Shown here piece after piece: positions 1 to 64,000 of a stretch of 64,000 bases of DNA. Origin of the DNA: an uncultured Hyphomicrobiales bacterium (GTDB lineage Bacteria; Pseudomonadota; Alphaproteobacteria; Rhizobiales; Devosiaceae); NCBI GenBank assembly GCA_903828145.1, contig CAIKKY010000007.1, positions 248,001 through 312,000 of the forward strand, in the 5' to 3' direction. The notes below the pieces were generated by a model, which saw nothing but the letters and a program-made list of their open reading frames with translations, was not told the DNA's origin and did no database searches. Made by a program: the position numbers and the translations under genes. How positions within the stretch are numbered: the stretch's first letter is position 1; each line of letters begins with the position of its first letter.

Positions 1-3000
1 TGGGCCGCGTCGCCGAGGAATGGCACGTCCGCTCGCCCAGACTGGCGCCTGCTGCACTGGCCGAGGCCATGCATTTCGTGGCCTGGCTTGCGGATCATCA
101 CTTCACCTTCCTGGGCATGCGCGAATACCGACTGCTGGGCGAAGGCGCGGAGCAGCGTCTGTTGCGCATGCCGGACGGCGATCTTGGCATTCTCGCCGAC
201 GCCAGTGTGCAGGTGTTCCGGCAGGGCGAGACCTGGGTCGAATCGACCCCCCGGCACCTCAATTTCATGGCCGATGCGCAGCCGATCATCGTCACCAAGA
301 CCAATGCGCGCTCCCGTGTGCACCGCCGCGTGCATCTCGATTACATCGGCATCAAACTCTACGGCGACGATGGTCAACCGGCTGGCGAACTCCGCGTCGT
401 CGGCCTGTTCACCGCCTCGGCCATGACAGCGGCGAACGACACCATTCCGCTGCTGCGCCGGAAAATCGCCGACGTGTTAAAGCGCACGGCACTGCCGCCA
501 CACACGGTGCGGGCCAAGGCGCTGGCGCATACGCTCGACACCTGGCCGCGCAGCGAACTGTTCCAGATGAGCGAAACCGAGCTGCTGGAGTTCGCTCCGC
601 TGGCAGCCGAAGTCGCCGCACGGCCGCGGTTGTGTGTGCTGCCGCGCATCGATCCCTTCGATAGTTTCGTATCCGTTCTCGTCTATCTCCCGCGTGATCG
701 ATACGATGCCGATCTGCGCATCCGCATCGGCGAGTTCCTGGCCATCGCCTATCTGGGGCGGGTTTCGGCCTATGATCTTACCTTTCTCGATCCCGATCAG
801 GTGCGGGTGCATTTCATCATCGGGCGGCAGGGCGGAGAAACGCCCCGGCCCCGGCGCGAAGATCTCAATCGCCGGATCAGCGACCTGACCCTCAGCTTTG
901 CTGATCGGCTCAGCGCCGCCGCCCCCACTGACCCGGACATTGTCCAGTTCACCAGCGCATTTCCGTTGGCCTACCAGAAGGTCACCACCATCGAGGAAGC
1001 CCTGGGGGATATCGCCACCATCCGCACCCTCAGCACCGACAACAGCCTTGCTCTGCGGCTGGCGCCACGCATGGATTGGGATAGTGCGACGCGGCTCAAG
1101 GTGTACCACCTCAATGCACCCATTGCCCTGTCGGATCGGGTGCCGATGCTCGAAAACTTCGGCTTTCGCGTTATCGACGAAGTCACGCACACCATCACCG
1201 CCGCCTATGGGCAGGAAACTGTCTTGCACGACATGCTGCTGGACGCCGAGTCACCGCTCGCACTTGGCGACCCGGCTCACACAGCGCGGCTGGAAGCCGC
1301 GATCCTCGCGGTCTGGCGGGGCGAAGCCGATAATGATCCGCTCAACCGCCTGAGCGCCGGGCCCGGGTTGATCTGGACTGAGGTCGAAATCCTGCGGGCC
1401 CTGTGCCACTTCGGCCAGCAGGCGGGGCTCGCGTTCTCGCGCGAAACCATCAAGGCCACGCTGGCGGCTTCACCTGCTGTCGCGCTGGGGCTCATGGGGC
1501 TGATTACCGCCCGCTTTGACCCGCGCTTTACCGGCCAGCGTGAACGCGCCGAAGAGGACGCGCGGCACGCGCTCGACGCTGCCATTGCCGAAACCACAGC
1601 GCTGGAAGCCGATCAGATTTTCCGGCGGCTGGCCAATCTGGTGGATGCGCTGACCCGCACCAACGCGTTCCAGCGCGATCAATCGGGCAGTCGGCGCCCG
1701 GCTCTGGCGCTCAAATTCAACAGCCGGGCCATTGAAGGTCTGCCCGAGCCCCGGCCATTACGCGAGATTTTCGTGCACTCGCCCCGGCTTGAAGGCCTGC
1801 ATATGCGCATGGGGCTGATTGCCCGGGGCGGCATCCGCTGGTCCGACCGGCCCGAGGATTTCCGCACCGAAGTGCTGGCGCTCGCCAAGGCCCAGCACGT
1901 CAAGAATGCCATCATCGTGCCGCGCGGCGCCAAGGGCGCCTTCGTGCCGCGCCTGTTGACGCAAGGCAGCGACCGCGAGGCCCGCGAGCGCGAGGGTGCC
2001 CTGTGCTACCGAATTTTCATTTCGAGCCTGCTCGATGTGACCGACAGCGTGACCGACAAGGGCATTGTCCATCCGCCCGATGTGCTGGTTCGCGATGGCG
2101 ATGACCCCTATTTCGTCGTCGCCGCAGATAAGGGCACATCCGGCTTTTCCGACGCGGCCAATACCATTGCCGAGGCGCGCAGCTTCTGGCTGGGCGATGC
2201 CTTCGCCTCTGGCGGCTCAGCCGGCTATGACCACAAATCCATGGGCATCACCGCCCGCGGCGCCTGGGCGGCGGTGAAGCGCCACTTCCGCGAGCTTGAT
2301 CGCGACATTCAGGCCTCGCCCTTCACCGCCGTGGGCGTGGGCGATATGTCGGGCGATGTGTTCGGCAATGGCATGCTGCTTTCGCCGCAATTGCGGCTGG
2401 TGGCCGCCTTCGACCACCGCGACATCTTCGTCGACCCCGATCCTGATCCGGCGATCAGTTTTGCCGAGCGCGCGCGCCTGTTCACGCTGCCGCGCTCAAG
2501 CTGGCAGGATTACGATCCCGATGCAATTTCCAAAGGCGGCGGCGTCTATTCACGCAGCCTGAAGACCGTCGCCCTGTTTGCCGAGGCCCGCCGCGCGCTG
2601 GGGCTCGGGAGTGAACCCGTATCGCCCAATGATGTCATCCGCGCCATTCTCCGGGCCGAGGTGGATCTCATCTGGTTCGGCGGCATTGGCACCTATGTTC
2701 GTGGCAGCGCCGAAACCGACGCCGCCGTGGGCGACAAAGCCAATGATGGGGTGCGCGTCACCAGCAGCGAGCTGCGGGCCCGCGTCATCGGCGAAGGGGC
2801 CAACCTCGCCATCACCCAGTTGGGCCGCATCGACTATGCGCTGAAGGGCGGCCGTATCAATACCGATGCCATTGATAACTCGGCGGGGGTCAACGCCTCG
2901 GATCTTGAGGTGAACATCAAGATTGCGCTCGGCCCCGCAGTGCGAAAGGGCGAGCTGAACCGGGCCGTACGCGATGAGTTTCTGGCCTCGATGCGCGATG

Positions 3001-4214
3001 AGGTGGCCGAGCTGTGCCTCGCCAATACCGTAGCGCAGACCCGCATGCTGTCCATCGAGAGCTTTCGGGCCGCTGACGCCGTGCCCGAGCACATCGCCCT
3101 GATCGAAGCGCTGGAAGCCACAGGCGAACTGAGCCGACGCGTCGACCGCCTGCCCGAAAACGGTGCCCTGTCCGACCGCGCCCGGTTCGGCGAGGGGCTG
3201 ACCCGGCCCGAACTGGCCCAGCTTCTCGCCCATGCCAAAAACCAGCTTCAGGCCGATCTCCTCGACGATCACCTGCCCGTCGACCCGTTTCTCGGGCGCG
3301 AGCTGTTCCGCTATTTTCCGCCCCGGCTGCGCGAGGCTTTCGCCACGGCGATCAGCACGCACCAGTTGCGCCCTGAAATCATTGCCACCGTCCTCGCCAA
3401 TGGCATGATCAACGCGGGCGGTCCCGCCTTCGCCAACGAGCTGCAACTGGCGACCAGCGCCGCCCCCGGCGCCATTGCACTGGCCTACCTCGCGGCGCGT
3501 GACGTGTTCAGCACCCCGAAGCTGGAAGCCGAGATTGACGCGCTCGACGGTCAGGTGCCTGGGCGCACGCAATTGCTGCTCTACCGCGAGTTGCAGCGCA
3601 CCATCCGCCGCGCAGCGCTCTGGTTCCTGCGCAACGGTAGGTTGGAGGGCGGCGTGCAGTCGATCACCGAGCGCCATGCGCAGGGTCTGGCCGAGGTGAA
3701 ATCGCTTCTACCCGGCCTGTTGACCCCGCGGCTTGAAGCCGGGCTCGCGGCCCGCAGTCGCGCGCTGGAGGCCGAGGGCGTCAGCCCCGTTCTTGCCAGC
3801 CGCTTTGCCGAACTCGCGTCGCTCGCTTTTGCACCCGATATCATGCTGGTGGCCGAGCGCCTGTCGCGGCCCCTGCCCGACGTGGCCGCGAGCTTCTTCG
3901 GCGTGCTCGATCTGTTCGGTCTCGGCACTCTGGCCGACGACGGCCACCGCATCGTCCTGACGGATCGGTTTGATCGCCTGGCGCTCGACCGCGCTCTCGC
4001 CAATCTGCTGCGGGCGCAGCGCGATATCTGCGCCGATGTGCTCAGCTTTACTCCCGGCCCGATGCCCGGCAATCTCAACGCCTGGCGCAACAGTCGGCTG
4101 GAGTCCGTGGCGCGCGCAAGCGACGCCGTGGCCCGGCTGGCGACCGGCGAAATTACCGTGTCGCGCCTGTCGGTTGCGGCCGGGCTCCTGTCCGACCTCG
4201 CGCGCGGCGCCTGA
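1..4214 (+). CDS. gdhB: NAD-specific glutamate dehydrogenase, large type, 5' truncated by window edge
   Basis: This enzyme oxidatively deaminates glutamate to 2-oxoglutarate and ammonium with NAD. The reading frame is open from base 3, so the true start lies before the window; about 1,403 residues are visible and the family is roughly 1,550-1,650 residues. The catalytic dehydrogenase core lies near bases 1800-2950, with GGIRWSDR, the lysine-bearing KNAIIVPRGAKG segment, a Rossmann-type region and NSAGVNASDLEVNIK. The long regions before and after it are the regulatory extensions typical of the large GDH class. The gene runs tail-to-tail into purH with only a few bases between. Family assignment is firm; the symbol is only a common convention. 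Confidence 0.95.
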   Translation, partial: GRVAEEWHVRSPRLAPAALAEAMHFVAWLADHHFTFLGMREYRLLGEGAEQRLLRMPDGDLGILADASVQVFRQGETWVESTPRHLNFMADAQPIIVTKTNARSRVHRRVHLDYIGIKLYGDDGQPAGELRVVGLFTASAMTAANDTIPLLRRKIADVLKRTALPPHTVRAKALAHTLDTWPRSELFQMSETELLEFAPLAAEVAARPRLCVLPRIDPFDSFVSVLVYLPRDRYDADLRIRIGEFLAIAYLGRVSAYDLTFLDPDQVRVHFIIGRQGGETPRPRREDLNRRISDLTLSFADRLSAAAPTDPDIVQFTSAFPLAYQKVTTIEEALGDIATIRTLSTDNSLALRLAPRMDWDSATRLKVYHLNAPIALSDRVPMLENFGFRVIDEVTHTITAAYGQETVLHDMLLDAESPLALGDPAHTARLEAAILAVWRGEADNDPLNRLSAGPGLIWTEVEILRALCHFGQQAGLAFSRETIKATLAASPAVALGLMGLITARFDPRFTGQRERAEEDARHALDAAIAETTALEADQIFRRLANLVDALTRTNAFQRDQSGSRRPALALKFNSRAIEGLPEPRPLREIFVHSPRLEGLHMRMGLIARGGIRWSDRPEDFRTEVLALAKAQHVKNAIIVPRGAKGAFVPRLLTQGSDREAREREGALCYRIFISSLLDVTDSVTDKGIVHPPDVLVRDGDDPYFVVAADKGTSGFSDAANTIAEARSFWLGDAFASGGSAGYDHKSMGITARGAWAAVKRHFRELDRDIQASPFTAVGVGDMSGDVFGNGMLLSPQLRLVAAFDHRDIFVDPDPDPAISFAERARLFTLPRSSWQDYDPDAISKGGGVYSRSLKTVALFAEARRALGLGSEPVSPNDVIRAILRAEVDLIWFGGIGTYVRGSAETDAAVGDKANDGVRVTSSELRARVIGEGANLAITQLGRIDYALKGGRINTDAIDNSAGVNASDLEVNIKIALGPAVRKGELNRAVRDEFLASMRDEVAELCLANTVAQTRMLSIESFRAADAVPEHIALIEALEATGELSRRVDRLPENGALSDRARFGEGLTRPELAQLLAHAKNQLQADLLDDHLPVDPFLGRELFRYFPPRLREAFATAISTHQLRPEIIATVLANGMINAGGPAFANELQLATSAAPGAIALAYLAARDVFSTPKLEAEIDALDGQVPGRTQLLLYRELQRTIRRAALWFLRNGRLEGGVQSITERHAQGLAEVKSLLPGLLTPRLEAGLAARSRALEAEGVSPVLASRFAELASLAFAPDIMLVAERLSRPLPDVAASFFGVLDLFGLGTLADDGHRIVLTDRFDRLALDRALANLLRAQRDICADVLSFTPGPMPGNLNAWRNSRLESVARASDAVARLATGEITVSRLSVAAGLLSDLARGA

Positions 4215-4219
4215 TCCGC

Positions 4220-5803
<1,584 letters not shown>

Positions 5804-5900
5804 CGAACCCTCCCTGCTGGTCACTCGGCTGCTAACACGCGCGCCGGGGATTGCAAATGCCGGGTTGCTGCATGGGAGCCCTGATAAACAGACAGGGGAA

Positions 5901-5929
5901 CGGGCCCGCACCTCCCTGTTGCGGGCCCG
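5901..5929 (-). terminator. Strong GC-rich hairpin, probable terminator of the collagen-like gene
   Basis: A perfect 10-base stem (CGGGCCCGCA pairing with TGCGGGCCCG) closes a 9-base loop, about 20 bases past the stop of the collagen-like gene and about 100 bases before the purH start on the same strand. There is no clear T-run after it on the minus strand, so intrinsic termination is probable but not certain. Confidence 0.55.
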
Positions 5930-5950
5930 CTCTCGTCTTCGGCGTGCGGG

Positions 5951-6502
5951 CTAGTTGCCGCTCGGACCGACGGGGCCCGGAATGCCCTGTATGCCCTGCG
6001 GTCCTGCTGGCCCTTTCGGCCCCGGTGCACCCTGTGGGCCCTGCGGTCCAATCGGACCGGCCGGACCAGCGCTGCCCTTGGGACCGGCCACACCAGCGGG
6101 GCCAGCCGGACCAGTTGCACCGGCGGGGCCCGCAGGACCCGCAGGACCTGCCGCGCCCTTAGGACCAGCGGGGCCAGCCGGACCAGCCGGCCCGACAGCA
6201 CCTGCCGCCCCGGCTTCACCCGGCGAGCCTGCAGGACCGGCCGGGCCCGCTTTGCCCGCTGCCCCGGCGTCGCCTTTGTCACCTTTGTCGCCCTTATCGC
6301 CCTTGTCACCCTTTTCGCCAGCGGGGCCGGGCGTAAGTTCGAGGGCGGACAAGCGGGCATCAATCTGCTGGGCATTGATGCCGCCAAACAGGGCGAGCAC
6401 CTGGCCGCGGCTGATTCCGTTCCAGATAATCAGAATTGCAAACAACAGCACTGCCCCGATCAGGCCGGGCAACAGGCTGTCCCTGAACCAGTTCTTCGTC
6501 AT
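5951..6502 (-). CDS. Membrane-anchored collagen-like protein (Gly-X-Y repeats)
   Basis: This 183-residue protein has a short N-terminal cytoplasmic tail, one hydrophobic helix (about residues 10-27), a short linker containing [14 protein letters not shown] that could nucleate a coil, and then 41 uninterrupted Gly-X-Y triplets reaching to the C-terminus (GPSGN). The repeats begin with a charged GEK/GDK block and continue with GPA-rich triplets. No globular domain follows. I infer a type II membrane protein that exposes a trimeric collagen-like rod on the periplasmic side. The ATG at 6502 follows AGGAGG by 11 bases; an in-frame GTG four codons earlier (6514) overlaps the ribosome site and is less likely. 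Bacterial collagen-like proteins act in surface structure or adhesion; no specific role can be assigned here. Codon use is shaped by glycine, proline and alanine. Confidence 0.85.
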
Positions 6503-6592
6503 GGTCGCATTCACCTCCTCGCGCTGCGCCCAACTGAACGCTGTGGCGTATACGGTATAATGCGTAGCATGAATCGCGCGAGGGAACAGGGG

Positions 6593-6910
6593 CTATTGAT
6601 GCGCCCCGAACAGCCTGCTGAGCGCCGCAGCCAGAAGCAGGGCGCGATCGGCGGGAACCAGCACCCGGCGCCGCCCGGCACCCTGTTCAGCCACGAGGTT
6701 TCGCACAAGCAGCGAGTGGACATGCCGGTAAACCGTTGAGCGTCCCATGGTCTGGGAGCGCGTCAGGTCGCCCATGCGGGCCGGGTTTCCCTGCGACTGA
6801 CCGGCGACAATGGCGTCGAACACTTTGCGCTCATTGCGGTCGAGATCGCCTAGGCCATAGAGGCGTTGCAGCCGGATCACTGCGGCAAAGAGCGCAGCAT
6901 GGGCGGTCAT
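6593..6910 (-). CDS. Small winged-helix (MarR-like) DNA-binding regulator
   Basis: The 105-residue product resembles a single winged-helix domain. A dimerisation-like helix at the N-terminus is followed by LDRNERKVFDAIV, a turn, the recognition-helix region TRSQTMGRSTVYRHVHSLL and a basic wing VAEQGAGRRRVLVP. This is the layout of MarR- or IclR-type helix-turn-helix domains without a ligand domain. The ATG overlaps the stop of the upstream gene in a TGATG arrangement, so the two are translationally coupled; a GTG nine bases earlier is an alternative. A natural target is the palindrome in front of the operon. The exact family is not certain. Confidence 0.7.
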   Translation of the reverse strand: MTAHAALFAAVIRLQRLYGLGDLDRNERKVFDAIVAGQSQGNPARMGDLTRSQTMGRSTVYRHVHSLLVRNLVAEQGAGRRRVLVPADRALLLAAALSRLFGAHQ

Positions 6911-7200
6911 CACCGCCACCAGGTCAGCCTGTCGGTTGAAACGGCCTGTACATCATCGGTGTCGCAAATGCGGGCCAAGCGGCCCAGGGCCGCCTCGAGT
7001 TTACCGCGCAGCGCCCGATGCACATCCTCGGCCGACATGCCCGGCTCAACGTGGGTGTAAAACTCCATCTTCAGATCATGCGCAATCGGCTTGCCGTCGA
7101 TGATCTCACCGGCATCCACACCGAACACGGCTCGAATCCGATCCGGTTTGCGCGGATCAGGCGCGAGTTCCAAAAGCCTGATCGCTTTCACGTCCAACAT
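6910..7200 (-). CDS. Conserved-looking protein of unknown function, first gene of a two-gene regulator operon
   Basis: I do not recognise this 96-residue soluble protein. It contains LDVKAIRLLELAPDP, a central GVDAGEIIDGKPIAHDLKMEF stretch and a helical C-terminal half ending in DRLTWWR; there is no signal peptide or membrane segment. The ATG at 7200 follows a G-rich GGGGGGAT site; a TTG five codons earlier is less likely. It directly precedes and overlaps a winged-helix regulator, and a 25-base interrupted palindrome lies about 60 bases upstream, so it may be an effector-binding or accessory partner of that regulator. That role is inference. Confidence 0.65.
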   Translation of the reverse strand: MLDVKAIRLLELAPDPRKPDRIRAVFGVDAGEIIDGKPIAHDLKMEFYTHVEPGMSAEDVHRALRGKLEAALGRLARICDTDDVQAVSTDRLTWWR

Positions 7201-7261
7201 GACGGATCCCCCCAAGGAGCCCGCCTTTACTCTCGTGTTCGTGCCGTTAAACTTTTACGGG

Positions 7262-7286
7262 GTACAACTTTACTGTAAATGCGTAC
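7262..7286. promoter_or_regulatory. 25-base interrupted palindrome, candidate operator
   Basis: The sequence has the symmetrical form GTAC-N3-TTTAC-T-GTAAA-N3-GTAC. It sits in an AT-richer gap upstream of the two-gene unit that ends in a winged-helix regulator. Its symmetry and spacing suit binding by a dimeric regulator, so autoregulation is a reasonable inference. No clear -35/-10 pair could be fixed around it. Confidence 0.5.
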
Positions 7287-7363
7287 CTAAAAGGCAAACA
7301 CGCTTCGTGGTTTGGCTAATATTGCGCAACCGTCCTGAATTTGAACGCTACTAAATTTCGACG

Positions 7364-7975
7364 TCATGCCAGGGGCTGGCGGATGACCGTCTTCAGTTTG
7401 TCTGGGGCCACGCGTCGAGGATCGTTCAGATAGATTTCATGATGCTTACCCGCCAGCGACTTGCCCGCCTGTGCAATGAATGCATGAAGCGCGGCAATCG
7501 TCTCGGCCTCCTGCGCCCAGGGGCCGACATAGAGCACCTGCGCCGCCGGACCTTCGGCAAAGGTTTCAAACCGCACGGCACCCAGTGTCGCCGCATTCAC
7601 CTTGGCCGCCGCTTTCGCCCGCGCTGTGTCCACCATAGCGGCAGTCACCAAATCGGGCTGCACGATCAGCGCGGTCCAGCGCCAGTTGGCCCGATCGCCT
7701 TTGGCAAAAGCTGCCATATCATCGGCCCACCACAGGCTTTCGAGCGGCATCACCGACCAATCCACTGGCGGCGTTGCCGCCTTGCCCATGAATTTCAGTG
7801 TGTAGCTCAGCGTGTAAAGCGCGCCGATTGCATCGGCATACGCCCTGGACGTTGCGGGATCGCCCACCCCATCGATCATCAGCGCCTTAAGCGGCGGCAC
7901 CTCCACCAGCTCCATCCGCCCGGCCTTGGGCGCGTAGAGCTGCTTCAGCGTTTTCTTGAGGTCCAGTTTGTCCAT
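7364..7975 (-). CDS. GyrI-like small-molecule-binding domain protein
   Basis: The 203-residue protein resembles stand-alone GyrI-like/AraC effector-binding domain proteins. The pattern starts DKLDLKKTLKQLY and includes VEVPPLKALMIDGVGDP, YALSYTLKF-like strands (here LYTLSYTLKFMGK), WSVMPLESLWW, RWTALIVQPDLV and the C-terminal HHEIYLNDPRRVAPDKLKT. Such proteins bind or sometimes hydrolyse small hydrophobic or cationic molecules. I chose the ATG at 7975 because the family begins there; 47 further upstream codons are open but arginine-rich and unlike the family. It is a single-gene unit beside a tRNA. Confidence 0.75.
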   Translation of the reverse strand: MDKLDLKKTLKQLYAPKAGRMELVEVPPLKALMIDGVGDPATSRAYADAIGALYTLSYTLKFMGKAATPPVDWSVMPLESLWWADDMAAFAKGDRANWRWTALIVQPDLVTAAMVDTARAKAAAKVNAATLGAVRFETFAEGPAAQVLYVGPWAQEAETIAALHAFIAQAGKSLAGKHHEIYLNDPRRVAPDKLKTVIRQPLA

Positions 7976-8105
7976 AGCGCCATCCACCCTCGTCCTTCCC
8001 CATGAACGCACGAGCGCAACCGCCCGCCGTTGATCGAGGTCAAACCGAACACGAGCCGGGCGTGGCCCAGCCCTGGGCGAAACTGGACTACAGGGAGAAA
8101 ACAGG

Positions 8106-8181
8106 TGGTGCCGCATGCCGGATTCGAACCAGCGACCCCCTCATTACGAATGAGATGCTCTACCGACTGAGCTAATGCGGC
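8106..8181 (-). tRNA. tRNA-Thr (anticodon CGT)
   Basis: The minus strand folds as a complete cloverleaf: acceptor stem GCCGCAT/ATGCGGC, D-arm GCTC...GAGC, an anticodon stem closing the loop TTCGTAA with anticodon CGT (reads ACG, threonine), and a T-arm GCTGG-TTCGAAT-CCGGC. The 3' CCA is encoded (ACCA at the end). No integrase or duplicated 3' end is seen nearby. Confidence 0.96.
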
Positions 8182-8254
8182 CCGGCGCGCCGGGGCGCGC
8201 TGAAAGGATCGGGCGGTTCATACCCTCAGCATCGGGGAGAAGCAAGACCCGCAA

Positions 8255-9634
8255 TCAGGCATCCGGCGCGGCAAGCGGCATGGCGGGTCTGGCGAGCGAC
8301 TCGGGCGCAGCAGGGCGCTCGGGTGCATCGAAGGGCGCCACGCGCACGGCCACGGCACTGGCCGGAACCCGCCACTCGAACGCATCAAGCTTGCCGGAAA
8401 CCGGCGATACCGGCTCCCATTCCGGCGCGGTGATGCCATCGGCGGTCCAGCACGGATCGCGCGGGGCACGCTGGCTGCGGCTGCGCCAATCCTGCGCCTT
8501 GCCCACATCGCCCGATTGACCGTCTTCAATTTCCGACATCAACAGGCACACGCCCTGCGTGGGGTTCTGGCTGGAAAAGCCCAGCAGCGCCTGCCGCGCC
8601 AGCGTCCAGTCGAAGGCATCAATCGCGGCCCGCGCCAGCACCAGCGCGCTGGCGCGGTTGGGCGGCGGCAGATCGACCAGTTCCTGGATACGCCGCACGC
8701 GATCCACGGCGGAACTGCCCGGCTGCACATTGGCGAACAGCGCCGCGACATCGGGATGCGAGGTGGCGCGCCACACGCGCCGCAGCAGGCTCATGGCTTT
8801 GCGCGTATCGCGGCGGTTGATGTAGATGCGGGCGGCAATCAGCGTGGCGGGCACGAAATTGGCGTCGAGCTTCAGCGCGCTGAGCGCATGCTCGAGCGCT
8901 GCATTGGGATCATGCCCTTCAGCGACGCGGGCCTGCGCGGCTTCGACCACGGCCAGCCGACGCCGCTTGCGCAGCCGATCGTCGCGCGTCAGCGTCGGGT
9001 CATCGAGCACCATGGCCTTGGCTTCGTCCCAACGCCCGGCGCGCGTCAACTCATCGAATACGGCTTCGCGCGCCCACGGGGCCTGCGCCGAGATTTCCAG
9101 CGCCTTTTGGGCAAAGCTCAGCGCCGCATCGAAGCGGCCTTGGGCGCGGGACTGGTCATAGAGGCCCGACAGCGCCGCAATCGCAGTTTTGCGGTTGGAA
9201 ATCAGCGCGCGGTAATGCTCACGCGCCGAATGCATATCGCCCACGGCCAGATCGGCACGAGCCTCAAGCAGCTGCGCCGCAGCATTTTTGGGCAGATTGT
9301 CCTGCGCCTCACGCGCCAGCAGCCGGGCCCGGTTGGCATCGCCCGATTGCAGCGCGATGAAGCCATCGGACAGCGCGGCATAGCCCAGATCCTTGCGCCG
9401 CTCGCGGGCGCGCCGGGCGAGGTAATAGGGTGCCCCGATGATGCGCTTCAGCACACCCCAGACGAAGATGAACGCCACAAGACCGAGAATCAGCAGGAAG
9501 GCCGCAACCCCCAGCCGGGGCTGCAGGCGGTAGCCGAGCATTTCCACCGTCAGCGTGCCGGGCAGGCCGATGAGCCAGGCGATACCCGCCGTCACCAGCA
9601 GGCTGACAATCAACCATTGGGCGAGACGGATCAC
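8255..9634 (-). CDS. hemY: HemY-type membrane protein with TPR-like repeats
   Basis: The 459-residue protein has two N-terminal membrane helices (about residues 5-25 and 42-65), the HemY_N signature around PYYLARRARERRKDLGYAAL, and a cytoplasmic or periplasmic helical-repeat region of TPR type with LEARADLAVGDMHSAREHYR. An alanine/proline-rich tail ends the protein. This is the alphaproteobacterial 'HemY' associated with haem genes, distinct from the oxygen-dependent protoporphyrinogen oxidase of the same name; its biochemical role is not established. Its ATG overlaps the stop of the mitofilin-like gene by four bases, making it the last gene of the hemC-hemD-mitofilin-hemY operon. Confidence 0.88.
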   Translation of the reverse strand: MIRLAQWLIVSLLVTAGIAWLIGLPGTLTVEMLGYRLQPRLGVAAFLLILGLVAFIFVWGVLKRIIGAPYYLARRARERRKDLGYAALSDGFIALQSGDANRARLLAREAQDNLPKNAAAQLLEARADLAVGDMHSAREHYRALISNRKTAIAALSGLYDQSRAQGRFDAALSFAQKALEISAQAPWAREAVFDELTRAGRWDEAKAMVLDDPTLTRDDRLRKRRRLAVVEAAQARVAEGHDPNAALEHALSALKLDANFVPATLIAARIYINRRDTRKAMSLLRRVWRATSHPDVAALFANVQPGSSAVDRVRRIQELVDLPPPNRASALVLARAAIDAFDWTLARQALLGFSSQNPTQGVCLLMSEIEDGQSGDVGKAQDWRSRSQRAPRDPCWTADGITAPEWEPVSPVSGKLDAFEWRVPASAVAVRVAPFDAPERPAAPESLARPAMPLAAPDA

Positions 9635-10887
9635 GGGCTGGTCTCCGCGGCCGGGGCCAAGGCATCACGACGCAGGGCCCCGATGAAATCCTGCGCAGCG
9701 GCGAGGTTCGCTACATCGGCCGCGACCGGACCGGCGGCAAGACGCATCGGCTCAGGCAATTGGCTGAAAAGCGCCGAGCTCGTAGCCCAATCGCCACGCG
9801 CCGCCGCTGTTTCGAGCCGCGCCACGAGCGCCTCGGGCGTATCGCCCGGCACATCCCCGGCAGGCCGAAGCGCCACGAGGCCTTTCAGCCAGTCGAGACC
9901 ATCCTGAACCACGTCGCCCGACGCGGCATTACCGCGCTTGGCCAACATGTCGGGCACCGCCGCGCTGACCCGCGCCGCCACGCTGGCGGGGGCCGGCAAG
10001 CCGGTTTCGGCAGCGGCAGCGAGCGCATCGGGCACCATCAGCGTGGGCAGCAGCGGCTTGAGGCTGGCCAGCTCACCGGCAAAGGGCCGCCCGAAGGCAA
10101 AGGCACTATCCAGCGCGCTGACGAGCAAGGGCAGGCGCACCGCCGCACTCACTTCACCCTCGGCGAGGCTCGGGGCCCGTGCGGCCAACGCCTGTTTGAG
10201 GGTCTCGACCTCTGCCTTCAGCGCCGCAAGATCAGCGGAGGGCGCAACAGCGGCAGCGGGTCGGGTTTCCAGGCTTAGAAGCCGCTGATCCAGTTCGGTG
10301 ACTTTGGCGGTGAGCGCCGAGGCATCGGGGCTTGAGGCCCCGGCGCCGAGAGCGGCAATCTGGGTTTCCAGCGCACCGATCCGCTGATCGGTGGGACCGA
10401 GATCAACCACCGCCGGCACCGGCATATCCGCAATGGCCGCCTTGGCTGCCGAGAGACCAGCCGTCAGGGCTTCGCTCGTCGATTGCAGGCCCGCGCTGGT
10501 TGTGCGGCCCTGCTCTTCCACCGCATCGAGACGCTGGCTGACCCGATCGAGCACCGTGGCCAGCGCATCGAGCCGTGGCGCGGGGTCGGCAATCTGCGGT
10601 CGGGCATCGGGCAAGGGCACAAGGCGCACCGCGCTATAGGTGAGCGCTGTGCCCAGCAACGCGCCCGCGACAGTAGCAATCGAGATCGCGCTCCAGGGCA
10701 TGGCGAGCCGTGCCTGCGGCCGAGGCGGCATTTTTGGCGGCTCCTGAGCTCCAGCGCGCGACTTCGCCTGCGGGCGCGTGGGCGCGTCAGCGGCTTCCGG
10801 GCTCGGTTGCCCCGGCTGCGGGTCCGCTGATCGGGCCTTCAGGTCGATAACCGGGGGCTTCACCGGTCCTACTTTGCGCTCAGCCAT
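9631..10887 (-). CDS. Mitofilin/COG4223-family inner-membrane protein
   Basis: The 418-residue protein begins with a proline-rich cytoplasmic segment, then one membrane helix (about residues 65-90), a coiled-coil region of alanine/leucine heptads (about 95-230), and a C-terminal helical domain with SALDSAFAFGRPFAGEL, which is the mitofilin-like signature. Alphaproteobacterial mitofilin homologues are encoded in haem operons and are implicated in inner-membrane organisation; in this position between hemD and hemY the family call is strong. The start ATG is followed by a typical MAERK N-terminus. Confidence 0.85.
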   Translation of the reverse strand: MAERKVGPVKPPVIDLKARSADPQPGQPSPEAADAPTRPQAKSRAGAQEPPKMPPRPQARLAMPWSAISIATVAGALLGTALTYSAVRLVPLPDARPQIADPAPRLDALATVLDRVSQRLDAVEEQGRTTSAGLQSTSEALTAGLSAAKAAIADMPVPAVVDLGPTDQRIGALETQIAALGAGASSPDASALTAKVTELDQRLLSLETRPAAAVAPSADLAALKAEVETLKQALAARAPSLAEGEVSAAVRLPLLVSALDSAFAFGRPFAGELASLKPLLPTLMVPDALAAAAETGLPAPASVAARVSAAVPDMLAKRGNAASGDVVQDGLDWLKGLVALRPAGDVPGDTPEALVARLETAAARGDWATSSALFSQLPEPMRLAAGPVAADVANLAAAQDFIGALRRDALAPAAETSP

Positions 10888-10909
10888 GCCTGGGCACCTT
10901 TTTGTTCAT

Positions 10910-11611
10910 TCACTGAGCCTTTTGGTCGCCACAAACGCGCAAGGCAAGCCCCATCATCGCCGTCTCACTGGACGCGTTCGCGACATTGGTCTTTGCGAAA
11001 TGGGCATTGCGCGCGACTTCGGCAATAGTTGAAGACAGACAGAGCGCCTGCATAGCGCGCCGTATAGACGGCGATGTGAGGGCAACGAACCGTTCGACCG
11101 CCCGAACCGAATAGAGCAGCACAGCCTGAATGGCGCCCTGCGTCAGCATCGCCTCCGCCTCCACCGGCAGGGCCGGAACAGGCTCCATGTCATAGACTTC
11201 GACCAGCACAGTATCGATCCCAGGGCCGAGAAGCGCGGCCAGATCGCCCGTCCGGTCGCGACCAGCGAGATAGAGAACCCGCCGCGGCGCATGCGCGGCA
11301 ATCAGCGGTGCGAGCCGCGCCATGCCGCCATCGGCGCTCGTAACAGTGTTGAACCCCTCGGCGCGGGCCAGTGCCGCCGTACGGTCGCCCACGGCAAACA
11401 GCGGCAGGTGCCGATAGGGCTGAAGCCGCCCCTGAAGCGCCCGCAGCGCGTTGGCGCTGGTGATCGCCACCGCGTCAAAGCTGCCGTCGGGCAGAGGTGC
11501 GGACAGGGGACGCAGCGTAAAGAGCGGCGCGGCGACGGCGCTGAGTCCCAGCGCCCCGAGGCGCTCCACGGTCGTGCTGGCATCGGGTTCGGGCCGGGTG
11601 ACCAGCAGCAT
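10910..11611 (-). CDS. hemD: Uroporphyrinogen-III synthase HemD
   Basis: HemD cyclises and inverts ring D of hydroxymethylbilane to uroporphyrinogen III. The 233-residue product starts MLLVTRPEPDASTTVERL and has the diverged bilobal HEM4 pattern, including FDAVAITSANALRAL, a short hinge near FAVGDRTAALA, and LLYSVRAVERFVAL. I start it at the ATG at 11611, ten bases after the hemC stop; upstream codons overlap hemC and show no family likeness. Sequence conservation in this family is low, so the operon position adds much of the support. Confidence 0.9.
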   Translation of the reverse strand: MLLVTRPEPDASTTVERLGALGLSAVAAPLFTLRPLSAPLPDGSFDAVAITSANALRALQGRLQPYRHLPLFAVGDRTAALARAEGFNTVTSADGGMARLAPLIAAHAPRRVLYLAGRDRTGDLAALLGPGIDTVLVEVYDMEPVPALPVEAEAMLTQGAIQAVLLYSVRAVERFVALTSPSIRRAMQALCLSSTIAEVARNAHFAKTNVANASSETAMMGLALRVCGDQKAQ

Positions 11612-11621
11612 CTGTGTTAGA

Positions 11622-12557
11622 CTACCCCTTGAACGCGGCCAGAAAGGCCGGTCCTGCCGCCTCCTTGAGGCGTTCGCCAAGGTCCGCGCCCAACCGGGCG
11701 GCCGCGTCACGCGGGCCGCTGATGCTGTCGCGGAACCAGGTCTCCCCCGAGGGCGACAGGATTTCCGCGCTCAGAGTGCACGAAACCTCGTTCAATTCGG
11801 TAAACGCGCCAATAGGGGTCCGGCACGATCCATCCAGCGTGGCGAGCAGGGCGCGTTCCGCCGCAATGGCCATGGCGGTTGGGCCATGGTTGAGCGGCGC
11901 GATAAACCCGCCGGTGCGGGCATCATCACCGCGAATTTCAAGGCCAATGGCGCCTTGCGCCGGGGCCGGCAGAAAGACGGCGGGATCGAGATAGGAGGAA
12001 ACCCGGTTCGCCTTCTCCAACCGGTGCAGCCCGGCGGCGGCCAATAGCGTCGCGTCTGCCACGCCCGCCTCGAGCTTCGCCAGCCGCGTATCCACATTGC
12101 CGCGAAACGGCACGATGCTGAGATCGGGGCGCGCGCGCCTCATTTGAGCGGCGCGACGGATCGACGAGGACCCGAGCCGAGCCCCCTGCGGCAAGTCCGC
12201 CAGCGTGGGATAGGCGAGCGAAACAAAGGCATCGCGCACATCCTCTCGCTCCAGAAACGCCGCCAGCACCAGCCCGGGCGGCAGCTCAGACGCCATGTCC
12301 TTGCTGGAATGCACGCCGATATCAATCGCTCCGGCCATCAGGGCGGCTTCGATTTCCTTCGAAAACAGGCCTTTGCCGCCCGCCTCGCTGAGCGGCCGGT
12401 CAGTCAACCGATCGCCCGAGGTGCTGATGGTGATGATCTCGATGGTAGCCGTCGGCACGCCATGCGCCTCAGCGAGCAGCCGCTGTACGAGATGCGCCTG
12501 ATACAGCGCCAGAAGCGATCCGCGCGTGCCAATGCGGAGAAAGGGGGCCGATTGCAT
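11622..12557 (-). CDS. hemC: Porphobilinogen deaminase (hydroxymethylbilane synthase)
   Basis: HemC polymerises four porphobilinogen units into hydroxymethylbilane in haem synthesis. The 311-residue sequence opens with [13 protein letters not shown], has [33 protein letters not shown] and the dipyrromethane cofactor cysteine in [11 protein letters not shown]. Length and motifs match the family. It is the first gene of the haem operon on this strand and diverges from tsaD with a 72-base gap that must hold both promoters. Confidence 0.97.
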
Positions 12558-12629
12558 TTCGACAAAGACCTCTATAGGCGAGAAGGCGGGTTTGGGCTTA
12601 CCCCCAACGCGTCCCTTCGGGCAAGGTTG

Positions 12630-13688
12630 ATGAAGCTTCTCGGCATCGAAACGAGCTGCGACGAAACGGCTGCCGCCATTGTGGCTCGGTCACCCGATGG
12701 CCGGGGCACGATCCTGTCCAATATTGTGCGCAGTCAGCTCGACGAGCATGCGCCCTATGGCGGCGTAGTGCCGGAGCTTGCGGCGCGTGCCCATGTGAGC
12801 CATCTCGACCACATCATTACCCGCGCGCTCAGCGAGGCCAATGTCGCGCTTTCCGATCTCGATGGCATCGCCGCCACAGCGGGGCCAGGGCTGATTGGCG
12901 GCGTTCTGGTGGGCCTGACCACCGCCAAGGCCATTGCGGCCGCGACCAACAAGCCGCTGATTGCCGTCAACCATCTCGAAGCCCATGCACTGACCGCGCG
13001 GCTGACCGACAATATTCCGTTTCCCTATCTGATGCTGCTGGTCTCCGGCGGGCATAGCCAGTTCGTGCTGGTGCGCGGTGTGGGCGATTACGAGCGCTGG
13101 GGCACGACGATCGACGATGCTTTGGGCGAGGCCTTCGACAAGGTGGCAAAGCTCCTTGGCCTTGGTGTTCCCGGCGGCCCCGCCGTCGAAAAGCTGGCGC
13201 AATCGGGCGATGCGCGCCGCTTCGCGTTCCCCCGGCCCCTGCTCAACCAGCCCGGGCTCGATTTTTCCTTTTCCGGCCTGAAGACCGCCGTGCGCCTGGC
13301 CGCTGAACACGCAGCCCCGCTCAGCAATCAGGACGCCGCTGATATTGCGGCGAGCTTTCAGGCCACCGTCGCAAAGGTCGTGGAGACGCGGGCGCGTTCG
13401 GCGCTGGTGCGTCTTAGGACTACACACCCCGAAGCCCCGGCGCGTCTTGTCGTCGCTGGCGGCGTGGCAGCCAACCGCACGATTGCGGCGGCGCTGGCGC
13501 GAGCCACGGCAGACGCGGGGGCCGATCTGGTGGTTCCGCCCATTCCCCTGTGCACCGACAATGGCGTGATGGTGGCCTGGGCCGGTGCCGAGCGGCTGGC
13601 GCTGGGCGCCTCGGATTCACTCGCAACCGCCGCCAAGGCCCGTTGGCCGCTCGATTCGGCGGACATGGGGGTGATCCATGCCGCTTGA
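12630..13688 (+). CDS. tsaD: tRNA threonylcarbamoyladenosine transferase TsaD
   Basis: TsaD transfers the threonylcarbamoyl group to A37 of ANN-decoding tRNAs, working with TsaB and TsaE. The 352-residue protein starts [16 protein letters not shown] and has the metal-binding histidines of NHLEAHA (His115, His119), the glycine-rich [11 protein letters not shown] phosphate loop and the C-terminal [12 protein letters not shown] and [12 protein letters not shown] motifs. I chose the ATG at 12630 because the family begins [12 protein letters not shown]. It overlaps gpsA by 11 bases. Confidence 0.97.
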
Positions 13689-14646
13689 TCATGTTGCAGT
13701 CATCGGCGCCGGGGCCTGGGGCACCGCACTGGCGCAGGCCGCGGCAACGGCCGGACGGACTGTCACACTGGTGGGCCGCGATGCCGCCGTGGTGGACGAG
13801 GTGAACACCCGCCATCGCAACAGCCCGCATCTGGGCGATCTGCCGCTCGCCCCCACTCTGCGGGCAAGTCTCGATCTGCCGAACGCCGATCTGGTTCTCC
13901 TCGCCGTGCCGGCGCAACAGAGCCGGACGGTGCTGAACCGCTTCCATACGGGTCTTTCAGGCAAGCCCGTGGTGTTGACCGCCAAGGGCCTTGAGACCGG
14001 CACCCTGCGGCGGCAGAGCGAAATTCTGTTCGAATGCGTGCCCTCGGCTACGCCCTATGTGCTCTCTGGCCCCAGTTTTGCGGCCGATGTCGCGCTGGGC
14101 CGCCCCACCGCCGTAACGCTGGCGGGCGATGATGAAGCGCTCACGGCGCACATTGCCGCGGCGCTCGCGGGCCCGAGTTTCCGCCCCTATGCGGCGGGTG
14201 ACCGGTTGGGTGTCGAACTCGCCGGGGCGCTCAAAAACATCTATGCGCTGGCCTGCGGCGCCGTTGACGGGGCGGGGCTCGGCGCCTCAACGCGGTCGGC
14301 CCTGATCGCGCGCGCGTTTGCCGAAATGACCCGGCTGGTCGTTGCTCTCGGCGGACAGGCCACGACCTTGACCGGCCTCGCCGGGTTGGGCGACCTGACG
14401 CTTAGTTGCACATCCACGCAATCGCGCAACTATCGTTTTGGGGCGGCACTCGGCGCCAACCGCTCAACCGGGACCATCGGGCTCGCCGAAGGCGTGATGA
14501 CCGCGCCGGTCGCTCAGGCCCTTGCCCGCGAAGTCCGGATCGAAGCGCCCTTGATCGACGCCGTGAACCTGCTTTTATCGGGCACAACCACCATTGCTGA
14601 AATTGTCGGCGGCCTCATGGCCCGGCCGCTTAAACGGGAGACCTGA
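13678..14646 (+). CDS. gpsA: Glycerol-3-phosphate dehydrogenase [NAD(P)+]
   Basis: GpsA reduces dihydroxyacetone phosphate to sn-glycerol 3-phosphate for phospholipid synthesis. The 322-residue sequence has the N-terminal NAD(P) fold [31 protein letters not shown], the catalytic lysine region [15 protein letters not shown] and [14 protein letters not shown]. It follows tsaD with an 11-base overlap and directly abuts the YciI-like gene (TGAATG), so a tsaD-gpsA-yciI-EVE operon is likely. Confidence 0.97.
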
Positions 14647-14934
14647 ATGCACTACGCCATTGTTGCCTATGACAAGCCGAACTCGCTCGCACGCCGCATG
14701 GAGATCCGCCCCGCTCACCTCGCGCACCTCGATACGCTGGGCGACCGGCTGGTGCTCGCCGGGCCGTTCCTCGATGAGAAGGGCGACATGCTGGGCAGCT
14801 TCATGGTGATTACCGCCGATAGCCAGGCGGATGCCGAGGCCACGTTCGGCCGCGACCCCTTCATCACGGGCGGCCTGTTCGACTCGATCACCATCAAGCC
14901 GTGGAAGCTCGGCATCAACAACACCAACAAGTAA
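14647..14934 (+). CDS. YciI-like protein
   Basis: The 95-residue protein matches the YciI family of ferredoxin-like alpha/beta dimers: MHYAIVAYDKPNSLARRMEIRPAHLAHLD carries the conserved R-x-x-H region, followed by LVLAGPFLDEKGDMLGSFMV and ADAEATFGRDPFITGGLF with the conserved D-P-F. Several members are small degradative or lyase-like enzymes, but no substrate can be given. The start codon follows the gpsA stop with no gap, and an EVE-domain gene comes next; this gpsA-yciI-EVE order is common in alphaproteobacteria. Confidence 0.88.
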   Translation: MHYAIVAYDKPNSLARRMEIRPAHLAHLDTLGDRLVLAGPFLDEKGDMLGSFMVITADSQADAEATFGRDPFITGGLFDSITIKPWKLGINNTNK

Positions 14935-14943
14935 GGCCCGCTC

Positions 14944-15366
14944 ATGGCCCACTGGCTGATGAAATCCGAACCCAATGTGCTCTCTTACGACGATGTTGTG
15001 ACCAAGGGCGTGCCCGAGGAGTGGCATTCGGTCCGCAACTATGCCGCGCGCAACAATATGAAGGCGATGCAGCTGGGCGACGAGGCGTTCTTCTACCACT
15101 CGGTGGAAGGCAAGGAGATTGTCGGCATCATCCGGGTGGCCACTTTGGCCCACCCGGATTCAACCGCTGAGCTGAAAGACGGCAAAGTGGTATGGGAATG
15201 CGTGGACGTGCTGCCGGTCCGCAAGCTGAAGCGCCCGGTGACGCTGGCGGACATCAAGGCCAACCCAAATCTTCAGGATATGGCGCTGATCAAACTCTCG
15301 CGCCTCTCCGTGTCGCCCGTCACCGACGCCGAATGGGCCGAAGTGCTGCGCATGGCGGGCGAATAG
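14944..15366 (+). CDS. EVE domain protein (thymocyte nuclear protein 1-like)
   Basis: The 140-residue product is a single EVE domain of the PUA-like superfamily. It starts HWLMKSEPNVLSYDD, continues with WHSVRNYAARNNMKAMQLGDEAFFYHS and IVGIIRVATLAHPDS, and ends with a KRPVTLADIKANP helix. EVE domains recognise modified nucleotides, mainly in DNA and perhaps RNA. As the last gene of the tsaD-gpsA operon, it lies next to a tRNA-modification gene, which suggests but does not prove an RNA-related ligand. Confidence 0.9.
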   Translation: MAHWLMKSEPNVLSYDDVVTKGVPEEWHSVRNYAARNNMKAMQLGDEAFFYHSVEGKEIVGIIRVATLAHPDSTAELKDGKVVWECVDVLPVRKLKRPVTLADIKANPNLQDMALIKLSRLSVSPVTDAEWAEVLRMAGE

Positions 15367-15368
15367 GG

Positions 15369-15896
15369 TCAGGCGGCGACAGCATTCTGGATCAGGCTCG
15401 CGGCCATCGGCACCGTTATGTCACCGTGGTTGGCGAGATATTGATTGAGCGCCCGGGAAATGCGGGCCCGACCCAGCTCGCCCTGCGGCAGGGTTTTCTG
15501 TTTGGCAAACCACTCCGCGACCTCAACCCAATCCCACAGGGGACTGGCGGAGGTAATGCGCGCCACCGGCGACGGGAAGCCCGACGCTCGCTCTCCGGTG
15601 ACGTAATGGGTCACGGCAGCTTTCGTCAGGTGGGCCCGTTCCGCAATTTCGCTGCGGCTGACGAGGAAATCCGGCTCAAAGCGCTCGATATGCGCCCCAG
15701 TCTTCAACACATCCGCAAGGGCAGACCCGAGCGCCTGCGCAAAATCCGGCGCCGCCCGCGTGAAGCTGACGGCGACGAGGCCATTAACGAGCATCAGCGT
15801 GGCATCATCGCACCCGGCTTCAAAGAACCGGTCCTCGAAATCTTGGGCCGAAGCGTCGACCCCCGAGACGATCAGTGTGAAGTCGTGGTCATTCAT
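15369..15896 (-). CDS. Helix-turn-helix protein, second gene of a small two-gene module (possible antitoxin-type partner)
   Basis: The 175-residue protein has an N-terminal alpha/beta part (FTLIVSGVDASAQDFEDRF, then EAGCDDATLMLVNGLVAVSF) and a helix-turn-helix at about residues 80-110 in FLVSRSEIAERAHLTKAAVTHYV. The C-terminal half includes SPLWDWVEVAEWFAKQ. Similar proteins, often paired with a small Cys/His-containing protein, are to my knowledge common but uncharacterised. Its ATG overlaps the stop of the upstream small gene by eight bases, so translation is coupled. The DNA-binding part plus the palindrome at the start of the pair points to autoregulation. A toxin-antitoxin role is a hypothesis. 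Confidence 0.7.
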   Translation of the reverse strand: MNDHDFTLIVSGVDASAQDFEDRFFEAGCDDATLMLVNGLVAVSFTRAAPDFAQALGSALADVLKTGAHIERFEPDFLVSRSEIAERAHLTKAAVTHYVTGERASGFPSPVARITSASPLWDWVEVAEWFAKQKTLPQGELGRARISRALNQYLANHGDITVPMAASLIQNAVAA

Positions 15897-16161
15897 CGTG
15901 CTCTCCCCCGTGCGGGCACTTTTTAATCAGCCGGGCGATGTGCCGAGCATGATTGCCCGCATTTTTGGGCGTTGACCAAACCGATATCTGACAGCCCGAG
16001 CGATCATTGTGGGGGCAGAGCAATCGCCCCCAGGCGTGATTGCTATCCGGCACGAAGCTCCATCCAAGAGCTTCAGCCTCTGCCACTGCCGTCTCAACGT
16101 CCTTGTCGGTATGCTGCTTCCGTCTTGGCGACGGTGGCTCTGCTAGCAATGGTGTTAACAA
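15889..16161 (-). CDS. Small Cys/His-containing protein, first gene of a two-gene module (possible toxin-type partner)
   Basis: The protein is at most 90 residues. Its conserved-looking core is AEAEALGWSFVPDSNHAWGRLLCP followed by SVWSTPKNAGNHARHIARL and a KKCPHG end, giving a compact alpha-beta-beta-beta-alpha pattern with conserved histidines and cysteines. This fold pattern recalls small RNA-binding toxins such as HicA, but I see no diagnostic HicA motif. The start is uncertain: the first possible codon is a TTG inside a palindrome, with another TTG at 16149 and a GTG at 16086 (which removes part of the expected N-terminal helix). It lies on the same strand as the SDHAF4-like gene, 36 bases away, and is followed by the helix-turn-helix gene. 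Confidence 0.65.
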   Translation of the reverse strand: MLTPLLAEPPSPRRKQHTDKDVETAVAEAEALGWSFVPDSNHAWGRLLCPHNDRSGCQISVWSTPKNAGNHARHIARLIKKCPHGGEHDE

Positions 16162-16171
16162 AAGTCAACAC
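16152..16171. promoter_or_regulatory. Inverted repeat, candidate operator of the two-gene module
   Basis: GTGTTAAC and GTCAACAC face each other across AAAA, an eight-base inverted repeat with one mismatch. It lies at the very start of the module, and its minus strand includes TTGACT, a good -35 match, so a bound repressor would block transcription. The -10 is not clear. The location in the 36-base gap makes it the obvious binding site for the module's own helix-turn-helix protein. Confidence 0.55.
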
Positions 16172-16196
16172 GGTCACACGGCAGGGTTGTTGAGTC

Positions 16197-16400
16197 TTAA
16201 AAGTCGGCCGTGAGTCCCTTGATTTCCCAGTCGCCATAGCGGGCCGGGTCGAGCCCGCCGCGGCCGCCCTTTTCGGCTTTGGCGGCGGCGGCTTTCTCGT
16301 CGATGGCGCGACGGCGCGCTTCGGCTTCGGCGAGGGCGCGTTGCGCGGCTGGAGTCAGCACCTTGGGCGCGGCTTCAGGGAGATCGACAGGATCGGACAT
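16197..16400 (-). CDS. DUF1674 / succinate dehydrogenase assembly factor 4-like protein
   Basis: The 67-residue protein has the DUF1674 layout: a helical alanine-rich middle (LTPAAQRALAEAEARRRAID) and the diagnostic C-terminus GGRGGLDPARYGDWEIKGL ending in ADF. The eukaryotic homologue SDHAF4 protects the flavinated subunit of succinate dehydrogenase during assembly; the same role is assumed in alphaproteobacteria. I prefer the ATG at 16400 (MSDPVDLPEAAP); an ATG 11 codons earlier at 16433 is possible. It is divergent from htpX. Confidence 0.8.
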   Translation of the reverse strand: MSDPVDLPEAAPKVLTPAAQRALAEAEARRRAIDEKAAAAKAEKGGRGGLDPARYGDWEIKGLTADF

Positions 16401-16479
16401 GATGGTCTTGCGGGGTTTGCTGCGGGCTCCCATTTAATGGGCGTCGCAACCACTTTTGTCGAGGTCTGGGCCAACCGCC

Positions 16480-17442
16480 ATGAACCGCAGCTTTTCCAAC
16501 CTGCTCCGCACCTCGGTGCTGATTGCCGCCATGACAGCCCTGTTCATGGGCGTCGGCTACCTGCTGGGCGGCCGCAGCGGCATGATGTTTGCGTTCCTCT
16601 TTGCGGCGGTCACCAATTTCATCGGCTACTGGAATGCCGACAAACTGGTGCTGCGCATGCAGAACGCGCGCGAAATCCCGCCCGAGGCCGCCGCCGGTCT
16701 TTACGATATGGTGGATACCTTGGCGAAGCGCGCCGGGCTTCCCACGCCGAAGGTCTATCTGATCGAGACCGACCAACCCAACGCCTTTGCCACAGGCCGC
16801 AACCCCGAAAACGCCGCTGTCGCCGTATCGCGCGGGCTGCTCGACCGGTTGGATTCGCGCGAAATCGCGGCCGTCATCAGCCACGAGCTGGCGCATATCA
16901 AAAACCGCGACACGCTCACCATGACCATTACCGCCACGCTGGCCGGGGCCATTTCCATGCTGGCGCAGTTCGGGTTTTTCTTTGGCGGCAACTCGAACAA
17001 CCGCGACAACCCGTTGGGCGGCTTTGGCGCGCTGCTGGCCATGATCGTTGCGCCGCTCGCCGCCATGCTGGTGCAGATGGCCGTGAGCCGGACCCGCGAA
17101 TATCAGGCCGATCACGATGGCGCCCTGATTGCGGGCGATCCGCGCGCCCTGGCGTCGGCGCTCGGGAAAATCTCGGCCTTTGCGCGCCAGACCGTGAATA
17201 CAGCGGCCGAACGCAACCCGGCGCAGGCGCACCTGTATATTTTCAACCCGCTCAATGGCCAGCGCATGGATAATTTGTTTGCCACCCACCCGGCGGTCGA
17301 AAACCGCATAGCCGCGCTGGAAGAAATGGCCGGGGAAGTGGTCGATAGAGACAGCAGCGGCCCCTGGGGCGGGGCATCCGGATGGCGCGTGCCCTCGACG
17401 GGACCGGTGGATCAGGGTAGACAGCGCGGTCCCTGGGGCTGA
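16480..17442 (+). CDS. htpX: Membrane zinc metalloprotease HtpX
   Basis: HtpX is an M48-family inner-membrane protease that degrades misfolded membrane proteins. The 320-residue sequence has two N-terminal membrane helices (about residues 8-50), the zinc site HELAH at residues 135-139, two further hydrophobic segments (about 148-200) and the third ligand region [21 protein letters not shown] chose the ATG at 16480, since the preceding codons do not resemble the family. It is followed after five bases by rsmB. Confidence 0.95.
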
Positions 17443-17447
17443 AGCGC

Positions 17448-18755
17448 TTGAAAAAACCAAAAAATCCGCCCGGGCTCCGCCTGCGGCTCCTTGCCGCCGA
17501 ACGATTGCAGTCGGTCTTGCGGGGTGCGAATTTCGCGCCCTTTACCGTTGCCGATCTGCCTGAAGGCCGGGATCGCAGTCTGGCCAACAGGCTTGTGACC
17601 ACGGCCCTCCGCCGGCACGGGCACCTTGATCTGGTGATCAAGCGCTTTCTTGAGCGCGGCATGCCCAAGCGCAGCGGCCCGTTCGAAGCGCTCTTGCGCA
17701 TCGGCCTGACCCAGATTCTGTTTCTGCCGGATGTGGGCGACCATAGCGCGCTGTTTCTCGCCGTTGAGGCCGCCAAACGCGATACGCGCAGCCAGCACCT
17801 CGCCAAATTGCTCAATGCCACGCTGCGCCGCGGCCAGGCCGAAGCTGCACGCCTCCGCGACCTACCCGACGAAGCGCTGTTTCCGGATCATCTGCGTCAG
17901 GGCTGGGTCGCTGCCTATGGCGAGGACAAGGTTGATTACTTTACCGATGCGCTGCTCGATGGCGCACCGCTCGATCTGACGCTCAAAGACAATGACCCCG
18001 ACCTGATCGAGGCTCTGGGGGCCTCTCCTGTCATGGCCGATACGGTGCGCGTCTCCGAGCGGGACAAGCCGGTGGATTCGCTGCCTGGTTACGCCGAGGG
18101 CCGCTGGTGGGTGCAGGATGCCGCTGCGGCCATTCCGGCCCGGCTCATCACGCTGGCGCCCGGGGCCCGGGTGCTCGATCTCTGCGCCGCGCCGGGTGGC
18201 AAGACCGCGCAGCTCATCAAGGCCGGCTATCAGGTCACGGCGCTTGATAATGATCCGGTTCGCATGGAGCGGCTGAGCCAGAATCTGGCCCGGCTCGGCT
18301 ACACGGCCGATGTTGTCACCTCCGATTTGATGGCCTACACGCCCGAAGCGCGGTTCGACGCGATCCTGCTCGATGCGCCCTGCTCCGCGACCGGTACGTT
18401 TCGCCGCCATCCTGAAGTCATCTGGCACAGGGAGGCGGTCGATATTGCGGCGCGCACCCGGGTGCAGCGCAATTTCATCATGCGCGCCAAAGAATTGCTG
18501 GTGCCGGGCGGTACGCTGGTCTACTGCGTCTGTTCTCTTGAAACCGCTGAGGGCGAGGATCAGGCGAAGTGGATTACGGACACGACGGGCTTGATCCCTT
18601 TTCCCGTTCAAACCCACGAATTGCCCGAGTTTCCAGCAGCGCTCCGCGCCGATGGCACTGTCCGGACGCATCCTGGGCTTACCGTACCTGGGGAAAAACG
18701 GGGAACGCTGGATGGGTTCTTCATTGCGCGATTCCGGTCGCCCACGGATACTTGA
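17448..18755 (+). CDS. rsmB: 16S rRNA m5C967 methyltransferase RsmB (Fmu)
   Basis: RsmB methylates C967 of 16S rRNA with S-adenosylmethionine. The 435-residue product has an N-terminal NusB-like RNA-binding domain (about 1-140) and a C-terminal Rossmann methyltransferase with VLDLCAAPGGKTAQLI, the DAPCSATGTFRRHPE cysteine and the second catalytic cysteine in VYCVCSLETAEGEDQ. The start is a TTG five bases after the htpX stop (TTGAAAAAACC); no ATG fits better. Confidence 0.93.
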   Translation: MKKPKNPPGLRLRLLAAERLQSVLRGANFAPFTVADLPEGRDRSLANRLVTTALRRHGHLDLVIKRFLERGMPKRSGPFEALLRIGLTQILFLPDVGDHSALFLAVEAAKRDTRSQHLAKLLNATLRRGQAEAARLRDLPDEALFPDHLRQGWVAAYGEDKVDYFTDALLDGAPLDLTLKDNDPDLIEALGASPVMADTVRVSERDKPVDSLPGYAEGRWWVQDAAAAIPARLITLAPGARVLDLCAAPGGKTAQLIKAGYQVTALDNDPVRMERLSQNLARLGYTADVVTSDLMAYTPEARFDAILLDAPCSATGTFRRHPEVIWHREAVDIAARTRVQRNFIMRAKELLVPGGTLVYCVCSLETAEGEDQAKWITDTTGLIPFPVQTHELPEFPAALRADGTVRTHPGLTVPGEKRGTLDGFFIARFRSPTDT

Positions 18756-18844
18756 TATCCCGTTCGGGGGCACGCTTGGCCGGTTAAGAGACCCGGCGGC
18801 CCTCGTCTTGAATAGTTCCTGCGTCGGCAACGAGGCTTAAGTCA

Positions 18845-20485
18845 TTGCATCTGGGTCAATTCCTCCGATTCACGTCCCGGCGCGTCCTGCTTTCGGCAGT
18901 TGACGCGATTGTCACCAATCCGGTGATCCGCTGGACATGGACCGGCCCGGGCAATGAAGAGATCATGGGCACCCTGCCCGAGTTCCGGCCCACCGACCGC
19001 GAGACGGTGCTGGAAATGATGCAGGGGCGCTACCTGCTGTCGTCGCGCCTGATCGACACCCAGGGCGATTCTCCCTTTTCCATTGAGGCGCACCACGCCG
19101 ATTGGGTGGACGAACTCAATTCGTTTGCCTGGCTGCGGCACTTCCGCGATGCCCGCACCGAGGAAGAGCGCCGGTTTGCCCGCGTCCTCACCCTCGATTG
19201 GATCGATCGCGGTGGCCGCTTCAACCGCACCAACTGGCAGCTTTCGCTCACCGCGCGGCGCATTCTCAACTGGCTGCGCCACTACAGCATTTTGATGGAA
19301 GGGGCTGATCCCGGCGAGGCGCAGCGGATCAACCGCTCGCTCGCGACGCAGATATCCTCGCTGAAGCTGCGCGGACCGCTGGCGCTGGAGCCGGTGGATG
19401 CGCTGCTGGTTGCCATCGCCCTGCTGGGCGTGGCCGTATGTGCTGATCGGCCCGAGTCCGAAGTGCTTGGCCGCATTCGCGCGGTCCAGCGACTCCTCGA
19501 TCAACAGATCGATGACGACGGGCTGCACCGCTCGCGCTCGGCGCGCACCCAGGTGAAACTGCTGGTCGAGCTGACCACGGTCCGGCAGGTGCTGCTGCGG
19601 CATTACGAGAGCTTTGCCGTTGAGCTGACCGAACTGACCGAACTGATGCAGCGCGCGCTCGATGCCATTTCGCTGGGCACGGGCGAACCTGGTTATTTCA
19701 ACGGTACCGGGCAGATGGCGCACGACATTCTGGTCGCCGTGCAGGCCCAAAGTGCCTCGCGGGCCCGCGCCAGCTGTGTCGTGGGCGGCTACGGACGGTT
19801 GATTACCGGCCGGTCGATTGTCGTTGCCGATTCCGGGTTGGTGCCCGAGGCCGAGTTTGCGGGCCTCGCCCACGCCGGCGCGCTTGCGTTCGAATTCAGC
19901 CACGGCCGCGATCTGGTGGTGTGCAATTGCGGACCGGCGCCGACCGGCTACGACGATCCGCTGCTGTTCCGACAGGGCATTGCGCATTCCGCACCCACCA
20001 TCAACGCGCTCTCAAGCGCCCATCTTGTGGCGCATGGCCCGATGGCGGGTCGGTTGACCCAGATGGGTGCCGCCAACACCGTTGAGGCGCGCACCGATGA
20101 AGATATGCTGGTGCTGCGCGCGCATGGCTACACGGACAAGTTCCATGTGGTGCTGCAACGCTCGCTGACTCTGCTCGCCGAAGGCAAGACGCTTGTAGGG
20201 CAGGACCGGTTTCTGCCGCAACGCAATCGTATTTCCGGCAGTGCCGCGATCCGCTTTCACCTCGCGCACCAGACCGAGGTGCAGGTGGGCGACGAGATCG
20301 TGCGCATGCGGCTCGCCTCAGGGGCCATCTGGACCTTCCTGTGGGAAGGCGCATCGATGCATATTGAGGATTCCGTGCGGCACTCGGCCTATTTCGGGCT
20401 GCACCGCACGCGGCAGATCGTGCTGGAAGCGCCGGTCGCGGCGGCTGGTGAAATCAGCTGGATCTTCACGCTGGAAGAAGCCTGA
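18845..20485 (+). CDS. Heparinase II/III-like family protein
   Basis: The 546-residue protein has the two-part layout of the heparinase II/III family: an alpha/alpha-toroid N-terminal half (FRPTDRETVLEMMQGRYLLSS to about residue 300, with NWQLSLTARRILNWLRHYS) and a beta-sandwich C-terminal half with FEFSHGRDLVVCNCG and RFHLAHQTEVQ. No signal peptide is evident. These proteins are encoded next to rsmB in very many alphaproteobacteria, where the substrate is unknown and probably not heparin. The start is a TTG; there is an 89-base gap after rsmB without a clear promoter. Confidence 0.85.
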   Translation: MHLGQFLRFTSRRVLLSAVDAIVTNPVIRWTWTGPGNEEIMGTLPEFRPTDRETVLEMMQGRYLLSSRLIDTQGDSPFSIEAHHADWVDELNSFAWLRHFRDARTEEERRFARVLTLDWIDRGGRFNRTNWQLSLTARRILNWLRHYSILMEGADPGEAQRINRSLATQISSLKLRGPLALEPVDALLVAIALLGVAVCADRPESEVLGRIRAVQRLLDQQIDDDGLHRSRSARTQVKLLVELTTVRQVLLRHYESFAVELTELTELMQRALDAISLGTGEPGYFNGTGQMAHDILVAVQAQSASRARASCVVGGYGRLITGRSIVVADSGLVPEAEFAGLAHAGALAFEFSHGRDLVVCNCGPAPTGYDDPLLFRQGIAHSAPTINALSSAHLVAHGPMAGRLTQMGAANTVEARTDEDMLVLRAHGYTDKFHVVLQRSLTLLAEGKTLVGQDRFLPQRNRISGSAAIRFHLAHQTEVQVGDEIVRMRLASGAIWTFLWEGASMHIEDSVRHSAYFGLHRTRQIVLEAPVAAAGEISWIFTLEEA

Positions 20486-20610
20486 TCCGCTGCTTTACCG
20501 CCTCAACAAAACGACACTAACCGGACATACAGCGGCACACTTGCTGCGTCACCTTCCGCGTTGGGCTGTGCTATACTTGCGCAAGCCATGCAAACCGGAG
20601 GGGGAGGCGC

Positions 20611-21087
20611 ATGTCGCTGCATGACGTCATTTTGCTGTTGCTTGGCATGGGCCTGGGCATGGCGGCGGCTGTCGGTCTTCTCGGCACCTTTGCGATGGTC
20701 GACCGGGTTACCATGCGCACGCCGCCCAGCGAGATCCCGCACGACGCCGAGCCTCGGCCGGACTTCGTTCCTGAAGTTTTCCCCGAACCAGCCATTGACC
20801 GTGCCCCGTCTGCGCCTGACGATATTCCTGTGCTGACTGCGCCGGTGGCCGCTATTTCGCCTACCGCCGAACCCAAGCCTGGGGTGACGCCAGACAAACC
20901 GGTGTCAAATGCGCCTGCCGTTGAACCCTCGCCCGAACCTGTTCCGGCGCCAACAGAATCGGCGGCCGCCCAAAGAGAGCCGGACGCCGTACCGCCCCTC
21001 ACCGCGACAAAGCGGCAGAGCGTGGAAGACCTGTTTGCAGACGCGTTCCGCAAGACCCGCACACCGTCAGGATCGGACGGGACCTGA
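20611..21087 (+). CDS. Membrane-anchored proline/alanine-rich protein of unknown function
   Basis: The 158-residue protein has one N-terminal hydrophobic helix (about residues 5-28, VILLLLGMGLGMAAAVGLLG), then a low-complexity region rich in Pro, Ala, Glu and Asp, and ends with a more ordered KRQSVEDLFADAFRKTRTP segment. Its ribosome site GGAGGGGGAGG is strong. I recognise no family. The shape suggests an anchored, mostly disordered tether, possibly for cell-envelope or protein-protein interactions. Confidence 0.7.
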   Translation: MSLHDVILLLLGMGLGMAAAVGLLGTFAMVDRVTMRTPPSEIPHDAEPRPDFVPEVFPEPAIDRAPSAPDDIPVLTAPVAAISPTAEPKPGVTPDKPVSNAPAVEPSPEPVPAPTESAAAQREPDAVPPLTATKRQSVEDLFADAFRKTRTPSGSDGT

Positions 21088-21176
21088 CTGGTCAACTATC
21101 CCTGATACATGGAACCGCAACCCGCGGGTGCTTTCGACTGTTTAGTGGACATCACGTCACCGAAAAGGAGACAGAC

Positions 21177-21323
21177 ATGACCAGCAAGCAGCTCGACCGC
21201 GCCCTGGAGCGCGCCGTCGCTGACGCCTTGGGCGTACCGCTGCCGCGCAAGCACAAGAAGCCTTCGCCCCGGGTACGTCAGCTTCTATCGCTGATGCATC
21301 ATGTGCAACACGCCAGCGCGTGA
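21177..21323 (+). CDS. 48-residue basic microprotein, unknown function
   Basis: This short gene has a clear ribosome site (AAGGAGA, seven bases before ATG) and its own terminator downstream. The product begins TSKQLDRALERAVADALG, an amphipathic helix, and then turns basic with LPRKHKKPSPRVRQLLSL before a short histidine-containing tail. There is no membrane segment or cysteine. I cannot name a family; a small DNA-, RNA- or protein-binding peptide is possible. Confidence 0.55.
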   Translation: MTSKQLDRALERAVADALGVPLPRKHKKPSPRVRQLLSLMHHVQHASA

Positions 21324-21344
21324 GCACCCGATGATCCCCAAAAG

Positions 21345-21377
21345 GCTGCGGTGGGCCATACCTGCCGCAGCTTTTTT
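21345..21377 (+). terminator. Rho-independent terminator after the microprotein gene
   Basis: GCTGCGG pairs with CCGCAGC across a 13-base loop and is followed by six T residues, 22 bases after the microprotein stop. This supports the microprotein being a real transcription unit and separates it from the sugar transport cluster. Confidence 0.85.
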
Positions 21378-21454
21378 CTGTCTCTTTCGGCGGAGTCCCC
21401 GCGCACTCCCTCGCAGGCCCTGACCTCAGGCTGCCCCTTCGGCGCGACCGTTCC

Positions 21455-21468
21455 GGAAAAGCTTTTCT
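21455..21468. promoter_or_regulatory. LacI-type operator 1 of the arabinofuranoside cluster
   Basis: It contains the perfect 12-base palindrome GAAAAGCTTTTC. It is the first of three near-identical palindromes spaced 57 and 55 bases apart (centre to centre) in the 330-base non-coding stretch before the solute-binding protein gene. The likely binder is the LacI regulator encoded in the cluster. Confidence 0.65.
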
Positions 21469-21510
21469 CAACCTCTTGATCCTCGCTCTTTTCCGTGCCA
21501 ACCTGATTTT

Positions 21511-21526
21511 AAGAAAACCTTTTCTT
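21511..21526. promoter_or_regulatory. LacI-type operator 2 of the arabinofuranoside cluster
   Basis: The sequence AAGAAAACCTTTTCTT has perfectly symmetrical arms around a CC centre. It keeps the GAAAA...TTTTC form of the flanking operators but differs at the two central bases, which often changes affinity in LacI-type sites. Confidence 0.6.
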
Positions 21527-21566
21527 TGCAGATCGCGCGGGCAAGCGCCCAGATGCACCCTATAAA

Positions 21567-21581
21567 GGAAAAGCTTTTCTT
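21567..21581. promoter_or_regulatory. LacI-type operator 3 of the arabinofuranoside cluster
   Basis: It repeats the perfect palindrome GAAAAGCTTTTC (21568-21579). It overlaps the end of a possible -10 element (TATAAA at 21561-21566) for the transporter operon, so a bound repressor would block transcription initiation. No convincing -35 was found. Confidence 0.65.
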
Positions 21582-21653
21582 GGTGATGCCCGAAGGGAGG
21601 AACCTCTGCACACAGAGGCTGGAGGGCAGGCTTTGGCAACTGAGGAGGAATTC

Positions 21654-22904
21654 ATGAACGTGCCGAAACGCTGGCGGGCAATTGCGATTGCAGCCATTTC
21701 GACGGTGGCCCTGATACCGGGCACGTCCTTTGCTGCGACGCTGAGCATCTGGGCGCGTGCGTCCAGCTCGAATGCCGCGCAACACATGATCGACCTGTGG
21801 AACGCAAGCCACGATGACAAGATCGAGCTGACGACCATTCCCGACAACCAGATGGTGACCAAGCTCGCCACCTCGGTGCAATCCGGCGATGTGCCCGACC
21901 TGATTTCGTTCGATCTGATCTTCATGCCCGATTTCATGCGGGCTGGTTTGCTCACCGACCTGACCGATGTTCTGGGTGCCGATCCCAACCAGGCCAAGGT
22001 GGCCCAGGCGTTCAAGGATCTCGCGACCTATGAAGGGCGCCTCTATGGCACGGGCTTCACGCCTGACGTGTCTATCCTGCTCTATAACAAGGACCTGTTC
22101 CGGAAAGCCGGGCTCGACCCCGAGCAGCCGCCGAAGACCATCGGTCAGCTTGAGGATTTTGCCCGCAAGATCCGCGCCAGCGATCCCAACGCCTACGGCT
22201 ATTATTTCTCGGGCTCGTGCGGGGGCTGCAATATCTTCACCCAGGCCCCGATGATGTGGGCCTCCGGCGCCACGCTGTTGCCCAGCTCCGCTGATGGCCC
22301 GGCCATGGAAGGCACCGGCGTCAAAGAAGTCCTCACCATGCTGCACAACATGTGGAAGGACGGCATCATCCCTGAGAGCGCCGAAGCCGATACGGGGGCC
22401 AATTTCCAGGCAACCTTCGAAACCGGCACCATCGGCATGCAGGGCTCGGGCGGTTTCGCCATTGCCGCGCTCAAGGCCAACCATCCGGAAATCGACTTCG
22501 GCATTGCACCCCTGCCGGGTGTGAACGAAGGCGATGCCTCAAGCTTCGTGGGCGGCGACGTTATTGCCGTGCCCAAGGGCTCGAAGAATGCCGACCTGGC
22601 CCTGCAGTTCATCCAGTGGCAGTTGACCGACGACGCGCAACTCAATGGTCTCGCCAAGAACCTGATCCTGCCGTCGCGGTCGGATCTGGCGGATAACGAG
22701 TTCTTCAAGGCCGAACCGCGTTACGTCACCACGGCCCAGGCTGTGGGTATCGGCAAGACGCCCTATGCGTTCCACTTCAACGACATGGTCAATGCCGACC
22801 AGAGCCCGTGGCTCACCATGCTGCAGACCGCTGTCTTTGATGGCGATGTGGATGGCGCCATCGCCGGCGCTCAGGAAACGCTGCGCTCGATCGCGGCGCA
22901 GTAA
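21654..22904 (+). CDS. ABC sugar transporter, extracellular solute-binding protein
   Basis: The 416-residue protein is a family 1 solute-binding protein of a CUT1-type sugar importer. It has a Sec signal peptide (NVPKRWRAIAIAAIS to about residue 27, cleavage probably after TSFA) without a lipobox cysteine, so it is soluble in the periplasm. Typical motifs are SGDVPDLISFDLI, YGTGFTPDVSILLYN and the FVGGDVIAVPKGSKN region. The ATG at 21654 follows GAGGAGGAAT. It heads the operon behind three operators; the nearby GH127 enzyme suggests arabinose-containing oligosaccharides as cargo. Confidence 0.9.
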   Translation: MNVPKRWRAIAIAAISTVALIPGTSFAATLSIWARASSSNAAQHMIDLWNASHDDKIELTTIPDNQMVTKLATSVQSGDVPDLISFDLIFMPDFMRAGLLTDLTDVLGADPNQAKVAQAFKDLATYEGRLYGTGFTPDVSILLYNKDLFRKAGLDPEQPPKTIGQLEDFARKIRASDPNAYGYYFSGSCGGCNIFTQAPMMWASGATLLPSSADGPAMEGTGVKEVLTMLHNMWKDGIIPESAEADTGANFQATFETGTIGMQGSGGFAIAALKANHPEIDFGIAPLPGVNEGDASSFVGGDVIAVPKGSKNADLALQFIQWQLTDDAQLNGLAKNLILPSRSDLADNEFFKAEPRYVTTAQAVGIGKTPYAFHFNDMVNADQSPWLTMLQTAVFDGDVDGAIAGAQETLRSIAAQ

Positions 22905-22966
22905 GACCCTCCGCATGCGGGTCCGGCTCTGCCGGGCCCGCCCCTCACCTGACCAAGAGGCTGACC

Positions 22967-23842
22967 GTGCACCGCGCCCTCCGCAAGAACGCAGGATTTT
23001 TCTACATCCTACCGGCGCTGGTCTTTGTCGGCCTGTTTGTCTTCTGGCCACTGGGCCAACTCGTTTATCTATCGCTCACCGATACGTCGCTGCTCGGCGG
23101 TGGCAAATTCATCGGCTTCGAGAACTACTTCAAGGCGTTCGAAGATAAATCCTTCTGGCGCGCCCTGTGGTTCACGCTGAAATACACCGTCTTCATCACC
23201 CCCATCCTGATGGGGCTCGGATTTCTGCTGGCGCTCCTCACAGCGCCCAACCGGCCCCTGCGCCAGATTACGCGCGGCATCATCTTCCTGCCGGTGGTCA
23301 TCGGCATAGGCTCATCCAGCCTGCTGTGGTTCTGGCTGTTCGACCAGCAGGTCGGTCTCTTCAACAAAGCCCTGATCGATATCGGGCTGATGGCTGAGCC
23401 CATGGTCTGGTTCACCAAGGCTGACCCGGCGCTGATTGCGGTCACTATTTCCATCACCTGGAAAGTCATCGGCTTTGGCATGCTGCTGTTCGTGGCCGGT
23501 ATCCAGTCGATCAATGGCGAAATCGGCGAGGCGGCCCTGATTGATGGCGGCAGCTACTGGCAGCGCGTCTGGTACATCATCCTGCCGCTGTCGATGCGCG
23601 TCATCCTGCTCACCACGCTGATTTCGGTGATCGGGTCGATGCTGGCCTTCGACCAGTTCTACATCATGACCGGCGGCAATCCGCGCGGGCAGACCTTCAC
23701 ATCCGTGTACTGGATTTACCAGAACAGCTTCATTTCCTTCAAACTTGGCTATGGCGCGGCGTTGTCGATCATCCTGATGCTCATCATCCTGGTGTTTTCA
23801 TCGCTGCAGGTGGCCCTGTCGAACCGGAGTCCGGCCACATGA
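22967..23842 (+). CDS. ABC sugar transporter permease (MalF-like)
   Basis: The 291-residue inner-membrane protein has about six hydrophobic segments, beginning FYILPALVFVGLFVFWPLG. It carries the permease EAA motif near EIGEAALIDGGSYWQRVWYIILP, which docks the ATPase. A GTG start fits the family length. It overlaps the second permease by four bases, and the pair forms the membrane channel for the binding protein encoded just upstream. Confidence 0.92.
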   Translation: MHRALRKNAGFFYILPALVFVGLFVFWPLGQLVYLSLTDTSLLGGGKFIGFENYFKAFEDKSFWRALWFTLKYTVFITPILMGLGFLLALLTAPNRPLRQITRGIIFLPVVIGIGSSSLLWFWLFDQQVGLFNKALIDIGLMAEPMVWFTKADPALIAVTISITWKVIGFGMLLFVAGIQSINGEIGEAALIDGGSYWQRVWYIILPLSMRVILLTTLISVIGSMLAFDQFYIMTGGNPRGQTFTSVYWIYQNSFISFKLGYGAALSIILMLIILVFSSLQVALSNRSPAT

Positions 23843-24747
23843 CCACGCTCGCCGAGGGCACAGCTGTCCGCCGTCCTGCCGAATATGTGGCCCGCGCCGC
23901 CGGAGAAAGCCGGCCCATGGGCTACCTCATTGGCGCCGTGTGCGTGGCCATTTCCGCCCTTATGCTAGCGCCGCTGGTGCTCTCGCTTCTGGCGTCCATC
24001 AAGCCACCCGCCGAAGCCCATGAAGTGCCGCCCAACTATCTTCCGCGCGGCATTACGTTTGATAATTACCTGAAAGTATTCGACTTTCAGGCCGGATTTG
24101 CCACCTATCTGGGCAACTCGCTGCTGGTCGCGGCCCTGACCATTGTGCTGTGCCTGCTGCTGGCGGTTCCCGCCGGTTATGGGCTTGCGCGGTTCCGCAT
24201 TCCCTTCAAGGAAGGCTGGTTCATCCTGCTGCTGGCGCCGCTGATGATCCCCTATCAGGCCCTGCTGACCCCGCTCTACCTCACCTTTTCGCAGGAAGTG
24301 TTCGGCATGCGACTCGCCAACACGCACCTGGCGCTCGCCGTGGTGCACACCATCCTGCAGCTGCCGTTTTCGATTTATCTGATGCGCAACAGCTTTGAAT
24401 CCATCCCGCGCGAGCTGGAAGAAGCCGCCAAGGTGGATGGCAGCAATTCTTTCCAGATGCTGCGCAGCATTTTCCTGCCGCTGGTTATCCCGGGCATCGT
24501 GACCGTGGCGCTGTTCGCTTTCATCACAAGCTGGAACGAGTTCCTGTCGGCGCTGATCTTCATGAGTAAGGAATCCAACTTTACCGTACCGATCATGCTG
24601 GTCAGCGTTCGGGCCGGTCGGCTGGGGGCAGTGGATTGGGGCGCGCTGCAGGCGGGCGTGGTTCTCTCCATTTTGCCCTGTGTGCTGATTTACGTTCTGC
24701 TTCAGAAATACTACGTGGCGGGCTTCCTCAACGGCGCAGTCAAATAA
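23839..24747 (+). CDS. ABC sugar transporter permease (MalG-like)
   Basis: The 302-residue protein is the second CUT1 permease. After a polar N-terminus it has six membrane segments, the first at about residues 30-52, and the EAA motif ELEEAAKVDGSNSFQMLRSIF. The SWNEFLSALIF stretch near the end is typical of MalG-type subunits. It starts with ATG in a four-base overlap with the first permease. No ATPase gene follows; the importer presumably uses a shared MsmK-like ATPase encoded elsewhere. Confidence 0.93.
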   Translation: MTTLAEGTAVRRPAEYVARAAGESRPMGYLIGAVCVAISALMLAPLVLSLLASIKPPAEAHEVPPNYLPRGITFDNYLKVFDFQAGFATYLGNSLLVAALTIVLCLLLAVPAGYGLARFRIPFKEGWFILLLAPLMIPYQALLTPLYLTFSQEVFGMRLANTHLALAVVHTILQLPFSIYLMRNSFESIPRELEEAAKVDGSNSFQMLRSIFLPLVIPGIVTVALFAFITSWNEFLSALIFMSKESNFTVPIMLVSVRAGRLGAVDWGALQAGVVLSILPCVLIYVLLQKYYVAGFLNGAVK

Positions 24748-24750
24748 GAC

Positions 24751-25815
24751 ATGACCGACGATCAGCCCAAGTCCATCACCGCAGCAGCAGGCTCCGAGCA
24801 CCATAGGCCCACCATTCGCGATGTGGCGCGGCTGGCCGGTGTTTCGGTGGGCACTGCATCCAAGGCCCTCAACGCCAATGGCAAGCTCAAGCAGGAAACG
24901 CGCGACCGGGTGATGACGGTGGCCCGGGATATCGGCTATCGCCCCAACGATATGGCGCAAAGCCTGCATCGCACGCGCTCCATGACGGTGGGAATTCTGT
25001 CGACCGACGCCTTCGGCCGCTTCACCCTGCCGATCTTTCAGGCGCTGGAAGAAGAGTTTGCCGATCGCGGCATCGCAATCTTCATGTGCAACGCCACCGA
25101 TGATCCCGCGCGCGAGCGCCAGCACCTCGACCAGCTGCTGGGCAAGCGCATCGACGGGCTGGTGGTCACCGGCCGCCGGGCCGACAAGCGGCCCTCGGTC
25201 GGCCCGCTGCCCCCCAACCTGCCCGTGATCTACGTTTACGCGCAATCCGATGATCCCGAAGCGGTGGCGCTCCTGCCCGATGACGAGGGCGGCGCCCGGC
25301 TCGCGACAGCGCATCTGATTGCCCTCGGCCGCACGCGGATCGCTCATATTTCCGGGCCGGAACGCTTCGACGCTGTTCAGCAGCGACGGCGCGGGTATCA
25401 AAGCGCCCTCGCCGCGGCCGGGTTGGCGGAAATGCCAGATTTCTTCGTCTCCGGCCCATGGTCGGAAGCCTGGGGCCGCGAGGCAGTGGAGCAGCTTTAT
25501 GATGGCCGCGCCGCGCCCCCGGATGCGCTGTTCTGCGGCAATGACCAGATCGGCCGCGGCGCCATCGACGCGCTGCGCGAGCGCGGCGTCAGCGTGCCGG
25601 ACCAGGTGGCGGTCATTGGCTTCGATAATTGGGCGGTGATGGCCGAAGCGGCCCGACCGCCCCTATCGAGCATCGACATGAACCTCAACGCCCTCGGCCA
25701 CGAGGCCGGGCGGCTGCTGATCAACATGATTTCTGGCGAAAAGGCGCACGGCATCCGCCGCTTGCCCTGCACGCTGGTGCCCCGTCGATCAACCATCAAG
25801 GAAAGCCCGCGCTGA
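24751..25815 (+). CDS. LacI-family transcriptional regulator of the sugar cluster
   Basis: The 354-residue repressor has an N-terminal helix-turn-helix (TIRDVARLAGVSVGTASKAL, hinge at YRPNDMAQSLHRTRS) and a periplasmic-binding-protein-like ligand domain. It begins three bases after the permease stop and is followed by the GH127 gene, so it is co-transcribed with the genes it probably controls. The three GAAAAGCTTTTC-type palindromes in front of the operon are the likely targets, giving an autoregulated substrate-inducible circuit; the inducer is inferred to be an arabinose-type sugar. Confidence 0.92.
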   Translation: MTDDQPKSITAAAGSEHHRPTIRDVARLAGVSVGTASKALNANGKLKQETRDRVMTVARDIGYRPNDMAQSLHRTRSMTVGILSTDAFGRFTLPIFQALEEEFADRGIAIFMCNATDDPARERQHLDQLLGKRIDGLVVTGRRADKRPSVGPLPPNLPVIYVYAQSDDPEAVALLPDDEGGARLATAHLIALGRTRIAHISGPERFDAVQQRRRGYQSALAAAGLAEMPDFFVSGPWSEAWGREAVEQLYDGRAAPPDALFCGNDQIGRGAIDALRERGVSVPDQVAVIGFDNWAVMAEAARPPLSSIDMNLNALGHEAGRLLINMISGEKAHGIRRLPCTLVPRRSTIKESPR

Positions 25816-25837
25816 GGGCGCGCGGGGAGGAGGACCT

Positions 25838-27751
25838 ATGAGCCAATATCATCCCATACGCTTTGTCGACGTTCGTCTGACCGGCGATTTCTGGCGCGAG
25901 AGGCTGGACACGGTGCTGGCGCACACGATTCCCAGCCAGCACAAGAAGCTGGCGGAATACGGTCTTCTCGAGTCGCTGAAGCTGCCGCAGCCGCCTCCGC
26001 CGCTGCGCTTTCCGCGCCACGCCAATGGCTTCACGGTGCAGGTGTTCTGGGACTCCGATATCGGCAAGTGGATTGAGGCGGCGTCCTACGCGCTGTCACA
26101 CCGGCGCGACGCCGATATCGAGGCCAAGATCGAAGCCATTATCGACGATTTCGAAAAGGCGCAGGCGCCCGATGGCTACCTGAACTGCTGGTATCTCGGG
26201 CGCGAGCCGGAAAAGCGCTGGAGCAACCTGCGCGACAACCACGAGCTTTATAACGCCGGGCATATGCTGGAAGGCGCGATCGCCTATTTCGAGACGACCG
26301 GCCGCCGCCGCTGGCTCGATGTTATGGAGCGCTATGTCGAGCTGATCCGCCAGACATTCGGACCCGGACCGGGCCAGAAGCGCGGCTATTGCGGGCATCA
26401 GGAAATCGAAATCGCCCTGATCAAGCTCTATCACCTCACCGGTGAGAAGAAGCACCTCGATCTGGCTGCCTATTTTATCAACGAACGCGGGGCCCAGCCG
26501 CCGCACTATTACGATGTCGAGCGCACCGAGCGCGAAAAGAACGGCTGGGAGACCCAGCGCTATCCCTTCCCCAATTACGAATACCAGCAGTCACACAAGC
26601 CGGTGCGGGAGCAGGACAAAGTGGTCGGCCACGCCGTGCGCGCCATGTACATGTATTCGGCCATGGCCGATCTCGCCGTTGAGCTGAACGATGCCGGTCT
26701 GAAGGCCGCCTGCGAGACGCTGTGGAAAGACGTGATGGAGACCAAGATGTATGTGACGGCGGGCCTCGGCCCCTCGGCACAGAACGAGGGCTTCACCTGG
26801 GACTTCGATCTGCCCAACCAGTCGGCCTATGCCGAAACCTGCGCGTCGGTGGCGCTGATCTTCTGGGCGCAGCGCATGCTGCATCTCGATCTCGACGGCA
26901 AATATGCCGACATTCTCGAACTCGCGCTGTTCAATGGTGCGCTGTCGGGCCTCAGCCGCGACGGCGAGCACTATTTCTACATGAACCCGCTTGAATCAAA
27001 CGGCATGCCGCACCGCTGGGATTGGCACACCTGCCCGTGCTGCACGATGAATGTCAGCCGCCTGATCGCGTCGGTGGGCGGATATTTCCTGTCCACCGCG
27101 CCAGACGGCCTTGCCGTTCACCTCTATGGCGGCATTTCCAGCACTGTGTCGGTCAAGGGCACCGACGTGGCTGTGCAGGAAACCTCAAACTACCCCTGGG
27201 ATGGTGCTGTGCGGATTGCCATCGACCCGGCGACCCCGCTGGCGTTTGATCTGAAACTGCGGGTGCCGGGCTGGTGCCACGGCGCCACGGCGAAGGTGAA
27301 TGGTCAGGCTGTCGCGCTGAAGCCGGTGAACGGCTACGCCACGATCAACCGGACCTGGACCAGGGGCGATGTCGTTGAACTCGACCTGCCCATGCCGCCC
27401 GTGCGGCTGTTCGCGCATCCGGGCGTCATCATGGATGCCGGCCGCGTGGCGCTGAAGCGCGGCCCCTTGGTCTATTGCGTGGAAGAGGCGGACAATCCTG
27501 GTGGGCGCGTGCAGCGCTACAAGCTGCCGCGTACGGCCGATCTCACCGTCGAACACCGCACCGATCTGTTCAAAGGGATCGGCGTGGTCACGCTCAAGGC
27601 CAGCGCCAGCGCCATTGACGAGAGCGATTGGCACACGCTGTACCGCACCGCGCCGCCCAGCGAAAAGTCCGCCACGGTCACGGCACTGCCCTACTACCTG
27701 TGGGCCAATCGCGGGCAGGGATCCATGGTTGTGTGGCTCCCCGAGGCCTGA
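25838..27751 (+). CDS. GH127-family beta-L-arabinofuranosidase-like glycoside hydrolase
   Basis: The 637-residue protein matches GH127. It opens VDVRLTGDFWRERLDTVL, has an alpha/alpha-barrel of catalytic helices and ends in beta-sandwich domains. The cysteine-zinc catalytic centre known from HypBA1 is visible: Glu333 and Cys335 in AETCAS, and Cys399, Cys401 and Cys402 in HTCPCCTM, where Cys401 corresponds to the nucleophile. There is no signal peptide, so it acts in the cytoplasm on oligosaccharides brought in by the adjacent importer. AGGAGGA before the ATG is a good ribosome site. Other activities occur in neighbouring GH families, so the exact substrate is not fixed. Confidence 0.9.
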   Translation: MSQYHPIRFVDVRLTGDFWRERLDTVLAHTIPSQHKKLAEYGLLESLKLPQPPPPLRFPRHANGFTVQVFWDSDIGKWIEAASYALSHRRDADIEAKIEAIIDDFEKAQAPDGYLNCWYLGREPEKRWSNLRDNHELYNAGHMLEGAIAYFETTGRRRWLDVMERYVELIRQTFGPGPGQKRGYCGHQEIEIALIKLYHLTGEKKHLDLAAYFINERGAQPPHYYDVERTEREKNGWETQRYPFPNYEYQQSHKPVREQDKVVGHAVRAMYMYSAMADLAVELNDAGLKAACETLWKDVMETKMYVTAGLGPSAQNEGFTWDFDLPNQSAYAETCASVALIFWAQRMLHLDLDGKYADILELALFNGALSGLSRDGEHYFYMNPLESNGMPHRWDWHTCPCCTMNVSRLIASVGGYFLSTAPDGLAVHLYGGISSTVSVKGTDVAVQETSNYPWDGAVRIAIDPATPLAFDLKLRVPGWCHGATAKVNGQAVALKPVNGYATINRTWTRGDVVELDLPMPPVRLFAHPGVIMDAGRVALKRGPLVYCVEEADNPGGRVQRYKLPRTADLTVEHRTDLFKGIGVVTLKASASAIDESDWHTLYRTAPPSEKSATVTALPYYLWANRGQGSMVVWLPEA

Positions 27752-27760
27752 AGCTAAACA

Positions 27761-27785
27761 CCCGGCGGGCGTCTCGCCCGCCGGG
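27761..27785 (+). terminator. Strong hairpin after the GH127 gene
   Basis: CCCGGCGGGCG pairs perfectly with CGCCCGCCGGG across a three-base TCT loop, ten bases after the GH127 stop. No T-run follows, so it may act as a Rho-dependent stop or an mRNA-stabilising end. It marks the end of the sugar operon. Confidence 0.6.
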
Positions 27786-27888
27786 ATACTCCACAGGCTA
27801 AGCCTGCGGCCCCTTGTCCGTTGCCTTTGATCGTGCTGATTGCCTAAAATTCGTGCACGCAATAGCGGCATGCGGAGGGTATCGCCCA

Positions 27889-28902
27889 ATGGGCAAAGCC
27901 ATCGTTCGGCTCAAGGACATTGCTGAAAAGACCGGCTTCTCGACCAACACCGTCTCTTTGGCCCTGCGCGGCAGTCCCCGCATCCCCGAGGTGACCCGCC
28001 AGCGGATCAGCGAGACAGCTGCGGCCCTGAACTATCTCCCCAATCAGATCGCCAAATCGTTGGTCAGCCGCGAAACGCAAACCATTGGGCTGGTGCTCAC
28101 GGATTTAACCAATCCCGTGCTTACGCGCGCGGCGCAGGCCGTTGAAGTGCAACTCGCAGCGCGCGGGTACGGCACGCTGTTTGCCAGCTCCAACAACAAC
28201 CTTGAGGAAGAAAAGCGCGTCATCGCCATGTTCCGGTCGCGGCAGGTGGATGGCATGTTGATCTACCCCACGCGCCACCACCAGCTCGACCACATCCTGC
28301 CGCTTCGCCGCGCCAACTACCCGATAGTGCTTCTGGCGGGCGACGGCGAAACCGGTATCGACACGGTGGGCATTGACGACACGTTGGGGGCCCGCAAGGC
28401 GGTGCGTCACCTGCTCGACCGGGGTCATCGGCGCATTGGCGTTCTCGATCACGGCCCGGCGTTAGGCAACCTGGAAAAGCAGGCAGGCTATCTGGCCGCG
28501 CTGGCCGAAGCGGGACTACCCGTTGATCCCGCGTTGATCATCGACCCTGAAGGACTCAACGCGCCTGCCGGTCTCGCGGGGATGCAGCGGCTGATGTCGA
28601 TAGACCCGCGCCCGACGGCGGTCTTCGCCGCCAATGATTCGCTCGCCATTGGCGCACTGCGCTGGTGCCAGATCAATCATCTGCGCGTGCCGCAGGACGT
28701 GGCAATCATCGGCTTCGACAACATCGATTTCACGTCTTTCGCGGGAACCCCTCTCTCGACTGTCAATTACGCCATCGATAGCCTCAGCGACCTGGCTGTC
28801 GATCGGCTGATGCGTCTGATCGCCGCCGGTAGTATCCTGCCGCCGGCCATTGATACCCGGATCGAGCCCGAGTTGATCGTGCGGGAGTCGACGGGTCTAT
28901 AG
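27889..28902 (+). CDS. LacI-family transcriptional regulator (second)
   Basis: The 337-residue regulator has the helix-turn-helix [20 protein letters not shown], hinge [17 protein letters not shown] and a ligand domain with [17 protein letters not shown] and HRRIGVLDH. The ATG at 27889 follows a GGAGG site; upstream codons are not family-like. It lies after the strong hairpin of the arabinofuranoside operon, so it is a separate unit and its target is unclear. It differs clearly from the first LacI protein and is not a recent duplicate. Confidence 0.9.
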
Positions 28903-28915
28903 TAAGGAGGCCGCC

Positions 28916-29221
28916 TTGACAGGTTTGCTTGCACCGGCTGATCGCGATGCTGCGCTCAAAACCCTGCCCGCCTGGTCGGCGCAGCAGGACCGCAGGGCGA
29001 TAGCGCGCGATTTCAAATTCCGTGATTTCAACGCAGCCTTCGCCTTTATGACCAGCGTTGCGCTTCTGGCCGAAAAATCGGGTCATCACCCGGAATGGTC
29101 GAATGTTTACAACCGCGTCTCGATCACGCTCACCACGCATGACGAAGGCGGCCTGACTGGCAAGGATATTGCGCTGGCGCTGGCGATAGACCTTCTGCCC
29201 TCCGCAAATGCCGCCGGCTGA
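28916..29221 (+). CDS. phhB: 4a-hydroxytetrahydrobiopterin dehydratase (PCD/DcoH family)
   Basis: The 101-residue protein dehydrates 4a-hydroxytetrahydrobiopterin to recycle the pterin cofactor of aromatic amino acid hydroxylases. It carries the conserved core [35 protein letters not shown] with the catalytic histidines, and [15 protein letters not shown]. The start is a TTG after AAGGAGG. It follows the second LacI gene by 13 bases; no aromatic hydroxylase is in the window, so its partner lies elsewhere or it has another role. Confidence 0.92.
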
Positions 29222-29399
29222 TCGGAGTAATTTTAACCTCCCCGCTGCCTTGCGAGCCGTTTTTTACGCGTCGTTTGCGGGCTTTCGCCGTTTTCGAGAA
29301 ATCTTTTTCCCTGAACGTGATGCTGAAGTGTCATAGTTCCTTGAGATAGACGACCATTCCGGTAGGGTTAGTCGCATCAACGCACCCAAGGAGTTGTCC

Positions 29400-30428
29400 A
29401 TGAAACGGATTGCCAAGTCGCTAGCCCTCGCCGGACTCGTTGCCTCCGTGGGAATGGTCGGTACGGTCACAGCCCATGCAGCGGAATTCAAACTGCTGAA
29501 CGTGTCCTACGACCCGACCCGCGAACTCTATCAGGAGTATAACGCCGCCTTCGCCAAGCATTACCTTGAAGCGACGGGCGATACCGTGACCATCGAGCAG
29601 AGCCACGGCGGCTCGGGCAAGCAGGCCCAGGCCGTGATTGACGGCCTCGGCGCCGATGTGGTGACGCTGGCGCTGGCCGGTGACATCAACGCCATCGTCA
29701 AAAAGTCCGGCCTGATCGCCGCAGATTGGCAGAGCCGTTTCGAGCTGAACGCGACGCCTTATTCGTCGACCATCGTCTTCCTCGTCCGCAAGGGTAACCC
29801 CAAGGGCGTCAAGGATTGGGCCGATCTCGTGAAGCCGGGCATCGAAGTCATCACCCCCAACCCGAAGACCTCGGGCGGTGCGCGCTGGAACTACCTGGCG
29901 GCCTGGGCCTATGCCAACAGGACCGATGGCGGCGATGAGCAGAAGACCATTGCCTTCGTAAAGTCGCTCTATGCCAACGTGCCGGTGCTCGATACCGGTG
30001 CCCGGGGCTCGACCACGACCTTCGCACAGAAGGAACTGGGCGACGTGCTGACTACCTGGGAAAACGAGGCCTATCTCGTGCAGGATGAATTCGGCAAAGA
30101 CAATTTCGAGATCGTCACGCCGTCGCTGTCTATCCGCGCCGAACCGCCGGTGGCCGTCGTCGACAAAAACGCTGAAGCCCACGGCACCACCGAAGTGGCC
30201 AAGGCCTATCTCGACTACCTCTACTCGGCCGAAGGTCAAACCATCGCGGCGAAAAATCACTACCGCCCGAGCCATCCGGAGCTTGTCAGCGATAAAGCCT
30301 TAGTGGATGCTTTCCCGCAGATTGACCTCGTCACCATCGATGACCCGCAGTTCGGTGGATGGGGCGAGGCACAGCCCAAGCATTTCGGCGAGGGTGGCAT
30401 TTTTGACCAGATCCACGGAGCCAGCTGA
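29400..30428 (+). CDS. sbp: Sulfate/thiosulfate ABC transporter, periplasmic binding protein
   Basis: The 342-residue protein binds sulfate or thiosulfate and delivers it to the CysTWA importer. It has a signal peptide ([17 protein letters not shown], cleavage near AHAAEF), followed by [54 protein letters not shown] and the ligand-binding region around [12 protein letters not shown]. The start ATG at 29400 follows GGAG. Sbp and CysP cannot be separated from sequence alone. Confidence 0.93.
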
Positions 30429-30449
30429 CGTGACCTTTAGTCCCGCCAC

Positions 30450-31382
30450 ATGACCCAAACGCTCGCCCCCTCTCTCCCTGAGGCGAGCACCAGAGGTCCC
30501 CGGCGTCTGATCCCCGGTTTCGGGATCACGCTGGGGACCACGGTGCTTTATCTGAGCCTCATCGTGCTGATCCCGCTGGCTGGCCTTTTCCTGAAGGCCG
30601 CCTCGGCGCCGCTCGATGAGATCATGGCCATCGCCCAGTCGAACCGCACCATCAACGCCCTGCGTGTCAGCTTCGGCTCGGCGCTGGTGGCGGGGCTGGT
30701 GAATCTGGTTTTCGGGCTGCTGATCGCCTGGGTGCTGGTCCGCTATCGCTTTCCCGGCAAACGCATCATCGATGCGCTGGTCGACCTGCCCTTTGCGCTG
30801 CCGACCGCAGTTGCGGGAATTGCGCTCTCCACGCTCTATGCCCCCAAGGGCTGGATCGGCGGGCTGTTTTCAGGCAATAGCCCGTTTTGGGCCTGGTGGC
30901 ACGAACAGGCCTGGCTGCCCTTCGGCTGGAGCACCTTTTCACCGTCCATCAAGATTGCCTTCACGCCCTCGGGCATTGTGATTGCACTCATCTTCATCGG
31001 CCTGCCCTTCGTGGTCCGCACAGTGCAGCCCGTGCTGGAAGAGCTGGAGCACGAGCTGGAAGAAGCCGCAGCGACGCTGGGCGCCACACGGCTGCAAACC
31101 ATCGTGCACGTCATCCTGCCGCGGTTGGCCCCTGCCGCGCTGACGGGCTTCGCACTCGCCACTGCCCGCGCTATTGGCGAATATGGGTCGGTGATCTTCA
31201 TTGCCGGTAACATGCCGAATATCTCGGAAATCGCGCCGGTGCTGATCGTGATCCGGCTCGAAGAATTCGATCAGGCCGGTGCCGCTGTCGTGGCGGTCCT
31301 GATGCTGATCCTGTCTTTCCTCATGCTCTTGCTGATCAACCTGATCCAGAGCTGGAGCCGCCGGAGATTTGGCGATGCCTAG
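30450..31382 (+). CDS. cysT: Sulfate/thiosulfate ABC transporter permease CysT (CysU)
   Basis: The 310-residue inner-membrane protein has about seven hydrophobic segments, starting TTVLYLSLIVLIPLAGLFL after an N-terminal polar tail. It shows the sulfate permease motif LPTAVAGIALSTLYAPKGW and the EAA motif region ELEEAAATLGATRLQTIVHV. It follows sbp by 21 bases and overlaps cysW by eight. Confidence 0.93.
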   Translation: MTQTLAPSLPEASTRGPRRLIPGFGITLGTTVLYLSLIVLIPLAGLFLKAASAPLDEIMAIAQSNRTINALRVSFGSALVAGLVNLVFGLLIAWVLVRYRFPGKRIIDALVDLPFALPTAVAGIALSTLYAPKGWIGGLFSGNSPFWAWWHEQAWLPFGWSTFSPSIKIAFTPSGIVIALIFIGLPFVVRTVQPVLEELEHELEEAAATLGATRLQTIVHVILPRLAPAALTGFALATARAIGEYGSVIFIAGNMPNISEIAPVLIVIRLEEFDQAGAAVVAVLMLILSFLMLLLINLIQSWSRRRFGDA

Positions 31383-32226
31383 CACCCCCCTTCGGCCCGG
31401 GCAGGAAAGCCCGGCAATGCGGCGGGTTCTGCTCGCCGTTGCGCTCGTCTATATCGCCGCCGTGCTGGTGCTGCCGCTGGTGCTCGTCTTTACCGAGGCG
31501 TTCCGCAAGGGCTGGGAAAACTACCTCTCGGCCTTCACCGATCCCAGCTCGCTGGCCGCCATTCGCCTGACCCTGCTGGTTACGGTGATCGCGGTACCGC
31601 TGAACGCCGTGTTCGGCGTTCTCGCGGCGTGGTCGGTCACCAAGTACCAGTTCCGGGGCAAGGCGCTGCTCACCACGCTCATTGACCTGCCGTTTTCGGT
31701 GTCGCCCGTGGTTTCGGGCATGGTCTATGTGCTGCTGTTCGGCGCCCAGGGGCTGATTGGCCCGTGGCTGAGGGACAATGGCATCGAGATCATCTTTGCC
31801 GTGCCCGGCATCGTGCTGGCCACGATGTTCGTGACCGTACCCTTTGTGGCGCGGGAGCTGATCCCGCTCATGCAGTCGCAGGGCACGACCGACGAAGAGG
31901 CGGCGCTCTCGCTGGGGGCGAGCGGATGGCAGACCTTCCGCCGCGTCACCCTGCCCAATATCAAATGGGGGCTGGTTTACGGGGTGTTGCTCTGTACCGC
32001 ACGCGCCATGGGCGAGTTCGGGGCGGTTTCCGTGGTGTCTGGCCATATCCGGGGCAAGACCACGACCATGCCGCTCGATATTGAAATTCTCTACAACGAC
32101 TATAATTTCACCGCTGCTTTCGCCATGGCGTCGTTGCTCGCGCTCCTTGCGCTCGTGACGCTGCTCATCAAGACCGTGCTGGAACTTCGCTTTGCCGATG
32201 AGCTTGCCGGCACCCGCCGACACTGA
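31375..32226 (+). CDS. cysW: Sulfate/thiosulfate ABC transporter permease CysW
   Basis: The 283-residue partner permease has six membrane segments, [21 protein letters not shown], and the EAA motif [19 protein letters not shown], followed by [19 protein letters not shown]. The ATG at 31375 follows GGAGA inside the cysT end and fits better than a TTG two codons earlier. Pairing with CysT and the following CysA completes the importer. Confidence 0.93.
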
Positions 32227-32240
32227 CAGGACACGTATTT

Positions 32241-33275
32241 ATGGACATTCAGGTCGACAAAGTCGCCAAGGCCTACGAGCGCTTTCCCGCGCTGCACGGG
32301 GTATCGCTGCACATCGCCTCGGGCGAGCTGGTGGCTCTGCTTGGACCCTCGGGGTCCGGCAAGACCACGCTGCTGCGCGTCATTGCCGGGCTTGAATCGC
32401 CCGATAGTGGTCGCGTGCTGATGGGCGGCGACGATGCCTCGCGGCTATCGGTGCAGCAGCGCCATGTCGGCTTCGTGTTCCAGTCCTATGCGCTGTTCCG
32501 CAACATGCGGGTGGTGGATAACGTCGCCTTCGGCCTGCGGGTCCGCCCGCGCGCGACGCGGCCCCCGCGGGCCGAAATCCGCCGCCGGGCGCTGGAACTG
32601 CTCGATTTTGTGCAGTTGACCGGGCTCGACCGGCGCTATCCGCAGCAGCTTTCTGGCGGCCAGCGCCAGCGCGTTGCGCTCGCCCGCGCTCTCGCCATTG
32701 AGCCGCGCGTGCTGTTGCTCGATGAACCTTTTGGCGCCCTCGATGCCCGCGTGCGCAAGGAATTGCGCAAATGGCTGCGCGAAATCCATGATCGTACGGG
32801 ACACACGACCGTTTTCGTCACCCACGATCAGGAAGAGGCCCTCGAACTCGCCGACCGGCTGGTGGTGATGAGCCAGGGCCGCATCGAGCAGATCGGCACA
32901 CCCGACGAGATCTACGATCACCCGACCTCGCCCTATGTCTATGGCTTTATTGGTGAATCAAGCCATGTGCAGGCCGAACGCAAAAGCGGCGAGATCCTGG
33001 TAGGCGGACGACAGACCGGCCTGCGCACCGAGGGAGCCGATGGTCCGGTGCTGCTCTATTTCCGCCCCCACCACGTCGACCTGTCCGATGGTGAACCCGG
33101 CCTCGTCGGTACGGTGACCGCCCAGCGCCGCGTTGGCGGTGTGCGGCGGGTTGAGCTTGCGGTGGAAGGGGCAACCGAAAAGGTCGAGATCGACATTCCA
33201 TCCGGCTTTCCAGCCGCGCCGGGTTCACGCCTCACCTTCCGGCCGGGCCGCTGGCAGACCTACGCGCTGGCCTGA
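32241..33275 (+). CDS. cysA: Sulfate/thiosulfate ABC transporter ATP-binding protein CysA
   Basis: The 344-residue ATPase powers sulfate uptake. It has Walker [15 protein letters not shown]-loop FVFQSYALF, signature [15 protein letters not shown], Walker [16 protein letters not shown] and the switch histidine in [13 protein letters not shown]-terminal regulatory TOBE-like domain follows (about residues 235-344) with [13 protein letters not shown]. It closes the sbp-cysTWA operon. Confidence 0.95.
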
Positions 33276-33398
33276 ACTTCAGCCTTACCCCCATGGGTCC
33301 ATTAGGGACGGATTAACCGTGGCCCACTAGGGTGAGGCGAAGGTCGCCTAATTGTGAGTCGAGGCGGCCAAGTTCCGTTGCGTAGAGTACCAGAGTCC

Positions 33399-36014
33399 AT
33401 GCCGGCACAGCCCCTTCTCGAGGATGCTCGTCGAGACGCTGCCATCGCTATCCGCATACCGGTTCGCCTCCTGGGCGCCATCCTTCTGGCTATCGCGGTT
33501 GTGCTGCTCCTGTCGCTGGCGAGCTGGAAGGTTGATGACTCCAGCTTTTCCTTTGCCTCCGATCTGCCTGTTCGCAACTGGCTGGGTTTCCCCGGCGCCG
33601 TAATCGCCGATATCGGGTTTCAGGTGCTCGGGCTGGGCGCTGTCGTGCTGGCCGTGCCGCCTGCCCTGTGGGGCTGGAGCCTGTTCCGCCTCAGGGTACC
33701 GCCGCGCATGGGCTTCCGGCTCATCGCCTGGCTCATTGCCGTGGTGATGGCCTGTGGCGTGTTCTCGTTCATTTCCGTACCGGCCTCGTGGCCCCTGCCC
33801 ACCGGTCTCGGCGGGTTGCTCGGCGGCGCCTTTACAACGCTGGTCATTCTCGCCACCGGCGAAACGCCGCAGAAGGTCACGGGCCTCCTGTTCGCACTCA
33901 TCACCGCCGCACCGGCGCTCGCCGTGTTCTGGTATGCGCTCGGCCTTGGCCGCATGACCGCCGGGAAGGCCGCTAAAGCCAAGGCCCGACGCGGCGCAGG
34001 CCGCGCCAGCGCTGACGATGAAGACGATGAGGAACAGGGCGAGCGCTCATCAGTGATTGATGTGCTGGTGGGCGCGGCCGTGCACGCTGGCTATGCCACG
34101 GTCTCCGCCTTCAGGCGGGCCCGCGCCGATATCTCGGCCCGCAATGCCGCCATGCCCGCCGGGGCAGGCCACTGGCGCGATTCCGGCACCGAACCGTCGC
34201 TGGATCGCCCGGGCGGGTCGCGACGGCCGACGGCGCGGACCGAGCCGCCGATGGTTGCCGATCGGCGTACCGTTGTCGACGCTGCCGACGCACTCGACGA
34301 TGACGCGGTCGATCTTTACCCCGATGAGAGCGACGACTTCGAGGTCGAGCCGCCGCGCTGGGATATGCCCACGCCGTCGCGCGGCCCTATGGCCATCGCG
34401 TCCGAGGGGACGACCCGCGTTGCGGCCCCCGCACCGCGCCCGCAGCAGGGCCGCCGCGCGGCGCGCGAAGCACAGCCGTCACTGCTCGACGATAATTTCG
34501 GCTTCGAACTGCCCGCGCTGGGCCTACTGGCGGCGCCCAAGCACAAGGGCGTCAGCCCCGAGCACGCACCGGAGCGGCTGGAAGCCATGGCCCGCAAGCT
34601 TGAAAGCGTGCTGGACGACTTTGGCGTCAAAGGCGACATCATCAACGTGCGCCCCGGCCCCGTTGTCACCCTGTTCGAGCTGGAACCTGCGCCCGGCATC
34701 AAATCGTCGCGCGTCATTTCGCTGGCCGACGATATTGCCCGGTCGATGAGCGCCATTTCCGCGCGCGTCGCTGTGGTCCCCGGCCGCAATGCCATTGGCA
34801 TCGAACTGCCGAACGAGCATCGCGAGACCGTGTACCTGCGCGAAATGCTCGCCTCGTCGGATTTCGAGAAGATGCGCGGCAAGCTGCCCATCTGCCTCGG
34901 CAAGACCATTGGCGGCGAGCCGATTATCGCCGATCTCGCCCGCATGCCTCACCTGCTGATCGCCGGTACCACCGGCTCGGGCAAATCGGTGGGCATCAAC
35001 ACCATGATCCTGTCGCTGCTCTACCAGATGACCCCTGAGCAGTGCCGCCTGATCATGGTGGACCCCAAGATGCTCGAACTCAGCATCTATGATGGTATTC
35101 CGCACCTGTTGACGCCGGTCGTCACCGATCCGCACAAGGCCGTCACGGCGCTCAAATGGGCCGTGCGCGAGATGGAAGACCGCTATCGCAAGATGTCGAA
35201 GATCGGCGTCCGCAATATCGACGGTTTCAACCAACGCGTCACCGAAGCCAAGGGCAAGGGCGAAGTCATCACCCGCACCGTGCAGACCGGCTTTGATCGC
35301 GAAACCGGCGAAGCCATTTTCGAGAGCGAGGAATTCAACCTCGAGCCCCTGCCCTATATCGTCGTGATCGTCGACGAAATGGCCGACCTGATGATGGTCG
35401 CCGGCAAGGATATCGAAGGCGCGATCCAGCGTCTGGCGCAGATGGCGCGTGCCGCGGGCATTCACATGATCACCGCCACGCAGCGGCCGTCGGTCGATGT
35501 GATCACCGGCACCATTAAAGCCAACTTCCCCACCCGGATTTCCTTCCAGGTGACCTCGAAGATCGACAGCCGCACCATTCTGGGCGAGCAGGGCGCCGAG
35601 CAACTGCTCGGCAATGGCGACATGCTCTATATGGCCGGTGGCGGCCGCATCCGCCGTCTGCACGGCCCGTTTGTGTCCGATGCCGAAGTTGAGAGCGTTG
35701 TGGCGCACCTCAAAGCGCAGGGTGCGCCGGACTATCTCGAATCCATCACCGCCGAAGACGATGAGATGGAAGAAGGCGGCTTTGGCGACGATGGCGAGTT
35801 CGGCGGTTCGGGCGACGAGCTGTACGACAAGGCCGTCAATATCGTGCTGCAGGACAAGAAAGCCTCGACCTCCTACATCCAGCGCCGTCTGGCTGTCGGG
35901 TACAACAAGGCCGCGTCGCTGATTGAGCGCATGGAGCGCGAGGGCGTGGTGAGCCAGGCCAACCATGCCGGTAAACGCGAAATCCTTGTCGGCTCAACCA
36001 CCGACGCGTACTGA
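33399..36014 (+). CDS. ftsK: DNA translocase FtsK
   Basis: FtsK pumps chromosomal DNA at the septum and activates dif recombination. The 871-residue protein has about four or five N-terminal membrane helices (about residues 25-200), a charged linker, and a C-terminal motor with Walker [14 protein letters not shown], Walker [13 protein letters not shown] and [12 protein letters not shown]. The final winged-helix gamma domain that reads polar sequences ([20 protein letters not shown]) is present. I prefer the ATG at 33399, but a GTG at 33354 is in frame. Confidence 0.94.
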
Positions 36015-36108
36015 TCGGATCAGAGTATCGCCAGGGGGCTTGCAACCTTCGTGCTCTTGCCGCAATTCCAGTGTTCGTGGAACCGGTCCAAACCAAGGTG
36101 TTGACCCG

Positions 36109-36744
36109 ATGAATCGTCGTTCGCTTCTCGCCGCCCTTGCCATGACTGTGCTGGCCGGTCCTGCGTTTGCGCAGGATCAGCAGCCACGGCAGATGACGCC
36201 TGAGGAAATTCAGCTCATCAACGCGATCAACATCCACAACACCACGGTGCGCACCATGGTGGGCCGCTTCCTGCAGATCGATACGCAGGGCCAGCGGATT
36301 GAAGGCACCTTCTATCTGGAACGGCCCGGCAAGATCCTGTTCCGCTACAATCCGCCCTCTTTTGAGCAGATCGTCTCGGTCGGCAAAGGTTTCTATGTCG
36401 TCGACCGCAAAGCTCAGACGCAATACGCCTACCCGCAGGACAAGGTGCCGCTGCGCCAGTTCCTGGACGAAAACATCGATCTGTTCCGCGCCAACATCGT
36501 GGCGCTGTCGCAATCGGCTGACTATTTCACCGTCACCCTGCAGGACGACACGCCGGCCGGCGTTGTGCGCGTAGCTCTTGTTTTCGATAAGGAAACCAAG
36601 GATCTGCGGCAGTGGACCCTCACCCAGCCATCGGGCGCGGAGCTGACGTTCTCGCTCTTTGATGTTGAGTTCAACGTCGATATCCCGAAGTCCTATTTCT
36701 ACATCGACCCGACCTTCAAATCGGTATCCACGCCCAACCAGTGA
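36109..36744 (+). CDS. lolA: Outer-membrane lipoprotein carrier protein LolA
   Basis: The 211-residue protein has a signal peptide (RRSLLAALAMTVLAGPAFA) and the LolA fold: RFLQIDTQGQRIEGTFYLERPGKILFRYNPP, a half-barrel that carries lipoproteins across the periplasm, followed by VVDRKAQTQYAYPQDKVPLR. The ATG at 36109 begins the signal peptide; earlier in-frame codons run into the intergenic region. It follows ftsK as in many alphaproteobacteria. Confidence 0.9.
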   Translation: MNRRSLLAALAMTVLAGPAFAQDQQPRQMTPEEIQLINAINIHNTTVRTMVGRFLQIDTQGQRIEGTFYLERPGKILFRYNPPSFEQIVSVGKGFYVVDRKAQTQYAYPQDKVPLRQFLDENIDLFRANIVALSQSADYFTVTLQDDTPAGVVRVALVFDKETKDLRQWTLTQPSGAELTFSLFDVEFNVDIPKSYFYIDPTFKSVSTPNQ

Positions 36745-36806
36745 GGCTGGCTTTACGCCGCCCGCTTGCCCCGGCATAACAGGCTCAGACCTGACCGGGG
36801 ATCGCC

Positions 36807-37610
36807 ATGGTTTCGCTTGCCACCTGGAATATCAATTCCGTCCGCCTTCGCCTGCCGCTGGTTGAGCGCTTCCTCGCCGAATTCCGGCCCGATGTGCTCT
36901 GCCTGCAGGAGATCAAGTGCCAGAACGACCAGTTCCCGAAAAAGGAGCTGACCGCTGCCGGCTACCCGTATCAGGCGGTCCATGGCCAGAAGGGCTACCA
37001 CGGCGTTGCCATCATTTCGAAATTCCCGCTGAGCGATATCTCGAGCCGGGTATTCTGCGAGATCGAAGAAAGCCGCCATGTGTCGGCCACCGTCGATTTC
37101 GGCAAGGGCCCGACCACCGTCCACAATTTCTATATCCCTGCCGGGGGCGATGAGCCCGACCCGGAGATCAACCCCAAATTCAGGCACAAGCTGGATTTTC
37201 TGGCCGAGCTGAAGGCCTGGTTTGGCGAAAGCCACTTCCGGGAACGCCAGCTTATCTGCGGCGATTTCAACGTCGCCCCGCTCGAGCACGATGTCTGGGC
37301 ACACAAGCAGCTGTTGGGCGTAGTGAGCCATACCCCGGTGGAGACCGAAGCCCTGACTGCCCTGATGCAGGGCAACCACGGCTGGGTCGATCTGGTGCGC
37401 AAGCATGTGCCCCACGACCAGAAGCTTTATTCGTGGTGGAGCTATCGCGCGCGCGATTGGGATGCCGCCGACAAGGGCCGCAGGCTCGATCACATCTGGG
37501 CCACCGGCGATGTCGCCGCCCATTGCAGCGCGGCGGAAATCATCCGGCCAGTGCGCGGCTGGAGCGACAAGCCCTCGGACCACGTGCCCGTGATCGCCCG
37601 CTTTTCCTGA
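36807..37610 (+). CDS. xthA: Exodeoxyribonuclease III
   Basis: The 267-residue enzyme cleaves DNA at abasic sites and has 3' exonuclease activity in base excision repair. It shows the exonuclease-endonuclease-phosphatase motifs: TWNINSVRLRL, LCLQEIKCQNDQFP, GDFNVAPLEHDVW, RRLDHIWATGD and SDKPSDHVPVIARF. Length and motifs are standard. The ATG follows a GGGATCGCC site; it sits 62 bases after lolA. Confidence 0.95.
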   Translation: MVSLATWNINSVRLRLPLVERFLAEFRPDVLCLQEIKCQNDQFPKKELTAAGYPYQAVHGQKGYHGVAIISKFPLSDISSRVFCEIEESRHVSATVDFGKGPTTVHNFYIPAGGDEPDPEINPKFRHKLDFLAELKAWFGESHFRERQLICGDFNVAPLEHDVWAHKQLLGVVSHTPVETEALTALMQGNHGWVDLVRKHVPHDQKLYSWWSYRARDWDAADKGRRLDHIWATGDVAAHCSAAEIIRPVRGWSDKPSDHVPVIARFS

Positions 37611-37613
37611 GCC

Positions 37614-38066
37614 TTATTTCTGGATTCGGCCCCGAAACGTCTCGATTACATCGAGGTAACCGACCATTTCGGCCCGGAAGCGCTGCGCGGCCCGCGCCGC
37701 CAGATCGGGGCTCTGCCGCGCCAGCTTCATGAAGGCGCCACGCGGGACCAGAACCGTCTCAACGCTGTCCACGGCCTTGACCGTGATGTGCCGCGGCTTG
37801 TCGATGACCAGCGACACCATGCCGATCAGCGACCCGGGCCTGTTGGTCAGCTGAGGCGTATCGGGTGAATCATCCTGAATCGACGTAACCGTGCCCGAAA
37901 TCAGCACATGCGCCCCATCGGGGATATCGCCCGACGCATAGAGCACGGTGCCCGGACGGTATTTCCTGCGTTCGGCCGCGAAGGCCAACAGCCGACGCTG
38001 TTCCGCATCGCAAAGATCGAAGAACTCTGCGTCCGCGAGGATCTTGGCCGTGTCGTCGAGCTGCAT
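37614..38066 (-). CDS. Single-domain cyclic nucleotide-binding (CRP/FNR effector-domain) protein
   Basis: The 150-residue protein is an effector-binding beta-roll without a helix-turn-helix. It shows LLAFAAERRKYRPGTVLYASGD, the phosphate-binding cassette region GSLIGMVSLVIDKPRHITVKA and a final helix. The arginine normally contacting cAMP is not clearly placed, so nucleotide binding is not certain. The ATG at 38066 follows AGGAT; a GTG five codons earlier is possible. It lies downstream of the response regulator on the same strand. Confidence 0.78.
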   Translation of the reverse strand: MQLDDTAKILADAEFFDLCDAEQRRLLAFAAERRKYRPGTVLYASGDIPDGAHVLISGTVTSIQDDSPDTPQLTNRPGSLIGMVSLVIDKPRHITVKAVDSVETVLVPRGAFMKLARQSPDLAARAAQRFRAEMVGYLDVIETFRGRIQK

Positions 38067-38184
38067 ACGTATCCTGTCCACGGCTAACCAGCCGCCACAA
38101 CGGGCTATGGCGACACCCCAGGAAACAATTATCGAAAAACATGCTTAAGGAACAGCTAGCAATGCGCCTTTCCGGCACCTGCCG

Positions 38185-38868
38185 CTAGGGCACCAGCCTG
38201 TATCCGCCCTCGTCGGTGACCAAGAGCCGTGCGTTGGACGGGTCCCGCTCGATCTTTTGGCGAAGCCGGTAGATATGCGTCTCGAGCGTATGGGTCGTAA
38301 CCCGGTTGTTGTACCCCCACACTTCGCGCAGCAGCACCTCGCGGCTGATCGAGCGCGGCCCCTGCCGATAGAGGTACTTGAGAATGCTGGTTTCCTTGTC
38401 GGTCAACCGCACCTTGCCGCCAGCGGGCGATTCCAGAAGTTTCGCGGCGGGCTGGAAATTGTAGGGACCGATGGTGAAAACCACGTCTTCACTCTGGTCA
38501 TGCTGGCGCAGCGCCGCATTGATCCGGGCGAGAAGTACCGGGAAGCGAAACGGCTTCAGCACATAATCGTTGGCGCCGGCATTGAGACCCTCAACCTGAT
38601 CGGCCTCATCCTGCTGCCCGGTGAGGATGATGATCGGGCTTTTGAAGCCCTTGCGCCGGAACAGCCGCACGGCCTCACGGCCGTCCATGTCAGGCAGCCC
38701 GACATCGAGGATGATGAGATCGATATGACTGGACACAATGTGTCCGTCTGCCTCGGCGGCCGTACCCGCCTCCAGGATTTCAAAATCCGGTTCCTGAGCA
38801 AGCTGCTCGACCAATGACCGCCGCAACTCGGCGTCATCATCGACGACCAGGATTCGACGCTTGTTCAT
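38185..38868 (-). CDS. OmpR-family response regulator (CenR/OtpR-like)
   Basis: The 227-residue regulator has a receiver domain with the acidic pocket VVDDD, phospho-acceptor Asp55 in ILDVGLPDMDG, and the LKPFRFP lysine, then a winged-helix DNA-binding domain ending THTLETHIYRLRQKIERDPSN and LLVTDEGGYRLVP. The position beside xthA and yggS is typical of CenR/OtpR, an essential cell-envelope regulator in several alphaproteobacteria; that orthology is likely but not proven. I chose the ATG at 38868, eight bases after GGGGG. Its sensor kinase is not in the window. Confidence 0.85.
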   Translation of the reverse strand: MNKRRILVVDDDAELRRSLVEQLAQEPDFEILEAGTAAEADGHIVSSHIDLIILDVGLPDMDGREAVRLFRRKGFKSPIIILTGQQDEADQVEGLNAGANDYVLKPFRFPVLLARINAALRQHDQSEDVVFTIGPYNFQPAAKLLESPAGGKVRLTDKETSILKYLYRQGPRSISREVLLREVWGYNNRVTTHTLETHIYRLRQKIERDPSNARLLVTDEGGYRLVP

Positions 38869-38989
38869 CGACATTCCCCCCAGCTCAAGTGCCACTATGA
38901 CGTGAAGGTGGACGTTCAGCACCTTAATATCAAAACGGTGTAATCACTCTGCCGGATCTGCAACGCGGTGTGGGGGGTGAAAGTTTCAG

Positions 38990-39670
38990 TTATTCTGTCG
39001 TGTGTCGCGGGCGCGCGCCGAACAGCGCGCTACCGACGCGCACATGGGTTGCCCCCATGGCAATGGCGATTTCGAAGTCGCCGCTCATGCCCATGGACAG
39101 CTGCGTCACCCCAGCGCGATCCGCCAGCGTCTTCAACTGAGCGAAATACGGGCCCGGGGGCACGCCATCCGGCGGGATGCACATCAGGCCCACCACGTTC
39201 AGCCCATGCACATGTTGACACCGCTCGACGAACGCTACCGCCTCAGCGGGCGCAATACCGGCTTTTTGCGGCTCCTCGCCGATATTGACCTGCACGAAGA
39301 CGGGCAGAACCTTCTGCGCCAAGGCCATTTCTTCAGCCAGTACGGCCGCCAGCTTCTCGCGGTCGACGGTTTCGATCACATCAAAAACGGCAACGGCCTC
39401 GCGCGCCTTGTTTGATTGCAGGGGCCCGATCAGATGCAGGTCGACATCGGGATAGTCCGCCCGCAACTCGCTCCACTTGGCCTTGGCTTCCTGCACCCGG
39501 TTTTCCCCGAACACCCGTTGCCCCGCGGCCAGAAAGGGGCGGACAGCCGCACTATCGAAAGTTTTCGATACGGCAACGAGATGCACCACGTCTGGTGGGG
39601 CACCGAATCGCTGGTGCGCCGCCTCGATGCGGCCCCTGATACTCTCAAGACGGTCTTGGGCGTTGGACAT
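38990..39670 (-). CDS. yggS: YggS-family PLP homeostasis protein
   Basis: The 226-residue protein binds pyridoxal phosphate through the lysine in LVAVSKTFD and has the TIM-barrel motifs FGENRVQEAKAKW, LHLIGPLQSNK and LSMGMSGDFEIAIAMGATHVRVG. Members balance cellular PLP and amino acid pools. The ATG at 39670 is where the family starts (SNAQDRLESIRGRIEAAHQ); a further 133 codons upstream are open but belong to the intergenic region and leuS antisense. It diverges from leuS. Confidence 0.93.
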   Translation of the reverse strand: MSNAQDRLESIRGRIEAAHQRFGAPPDVVHLVAVSKTFDSAAVRPFLAAGQRVFGENRVQEAKAKWSELRADYPDVDLHLIGPLQSNKAREAVAVFDVIETVDREKLAAVLAEEMALAQKVLPVFVQVNIGEEPQKAGIAPAEAVAFVERCQHVHGLNVVGLMCIPPDGVPPGPYFAQLKTLADRAGVTQLSMGMSGDFEIAIAMGATHVRVGSALFGARPRHTTE

Positions 39671-39769
39671 AGGGCTGGTGTTGACCACTCGGCTGATTTC
39701 TGATGATGGTCCGGTAGCCAAAAATCCCCCGCAAATCAACGTTTCGGGGGTGCAGAGGGACTGCGCGAA

Positions 39770-42391
39770 GTGACTTTCAAAGAGATCGAACGCTATAACC
39801 CGCGCGTCGAGGAGCCGCGCTGGCAAAAAGTGTGGGACGAGTCCCAGACCTTCGTGGCCCGGTCGGATGACCCCCGCGACCCCTATTATGTGCTCGAGAT
39901 GTTCCCCTACCCCTCGGGGCGCATCCATATGGGCCACGTTCGGAACTACACCATGGGCGACGTGCTGGCGCGCTTTATGCGCGCCCAGGGCAAGAACGTG
40001 CTGCACCCGATGGGGTGGGACGCGTTTGGCCTGCCGGCCGAAAACGCGGCGATGAAGAACAAGGTTCACCCCAAAGGCTGGACCTACGAAAACATCGCCA
40101 CCATGCGCAAGCAGCTCAAGTCAATCGGCCTCGGGCTCGATTGGTCGCGCGAAATCGCCACCTGCGATGTGGCCTATTACGCGCAGCAGCAGAAGCTCTT
40201 CCTCGATTTCCTGAAGGCCGGTCTCGTCGATCGGAAGCGCTCCAAGGTCAATTGGGACCCGGTTGATATGACCGTGCTCGCCAACGAGCAGGTGATTGAT
40301 GGTCGCGGCTGGCGCTCCGGCGCCCTTGTCGAGCAGCGCGAGCTGACCCAGTGGTTCCTCAAAGTTTCCGATTTTGCTGAAGATCTGCTCGGCGCGCTCG
40401 ATACGCTGGATCGGTGGCCCGAAAAAGTGCGCACCATGCAGCGCAACTGGATCGGAAAATCCGAAGGCATGCGGCTGCTGTTTGCGCTTCAGCCCGATGC
40501 GCGGACAGCCGCAACCTCGGTTGAAGTCTTCACGACACGGCCCGATACGCTGTTTGGCGCGAGCTTCGTGGCAATTTCGGCCGATCACCCGCTGGCGACC
40601 GAACTGGGCGCACAGGACGCGGGGCTTGCTGATTTCATTCTCGAATGCCGTCGCATTGGCACCGCAACAGCGGCCATCGACAAAGCTGAGAAGCTGGGCC
40701 GGTTCACCGGTCTCCACGTGCAGCACCCGCTGAAGCCCGGCGCGACGCTGCCGGTCTATGTGGCCAATTTTGTGCTGATGGAATACGGCGCCGGCGCTAT
40801 TTTCGGCTGCCCGGCCCATGACCAGCGCGATCTGGATTTCGCCCGACGCTATGATCTGCCGGTGACGCCGGTTGTCCTGCCCGACGGGGCTGACGCGACC
40901 AGCTTCGAAGTTGGGTCCGAGGCCTACACGGGCCCCGGCCGCATCTACAATTCTGAATTCCTCGATGGGTTGGATATCGACGCGGCGAAGCGTGAGATAG
41001 CACGTTATTTTGCGGCGCGGACGGTCGATGGCCAGCCGCAGGGCCGGATTGAAGTCAACTATCGGCTCCGCGATTGGGGGATTTCCCGTCAGCGCTATTG
41101 GGGCTGTCCGATCCCGGTGGTGCATTGCGAGACCTGCGGCACCATTCCCGTGCCCGATAAGGATCTGCCGGTTGTCCTGCCCGACGATGTGACCTTCGAC
41201 AAGCCGGGCAATCCGCTCGATCATCACCCGAGCTGGAAGCACGTGAATTGCCCGCAATGCGGCGGTTCCGCAGTGCGCGAAACCGACACCATGGACACGT
41301 TTGTCGATAGTTCGTGGTATTTCGCGCGCTTTACCGAACCCAATGCGCCGACGCCGACCGTGCCAGCCATCGTCAATCGCTGGCTGCCGGTGGACCAGTA
41401 TATCGGTGGCGTGGAACACGCGATTTTGCACCTGCTGTATTCGCGCTTCTTCACCCGCGCCATGCACAGGACCGGGCACCTGAACCTCGATGAACCGTTC
41501 AAGGGCCTGTTCACCCAGGGCATGGTTGTGCACGAAACCTACCGCGATGCGGCTGGAGAGTGGCTCTCGCCTGCTGAAGTCACGGTATCCGGCGGGGAGA
41601 CTCGAGTCGCCCGCCACAGCGCATCCGGCGCGGCCGTTGAGATTGGCTCCATCGAAAAGATGAGCAAATCCAAGAAGAACGTGGTCGACCCCGACGAGAT
41701 CGTTGCCACCTACGGCGCCGACACGGCCCGCTGGTTCATGCTGTCGGATTCACCGCCAGAGCGTGACGTGCAATGGACCGAGGCCGGGATCGAGGGCGCA
41801 AGCCGCTTCCTGCAGCGCGTCTGGAAGCTGGTGGCCGAGGCCCGGACACTGGTTGGCTCCGCCGGTACGCCGGACATGAGCGACGACGACACGGCAACCA
41901 TTCGGCGGCTGGTGCACAAGACCATCGCCAATGTGGGCGGCGACATTGAGGGCCTGCGCTTCAACCGCGCGGTGGCTCAGATCTATGAGCTGACCAACGG
42001 GCTCGCGAAGTTCCTGGGTCTGTGTGACACGGCGGCGACGCCGGGACGACTGGCGGCCCTGAATGAAGGGGTTCGCGTGTTGATTCAAATGGTTAGCCCC
42101 ATGATGCCGCACCTCGCGGAGACCTGCTGGGCTGCCTTTGGTGAAACCACCCTCGTCACCGACGCGCCGTGGCCCAAGGCCGATCCAGCGCTGCTCATCG
42201 AGTCCACGCTCGTTATTCCGGTTCAGGTGAACGGCAAGCGCCGGGGCGAAATTTCTGTGCCCGCCGGTGCAAGCCGTGAATTGGTCGAGAAAGAGGTCTT
42301 GTCTCTCGATGCCGTTGCCCGCATGTTGAACGGATCGGCGCCCAAGAAGCTGATCATCGTCCCAGACCGGATCGTCAATGTTGTCGTTTAA
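39770..42391 (+). CDS. leuS: Leucyl-tRNA synthetase
   Basis: The 873-residue class I synthetase charges tRNA-Leu. It has HMGH (HIGH box) in [15 protein letters not shown], the WGMDAFG-like [13 protein letters not shown] segment, an editing domain with a TTRPDT-type motif ([13 protein letters not shown]), zinc-type cysteines (CETCGT, CPQCGG) and the KMSKSK loop in [13 protein letters not shown]. The start is a GTG, directly preceding [15 protein letters not shown]. It overlaps lptE by 14 bases. Confidence 0.97.
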
Positions 42392-42887
42392 GGCTCCTCG
42401 TCGAACCGTGTTGTTGGCTCTCGGCCTTGCCGGGGTGCTGGCCCTGTCCGGCTGTTCGAGCCTGACGCCGGTTTATGGCGACCGCAGCACGTTGATGGGC
42501 CAGGCGCTCCGTCAGGCCAAACCGTCATCTGTAGCGGAACAGGTGATCTATCAGACCCTGGCCGTCAGCTTTCCGATCAGCACCAAGCCGGCTGACCCGG
42601 AATTGCGGATCAGCGCATCGGCTGGCGAGCGTGGGCTGAGCCTTACCGACGTTGCCCGGGCCACGTCCCCCTCGGAGATGGTCGTTACGGCGAACGTGGA
42701 GCTGCTGGACGCGGACGGCAAAGTGCTTCACAGCTTTTGGCGCACAGCGTCCGCCTCATTTGAAACGGATTGGCAAGGCTTCTCCTCAGCGGAAGCGAAG
42801 CGGGATGCCACCGATCGCGCCGCTAAGGCCGTGGCTGAACTGATCCGCCTGTCGCTTTTTTCGGCGCTGTCTGGCAGCCGGACCTGA
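42378..42887 (+). CDS. lptE: LPS-assembly lipoprotein LptE
   Basis: The 169-residue protein has an N-terminal signal with a lipobox LALSGCSS (lipid cysteine at about residue 26), then [39 protein letters not shown] and a C-terminal [13 protein letters not shown] helix. LptE plugs LptD and helps insert lipopolysaccharide in the outer membrane. Sequence divergence in this family is high, so position between leuS and holA is important support. It overlaps leuS, and its stop and the holA start share one base. Confidence 0.88.
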
Positions 42888-43894
42888 TGGTTGCCAAAAA
42901 GGCGCACGAGGTGCGCCAGTTCATCGAAAATGGCCCGCCCGACGGGATCTATCTGGTCTACGGGCCCGACGCCGGGCTGGTGGCAGAGACAGGGCGTCTC
43001 CTCAGCCGCAGGTTGGCTGGCACGCAGGCGGGCGCCAGCGATATTATTGTCCTCGAAGGCAGTCAGCTCGATAGTGATCCGTCGCTTGTCGGCGTTGAAG
43101 CCCGCATGACATCGCTGTTCGGCGGCAAGCGTGTCGTGCGCGTCCGCGGCACCGTGCGTGGGCTGGCGCCAGTTCTCGCCGATCTAGCTGATGACGCAGG
43201 GGCGGCCCCCGTTGTTGTCGAGACCGGTGACCTGAAAAGGAACGATGCGCTGCGCACCTTTATCGAGGGCAATGGGCGCGCCTGGGCGCTGCCCTGCTAC
43301 CCGGACAATGATGTTCAGGTGAAGGAAGTCGTTGCAGAGACGCTCAGCAAAGCAGGCATCAGCGCGGACGTAGCTGCCATTTCAGCGATTGTCGACCATC
43401 TGGGCAATGACCGCGAAATCACGCGGCGGGAACTCGAGAAGATCGTTCTGTTTGCGGCAGAGACGCATAGTCTAACGCGCGCCGACGTGTTGCTGTTGCT
43501 AGCCGATAGCGGCGCGCTGGCCATTGACGAAATCATCGATGCCACGGCATTGGGCCACGCGGCGCAACTGGATGCAGCCTTTCAGCGCGCCGAGGCCGGC
43601 GGCGTGAGCGAGCAGCAGATTTTGATCCTCGCGCTCAGCCATTTCCGCCTGCTGCGCCGTATGCGGCTCGAACTCGATGGGGGCGCTTCGCTTGGCGCAC
43701 TGACAGCGCGTGTACACTTTTCTCGGAAAAACGCGATTGCGTCTCAATTGCGCATCTGGCGCGACCGCGATTTACAGATCGCGTTGGATCGGCTGAGCCT
43801 GGGCATTGCCGAGGCCCGCAAGTCTTCCGGATTGAAACCCATTATCGCCAAGCGCGCGCTGCTTGCCGTGTGCATGATGGCAGCGGAGCGGTAA
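42887..43894 (+). CDS. holA: DNA polymerase III delta subunit
   Basis: HolA opens the sliding clamp within the clamp loader. The 335-residue protein has the AAA-like N-terminal domain (IYLVYGPDAGLVAETGRLL, DPSLVGVEARMTSLFGGKRVVRV), a helical lid and a C-terminal domain with FQRAEAGGVSEQQILILAL. It begins one base before the lptE stop ends, giving leuS-lptE-holA as a single unit. Its stop abuts a parS-like site and the convergent parB gene. Confidence 0.92.
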   Translation: MVAKKAHEVRQFIENGPPDGIYLVYGPDAGLVAETGRLLSRRLAGTQAGASDIIVLEGSQLDSDPSLVGVEARMTSLFGGKRVVRVRGTVRGLAPVLADLADDAGAAPVVVETGDLKRNDALRTFIEGNGRAWALPCYPDNDVQVKEVVAETLSKAGISADVAAISAIVDHLGNDREITRRELEKIVLFAAETHSLTRADVLLLLADSGALAIDEIIDATALGHAAQLDAAFQRAEAGGVSEQQILILALSHFRLLRRMRLELDGGASLGALTARVHFSRKNAIASQLRIWRDRDLQIALDRLSLGIAEARKSSGLKPIIAKRALLAVCMMAAER

Positions 43895-43910
43895 TGATTC
43901 CCGTGAAACA
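43895..43910. promoter_or_regulatory. parS-like site 1
   Basis: TGATTCCCGTGAAACA matches the parS consensus TGTTTCACGTGAAACA in 14 of 16 positions. It lies between the convergent stops of holA and parB, close to the gene for the protein that would bind it. Confidence 0.6.
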
Positions 43911-43912
43911 AT

Positions 43913-44782
43913 TCACGTCGTGCCGGTCAGCCGCCGCGCGATATCATCGAGTTGCTCGAGCGATTTGTAGCGGATTTCCAGCCGCCCGCCCTCGCCCTTG
44001 TGGTCGATGGATACACTGAGGCCCAAGGCATCAGACAGGCGCTTTTCGAGCGCCGCCGTGTCCGCCAGCTTGGGCTGAACTGTCCTGCCAGCCGAAGATG
44101 ATTTGTCCGTTCGGCGTTGCGACAGCGCCTCAGCATCCCGCACCGACAATCCCTCGGTGATGATCTGCCGCGCGAGGGCCAGCGGGTCGTCAACAGTGAT
44201 CAACGTGCGCGCATGCCCGGCGGTCAGGTCGCCGCGCGACAGCATGTCCCGCACATCACCCGGCAGCTTCAACAGCCGCAGAGTGTTTGCAACATGCGAC
44301 CGACTCTTGCCGATGACATCAGCAAGGTCTTGCTGCGTATAGGAAAATTGCTCAATCAGCTGGCTGTAACCGGCCGCTTCTTCCAGCACGTTCAGGTCAA
44401 CGCGCTGCACGTTTTCGATGATGGCAAGCTCAAGCGCTTCCTTATCATCCACGTCGCGGATGATCACCGGCACTTCGGTCAAGCCGGCCTTCTGCGAGGC
44501 GCGCCATCGGCGCTCGCCAGCAATGATTTCGAACTGGTTGGGGTCGCGCGTCGGCCGCACAAGCAGCGGCGACATCACACCCTTCTCGCGGATGGAGTTC
44601 GCCAACTCATCGAGTTGCTCAACCGCAAATTCGCGGCGCGGGTTGGCGCGGTTCGGAATCAGAAAATCAACCGGCAAGCGGCGGACGCCGCTCGATTCGG
44701 CCATACGGGGGCCTTCGAGTGTGCCCATTTCACCAATCAGGGCGGCCAGGCCGCGACCAAGGCGGGATCGTTCTGAGTTCAT
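43913..44782 (-). CDS. parB: Chromosome-partitioning protein ParB
   Basis: The 289-residue protein binds parS, spreads along DNA as a CTP-dependent clamp and drives origin segregation. It has the conserved ParB/Srx region IIAGERRWRASQKAGLTEVPV, the spreading arginine-rich NPRREFAVEQLDELANSI, a helix-turn-helix (YTQQDLADVIGKSRSHVANTLR, DMLSRGDLTAGHARTL) and a C-terminal dimerisation part. I start at the ATG at 44782, two codons downstream of another ATG. parA precedes it after one base or overlaps slightly. Confidence 0.96.
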   Translation of the reverse strand: MNSERSRLGRGLAALIGEMGTLEGPRMAESSGVRRLPVDFLIPNRANPRREFAVEQLDELANSIREKGVMSPLLVRPTRDPNQFEIIAGERRWRASQKAGLTEVPVIIRDVDDKEALELAIIENVQRVDLNVLEEAAGYSQLIEQFSYTQQDLADVIGKSRSHVANTLRLLKLPGDVRDMLSRGDLTAGHARTLITVDDPLALARQIITEGLSVRDAEALSQRRTDKSSSAGRTVQPKLADTAALEKRLSDALGLSVSIDHKGEGGRLEIRYKSLEQLDDIARRLTGTT

Positions 44783-44789
44783 GCTCACC

Positions 44790-45605
44790 TCACGCCGCCG
44801 CCAATTGCCGCTCGCGGCGGATCACTTCCGTCGCCAAACGCAGATAGGCCTGGCTGCCCGCGCATTTCAGATCATACAGCAGCGCCGGCTTGCCATAAGA
44901 CGGCGCTTCCGACAGCCGCACATTACGCGGAATGACAGTATCATAGACCAGATTGCCCATTTCATGGCGGACATCGGCCAGAACCTGCGCGGACAGGTTG
45001 TTCCGGCCGTCATACATCGTCATGACCACGCCCTGAATCGACAGGCGTGCATTGAGGGTTGAGCGGATCTGCTCAATGGTTTTCAGCAGTTGGCTCAGGC
45101 CTTCCAGCGCGAAAAATTCGCACTGGAGCGGCACCAGCACCGCGTCAGCGGCGACCAGAGCGTTGATCGTCAACAGATTAAGCGAGGGCGGACAATCCAC
45201 CAGCACATAGGTCACGGGTTCGTCGTCAATGCGCAGCAGATCAAGGCCCCGGAAGGCGTCACGCAGCCGATAGGCGCGGTCGCCGTGCTGGGCAATGGTC
45301 AACTCTACGCCGAGAAGATCGAGCGTTGAGGGCACAAGCGCCACGTGCGGCACACTGGTCATGATTGCGGCCTGATCGATGGTGGCCTCGCCCACCAGCA
45401 GCTCATAGCTGGACACGCCGCGGTCTGCCCGCATGATGCCAAGTCCGGTCGAGGCGTTGCCCTGGGGATCAAGGTCAACAATCAGCACGCGTTCGCCAAT
45501 AGCCGCAAGGGCTGTCGCGAGATTGATTGCTGTTGTGGTTTTACCGACGCCACCCTTCTGGTTGGCGAGGGTCAGGATACGAGGAGCCAAGTCGCGTCCT
45601 CCCAT
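44790..45605 (-). CDS. parA: Chromosome-partitioning ATPase ParA
   Basis: The 271-residue deviant-Walker ATPase starts its fold with RILTLANQKGGVGKTTTAIN, has DLDPQGNASTGLGI, and VLVDCPPSLNLLTINAL with the Walker B aspartate. It moves ParB-parS complexes. The ATG at 45605 is possible, but a TTG at 45590 has the better GGGAGG ribosome site and gives a shorter N-terminus. It follows rsmG by eight bases in the rsmG-parA-parB unit. Confidence 0.95.
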   Translation of the reverse strand: MGGRDLAPRILTLANQKGGVGKTTTAINLATALAAIGERVLIVDLDPQGNASTGLGIMRADRGVSSYELLVGEATIDQAAIMTSVPHVALVPSTLDLLGVELTIAQHGDRAYRLRDAFRGLDLLRIDDEPVTYVLVDCPPSLNLLTINALVAADAVLVPLQCEFFALEGLSQLLKTIEQIRSTLNARLSIQGVVMTMYDGRNNLSAQVLADVRHEMGNLVYDTVIPRNVRLSEAPSYGKPALLYDLKCAGSQAYLRLATEVIRRERQLAAA

Positions 45606-45613
45606 AAGGGCCG

Positions 45614-46252
45614 CTAAGGAGTATTGACGCTCCGCAGAGAGGAAATCTGCACGATGGCGCCGCTCAAATCCGTTGAGCTTGGGTTAACTACCACGTCAAA
45701 CGCCCACGCTGAACGGCTTTCCGCCAGCTCTTTGAGATGTTCACCGCCTTTATGAAACAGCCCCAGTGTTTCCGGGCCAAAGAAGCGTTCCGAAAGCTGA
45801 AACAGATGATCGAGGCTGGCGAGAGCCCGCGAAGTGATCACATCAGGTGTTTCACGTGAATCGGCACTCTCGATGCGCCCCGCTATCACCGTAGCGGGAA
45901 GCTCAAGCTCGCGAATCACCGTGCGGAGAAACGAGACTTTTTTCTGGATCGGCTCTACGAGCGTAATGCTGCGGTCTCCACCCTTGAACGCGATGGCCAA
46001 GGGGATGGCGGGCAGGCCGCCACCGCTCCCGAGATCAAGAATGCGCTGGGCTTTCCCCGGAATCAGGGGGAGAAGCTGAAGTGAATCAAGGATATGACGG
46101 TTCCACAGCATCCCCTCTGTTTCACGTGAAACCAGATTGGTCACTTTGTTCCACTTCAACAGCAGGCTGACATAGCTGCGCAAGTCCCGTTCGATCTCGG
46201 ATATGGGCCGGGCGCAAAAAGGGGCGAAGCGGTCGAGTGCGGTGTCAGGCAC
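45614..46252 (-). CDS. rsmG: 16S rRNA m7G527 methyltransferase RsmG (GidB)
   Basis: The 212-residue methyltransferase modifies G527 in 16S rRNA, where loss gives low-level streptomycin resistance. It has [12 protein letters not shown], the SAM fold [17 protein letters not shown], and [14 protein letters not shown]. It starts with GTG and overlaps the end of mnmG by eight bases. Two parS matches lie within the gene. Confidence 0.96.
45848..45863. promoter_or_regulatory. parS-like site 2 (inside rsmG)
   Basis: TGTTTCACGTGAATCG matches the parS consensus in 14 of 16 positions, including the full central TGTTTCACGTGAA. It is encoded within the rsmG reading frame. Confidence 0.65.
46118..46133. 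promoter_or_regulatory. parS site 3 (inside rsmG)
   Basis: TGTTTCACGTGAAACC matches the parS consensus in 15 of 16 positions and is, with site 4, one of the two best sites in the window. It lies in rsmG, within the cluster around parAB. Confidence 0.85.
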
Positions 46253-48110
46253 TCTTTTTCAACGCTCCGCGGCGGATCACGGCGAGCAGCAGCGTAATGG
46301 CGGCTGGGGTCATGCCTTCGACGTGCTGGGCCTGCGCAATGGTCTCGGGCTTTGCGGCCGCAAGCTTGTGCCGCAGCTCCATCGACAGGCCGGGGATGGC
46401 CGCATAGTCCACCCAGGCCGGAATCGTCAGGGTCTCATCGCGCTTCACCGCCTCAACATCCGCCGCCTGACGATCGAGATAGACAGCATATTGGGCATCG
46501 ATGACCAGCTGGTCGAGAATTCCTGGCGATATATCGCTGATCTCAGGCCACAGACCCTTCACGTCTTCCACGCTGATAGTGGGGTAGGCCAGGAGGTCAA
46601 AAGCAGAGCGCGCCTGACCATCGGCATTGACCATAACCCCGGCTTTCCGCGCAGCACTGGGCGAAATGGAAAGACGCGTGAGCGTCGTCCGCCCAGCCGC
46701 GAGCGCGTCGGTCTTCCGCGCGAAAAGGTCCTGCCGTTCCGGGCCAACAAGCCCGCTGTCGATGCCGAGGCCCGTCAGCCGCTGATCGGCATTGTCGCTG
46801 CGCAAGTGCAGGCGGAACTCCGCCCGCGACGTGAACATGCGGTACGGCTCACTGACCCCTCGGGTGACAAGATCATCGACCATCACTCCAAGATAGCTTT
46901 GTGTGCGGGAGAGCCGCAGCGCATCTCGTCCGGCGCAGGCAAGGCCAGCATTCGCCCCAGCGAGCAGGCCCTGAGCCGCCGCTTCTTCATAGCCGGTTGT
47001 GCCGTTGATCTGCCCAGCAAGGTAGAGACCCGGCAGTTTCCGGACTTCGAGCGTATGGCTCAGTTCACGCGGGTCCACATAGTCATACTCAATGGCATAG
47101 CCCGGGCGAATAATGCGCACGTTTTCGAGGCCGGGCAGGGTGCGCAAAAACGCCTCCTGCACATCCGATGGCAACGACGTAGAGAGCCCATTGGGATAGA
47201 TCGTGGGATCATCGAGGCCCTCGGGTTCCAGAAAGATCTGGTGGCTGTCGCGATCGGCAAAGCGGACGATCTTGTCTTCAATGGACGGGCAATAACGCGG
47301 TCCGCGACCTACGATTTTGCCCGAATACATGGCCGAGCGGTGCAGGTTTTCGGCAATGATCTTATGGGTTTCAGCCGTGGTACGCGTCATGAAGCAACTG
47401 ACTTGCGGCGTTGTGATGGCCTCGGTCAGCATCGAGAACGGCTCCGGCGGATCATCGCCGAGCTGTTCTTCCAGAATTGAGAAGTCGATGGTTTTGCCAT
47501 CAAGACGGGCCGGTGTGCCCGTCTTCAGCCGGCCAAGCTGCAAATCCAGCGCTTCAAGTCGGGTCGAGAGACCCAGCACCGGCTTTTCCCCGATCCGACC
47601 CGCGGGAACCGTTTCCTCGCCACGATGAATGACCCCGCGCAGAAACGTGCCGGTGGTCAGAACCACGGCCCGGCACCCAAACCGTCGACCGTCGAGGAGG
47701 ACGACACCCGACACGTTTCCACCGGTCACGCTTAGATCGTCAACTTCCCCCTCGATGATATCGAGATTGGGGGTCGCTGCGAGCAGGCTCTGGATCGCCT
47801 GACGGTAGAGCTTGCGGTCCGCCTGGGCGCGGGGGCCGCGAACAGCGGCGCCCTTCCGGCGGTTCAACACCCGGAACTGGATGCCGGCACGATCCGCCGC
47901 GCGCCCCATGATGCCATCCAGCGCATCGATTTCGCGCACCAGATGACCCTTGCCCAATCCACCGATGGCCGGATTGCAGCTCATTTCGCCGATGGTCGCG
48001 AATTGGTGGGTTATGAGCCCGGTGGGAATGCCAAGCCGCGCAGCGGCCGCTGCGGCTTCTGTGCCCGCGTGCCCGCCCCCCACAACAATGACCCCGTAAT
48101 CGGTCGTCAT
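46245..48110 (-). CDS. mnmG: tRNA uridine-5-carboxymethylaminomethyl modification enzyme MnmG (GidA)
   Basis: MnmG, with MnmE, installs the cmnm5U modification at wobble U34 of tRNA. The 621-residue flavoprotein opens [22 protein letters not shown], has the [23 protein letters not shown] motif (given here in part) and two conserved regions [10 protein letters not shown]-type near [14 protein letters not shown], plus [16 protein letters not shown]. The ATG at 48110 follows a GGCAGGGCGG site; a TTG ten codons earlier runs into a parS site. Confidence 0.97.
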
Positions 48111-48123
48111 GCCGCCCTGCCTG

Positions 48124-48139
48124 TGTTTCACGTGAATCA
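48124..48139. promoter_or_regulatory. parS site 4 (between mnmE and mnmG)
   Basis: TGTTTCACGTGAATCA matches the parS consensus in 15 of 16 positions. It fills the 36-base gap between mnmE and mnmG, the only site of the cluster that is non-coding apart from site 1. Confidence 0.8.
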
Positions 48140-48146
48140 AATCGGT

Positions 48147-49445
48147 TTACTTGCCGATGCAAAAACCGGCGAACAGTCGGTCCAATACCATTTCTGCATC
48201 CAGCCGTCCAAGTAAGCGTTCGAGCGCTGCGGTGGCCTCGCGCAGGCTTTCGGCGGCCAATTCCAATGTGCCCCCGTTGCGCCTGGCTTCATCCACCAGA
48301 TTCAGCGCCCGCTGCATGGCCTGCACATCGCGCTCGTGGCTGACGAGAAGCGGCTCTCCTGACGGATTCTGGGCATCAAGATGCGCCTTGATCCGCTGCA
48401 GAAGCTCGTCAACGCCCTCGCCGCTGCGGGCAGAGAGCTGGAAATCACAATCGGGGAACCGGCCTAGGTCGAGTTTTGTGCCGACTCGCCAAATCGGCGC
48501 ATCGCTGCCCGGCGGCTCACCCTGGGGTTGGTCCGGCGCGACGAGCCACAGCACGAGATCGGCCTTACCGATGACCTCACGCGCCCGGCGCACACCTTCT
48601 GCCTCAGCCTTGCTCTCGGTGTCCCGCAACCCGGCAAGATCAGCGAACACCACAAGGTGCCCGCCAACTTCCAAAGATATATCTTTCGTGTCGCGGGTTG
48701 TGCCGGCCTCATCGGTGACAATAGCCACTTCGGAACCGGCTAAAGCGTTGAGCAGGCTTGATTTTCCAACGTTAGGCGCACCAGCGAGCGCAACGCGAAA
48801 CCCTTCGCGTACGGTTCGGGCTGCATCGGCGCCACGCAAGGCAGTCTGGAGTTGAGTTTGCAGAGCCGCCAGATCACGGTCGAGATAAGATATATCTTCT
48901 GACACATCGCCTTCGTCGGCGAAGTCCAGCCGGGCTTCAATCTCGGCCCGGATATCGAGCAGGCTTTCGCGCCACTCGGCAATCTGTCGGCTCAATCCCC
49001 CCTGCGCCCGGGCAAAAGCCTGTCGACGCTGGGCCTCGGTTTCAGCCGCCAGAAGGTCACCCAGGCCCTCAATTTCAGTGAGGTCGAGCTTGCCATTGAT
49101 AAAGGCACGGCGAGTGAACTCACCGGCTTCGGCCAGCCTGACCCCAGGGTGGCGCGAGAGGTCGCGCAACAGGCGGCGGACAACCGCTACTGAGCCATGT
49201 ACCTGAAGTTCGGCGCAGTCTTCGCCGGTGAAGCTCTGGGGCCCCGGCATCCAGGCCACAAGGCCGCGATCAAGAGCGTCGCCGTGGAGCGTGAGCGTGG
49301 TGAGCGTGAGCTGACGGGGCTTGGGCAATTGACCGGCGAGCGCCCGCAGCAATGGTTCGGCTTCAGGACCGGACAGGCGAATGACGGCAACACCCGAGGG
49401 AAGGGCGCCGGATGACAGCGCCACAATGGTATCGCCGTCAGCCAT
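48147..49445 (-). CDS. mnmE: tRNA modification GTPase MnmE (TrmE)
   Basis: The 432-residue GTPase works with MnmG in wobble uridine modification. It has an N-terminal folate-binding domain (FTRRAFINGKLDLTEIEGLGDLL), a G domain with GAPNVGKSSLLNAL, DEAGTTRDTK and a helical domain ending in the conserved C-terminal FCIGK with its catalytic cysteine. The ATG at 49445 follows the rho stop by four bases. Confidence 0.97.
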   Translation of the reverse strand: MADGDTIVALSSGALPSGVAVIRLSGPEAEPLLRALAGQLPKPRQLTLTTLTLHGDALDRGLVAWMPGPQSFTGEDCAELQVHGSVAVVRRLLRDLSRHPGVRLAEAGEFTRRAFINGKLDLTEIEGLGDLLAAETEAQRRQAFARAQGGLSRQIAEWRESLLDIRAEIEARLDFADEGDVSEDISYLDRDLAALQTQLQTALRGADAARTVREGFRVALAGAPNVGKSSLLNALAGSEVAIVTDEAGTTRDTKDISLEVGGHLVVFADLAGLRDTESKAEAEGVRRAREVIGKADLVLWLVAPDQPQGEPPGSDAPIWRVGTKLDLGRFPDCDFQLSARSGEGVDELLQRIKAHLDAQNPSGEPLLVSHERDVQAMQRALNLVDEARRNGGTLELAAESLREATAALERLLGRLDAEMVLDRLFAGFCIGK

Positions 49446-49449
49446 GGCG

Positions 49450-50715
49450 TCAGGTGTTCATCGACTCGAAGAAGTCCGAGTTCGTCTTGGTCTGGCGAAT
49501 CTTGTCCGTCAGGAATTCCATCGCATCGACGGTGCCCATCGGGTTGAGAATGCGGCGCAGCACATACATCTTGCGCAGGATATCCGGCTCGACGAGCAGT
49601 TCTTCCTTACGCGTCCCGGACTTGGTGACATCGAGCGCCGGGAAGATGCGCTTATCGGAAACCTTGCGATCGAGCACGATTTCCGAGTTACCGGTGCCCT
49701 TGAATTCTTCGAAAATCACTTCGTCCATACGGCTGCCGGTATCGATCAGGGCCGTAGAGATAATGGTCAGCGAGCCGCCGTCCTCAATATTGCGCGCGGC
49801 GCCGAAGAAGCGCTTTGGCCGCTGCAGGGCGTTGGCGTCCACACCACCGGTCAGCACCTTGCCGGAGCTTGGGACCACGGTGTTATAGGCACGACCAAGC
49901 CGAGTAATCGAATCGAGCAGAATCACCACGTCGCGCTTGTGTTCGACCAGACGCTTGGCCTTCTCGATTACCATTTCGGCCACCTGAACGTGGCGGCTTG
50001 CCGGCTCGTCGAAGGTTGAAGAGATAACTTCGCCACGCACGGAGCGCTGCATGTCGGTCACTTCTTCCGGCCGCTCATCGATCAACAGCACGATCAGATA
50101 GCATTCGGGATGATTGATCGCGATGGATTGCGCAATGTTCTGCAGCAGCACGGTCTTGCCGGTACGCGGCGGCGCAACGATCAGGGCGCGCTGGCCCTTG
50201 CCGAGCGGGGCCACCAGATCGAGCACACGGGCGCTCTTGTCCTTCACGGTGGGGTCCGGCAGCTCGAGCCGCAGCCGTTCTTCCGGGTAGAGCGGTGTCA
50301 GATTGTCGAAATTGATCTTGTGGCGGACCTTTTCCGGGTCCTCGAAATTGATGGTGTTGACCTTCACCAGCGCGAAATAGCGTTCGCCTTCGCGCGGTGA
50401 GCGGATCTGGCCCTCAACCGTATCGCCAGTGCGCAGCGAGAAACGGCGAATCTGCGAGGGGCTGACGTAAATATCATCAGGGCCGGGCAGGTAATTCGCA
50501 TCAGGCGAGCGCAGGAAGCCGAAGCCGTCAGGCAAGACCTCAACTACGCCTTCGCCGGTTATATCAACCTCGCGGGCAGCCAACTCCTTGAGAATCGCAA
50601 ATAGCAATTCCTGCTTACGCATGGTCGAAGCGCCTTCGACCTCATGCGCTTCGGCAAATTCGAGGAGTTCGGCCGGCGTCTTGGCCTTAAGCTCGCTGAG
50701 CTTGATGTTATCCAT
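49450..50715 (-). CDS. rho: Transcription termination factor Rho
   Basis: The 421-residue hexameric helicase ends untranslated transcripts. It opens [20 protein letters not shown], has the OSB/RNA-binding region [20 protein letters not shown], Walker [27 protein letters not shown] and the R-loop [14 protein letters not shown] region. I start at the ATG at 50715; an open extension of 42 codons upstream has no family likeness. It lies in the hemE-hemJ-rho-mnmE row. Confidence 0.97.
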
Positions 50716-50862
50716 GCACAAAACCCTGGGGGAACGACGGGGTGGGAAGATGAATGCGGAAGTAGGGGGATTTCCCGGGGGCGCTTCAACCGCGCATGTC
50801 ATCCGGGCGAGACAATGCTCACTTAGCCAAATTACGGGCACTGTTCAAGGCTGAAGTGACGC

Positions 50863-51288
50863 TTAGAACGGCTTCACGATGACAGCGATGACAATAATGA
50901 TGGCGAAAACGAAGGGGATTTCGTTGATGGCGCGGTAGAATTTGCCACTGCGCGTGTTGCGGTCGGCGGCGAAATCGCGGCGCAGGCGCCCGTAAAAGCC
51001 ATGCATGCCGGTTAACGCGATGACGAAAATCGCCTTCAGCCACATCCAGCCTTGCGAAAAATCTACGAGTCCAAACCCGAACGCCAGCCAGAGGCCGAAG
51101 ACCCAGCTGGCGACCATCGCAGGGGTCATGATCCCCCGATAGAGCCGCCGTTCCATGACCTTGAACGTCTCAGATTGCGCCGATCCTGCTGGCGCGTCAG
51201 CGTGATAGACAAAAAGGCGCGGCAGATAGAGCAGGCCCGCCATCCAGGCGATGATTGACAGCACGTGCAGTGCCTTGACCCAATCCAT
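50863..51288 (-). CDS. hemJ: Protoporphyrinogen IX oxidase HemJ
   Basis: HemJ oxidises protoporphyrinogen IX in bacteria lacking HemG/HemY-type oxidases. The 141-residue membrane protein has four helices, the conserved N-terminal WVKALHVLSIIAWMAGLLYLP with a haem-ligand histidine, YHADAP, and the C-terminal RAINEIPFVFAI. It follows hemE by one base, so the two haem steps are co-transcribed. There is a 147-base gap to rho. Confidence 0.93.
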   Translation of the reverse strand: MDWVKALHVLSIIAWMAGLLYLPRLFVYHADAPAGSAQSETFKVMERRLYRGIMTPAMVASWVFGLWLAFGFGLVDFSQGWMWLKAIFVIALTGMHGFYGRLRRDFAADRNTRSGKFYRAINEIPFVFAIIIVIAVIVKPF

Positions 51289-51289
51289 G

Positions 51290-52324
51290 TCAGCTCTCCC
51301 GGATGACGCGGAGCAGGCGCTCTACGTGGTCGATCGGTGTCTGGGGCACAATGCCGTGCCCGAGATTGAAGATATGCGGCCGGTCGCGGAAGGCAGCAAT
51401 GATGTCGCAAACCCGGGCGTCCATCTGGTCGCCGCCGGCCAGAAGCCGCAGCGGATCGAGATTGCCCTGGACCCCGAGTGTCTTCGGCAGTGATTGCGCA
51501 AAAGCAAGCGGCACCGCGTAATCGAGCCCGATGACATTAACCCCGGTTGCCGCGGCATAGGCCGGCAGATTACCCGCCGCACCGCGCGGAAACCCGATAA
51601 TTGGCGCGTTGGGAACGCGCTTTCGCAGCGCTTCAACGATCCGTCTGTTCGGCCCAATCACATACTCGCTGAACGCAACTTCATCGAGATTGAGGGCCCA
51701 GCTTTCAAACAGCTGCACCACATCAGCGCCAGCCCTAAATTGCGCTTCGAGGTAATCGACGCTGACATCGACCAGCATATCGATCAGCGATTTGAACGCT
51801 GCTGGTTCAGTCAGCGCGAAAATCCGCGCGGCCGCCTGATCAGCGCTGCCATGGCCGCCAATCATGTAGGTGGCAACGGTCCAGGGCGATCCGCAAAAGC
51901 CGATCAGTGTCGTCTCCGGTCTGATCGCCGCGCGAATGCGGCGCACCGATTCGAAAACCGGGCTCAGCTTTTCCAAAGCCTTCTCCGGTTTCAGCGCGGC
52001 CAGGGTTTGGTGTGTCACCGGATCGAGCACGGGACCTTCGCCCGTCTCAAACCGAACGGATTGGCCCATCGCGTCGGGAACAACGAGAATGTCGGAAAAC
52101 AGGATCGCTGCGTCGAGGTCAAAGCGCCGCAAGGGCTGCAACGTCACTTCTGTCGCGAGCTCTGGGGTGTAGCAAAGCTCGAGGAAATTCGTGGTTTTAG
52201 CCCGCACGGCGCGGTATTCCGGCAGATAGCGGCCGGCCTGCCGCATGATCCACACCGGCAGTCGCGATGTTGGTTTGCCCAATACCGCGTCCAGCAGAAC
52301 TTTCGGGACGGGAGCGGTGGTCAT
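51290..52324 (-). CDS. hemE: Uroporphyrinogen decarboxylase HemE
   Basis: HemE converts uroporphyrinogen III to coproporphyrinogen III. The 344-residue protein has PVWIMRQAGRYLPEYRAVR, LFSDILVVPDAMGQSVRFE with the catalytic aspartate, GFCGSPWTVATYMIGGHGS and the PRGAAGNLPAYA region. In Caulobacter and several relatives hemE borders the chromosomal replication origin, and the gap behind its start has DnaA-box-like sites here too. Confidence 0.97.
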   Translation of the reverse strand: MTTAPVPKVLLDAVLGKPTSRLPVWIMRQAGRYLPEYRAVRAKTTNFLELCYTPELATEVTLQPLRRFDLDAAILFSDILVVPDAMGQSVRFETGEGPVLDPVTHQTLAALKPEKALEKLSPVFESVRRIRAAIRPETTLIGFCGSPWTVATYMIGGHGSADQAAARIFALTEPAAFKSLIDMLVDVSVDYLEAQFRAGADVVQLFESWALNLDEVAFSEYVIGPNRRIVEALRKRVPNAPIIGFPRGAAGNLPAYAAATGVNVIGLDYAVPLAFAQSLPKTLGVQGNLDPLRLLAGGDQMDARVCDIIAAFRDRPHIFNLGHGIVPQTPIDHVERLLRVIRES

Positions 52325-52396
52325 CGGGTCTTGTCTAAGAAAGAGGAAAGACTCTGTATCTTTATTATCATAGCGGTGGTTTGCCGGAATTCATGG

Positions 52397-52405
52397 ATTT
52401 CCACA
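52397..52405 (+). promoter_or_regulatory. DnaA-box-like site (one mismatch)
   Basis: ATTTCCACA differs from the relaxed DnaA box TTWTNCACA only at the first base. It is closest to the AT-rich tract of the putative origin. Confidence 0.45.
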
Positions 52406-52452
52406 ACGGCAAATCACCTTGCCCGACGCGACACGCGGTCTCGGGGCTGGGG

Positions 52453-52461
52453 TGTGGATAG
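52453..52461 (-). promoter_or_regulatory. DnaA-box-like site (one mismatch)
   Basis: TGTGGATAG reads CTATCCACA on the minus strand, one base away from the consensus TTATCCACA. Confidence 0.5.
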
Positions 52462-52500
52462 CCGCTGTGCTGAAAGGGGACGACCGGCTGAAGCGGCCCG

Positions 52501-52515
52501 TTAACCGGCTGTTTA
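52501..52515 (+). promoter_or_regulatory. CtrA-like binding site in the putative origin
   Basis: TTAACCGGCTGTTTA has the TTAA-N7-TTAA form with one mismatch in the second half. CtrA represses replication at Caulobacter origins, so the location is suggestive. A further GTTAAC occurs at about 52623. Confidence 0.45.
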
Positions 52516-52540
52516 CCATAGGCGCAGAAAGGCACAGGCG

Positions 52541-52549
52541 TGTGGATAA
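52541..52549 (-). promoter_or_regulatory. Exact DnaA box
   Basis: TGTGGATAA reads TTATCCACA on the minus strand, a perfect match to the high-affinity DnaA box. It lies 26 bases after the CtrA-like site. Confidence 0.75.
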
Positions 52550-52715
52550 GACACCGCCGGACCTAGAGGTTGTCCCCGCTCTTTGCCCTCTCGTCGTAAA
52601 TTCCGTCCCCAGCGGTGAACCTGTTAACGGTTTGACCCCTCAGTGGGCATAAGTCGGTGTTTCGCAAACAGGCCGGTGTTTTGCACCGGCTTCCACCTTG
52701 AGACATCAAGGACAG

Positions 52716-52724
52716 TGTGGAAAA
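52716..52724 (-). promoter_or_regulatory. DnaA-box-like site just before maf
   Basis: TGTGGAAAA reads TTTTCCACA on the minus strand, which fits TTWTNCACA. It lies eight bases before the maf start codon and could also affect maf expression. Confidence 0.5.
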
Positions 52725-52732
52725 CCAAAGCC

Positions 52733-53338
52733 ATGCTGATCCTTGCGTCACAGAGTGCTGCACGAAACGCCCTGCTCCACGGGGCCGGTGTGCGATTCGA
52801 AGCGCGTCCAGCCCAAATCGACGAGCGGGCGCTTGAACGTTCTGGCCTGGGGAAAGTTCCACCTGGTCTCGCCGTTGCGCAGTCCCTCGCTCTTGCCAAG
52901 GCTAAAGCCGTGTCCGCCGCTGAGTCGGGGGCCCTGGTCATTGGTTGCGATCAGACCCTGACGCTCGATGATCGGTTGTTTCATAAGCCAGACTCCATGG
53001 CAGAAGTGCGCGCGCAGCTTCTCGCTTTGCGCGGGCGCACGCACCGACTGACCTCAGCCATCAGTCTCGTGCGCGACGGACGTGAGATCTGGGCTGGTTT
53101 TGAGACCGCAGACCTGACTCTGCGCACATTCAGCGAAGCGGAGCTTGATTGGGTCATCCACATTGAAGGCCGGTCCTTGCTGGCATGCGTGGGTGCGTAC
53201 CGGCTCGAAGGCGCATCAATCTGCCTTTTCGAGCGGATCGAGGGCGACTATTTCAACATTTTAGGGCTGCCGTTATTGCCGCTGCTCGCGGCCCTGCGCC
53301 AACATGCGCCCGAAACGCTGGAGTCCGCTGCGCCATGA
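52733..53338 (+). CDS. maf: Maf-family nucleoside triphosphate pyrophosphatase
   Basis: The 201-residue protein cleaves non-canonical or modified nucleotides. It starts LILASQSAARNALLHGAG, with FEARPAQIDERALE, GCDQTLTLDDRLFHKP and the C-terminal LEGASICLFERIEGDYFNILGLP. The ATG at 52733 marks the start; an upstream open extension covers the putative origin. The GCDQ motif resembles the YceF-type subgroup more than the YhdE-type, but this is uncertain. Confidence 0.92.
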   Translation: MLILASQSAARNALLHGAGVRFEARPAQIDERALERSGLGKVPPGLAVAQSLALAKAKAVSAAESGALVIGCDQTLTLDDRLFHKPDSMAEVRAQLLALRGRTHRLTSAISLVRDGREIWAGFETADLTLRTFSEAELDWVIHIEGRSLLACVGAYRLEGASICLFERIEGDYFNILGLPLLPLLAALRQHAPETLESAAP

Positions 53339-54156
53339 AAAAGGCTTTTGTCATCGGCCACCCGATCACGCATTCGCGGTCGCCTCTGATCCATGGCGAG
53401 TGGCTCAAGGCGAACGCCATTGCGGGAAGCTATGAGGCCTTCGATGTTGCGCCTGAGGCGTTGTCGAGTTTTGTCGCTCGCCTCCGGGCCGGGGAGTTTG
53501 TGGGCGGCAATGTGACCGTGCCCCACAAAGAGGCGGTGTTTGCCCTCTGCGACCGTGTCGATGATCAGGCCCGCAAGATTGGCGCAGTCAACACGCTGGT
53601 GCTCGATGGGGGAAAGGTGCGCGGTTTCAACACCGATTACCTTGGGTTTCTGGGCAATCTTGATCAAAACGCTCCCGGTTGGGATCGGGGATTGACGAGC
53701 GCTATTGTCCTCGGTGCCGGAGGTGCGTCGCGCGCCATCCTGCTCGCCCTCATCGAACGGGGGGTTAAAACCATTCACCTGCTCAATCGGACGGTATCGA
53801 AGGCGCAGTCCCTCGCGGCCGAATTTGGCTCCAGCGTCGTGCCTGGGCCGCTGTCCGCGTTCAATACGCTGGCCCCGAATACAGCCCTCGTGGTCAATGC
53901 CAGCTCAATCGGCATGCACGAGACCCGGTTTGAGGGTATCGATCTCGCCAGATTGCCGAAATCGGCGCTGGTCACCGATATCGTCTATGTGCCGCTGGTG
54001 ACGCCGCTGCTGGCCGAGGCGCGGGCCTCTGGGCTGCGCGTCCTTGATGGACTCGGTATGCTGCTCCATCAGGCTGTGCCCGGGTTTGAAGCCTGGTTTG
54101 GGGTCCGGCCGGTGGTAACACCGGATTTGCGCCGACTGGTGGAGGCAACGCTCTGA
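53335..54156 (+). CDS. aroE: Shikimate dehydrogenase
   Basis: AroE reduces 3-dehydroshikimate with NADPH in aromatic amino acid synthesis. The 273-residue sequence has FVIGHPITHSRSPLIHGEWL, the catalytic lysine in GGNVTVPHKEAVF, NTDYLGFLGNL, the NADP loop VLGAGGASRAILLAL and the final LGMLLHQAVPGFEAWFG. Its ATG overlaps the maf stop by four bases (ATGA). Confidence 0.96.
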   Translation: MKKAFVIGHPITHSRSPLIHGEWLKANAIAGSYEAFDVAPEALSSFVARLRAGEFVGGNVTVPHKEAVFALCDRVDDQARKIGAVNTLVLDGGKVRGFNTDYLGFLGNLDQNAPGWDRGLTSAIVLGAGGASRAILLALIERGVKTIHLLNRTVSKAQSLAAEFGSSVVPGPLSAFNTLAPNTALVVNASSIGMHETRFEGIDLARLPKSALVTDIVYVPLVTPLLAEARASGLRVLDGLGMLLHQAVPGFEAWFGVRPVVTPDLRRLVEATL

Positions 54157-54743
54157 TGTTCGCCTTGGGCCTCACAGGATCGATCGCCACCGGAAAGTCC
54201 ACCGCCCTCAAGGTCTTTGCCGATCTCGGTATCCCCGTGTTTTCCGCCGATGATGCCGTACACGCGCTCTATCGTGGCGCTGCCGTCGCCCCCATCGCGG
54301 CGCTCTTTCCCGGTGTTGCCAAAAATGGCGAGATTGATCGCGCCGCGCTGAGCCGCCAGCTGGTTGCTGACCCGACGCAGCTCAAGGCGCTGGAAAAAAT
54401 CGTGCATCCACTGGTCCGCGCACAGATCGATGCCTTCCTCGAAGATGCCCGCCAGCGCGGCGTGCCACTAGCGGTGGTGGATATTCCGCTGCTTTATGAG
54501 CGCAACATCGATTGGGGCTTCGACGCCGTGCTCGTCACGACCGTTGATTCCGCTGAACAGGCCCGTCGCGCGCTGGCGCGTCCCGGCATGAGTGTGGATA
54601 AGCTCCACGCCATCCTTGCCCGGCAAATGCCGCAATCGGAAAAGATCGCGCGGGCCGATTATGTGCTCGATACCGCCCAGCCGACAGCCGCCAATCGCGC
54701 GGCGCTTGAAGCGCTGGTCGCCAAACTGACGGGGCGTTCATGA
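54156..54743 (+). CDS. coaE: Dephospho-CoA kinase
   Basis: CoaE phosphorylates dephospho-CoA in the last step of coenzyme A synthesis. The 195-residue protein has the Walker A LTGSIATGKSTALKVF, DADDAVH-type VFSADDAVHALY, and the lid region VVDIPLLYERN with R of the LARPGMS segment. It starts one base before the aroE stop ends and overlaps dnaQ by four bases. Confidence 0.95.
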   Translation: MFALGLTGSIATGKSTALKVFADLGIPVFSADDAVHALYRGAAVAPIAALFPGVAKNGEIDRAALSRQLVADPTQLKALEKIVHPLVRAQIDAFLEDARQRGVPLAVVDIPLLYERNIDWGFDAVLVTTVDSAEQARRALARPGMSVDKLHAILARQMPQSEKIARADYVLDTAQPTAANRAALEALVAKLTGRS

Positions 54744-55447
54744 CTCGCGAAATCGTCCTCGATACCGAAACCACCGGGCTGTCGCCCGCCACCGGCGATC
54801 GCGTGGTTGAAATCGGCTGCGTGGAGCTGATCAACCACATCCCCACCGGGCGCCACTGGCACGAGTATCTCAACCCGGATCGTTCAATGCCCGAGGAGGC
54901 ATTCCGGGTGCATGGGCTCTCAGGGGAATTTCTCGCGGATAAGCCCCGCTTCGGTGAACGGGTCGAGAGCTTTCTCGATTTCATCGGCGATGCCACGCTG
55001 GTTATTCACAACGCGCCTTTCGACATGGGTTTCCTCAACCACGAGCTGGAGCGGATCAAGCGGCCGTCGCTGGGCAATGCAGTGATCGATACCGTCACGG
55101 TGGCGCGCGGCAAGCATCCGGGCGCGCGTGTCAGTCTTGATGCCTTGTGCAAGCACTATGGCATCGATAACTCGGCGCGCACGCTGCATGGCGCCCTGCT
55201 CGACAGCCAGATCCTCGCTGAAGTCTATCTGGAGTTGATCGGGGGCCGTCAGGTGGGCTTGAGCCTCATGGCGGAGGCCCGCTCGAGTGCGGCGATTTTC
55301 GCGGCGCGCACACCGGCCCGTGTGCGGCCATCGCCGCTGGTGGCCCGCGTCACCGAGGCCGAGATTGTGGCCCATGATAAGCTGATCGCTTCGCTGGGGA
55401 GCGAAGCGATCTGGTTGAGCTACGACGAAAAAGTCGAAACGACTTAA
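54740..55447 (+). CDS. dnaQ: DNA polymerase III epsilon subunit (3'-5' exonuclease)
   Basis: DnaQ is the proofreading exonuclease of the replicase. The 235-residue protein has Exo I in IVLDTETTGLSPATGDRVV, Exo II in VIHNAPFDMGFLNHEL and Exo III in HGALLDSQILAEVYLEL, with the conserved Asp/Glu/His residues. A C-terminal tail would bind the polymerase alpha subunit. It is the last gene of maf-aroE-coaE-dnaQ and ends in a four-base convergent overlap with secB. Confidence 0.96.
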   Translation: MTREIVLDTETTGLSPATGDRVVEIGCVELINHIPTGRHWHEYLNPDRSMPEEAFRVHGLSGEFLADKPRFGERVESFLDFIGDATLVIHNAPFDMGFLNHELERIKRPSLGNAVIDTVTVARGKHPGARVSLDALCKHYGIDNSARTLHGALLDSQILAEVYLELIGGRQVGLSLMAEARSSAAIFAARTPARVRPSPLVARVTEAEIVAHDKLIASLGSEAIWLSYDEKVETT

Positions 55448-55935
55448 GCGGGCTGGCCGTTCGCGGCCTGCTGCGACTGCAGGCTCTTCAGGTTCTGGAT
55501 ATAGAGCTGGTTGAAATCGACCGGCTCCATCATCAGCGGCGGGAAGCCGCCGAGCTGCACCGTCTGCGCCAGCACGTGGCGGGCAAACGGGAACAGCATG
55601 CGCGGGCATTCAATCATCAACAGCGGCGGCAGGCTGGCTTCCGGGATATTCTTCAACCGGAACAGCCCGCCATAGGCCAGCTCGACATTGAACAGCACCT
55701 GGGCTTCGCGTTCGGCCTTGGCGGTGATGTTGATTTCGACGGCATACAGGTCATCGGCCTGCTTCTTCACGCCGACGTTGATGCCAACGGCAAAATTGGG
55801 GTTCTGACCGCCCAGCATCACGCTCCCCGGCGCACCGGGATTCTCGAAGCTGAGGTCACGGATATACTGGCCCATCAGGCTATAGCTCGGCGCGTCGGCC
55901 GGATTGATCTGCGGGGTCGCGGCTTCATCGGCCAT
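55444..55935 (-). CDS. secB: Protein-export chaperone SecB
   Basis: The 163-residue tetrameric chaperone keeps preproteins unfolded for SecA. It has YIRDLSFENPGAP, VEINITAKAEREAQVLFNVELAYGGLF and ECPRMLFPFARHVLAQTV with GFPPLMMEPVDF. The acidic/alanine N-terminus precedes the SYSLMGQYIRD region. Convergent with dnaQ; an 86-base gap then separates it from fxsA. Confidence 0.96.
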   Translation of the reverse strand: MADEAATPQINPADAPSYSLMGQYIRDLSFENPGAPGSVMLGGQNPNFAVGINVGVKKQADDLYAVEINITAKAEREAQVLFNVELAYGGLFRLKNIPEASLPPLLMIECPRMLFPFARHVLAQTVQLGGFPPLMMEPVDFNQLYIQNLKSLQSQQAANGQPA

Positions 55936-56021
55936 GTGCGGTCTTCCTTGTGGGGGAAACTATCGCCGGGGTGGCTAGCATCTTTGCGGGCGGCGAACAA
56001 GCACACCACGGGGGCAGGGGC

Positions 56022-56456
56022 TCAGTCTGGCCGCCACTTATCGGTCTCAAGATCAATCGTTGCACTCTGCTCTGTGCTGCTCGAAAATGCGCTCGCGCCC
56101 ACCACGGTCAGCCGGGTGCGGAGATAGGCATAAATGAGCGTGCGCACCGGCGGGATCATCAGCAGAATGCCCAGGAGGTCGGTGAAGTAGCCGGGGGTGA
56201 TCATCAGCACCCCGGCCACCGAAACCATCATGGCATCGGCCAGCGCGCGGGCCGGCAGCTGCCCACGGCTCGTCGCAGTCTGGATTTCGCGCCACAGCGC
56301 AAGCCCCTGGTGACGCAACAGCAACGAGCCGACAATGGCCGTCAGCACTACGCCGAAAAGCGTCGGCCACAGGCCGATGGCATTGCCGATCACGATAAAG
56401 AACGCGATCTCGATCAGCGGCACGGCCATGAAGATCACAAACAGCAGGCGACCCAT
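56022..56456 (-). CDS. fxsA: FxsA-family inner-membrane protein
   Basis: The 144-residue protein matches FxsA, with FVIFMAVPLIEIAFFIVIG, LWPTLFGVVLTAIVGSLLLRHQG, MMVSVAGVLMITPGYFTDL and a short cytoplasmic tail. FxsA overproduction counters phage F exclusion of T7 in E. coli; its normal role is not known. I chose the ATG at 56456, where the membrane protein begins. It diverges from the Tim44-like gene. Confidence 0.9.
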   Translation of the reverse strand: MGRLLFVIFMAVPLIEIAFFIVIGNAIGLWPTLFGVVLTAIVGSLLLRHQGLALWREIQTATSRGQLPARALADAMMVSVAGVLMITPGYFTDLLGILLMIPPVRTLIYAYLRTRLTVVGASAFSSSTEQSATIDLETDKWRPD

Positions 56457-56594
56457 AATCTGTCTCTTTTCGGCGTTCGTATGATTTGTGTGTAACGTCA
56501 ACTGGTTTTGGGCTGATGAGCCCCTTATATAGGAAGCGATGTCCGGTCTGGCGACCCGGGTTCCCAATTTAGCCGCAGGTGCGAGAGTAGACCG

Positions 56595-57311
56595 ATGGAT
56601 CAGTTTTTTGACATTCCCACCCTCATCGTCATCGGCGTGGCCATTGTGGTCCTGTTCCGGCTGCGCCAGGTGCTGGGCACCCGCACCGGCAACGAGCGTC
56701 CACCCGTTGAGCGGACGCGGGCGGCGACAGAGAAACCGGCCCCGGTCGAGGATAATGTCGTGGCCATGCGCCGTCCGCCGGCCGATGGTTCCGAAGACGC
56801 CGAGCGGCGGGCCCGGAAGCTCGATACTGAAATTACCCAGTTTGCCCACGGTGATGAGGCTCTTGCAGCAGGGCTGCGCGTGTTGGTGGAGGCAGACCCG
56901 ACCTTCGGGCCCAAGTCCTTCCTTGAGGGCGCAAAGTCGGCCTATGAAATGATCATCACCGCCTTCGCCGAAGGCGACCGCGCGACGCTGAAAAACCTGC
57001 TGGATCGCGATGTGTTCGACGGCTTCGAAGAGGCCATCAAGGGCCGCGAGGCCAATGGCCACAAGGTCGATTTCACCTTTGTCGGTCTGCCGAAAATCGA
57101 GATCTCGAATGCTGAATACGACAAGAAGGCCGTCAGCGTCACCGTGCGCTTCCATGCCGAAGTCGTATCCGCGACCCGCGATAAGGATGGCGCGCTGATC
57201 GAGGGCGACGCTGAACAGGTCAAGACCATTGCCGATGAATGGACCTTCGCGCGGAACCCCAAATCGCGGGATCCGAACTGGAAGCTCGTCGCCACCAGCC
57301 AGCTTGAGTAA
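56595..57311 (+). CDS. timA: Tim44-like membrane protein
   Basis: The 238-residue protein has a single N-terminal membrane helix (about residues 8-24, TLIVIGVAIVVLFRL), an acidic/basic linker and a Tim44/TIM-like C-terminal domain with FLEGAKSAYEMIITAFAEGDR, LLDRDVFDGFEEAI and RFHAEVVSATRDKDG. Bacterial Tim44-like proteins are tied to protein translocation or membrane-associated folding. The secB-fxsA-timA-smr order is common in this order. Confidence 0.88.
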   Translation: MDQFFDIPTLIVIGVAIVVLFRLRQVLGTRTGNERPPVERTRAATEKPAPVEDNVVAMRRPPADGSEDAERRARKLDTEITQFAHGDEALAAGLRVLVEADPTFGPKSFLEGAKSAYEMIITAFAEGDRATLKNLLDRDVFDGFEEAIKGREANGHKVDFTFVGLPKIEISNAEYDKKAVSVTVRFHAEVVSATRDKDGALIEGDAEQVKTIADEWTFARNPKSRDPNWKLVATSQLE

Positions 57312-57335
57312 GACGCTGGCCGGAGGACAGGTGCC

Positions 57336-57926
57336 ATGGCGCGGCGAAAGCGCGAACGGGACTTGCCGGATTGGCACCTGTGGCGGGAGGTGACACGGAC
57401 CGTGACACCGCTCCGCCCCGGCGAAGCTCCCCCTGCCTTTGAGGAACCGCTGACGGCCAGCTTGCCGCTGCCCCTGCCGCCATCGCCCCTCTCAAAGCCC
57501 AAGCCTGAACCGTTCTTCATTCCCATGCCGTCCTATCGGCCCGGTGGCGCACCAGCGCCCCGCCCTCAGCACGATATTGAGCCGCGGCTCAAGCAGCGGC
57601 TGCAACGGGGCCATATTGATATCGACGGCACCATTGACCTCCATGGTATGCGCCAGTCCGAGGCCCACGAGGCGCTGAAGCGCTATGTTACGGCACGCTG
57701 GACCCGTGGCGACCGCACCTTGCTGGTGATTACCGGCAAGGGGCTGAAAAAGACCGGCCCCGATGCCGCCGTTATCATCGAGCGCGGTGTTCTCCGCGCC
57801 ATGTTGCCGGTGTGGCTCAGCGAGCCACCACTTTCAGGATTGGTCGCGGGATGGGATAATGCCGCTCAGGGCCATGGGGGGCAGGGCGCGTTCTATGTCC
57901 GCCTGCGCCGCGAGAGGGATTACTGA
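57336..57926 (+). CDS. Smr domain protein (MutS2-type endonuclease domain)
   Basis: The 196-residue protein has a proline-rich basic N-terminus and a C-terminal Smr domain with TIDLHGMRQSEAHEALKRYV, TLLVITGKGLKKTG and the glycine-rich GHGGQGAFYVRLR end. Smr domains nick or cleave nucleic acids and, in stand-alone form, act in RNA or DNA processing. It overlaps the downstream XRE regulator by one base (TGATG). A MltA lytic transglycosylase gene, often between timA and smr in relatives, is absent. Confidence 0.88.
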   Translation: MARRKRERDLPDWHLWREVTRTVTPLRPGEAPPAFEEPLTASLPLPLPPSPLSKPKPEPFFIPMPSYRPGGAPAPRPQHDIEPRLKQRLQRGHIDIDGTIDLHGMRQSEAHEALKRYVTARWTRGDRTLLVITGKGLKKTGPDAAVIIERGVLRAMLPVWLSEPPLSGLVAGWDNAAQGHGGQGAFYVRLRRERDY

Positions 57927-58285
57927 TGACGCCGCTCGGGTTGAAGCTGCGGACCCTGCGCGAAGAGCGCGGCGTGACGCTGAAGGATATGGCCGCAGCG
58001 CTCCGCGTCTCGAGCGCCTATTTGAGCGCGCTGGAACACGGCAAGCGCGGCAAGCCGACCTGGATGCTGCTCCAGCGCATCATCGCCTATTTCAATGTTA
58101 TCTGGGATGAGGCCGAAGACCTGCAGCGGCTCGCGGAAATGAGCGACCCGCGCGTGGTGATCGATACCGCTGGCATGGCCCCCGAAGCGACCGAACTCGC
58201 CAATCGTCTGGCGCGCGACATTGGTAAGCTGAACGCCGAGGATCTTGCCCATCTATCGAGTGAGATCACCCGGCGTCTTCGCTAG
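57926..58285 (+). CDS. XRE-family helix-turn-helix regulator
   Basis: The 119-residue protein has the XRE fold near its N-terminus (LGLKLRTLREERGVTLKDMA, LRVSSAYLSALEHGKRGKPT) and a helical C-terminal part. It is translationally coupled to the Smr gene, and its stop directly abuts the hslU stop. The pairing with Smr is conserved in the order, but its targets are unknown. Confidence 0.85.
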   Translation: MTPLGLKLRTLREERGVTLKDMAAALRVSSAYLSALEHGKRGKPTWMLLQRIIAYFNVIWDEAEDLQRLAEMSDPRVVIDTAGMAPEATELANRLARDIGKLNAEDLAHLSSEITRRLR

Positions 58286-59587
58286 TTACAGCACAAACCG
58301 GCTGAGGTCTGTGTCGGCGGCCATTTTGCCAATCCGCTCATCGACATAGGCCGCGTCAATCCGCACGGCGTCGCCGTTGCGCTCGGGCGCATCGAAGGAA
58401 ATGTCCTCCACCAGCCGTTCCATAATGGTGGCGAGGCGGCGGGCGCCGATGTTTTCAACGGTCGAATTCACCTTCACCGCAGCATCGGCAATCGCCTCGA
58501 TGGCATCGGGTGTGAACTCAAGCGCCATCCCTTCGGTCTCCATCAGCGCCGAATACTGCTTGATCAGGCTGGCATCCGTGTCGTTCAGGATGCGGATCAG
58601 ATCGTCGCGGCCAAGCGGCTTCAGTTCCACACGGATCGGCAGACGGCCCTGCAATTCGGGCAGCAGGTCCGAGGGTTTCGATACATGGAACGCTCCCGAC
58701 GCGATGAACAGGATATGGTCGGTTTTCACCGGCCCATATTTGGTCGCGACTGTGGTGCCTTCGATCAACGGCAGCAGGTCGCGCTGCACGCCCTCACGTG
58801 ACGGCCCCTGGCCGTAGCCTTCGCGGTTCGCCACCTTGTCGATTTCATCGATGAAGGCGATGCCGTGGTTCTCCACAAGGTCGATGGCGTCCCGCGTCAG
58901 CTGATCCTGATCGAGCAGCTTGTCGGCCTCTTCGGCCACCAGCGGCTGGTGCGCGTCCTTGACCTTGACCTTGCGCTTCACGCCACGCCCGCTGAGGGCT
59001 TTGCCCAGCATATCCTGCAGGTTGATCATGCTTGCGCCGGGCATGCCGGGGATTTCGAAGGGTCCGGTGGGGGCTGCGCCGGCCATCTCCAGCTCGATTT
59101 CACGCTCATCGAGTTCGTTGGTGCGCAACTTGGCCCGGAAGCTGTCGCGGGTCGAGGGCGAGGCCGACGAGCCAACGAGCGCATCCAGCACGCGCTCTTC
59201 GGCGTTCTTGTGCGCCTGCGCCTCCACTTCGCCGCGCTTTTTGTCGCGCAACAGCGAGATTCCGGCTTCCACCAGATCGCGCACGATCTGCTCCACGTCG
59301 CGGCCAACATAGCCGACTTCGGTGAACTTGGTTGCTTCCACCTTCACGAACGGGGCCTGCGCCAGCTTGGCAAGGCGGCGACTGATTTCGGTCTTGCCGA
59401 CGCCGGTCGGCCCGATCATCAGAATGTTTTTGGGCGTTACTTCCTGCCGCAGTTCGGGCGGCAACTGCTGGCGCCGCCAGCGGTTGCGCAGCGCTACGGC
59501 AACGGCCCGCTTGGCGTCACCCTGGCCCACGATATAGCGGTCGAGTTCGGCCACGATCTGGCGCGGCGTCAGGTTTGCGTCACTCAT
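58286..59587 (-). CDS. hslU: ATP-dependent protease ATPase subunit HslU (ClpY)
   Basis: HslU unfolds substrates for the HslV peptidase. The 433-residue AAA+ protein has [21 protein letters not shown], Walker [17 protein letters not shown], an intermediate I-domain (about residues 110-235), Walker [13 protein letters not shown], sensor regions and the C-terminal DLSRFVL that docks into HslV. It follows hslV after 22 bases. Confidence 0.97.
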
Positions 59588-59609
59588 ATCGGTCTCTTTT
59601 CCGTGCCGC

Positions 59610-60167
59610 TCAAAGCTCGATGGTTTCGAGGGTCACGTTTTCATTGGTGTAGATGCAGACTTCTGCAGCGATCTTCATCGCCTTGCGGGCAATGTCCTCG
59701 GCATCGAGATCGGTGTTTTCGGCGAGCGCCAGGGCCGCCGAATAGGCGTAATTGCCGCCTGAGCCGATGGCGATGGTCGCATGATCGGGCGTCAGCACGT
59801 CGCCATTGCCGGTAATCACCAGCGTGTCCGCCTTGTCCGCAACGATCATCATGGCCTCCAGCTTGCGCAGGTAGCGGTCCTGCCGCCAATCCTTGGCCAA
59901 TTCCACCGAGGCCCGCATGAGCTGATCGGGATATTGCTCGAGCTTGGCTTCCAGCCGCTCGAACAGCGTGAAGGCATCCGCCGTCGCCCCGGCGAATCCG
60001 CCGATCACGCGACCGCCCGCCAGGCGTCGCACCTTGCGCGCCGTATGCTTCATCACCGTATTGCCAACCGACACCTGGCCGTCGCCGGCGATAACGACCT
60101 TGTTGCCCTTGCGCACGGCGACAATGGTTGTGCCGTGCCAGCCGGGAAAATTATTGTCCTGAGCCAT
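59610..60167 (-). CDS. hslV: ATP-dependent protease peptidase subunit HslV (ClpQ)
   Basis: HslV is the proteasome-like peptidase ring. The 185-residue precursor has a 12-residue leader ([11 protein letters not shown]) before [20 protein letters not shown], so the catalytic threonine must be exposed by processing. Further motifs are [16 protein letters not shown] and [17 protein letters not shown]. It is divergent from hisB. Confidence 0.96.
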
Positions 60168-60309
60168 AACTCACTCCTGAACCCTGCTCCTATTTAGGCC
60201 GCCCGGAAGTGAATGCAATGATCCTGCCCGTTTGGGCGGGGCTTTACCGCATCTTCAGCATTGCAGGCAGAGATGCTAACACCGCCGCACCACCAGCTGG
60301 GAACCTGCC

Positions 60310-60897
60310 ATGCGTACTGCCGAAATCAACCGCAAGACCAACGAAACCGAGATTGCCGTGAGCGTCAATCTCGATGGCTCCGGCAAGCACGAGATGGCAA
60401 CCGGCATCGGGTTTCTCGATCATATGCTGGATCAGCTGGCCCGCCATTCGTTGATCGACCTGGCCGTTCGCGCAAAGGGCGATCTGCACATTGATTTCCA
60501 CCACACGGCCGAAGATGTGGGCATTGCGCTTGGTCAGGCCATCAAACAGGCGTTGGGCGACAAGACTGGCATCCGTCGCTATGCCTCATCCGATCTGGTG
60601 ATGGACGAAGCCTTTACGCGGGTCGCGCTCGATGTCTCCGGGCGGCCGTTCCTCGTGTGGAAGGTTGAGTTCACCCGCGACAAGGTGGGCGAAATGGATA
60701 CCGAGCTGTTCCGCGAGTGGTTTCAGGCCTTCGCCATGAACGCAGGCATCACGCTGCATGTTGAGTGCCTGTATGGTGACAACAACCACCATATCGCCGA
60801 AAGTGCGTTCAAGGCCCTTGCCCGGGCCCTGCGCGATGCCGTTGAAATTGATCCGCGGCAAGCCGGCCGCATTCCGTCGACCAAGGGAACGCTTTAA
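60310..60897 (+). CDS. hisB: Imidazoleglycerol-phosphate dehydratase HisB (monofunctional)
   Basis: HisB dehydrates imidazoleglycerol phosphate in histidine synthesis. The 195-residue protein lacks a fused phosphatase. It has [20 protein letters not shown], the metal-binding histidines of [18 protein letters not shown] and [19 protein letters not shown]. It is the first gene of the histidine block. Confidence 0.97.
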
Positions 60898-61076
60898 CCG
60901 TAGAGCTGCCCTGCGAGCAGCACCGTCGCAGCAAAGAGCAGAGCCACGATCAGCAAGGCCAGCGCGACCCCGCCGAAAAACTCGGCTCCGCGCGCCGCAA
61001 AAGGTGGCGCCGGGGTACCCAGCACAGGGCTGACAAGGTTTGTCTCAGGATGAAATCCTGGGGGGTCATGGGTCAT
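60894..61076 (-). CDS. Small membrane protein between hisB and the DUF2628 gene
   Basis: The 60-residue protein has a proline-rich polar N-terminus and a C-terminal membrane helix (about residues 36-58, [20 protein letters not shown]). Its start has a GAGGAGCAGAGA ribosome site, and it overlaps the hisB stop by four bases in convergent orientation. I cannot name a family; it may be a real small membrane protein, but purifying selection would have to be tested. Confidence 0.5.
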
Positions 61077-61194
61077 TCTCTGCTCCTCTTGCCCTCATTC
61101 GAATCAAAACGGGTGCCAGCCCTTTAGGTTCCGGCGCTTCCCACCTGCCACGATTTGGTCTAAGGCGAAGCCGAAGACAGCAAGGATCAGGCCT

Positions 61195-61536
61195 GTGACA
61201 CTCTTCTCGGTCTATCTCAAAGCGCATGATGAGCCCGTGACTGTGGCCGACCGCTTCTCGTGGTTTGCCGGTCTGTTTCCCGTGGTTTACGCGCTCTGGC
61301 ACCGCCTCTGGCTGATGCTCTTCCTGTGGATCATTGCGGTGGCGGCGGTAGCGGCCCTCTCAGCCCATGTCGGCGATGAGGTTACGGTCGCCCTCGGCGC
61401 ACTCGTTGCCCTGTTCTTCGGGCTCGAGGGCACGTCTTTCCGCCGCGCCAAGCTGGCGAAGCGCCTGCGGTACGCCGGTGAGGCTATCGAGCGTGACCGT
61501 GATCTCGCCGCCTATAGCGCGATGAGCCGTCCGTGA
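61195..61536 (+). CDS. DUF2628 family membrane protein
   Basis: The 113-residue protein has a polar N-terminus with [21 protein letters not shown], then hydrophobic helices (about residues 25-80) and a basic charged C-terminus. This matches the DUF2628 layout found between hisB and hisH in related genomes. The role is unknown. GTG start; its stop overlaps the hisH start by four bases. Confidence 0.8.
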
Positions 61537-62183
61537 GCAGCGTCGCCATCATTGATTATGGGTCTGGCAACCTCCGCTCGGCCGCCAAGGCCTTTGAACG
61601 GGCAGCGCGCGACCACGGCCGCAATACGGAAATCATCGTCACCGCTGATCCCGGCCGGGTGCTGAAAGCCGATCGTATCGTGCTGCCGGGCGTGGGGGCC
61701 TTTGCCGATTGCCGGGCCGGGCTCGATGCCGTGCCAGGCATGACCGAGGCCCTGACCGAGAAGGTCATCAGGGGCGGCACCCCGTTCCTGGGCATTTGCG
61801 TCGGCATGCAGCTCATGGCCACCGAGGGGCGCGAAAAATCCGTCACCCAGGGCTTGGGCTGGATTCCCGGCGTCGTCGTTCGGCTTACGCCCATGGGCGC
61901 ACTCAAGGTGCCGCACATGGGTTGGAACACCCTGCGGTTTGATGCACGCCACCCCGTGTTCAAGGGCCTCGCCGATGGGTCCGAAGGGCTCCATGCCTAT
62001 TTTGTCCACTCGTATCACATGGTGGCCGATCATCCGGCGCAGGTGCTCGCCACAGCGGAATACGGTCAGTCTGTGACGGCCGTCGTCGGGCGCGACAATA
62101 TGGTGGGCACGCAGTTTCACCCCGAAAAGAGCCAGCGCCTCGGCCTCGGCCTGATCGGGAATTTTCTCGGATGGTCGCCGTGA
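61533..62183 (+). CDS. hisH: Imidazole glycerol phosphate synthase, glutamine amidotransferase subunit HisH
   Basis: HisH releases ammonia from glutamine for HisF. The 216-residue class I amidotransferase has [19 protein letters not shown], the nucleophile cysteine in [12 protein letters not shown], and the His/Glu of [14 protein letters not shown]. It overlaps hisA by 13 bases. Confidence 0.96.
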
Positions 62184-62914
62184 GACTCTATCCCGCCATT
62201 GATCTCAAAGACGGCCAGTGCGTTCGGCTGAAGCTGGGCGATATGAACGCCGCCACGGTGTTCAACACCAACCCGGCCGCCCAGGCGCTGGAGTTCCAAA
62301 CTCAGGGCTTCGATTACCTGCATGTGGTCGATCTCAATGGTGCCTTTGCAGGCGAAAGCGTCAATACCGCAGCGGTTGAGGCGATCCTCAGGGCCGTGCA
62401 TATGCCTGTGCAACTGGGCGGCGGCATCCGGACGCTTGCCCATATTGAGGCCTGGCTCACCCGCGGCCTCGCCCGCGTGATCCTCGGTACGGTGGCTGTG
62501 CGCGACCCCGCGCTGGTGCGTGAAGCGGCGCGGCGGTTCCCCGGCAAGGTTGCCGTCGGAATCGACGCCCGGGGCGGCAAGGTGGCCGTCGAAGGCTGGG
62601 CCGAAACATCGGAACTGTCCGCCATCGAACTCGCCCAACGCTTTGAAGGCGCTGGCGTGGCGGCAATTATCTATACCGATATCGATCGCGACGGCATCCT
62701 CACCGGCATCAACTGGCCTTCGACGCTTGACCTCGCGAAAGCCGTTTCCATCCCGGTGATCGCGTCGGGTGGGCTAGCGTCAATGGCCGATATCCGCACC
62801 ATGACCGAGCCCGACTACGCCCTGCTCGACGGGGCGATTTCGGGCCGGGCGCTCTACGATGGCCGGGTTGATTCACGTGAAGCACTGGCGCTGCTCAGGG
62901 GGATCGCGGCATGA
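62171..62914 (+). CDS. hisA: Phosphoribosylformimino-5-aminoimidazole carboxamide ribotide isomerase HisA
   Basis: The 247-residue TIM-barrel isomerase opens [19 protein letters not shown], has [34 protein letters not shown] and [14 protein letters not shown]. The ATG at 62171 is inside hisH; a GTG three codons later is also plausible. It overlaps the next small gene by four bases. Confidence 0.96.
62869..62884. promoter_or_regulatory. parS-like sequence inside hisA (outlier)
   Basis: TGATTCACGTGAAGCA matches parS in 14 of 16 positions. It lies in hisA, about 10 kb from the putative origin on the opposite side to the main cluster. It may be chance. Confidence 0.35.
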
Positions 62915-63126
62915 ACGATCACCGGACGGGCCCCACCATCGTCAAGCGCGTCTCGCTCTGGTGGTACGCGGGCCTGCTGCCGCTGATCCTCGCTATACTC
63001 TACGGCTCGGCCGCCGGAATCCTGTCGCCGTGGTTTATGCCGCTCGGGCTCTTCGCCGCGATTTTCTGGGTGATCTCGCTGCTTTTTGCCCTGGTTGCCC
63101 TTGTCCGCCTGCGGAGAAAGAAATGA
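62911..63126 (+). CDS. Small membrane protein within the histidine operon
   Basis: The 71-residue protein has two hydrophobic helices (about residues 18-38 and 42-64) and a basic C-terminus ending RLRRKK. It starts in an ATGA overlap with hisA and ends in a four-base overlap with hisF, so the reading frame is firmly embedded in the operon. Family and role are unknown to me. Confidence 0.7.
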
Positions 63127-63911
63127 CCCTCAAGACCCGGCTCATCCCCTGCCTCGATGTCAAGGACGGTCGGGTGGTCAAGGGCGTGCAGTTCGTTGAT
63201 CTGGTGGATGCCGGGGATCCGGTGGAAGCGGCCATGGCCTATGATGCAGCCGGTGCCGATGAACTCTGTTTCCTCGATATCACCGCAAGCCACGAAGACC
63301 GGGATACGATTTTCGACGTTGTGGCCCGAACGGCCGAGCATTGCTTCATGCCCGTCACCGTGGGCGGCGGCATTCGCAAGGTTGAGGATATCCGCAAGCT
63401 GCTCCTCGCCGGTGCCGACAAGGTGTCCATCAACACGGCAGCCGTGAACGACCCCGATTTTGTGTCGCGCGCCGCCGATAAGTTCGGCGACCAGTGCATT
63501 GTGGTTTCAGTTGACGCCCGCCGCCGCGCCGATGGCACGGGCTGGGAAATCTTCACCCATGGCGGTCGCACGGCCACCGGCCTCGACGCGGTGGAATTTG
63601 CCGTGGCCATGGTCAATCGGGGCGCTGGTGAACTGCTCGTCACATCCATGGACCGCGATGGCACGAAATCCGGCTTCGATCTGGCGCTTACCCGCACCAT
63701 TGCCGATGCCGTGCATGTGCCGGTGATCGCCTCAGGTGGGGTCGGGTCGCTCGATGATCTTGTGGCGGGTGTTGTCGAAGGGCACGCCAGTGCTGTGCTC
63801 GCAGCATCGATTTTCCACTTCGGCACCTACACCATCCCCGAGGCGAAGGCCTATCTCCACCGCCACGGCGTGCCGGTTCGCAATGATGGCAGCTTCGGAG
63901 CCCTCCCATGA
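63123..63911 (+). CDS. hisF: Imidazole glycerol phosphate synthase, cyclase subunit HisF
   Basis: HisF uses ammonia from HisH to form imidazole glycerol phosphate and AICAR. The 262-residue TIM barrel has [57 protein letters not shown] and [13 protein letters not shown], including the catalytic aspartates. The ATG at 63123 starts inside the upstream small gene; the 5'-extended frame is not family-like. Confidence 0.97.
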
Positions 63912-64000
63912 GCTTCTCGCTTGAAGACCTTGATGCCCGCATCGGCTTGCGCGCCAGTGCCGCCCCCGAAGACAGCTATACAGCAAAGCTGATCGCCGCC
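63908..64000 (+). CDS. hisE: Phosphoribosyl-ATP pyrophosphatase HisE, 3' truncated by window edge
   Basis: Only the first 31 codons are present. [18 protein letters not shown] and the SYTAKLIAA stretch match the N-terminus of HisE, which hydrolyses phosphoribosyl-ATP in the second step of histidine synthesis. The ATG overlaps the hisF stop by four bases, in the expected hisH-hisA-hisF-hisE order. Catalytic residues lie beyond the window. Confidence 0.85.

Follow-up and report, generated by a model that had tools for sequence, protein, structure and literature searches.

In Caulobacter the replication origin is known to lie beside hemE, and the same location has been suggested for further Alphaproteobacteria (PMC1914354); both hemE and maf are used as indicator genes by an origin finder (PMC3794950). 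The origin of Caulobacter crescentus, Cori, has hemE on one side, an AT-rich tract, weak DnaA boxes, CtrA sites of the form TTAA-N7-TTAA and parS within about 10 kb (PMC1914354, PMC4468827). The gap between hemE and maf that is described here resembles Cori in all of these features, the CtrA sites being those of the gaps of its family, the Devosiaceae. It differs from Cori in three ways: the Devosiaceae appear to lack the COG1806 border and have maf instead, the species studied lacks an exact CtrA site but has an exact DnaA box, and its matches to the IHF pattern all carry one mismatch.

The origin of Hyphomonas neptunium is also near hemE, with parAB about 7 kb away, an unclear skew and CtrA (PMC6650430, PMC7200025), which binds beside the origin (PMC7200025). 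The order is different, however, and that origin was measured by marker frequency and ChIP-seq, whereas the one described here is predicted from sequence. Sinorhizobium meliloti belongs to the same order as the Devosiaceae, and its chromosomal origin is on the hemE side. This origin is reported to lack both CtrA motifs and CtrA binding (PMC4433202), in contrast to the exact motifs seen in 37 of 39 Devosiaceae gaps. The predicted oriC of Sphingopyxis granuli is likewise near hemE, and in it DnaA boxes are conserved and an unwinding element has been proposed (PMC4741004). According to a 2015 review, CtrA sites at origins had not been seen beyond the caulobacters, Rickettsia possibly excepted (PMC4468827); the binding of CtrA beside the H. 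neptunium origin was shown later (PMC7200025). A title-level search covering few subscription journals found no earlier report of a CtrA set in Hyphomicrobiales origins, and among the literature matches listed no paper had a Devosia replication origin in its title.

The best explanation for the gap is that it is the oriC of the chromosome, of the canonical alphaproteobacterial hemE-side type, with a probability of about 0.92. This reading is based on its rank in DnaA-box density, its low-GC tract, its parS neighbourhood and the conservation of its motifs in orthologous gaps.

The gap between hemE and maf

The window is the whole stretch of DNA analysed, 64,000 nucleotides long (bases 248001-312000 of the 457-kb contig C7), from a 2.95-Mb assembly of 32 contigs. 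The nearest named relatives by hemE are mostly Devosia, plus Pelagibacterium, and on that basis the organism is taken to be one of the Devosiaceae, within Hyphomicrobiales. The minus-strand gene order is parB, parA, gidB, mnmG, mnmE, rho, a UPF0093 gene and hemE, followed by the gap; mnmG and mnmE are what we take these two genes to be from reading their translations. To the right of the gap, maf, aroE, coaE and dnaQ lie on the plus strand. A preliminary description had placed a putative origin here, with hemE and maf-aroE-coaE-dnaQ facing away from the gap. That arrangement was confirmed, hemE and maf by Pfam, and the origin itself is supported by the parS cluster, parAB, the conserved motifs and the published hemE-side origins. 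The motifs named in the description, an exact DnaA box, three looser boxes, a CtrA-like TTAA-N7-TTTA, an AT-rich tract and a GANTC site, were all recovered (Table 1).

Table 1. Coordinates of the features in and around the gap (positions in the window)
Feature	Position	Strand	Evidence or remark
putative oriC, intergenic gap	52325..52732 (408 bp)	.	DnaA-box density, surrounding parS cluster, motifs kept in orthologous gaps
hemE	51290..52324	-	PF01208 (URO-D)
maf	52733..53338	+	PF02545
parB	43913..44788	-	ParB_N, HTH_ParB, ParB_C domains
parA	44790..45605	-	AAA_31/CbiA; adjoins parB
parS-like, 2 mismatches	43895..43910	.	palindrome scan
parS-like, 2 mismatches	45848..45863	.	palindrome scan
parS-like, 1 mismatch	46118..46133	.	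palindrome scan
parS-like, 1 mismatch	48124..48139	.	palindrome scan
parS-like, 2 mismatches	62869..62884	.	palindrome scan
AT-rich tract adjoining hemE, putative unwinding element	52331..52400	.	lowest-GC 60-mers
GANTC (CcrM-type) site	52350..52354	.	pattern match
family-conserved block, consensus TATTATCATGGCGGTGTTTTGC..AATTC	52363..52392	.	alignment of 36 gaps
weak DnaA box, 2 mismatches	52397-52405	+	CCACAA after AATTC in 35/39 gaps
DnaA box, 1 mismatch	52453-52461	-	mismatch scan
CtrA-type TTAA-N7-TTTA, 1 mismatch	52501..52515	.	177 bp from hemE
exact DnaA box TTATCCACA	52541-52549	-	word match
TTATGCCCA	52644-52652		1 mismatch vs TTATNCACA
DnaA box, 1 mismatch, adjoining maf	52716-52724	-	TGTGGAAAA near maf (or right end) in 34/39 gaps

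The GC content of the gap is 0.556, compared with 0.630 for the window, so its AT content is above background. Within the AT-rich tract the 60-mers from 52331 and 52341 tie with the one from 29291 for the lowest GC, 0.383, among 6394 sampled in the window. The single GANTC per 408 bp is unremarkable. Rfam matched the window only once, in a tRNA (8109-8181), and no structured RNA was matched in the gap.

With at most one mismatch there are 11 DnaA boxes in the window against 4.8 expected, a number reached by 2 of 100 shuffles, and three of the 11 fall inside the gap. When 408-bp segments were slid over 306.5 kb from the organism's own genome, roughly a tenth of its length and with 3.5 kb counted twice, the gap ranked first in DnaA-box density with 4 boxes, and the next-best segment away from it, in L082, had 3. 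The origin signal is the clustering of boxes and no single word. As a genome-wide marker TTATCCACA was rejected as useless alone, since it is not enriched, having 6 sites where the reversed control has 11; one of the six is a second exact copy at 54593-54601, inside coaE and 2 kb from the gap. DnaA-trios were also sought, and no strict run of them was found in the gap. An origin of this type (BUS) needs three or more adjacent trios, three being the published minimum (PMC8287927). Matches to the IHF pattern WATCA-N5-WTR in the gap, one of them at 52366, are all one-mismatch, and the window has 127 such matches. The family-conserved block beside hemE is perhaps a degenerate DnaA box or an IHF site.

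Conservation in Devosiaceae and beyond

The family search covered 120 genomes, of which 113 matched. Loci were taken from the best 30 of the 113, the organism's own included, so the resulting set of 39 distinct gaps leans to close relatives. Duplicate gaps (L097, L103 and L118) were dropped beforehand, and an alignment of 36 gaps additionally leaves out L007, L010 and L013. In these last three loci there is no maf between hemE and aroE, and the parS-like GATTCACGTGAAAC adjoins aroE. The gaps measure 408-632 bp to maf, or 527-532 bp to aroE in the three maf-less loci, and their median identity is 51%. Conserved blocks are seen in the alignment near both start codons, of hemE and of maf.

The presence of DnaA boxes in orthologous gaps was a check set beforehand, and at least one box (TTATNCACA, at most one mismatch) was found in 38 of the 39. 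GANTC is present in all 39 and the block beside hemE, as GTG-N9/10-AATT, in 38. In the 13 gaps with long flanks, the density of DnaA boxes (TTATCCACA, at most one mismatch) exceeds that of the 289 kb of flanking DNA by a factor of 26, and the density of GANTC does so by a factor of 8. These enrichments overstate a comparison with intergenic DNA since the flanks are mostly coding. The hemE-adjacent block recurs in varied form, and GTGGATAGCGGGAATTA-like versions occur in other families (a scoring that is partly circular). A 17-base core element was tried as a test and kept as description only: it was matched with at most four mismatches in 14 of 79 loci and in 7 of 2000 random chunks, a scoring in which L029 has no row and which is partly circular because the element was derived from the very loci scored.

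Exact TTAA-N7-TTAA is present in 37 of the 39 gaps, the exceptions being those of the window and of L112, and all 39 have it if one mismatch is allowed. No exact site was found in the 289 kb of flanks of the 13 gaps. When TTAA-Nx-TTAA was counted at spacings from 0 to 25, spacing 7 gave 51 sites in 37 gaps, the runner-up, spacing 25, gave 12, and spacings 4-6 and 8-13 gave one site combined. In 200 dinucleotide shuffles 0.15 exact sites were expected, with a maximum of 2; the shuffles and the spacing test are both free of the coding-flank bias. After thinning of the gaps, an exact site remained in 18 of 20 at 70% identity and in 8 of 9 at 60%. In 31 of the 39 gaps the main exact site is at a distance of 160-205 bp from hemE. 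The window's own gap has no exact site and a single one-mismatch site, at 177 bp, which reads as a remnant in the place that is conserved across the family. The looser pattern TTWW-N7-TTWW has one match in this gap and a single further one in the remaining 63.6 kb of the window.

Genome-wide, G078 has 23 exact sites, one of them in the hemE gap, and G020 has 26, two of them in the hemE gap and 57 bp apart. In the organism's own genome the gap has none, and the total of 17 hardly exceeds the 14 of the reversed control. With at most one mismatch allowed, the gap has one CtrA-type site and denser clusters are found elsewhere in the organism's own DNA, on contig C7, at 8847-9025 and 12227-12279 of L089 and at 12840-12851 of L184. 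These clusters are perhaps CtrA-regulated promoters.

It could be argued that the gap is the origin but that in the family some other protein, and not CtrA, binds at TTAA-N7-TTAA, or that these sites serve hemE only. Many of the Devosiaceae sites have wider GTTAAC arms, which another protein could read. This is nevertheless less likely, as the spacing matches the CtrA consensus given in the literature (PMC1914354), with 51 sites at spacing 7, and CtrA is encoded in the organism's own genome at 82% identity and, across the three genomes searched, at 82-83% identity to that of Caulobacter.

Loci outside the family were also scored, over 412 bp at hemE. They are 64 named loci, mostly from Hyphomicrobiales with a few from Sphingomonadales; L022, L029, L057 and L059, which have no maf, were left out beforehand. 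Exact CtrA sites occur in 9 of the 64, compared with 37 of 39 in Devosiaceae, and exact DnaA boxes in 33 of the 64, compared with 3 of 39, differences for which the Fisher tests between families serve as description only, as they ignore shared ancestry. The nine loci with CtrA sites comprise four labelled Cohaesibacter, together with one each of Afifella, Aurantimonas and Bartonella and two metagenome bins.

At most outside loci hemE and maf are about 1.2-1.6 kb apart, with a long plus-strand ORF between them. The one such ORF scanned, from Mesorhizobium (L031), belongs to PF03618 (the COG1806/PpsR family), and by eye the others begin alike. COG1806/ppsR (PF03618) was undetected in all 31 Devosiaceae genomes searched (of the 120 in the family, the organism's own included), whereas the controls, E. 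coli, B. subtilis and Caulobacter, were positive. Since PF03618 is undetected in Devosiaceae and seen at an outside locus, the classical hemE-COG1806 border gene appears to have been lost in this family, with maf as the new border. An alternative origin border is known in Wolbachia and its relatives (PMC1914354), and COG1806 is therefore treated here as typical, and not defining, of a hemE-side oriC.

parS sites, GC skew and the dnaA locus

The 2.95-Mb assembly contains five parS-like sites with at most two mismatches. All five are on contig C7, the farthest being 8.4 kb from the gap on its left and 10.1 kb on its right; a reversed control gave one match per strand. The parAB genes are about 7 kb from the gap. 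Each of the 22 one-contig family genomes scored (of 23; G009, with a broken hemE match, was omitted) has parS-like sites, with at most one mismatch, at a distance of 3-8 kb from hemE. G035 has one additional site 35 kb from hemE.

A second alternative is that the gap simply carries the divergent promoters of hemE and maf, that its motifs have transcriptional roles only and that the origin is elsewhere. The divergent layout, the conserved blocks near both start codons and the CtrA-type clusters of L089 and L184 are in keeping with this. However, a promoter would not be expected to have a parS cluster and parAB in its neighbourhood. In addition, the maf-less loci L010 and L013 keep both boxes and CtrA sites, and the maf-less L007 keeps CtrA sites. 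A promoter region without an origin is quite improbable.

The preliminary description had proposed a skew minimum near the gap as a check on the origin. GC skew was sampled in ten stretches of C7 and in the window. It is weak and, on either side of the gap, slightly negative in most stretches, with no usable minimum, and the check is uninformative and not supportive. Likewise, three one-contig relatives sampled at 20 stretches apiece gave no usable minimum, and their gene-strand bias is flat. The left-right difference in skew has p values of 0.03 (G078), 0.65 (G020) and 0.18 (G012), and only G078 differs. The skew of G012 is positive in 20 of 20 stretches, and single stretches of G020 reach +0.135 and -0.176. 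Unclear skews have been described for other members of the class. The skew inversion of Methylocystis is reported as not clear (PMC3794950). For H. neptunium it was reported that skew, dnaA and boxes gave no clear result and that marker frequency placed the origin close to hemE (PMC6650430).

The absence of dnaA from the window was also claimed correctly; the gene is on contig C10. An origin at dnaA, as in many other bacteria, is compatible with the skew and with the assembly, in which dnaA is on another contig and so unlinked to the gap, but it is hardly credible and was rejected, as the 16 kb around dnaA have four scattered boxes (at most one mismatch) and no CtrA-type site, and no parS-like site was found on the dnaA contig. 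A second, weaker Bac_DnaA-domain match, with an internal stop, is found at G000:C28:422-733 and is perhaps an HdaA-like gene or a fragment.

Proposed replication from the gap and its control

If the chromosome is replicated from this gap, DnaA, whose gene is on another contig, would bind the strong box and the several weak ones spread over the gap, and would unwind the AT-rich tract on the hemE side. Replication would be bidirectional from the gap, and the new origins would be segregated by means of the parS cluster and parAB, which lie within about 10 kb. The binding of DnaA, the unwinding and the firing at the gap are predictions from these sequence patterns. The conserved TTAA-N7-TTAA sites of the family are probably bound by CtrA, which, as at Cori, would repress firing; it probably excludes DnaA, as has been proposed for Cori (PMC4468827). 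In the window species the CtrA input at the origin is probably weaker or lost, since only the one-mismatch site is left and an exact DnaA box is present.

The position of the origin itself is as hemE-based prediction expects. The newer part is the position-conserved exact CtrA sites at these putative Hyphomicrobiales origins. A broader proposal, to which we give about even odds, is that Devosiaceae origins are directly controlled by CtrA, unlike that of Sinorhizobium. Either such control would be ancestral and would have disappeared from Rhizobiaceae- and Mesorhizobium-like lineages, or the Devosiaceae would have regained it. Exact DnaA boxes would have been traded for CtrA sites, with the window species, which has a small genome, starting the reversal.

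The Devosiaceae are ordinary environmental bacteria. From the arrangement of their hemE gaps it seems that an origin can persist after its COG1806 border is gone, and whether control of replication by CtrA was gained or lost becomes testable in this family.
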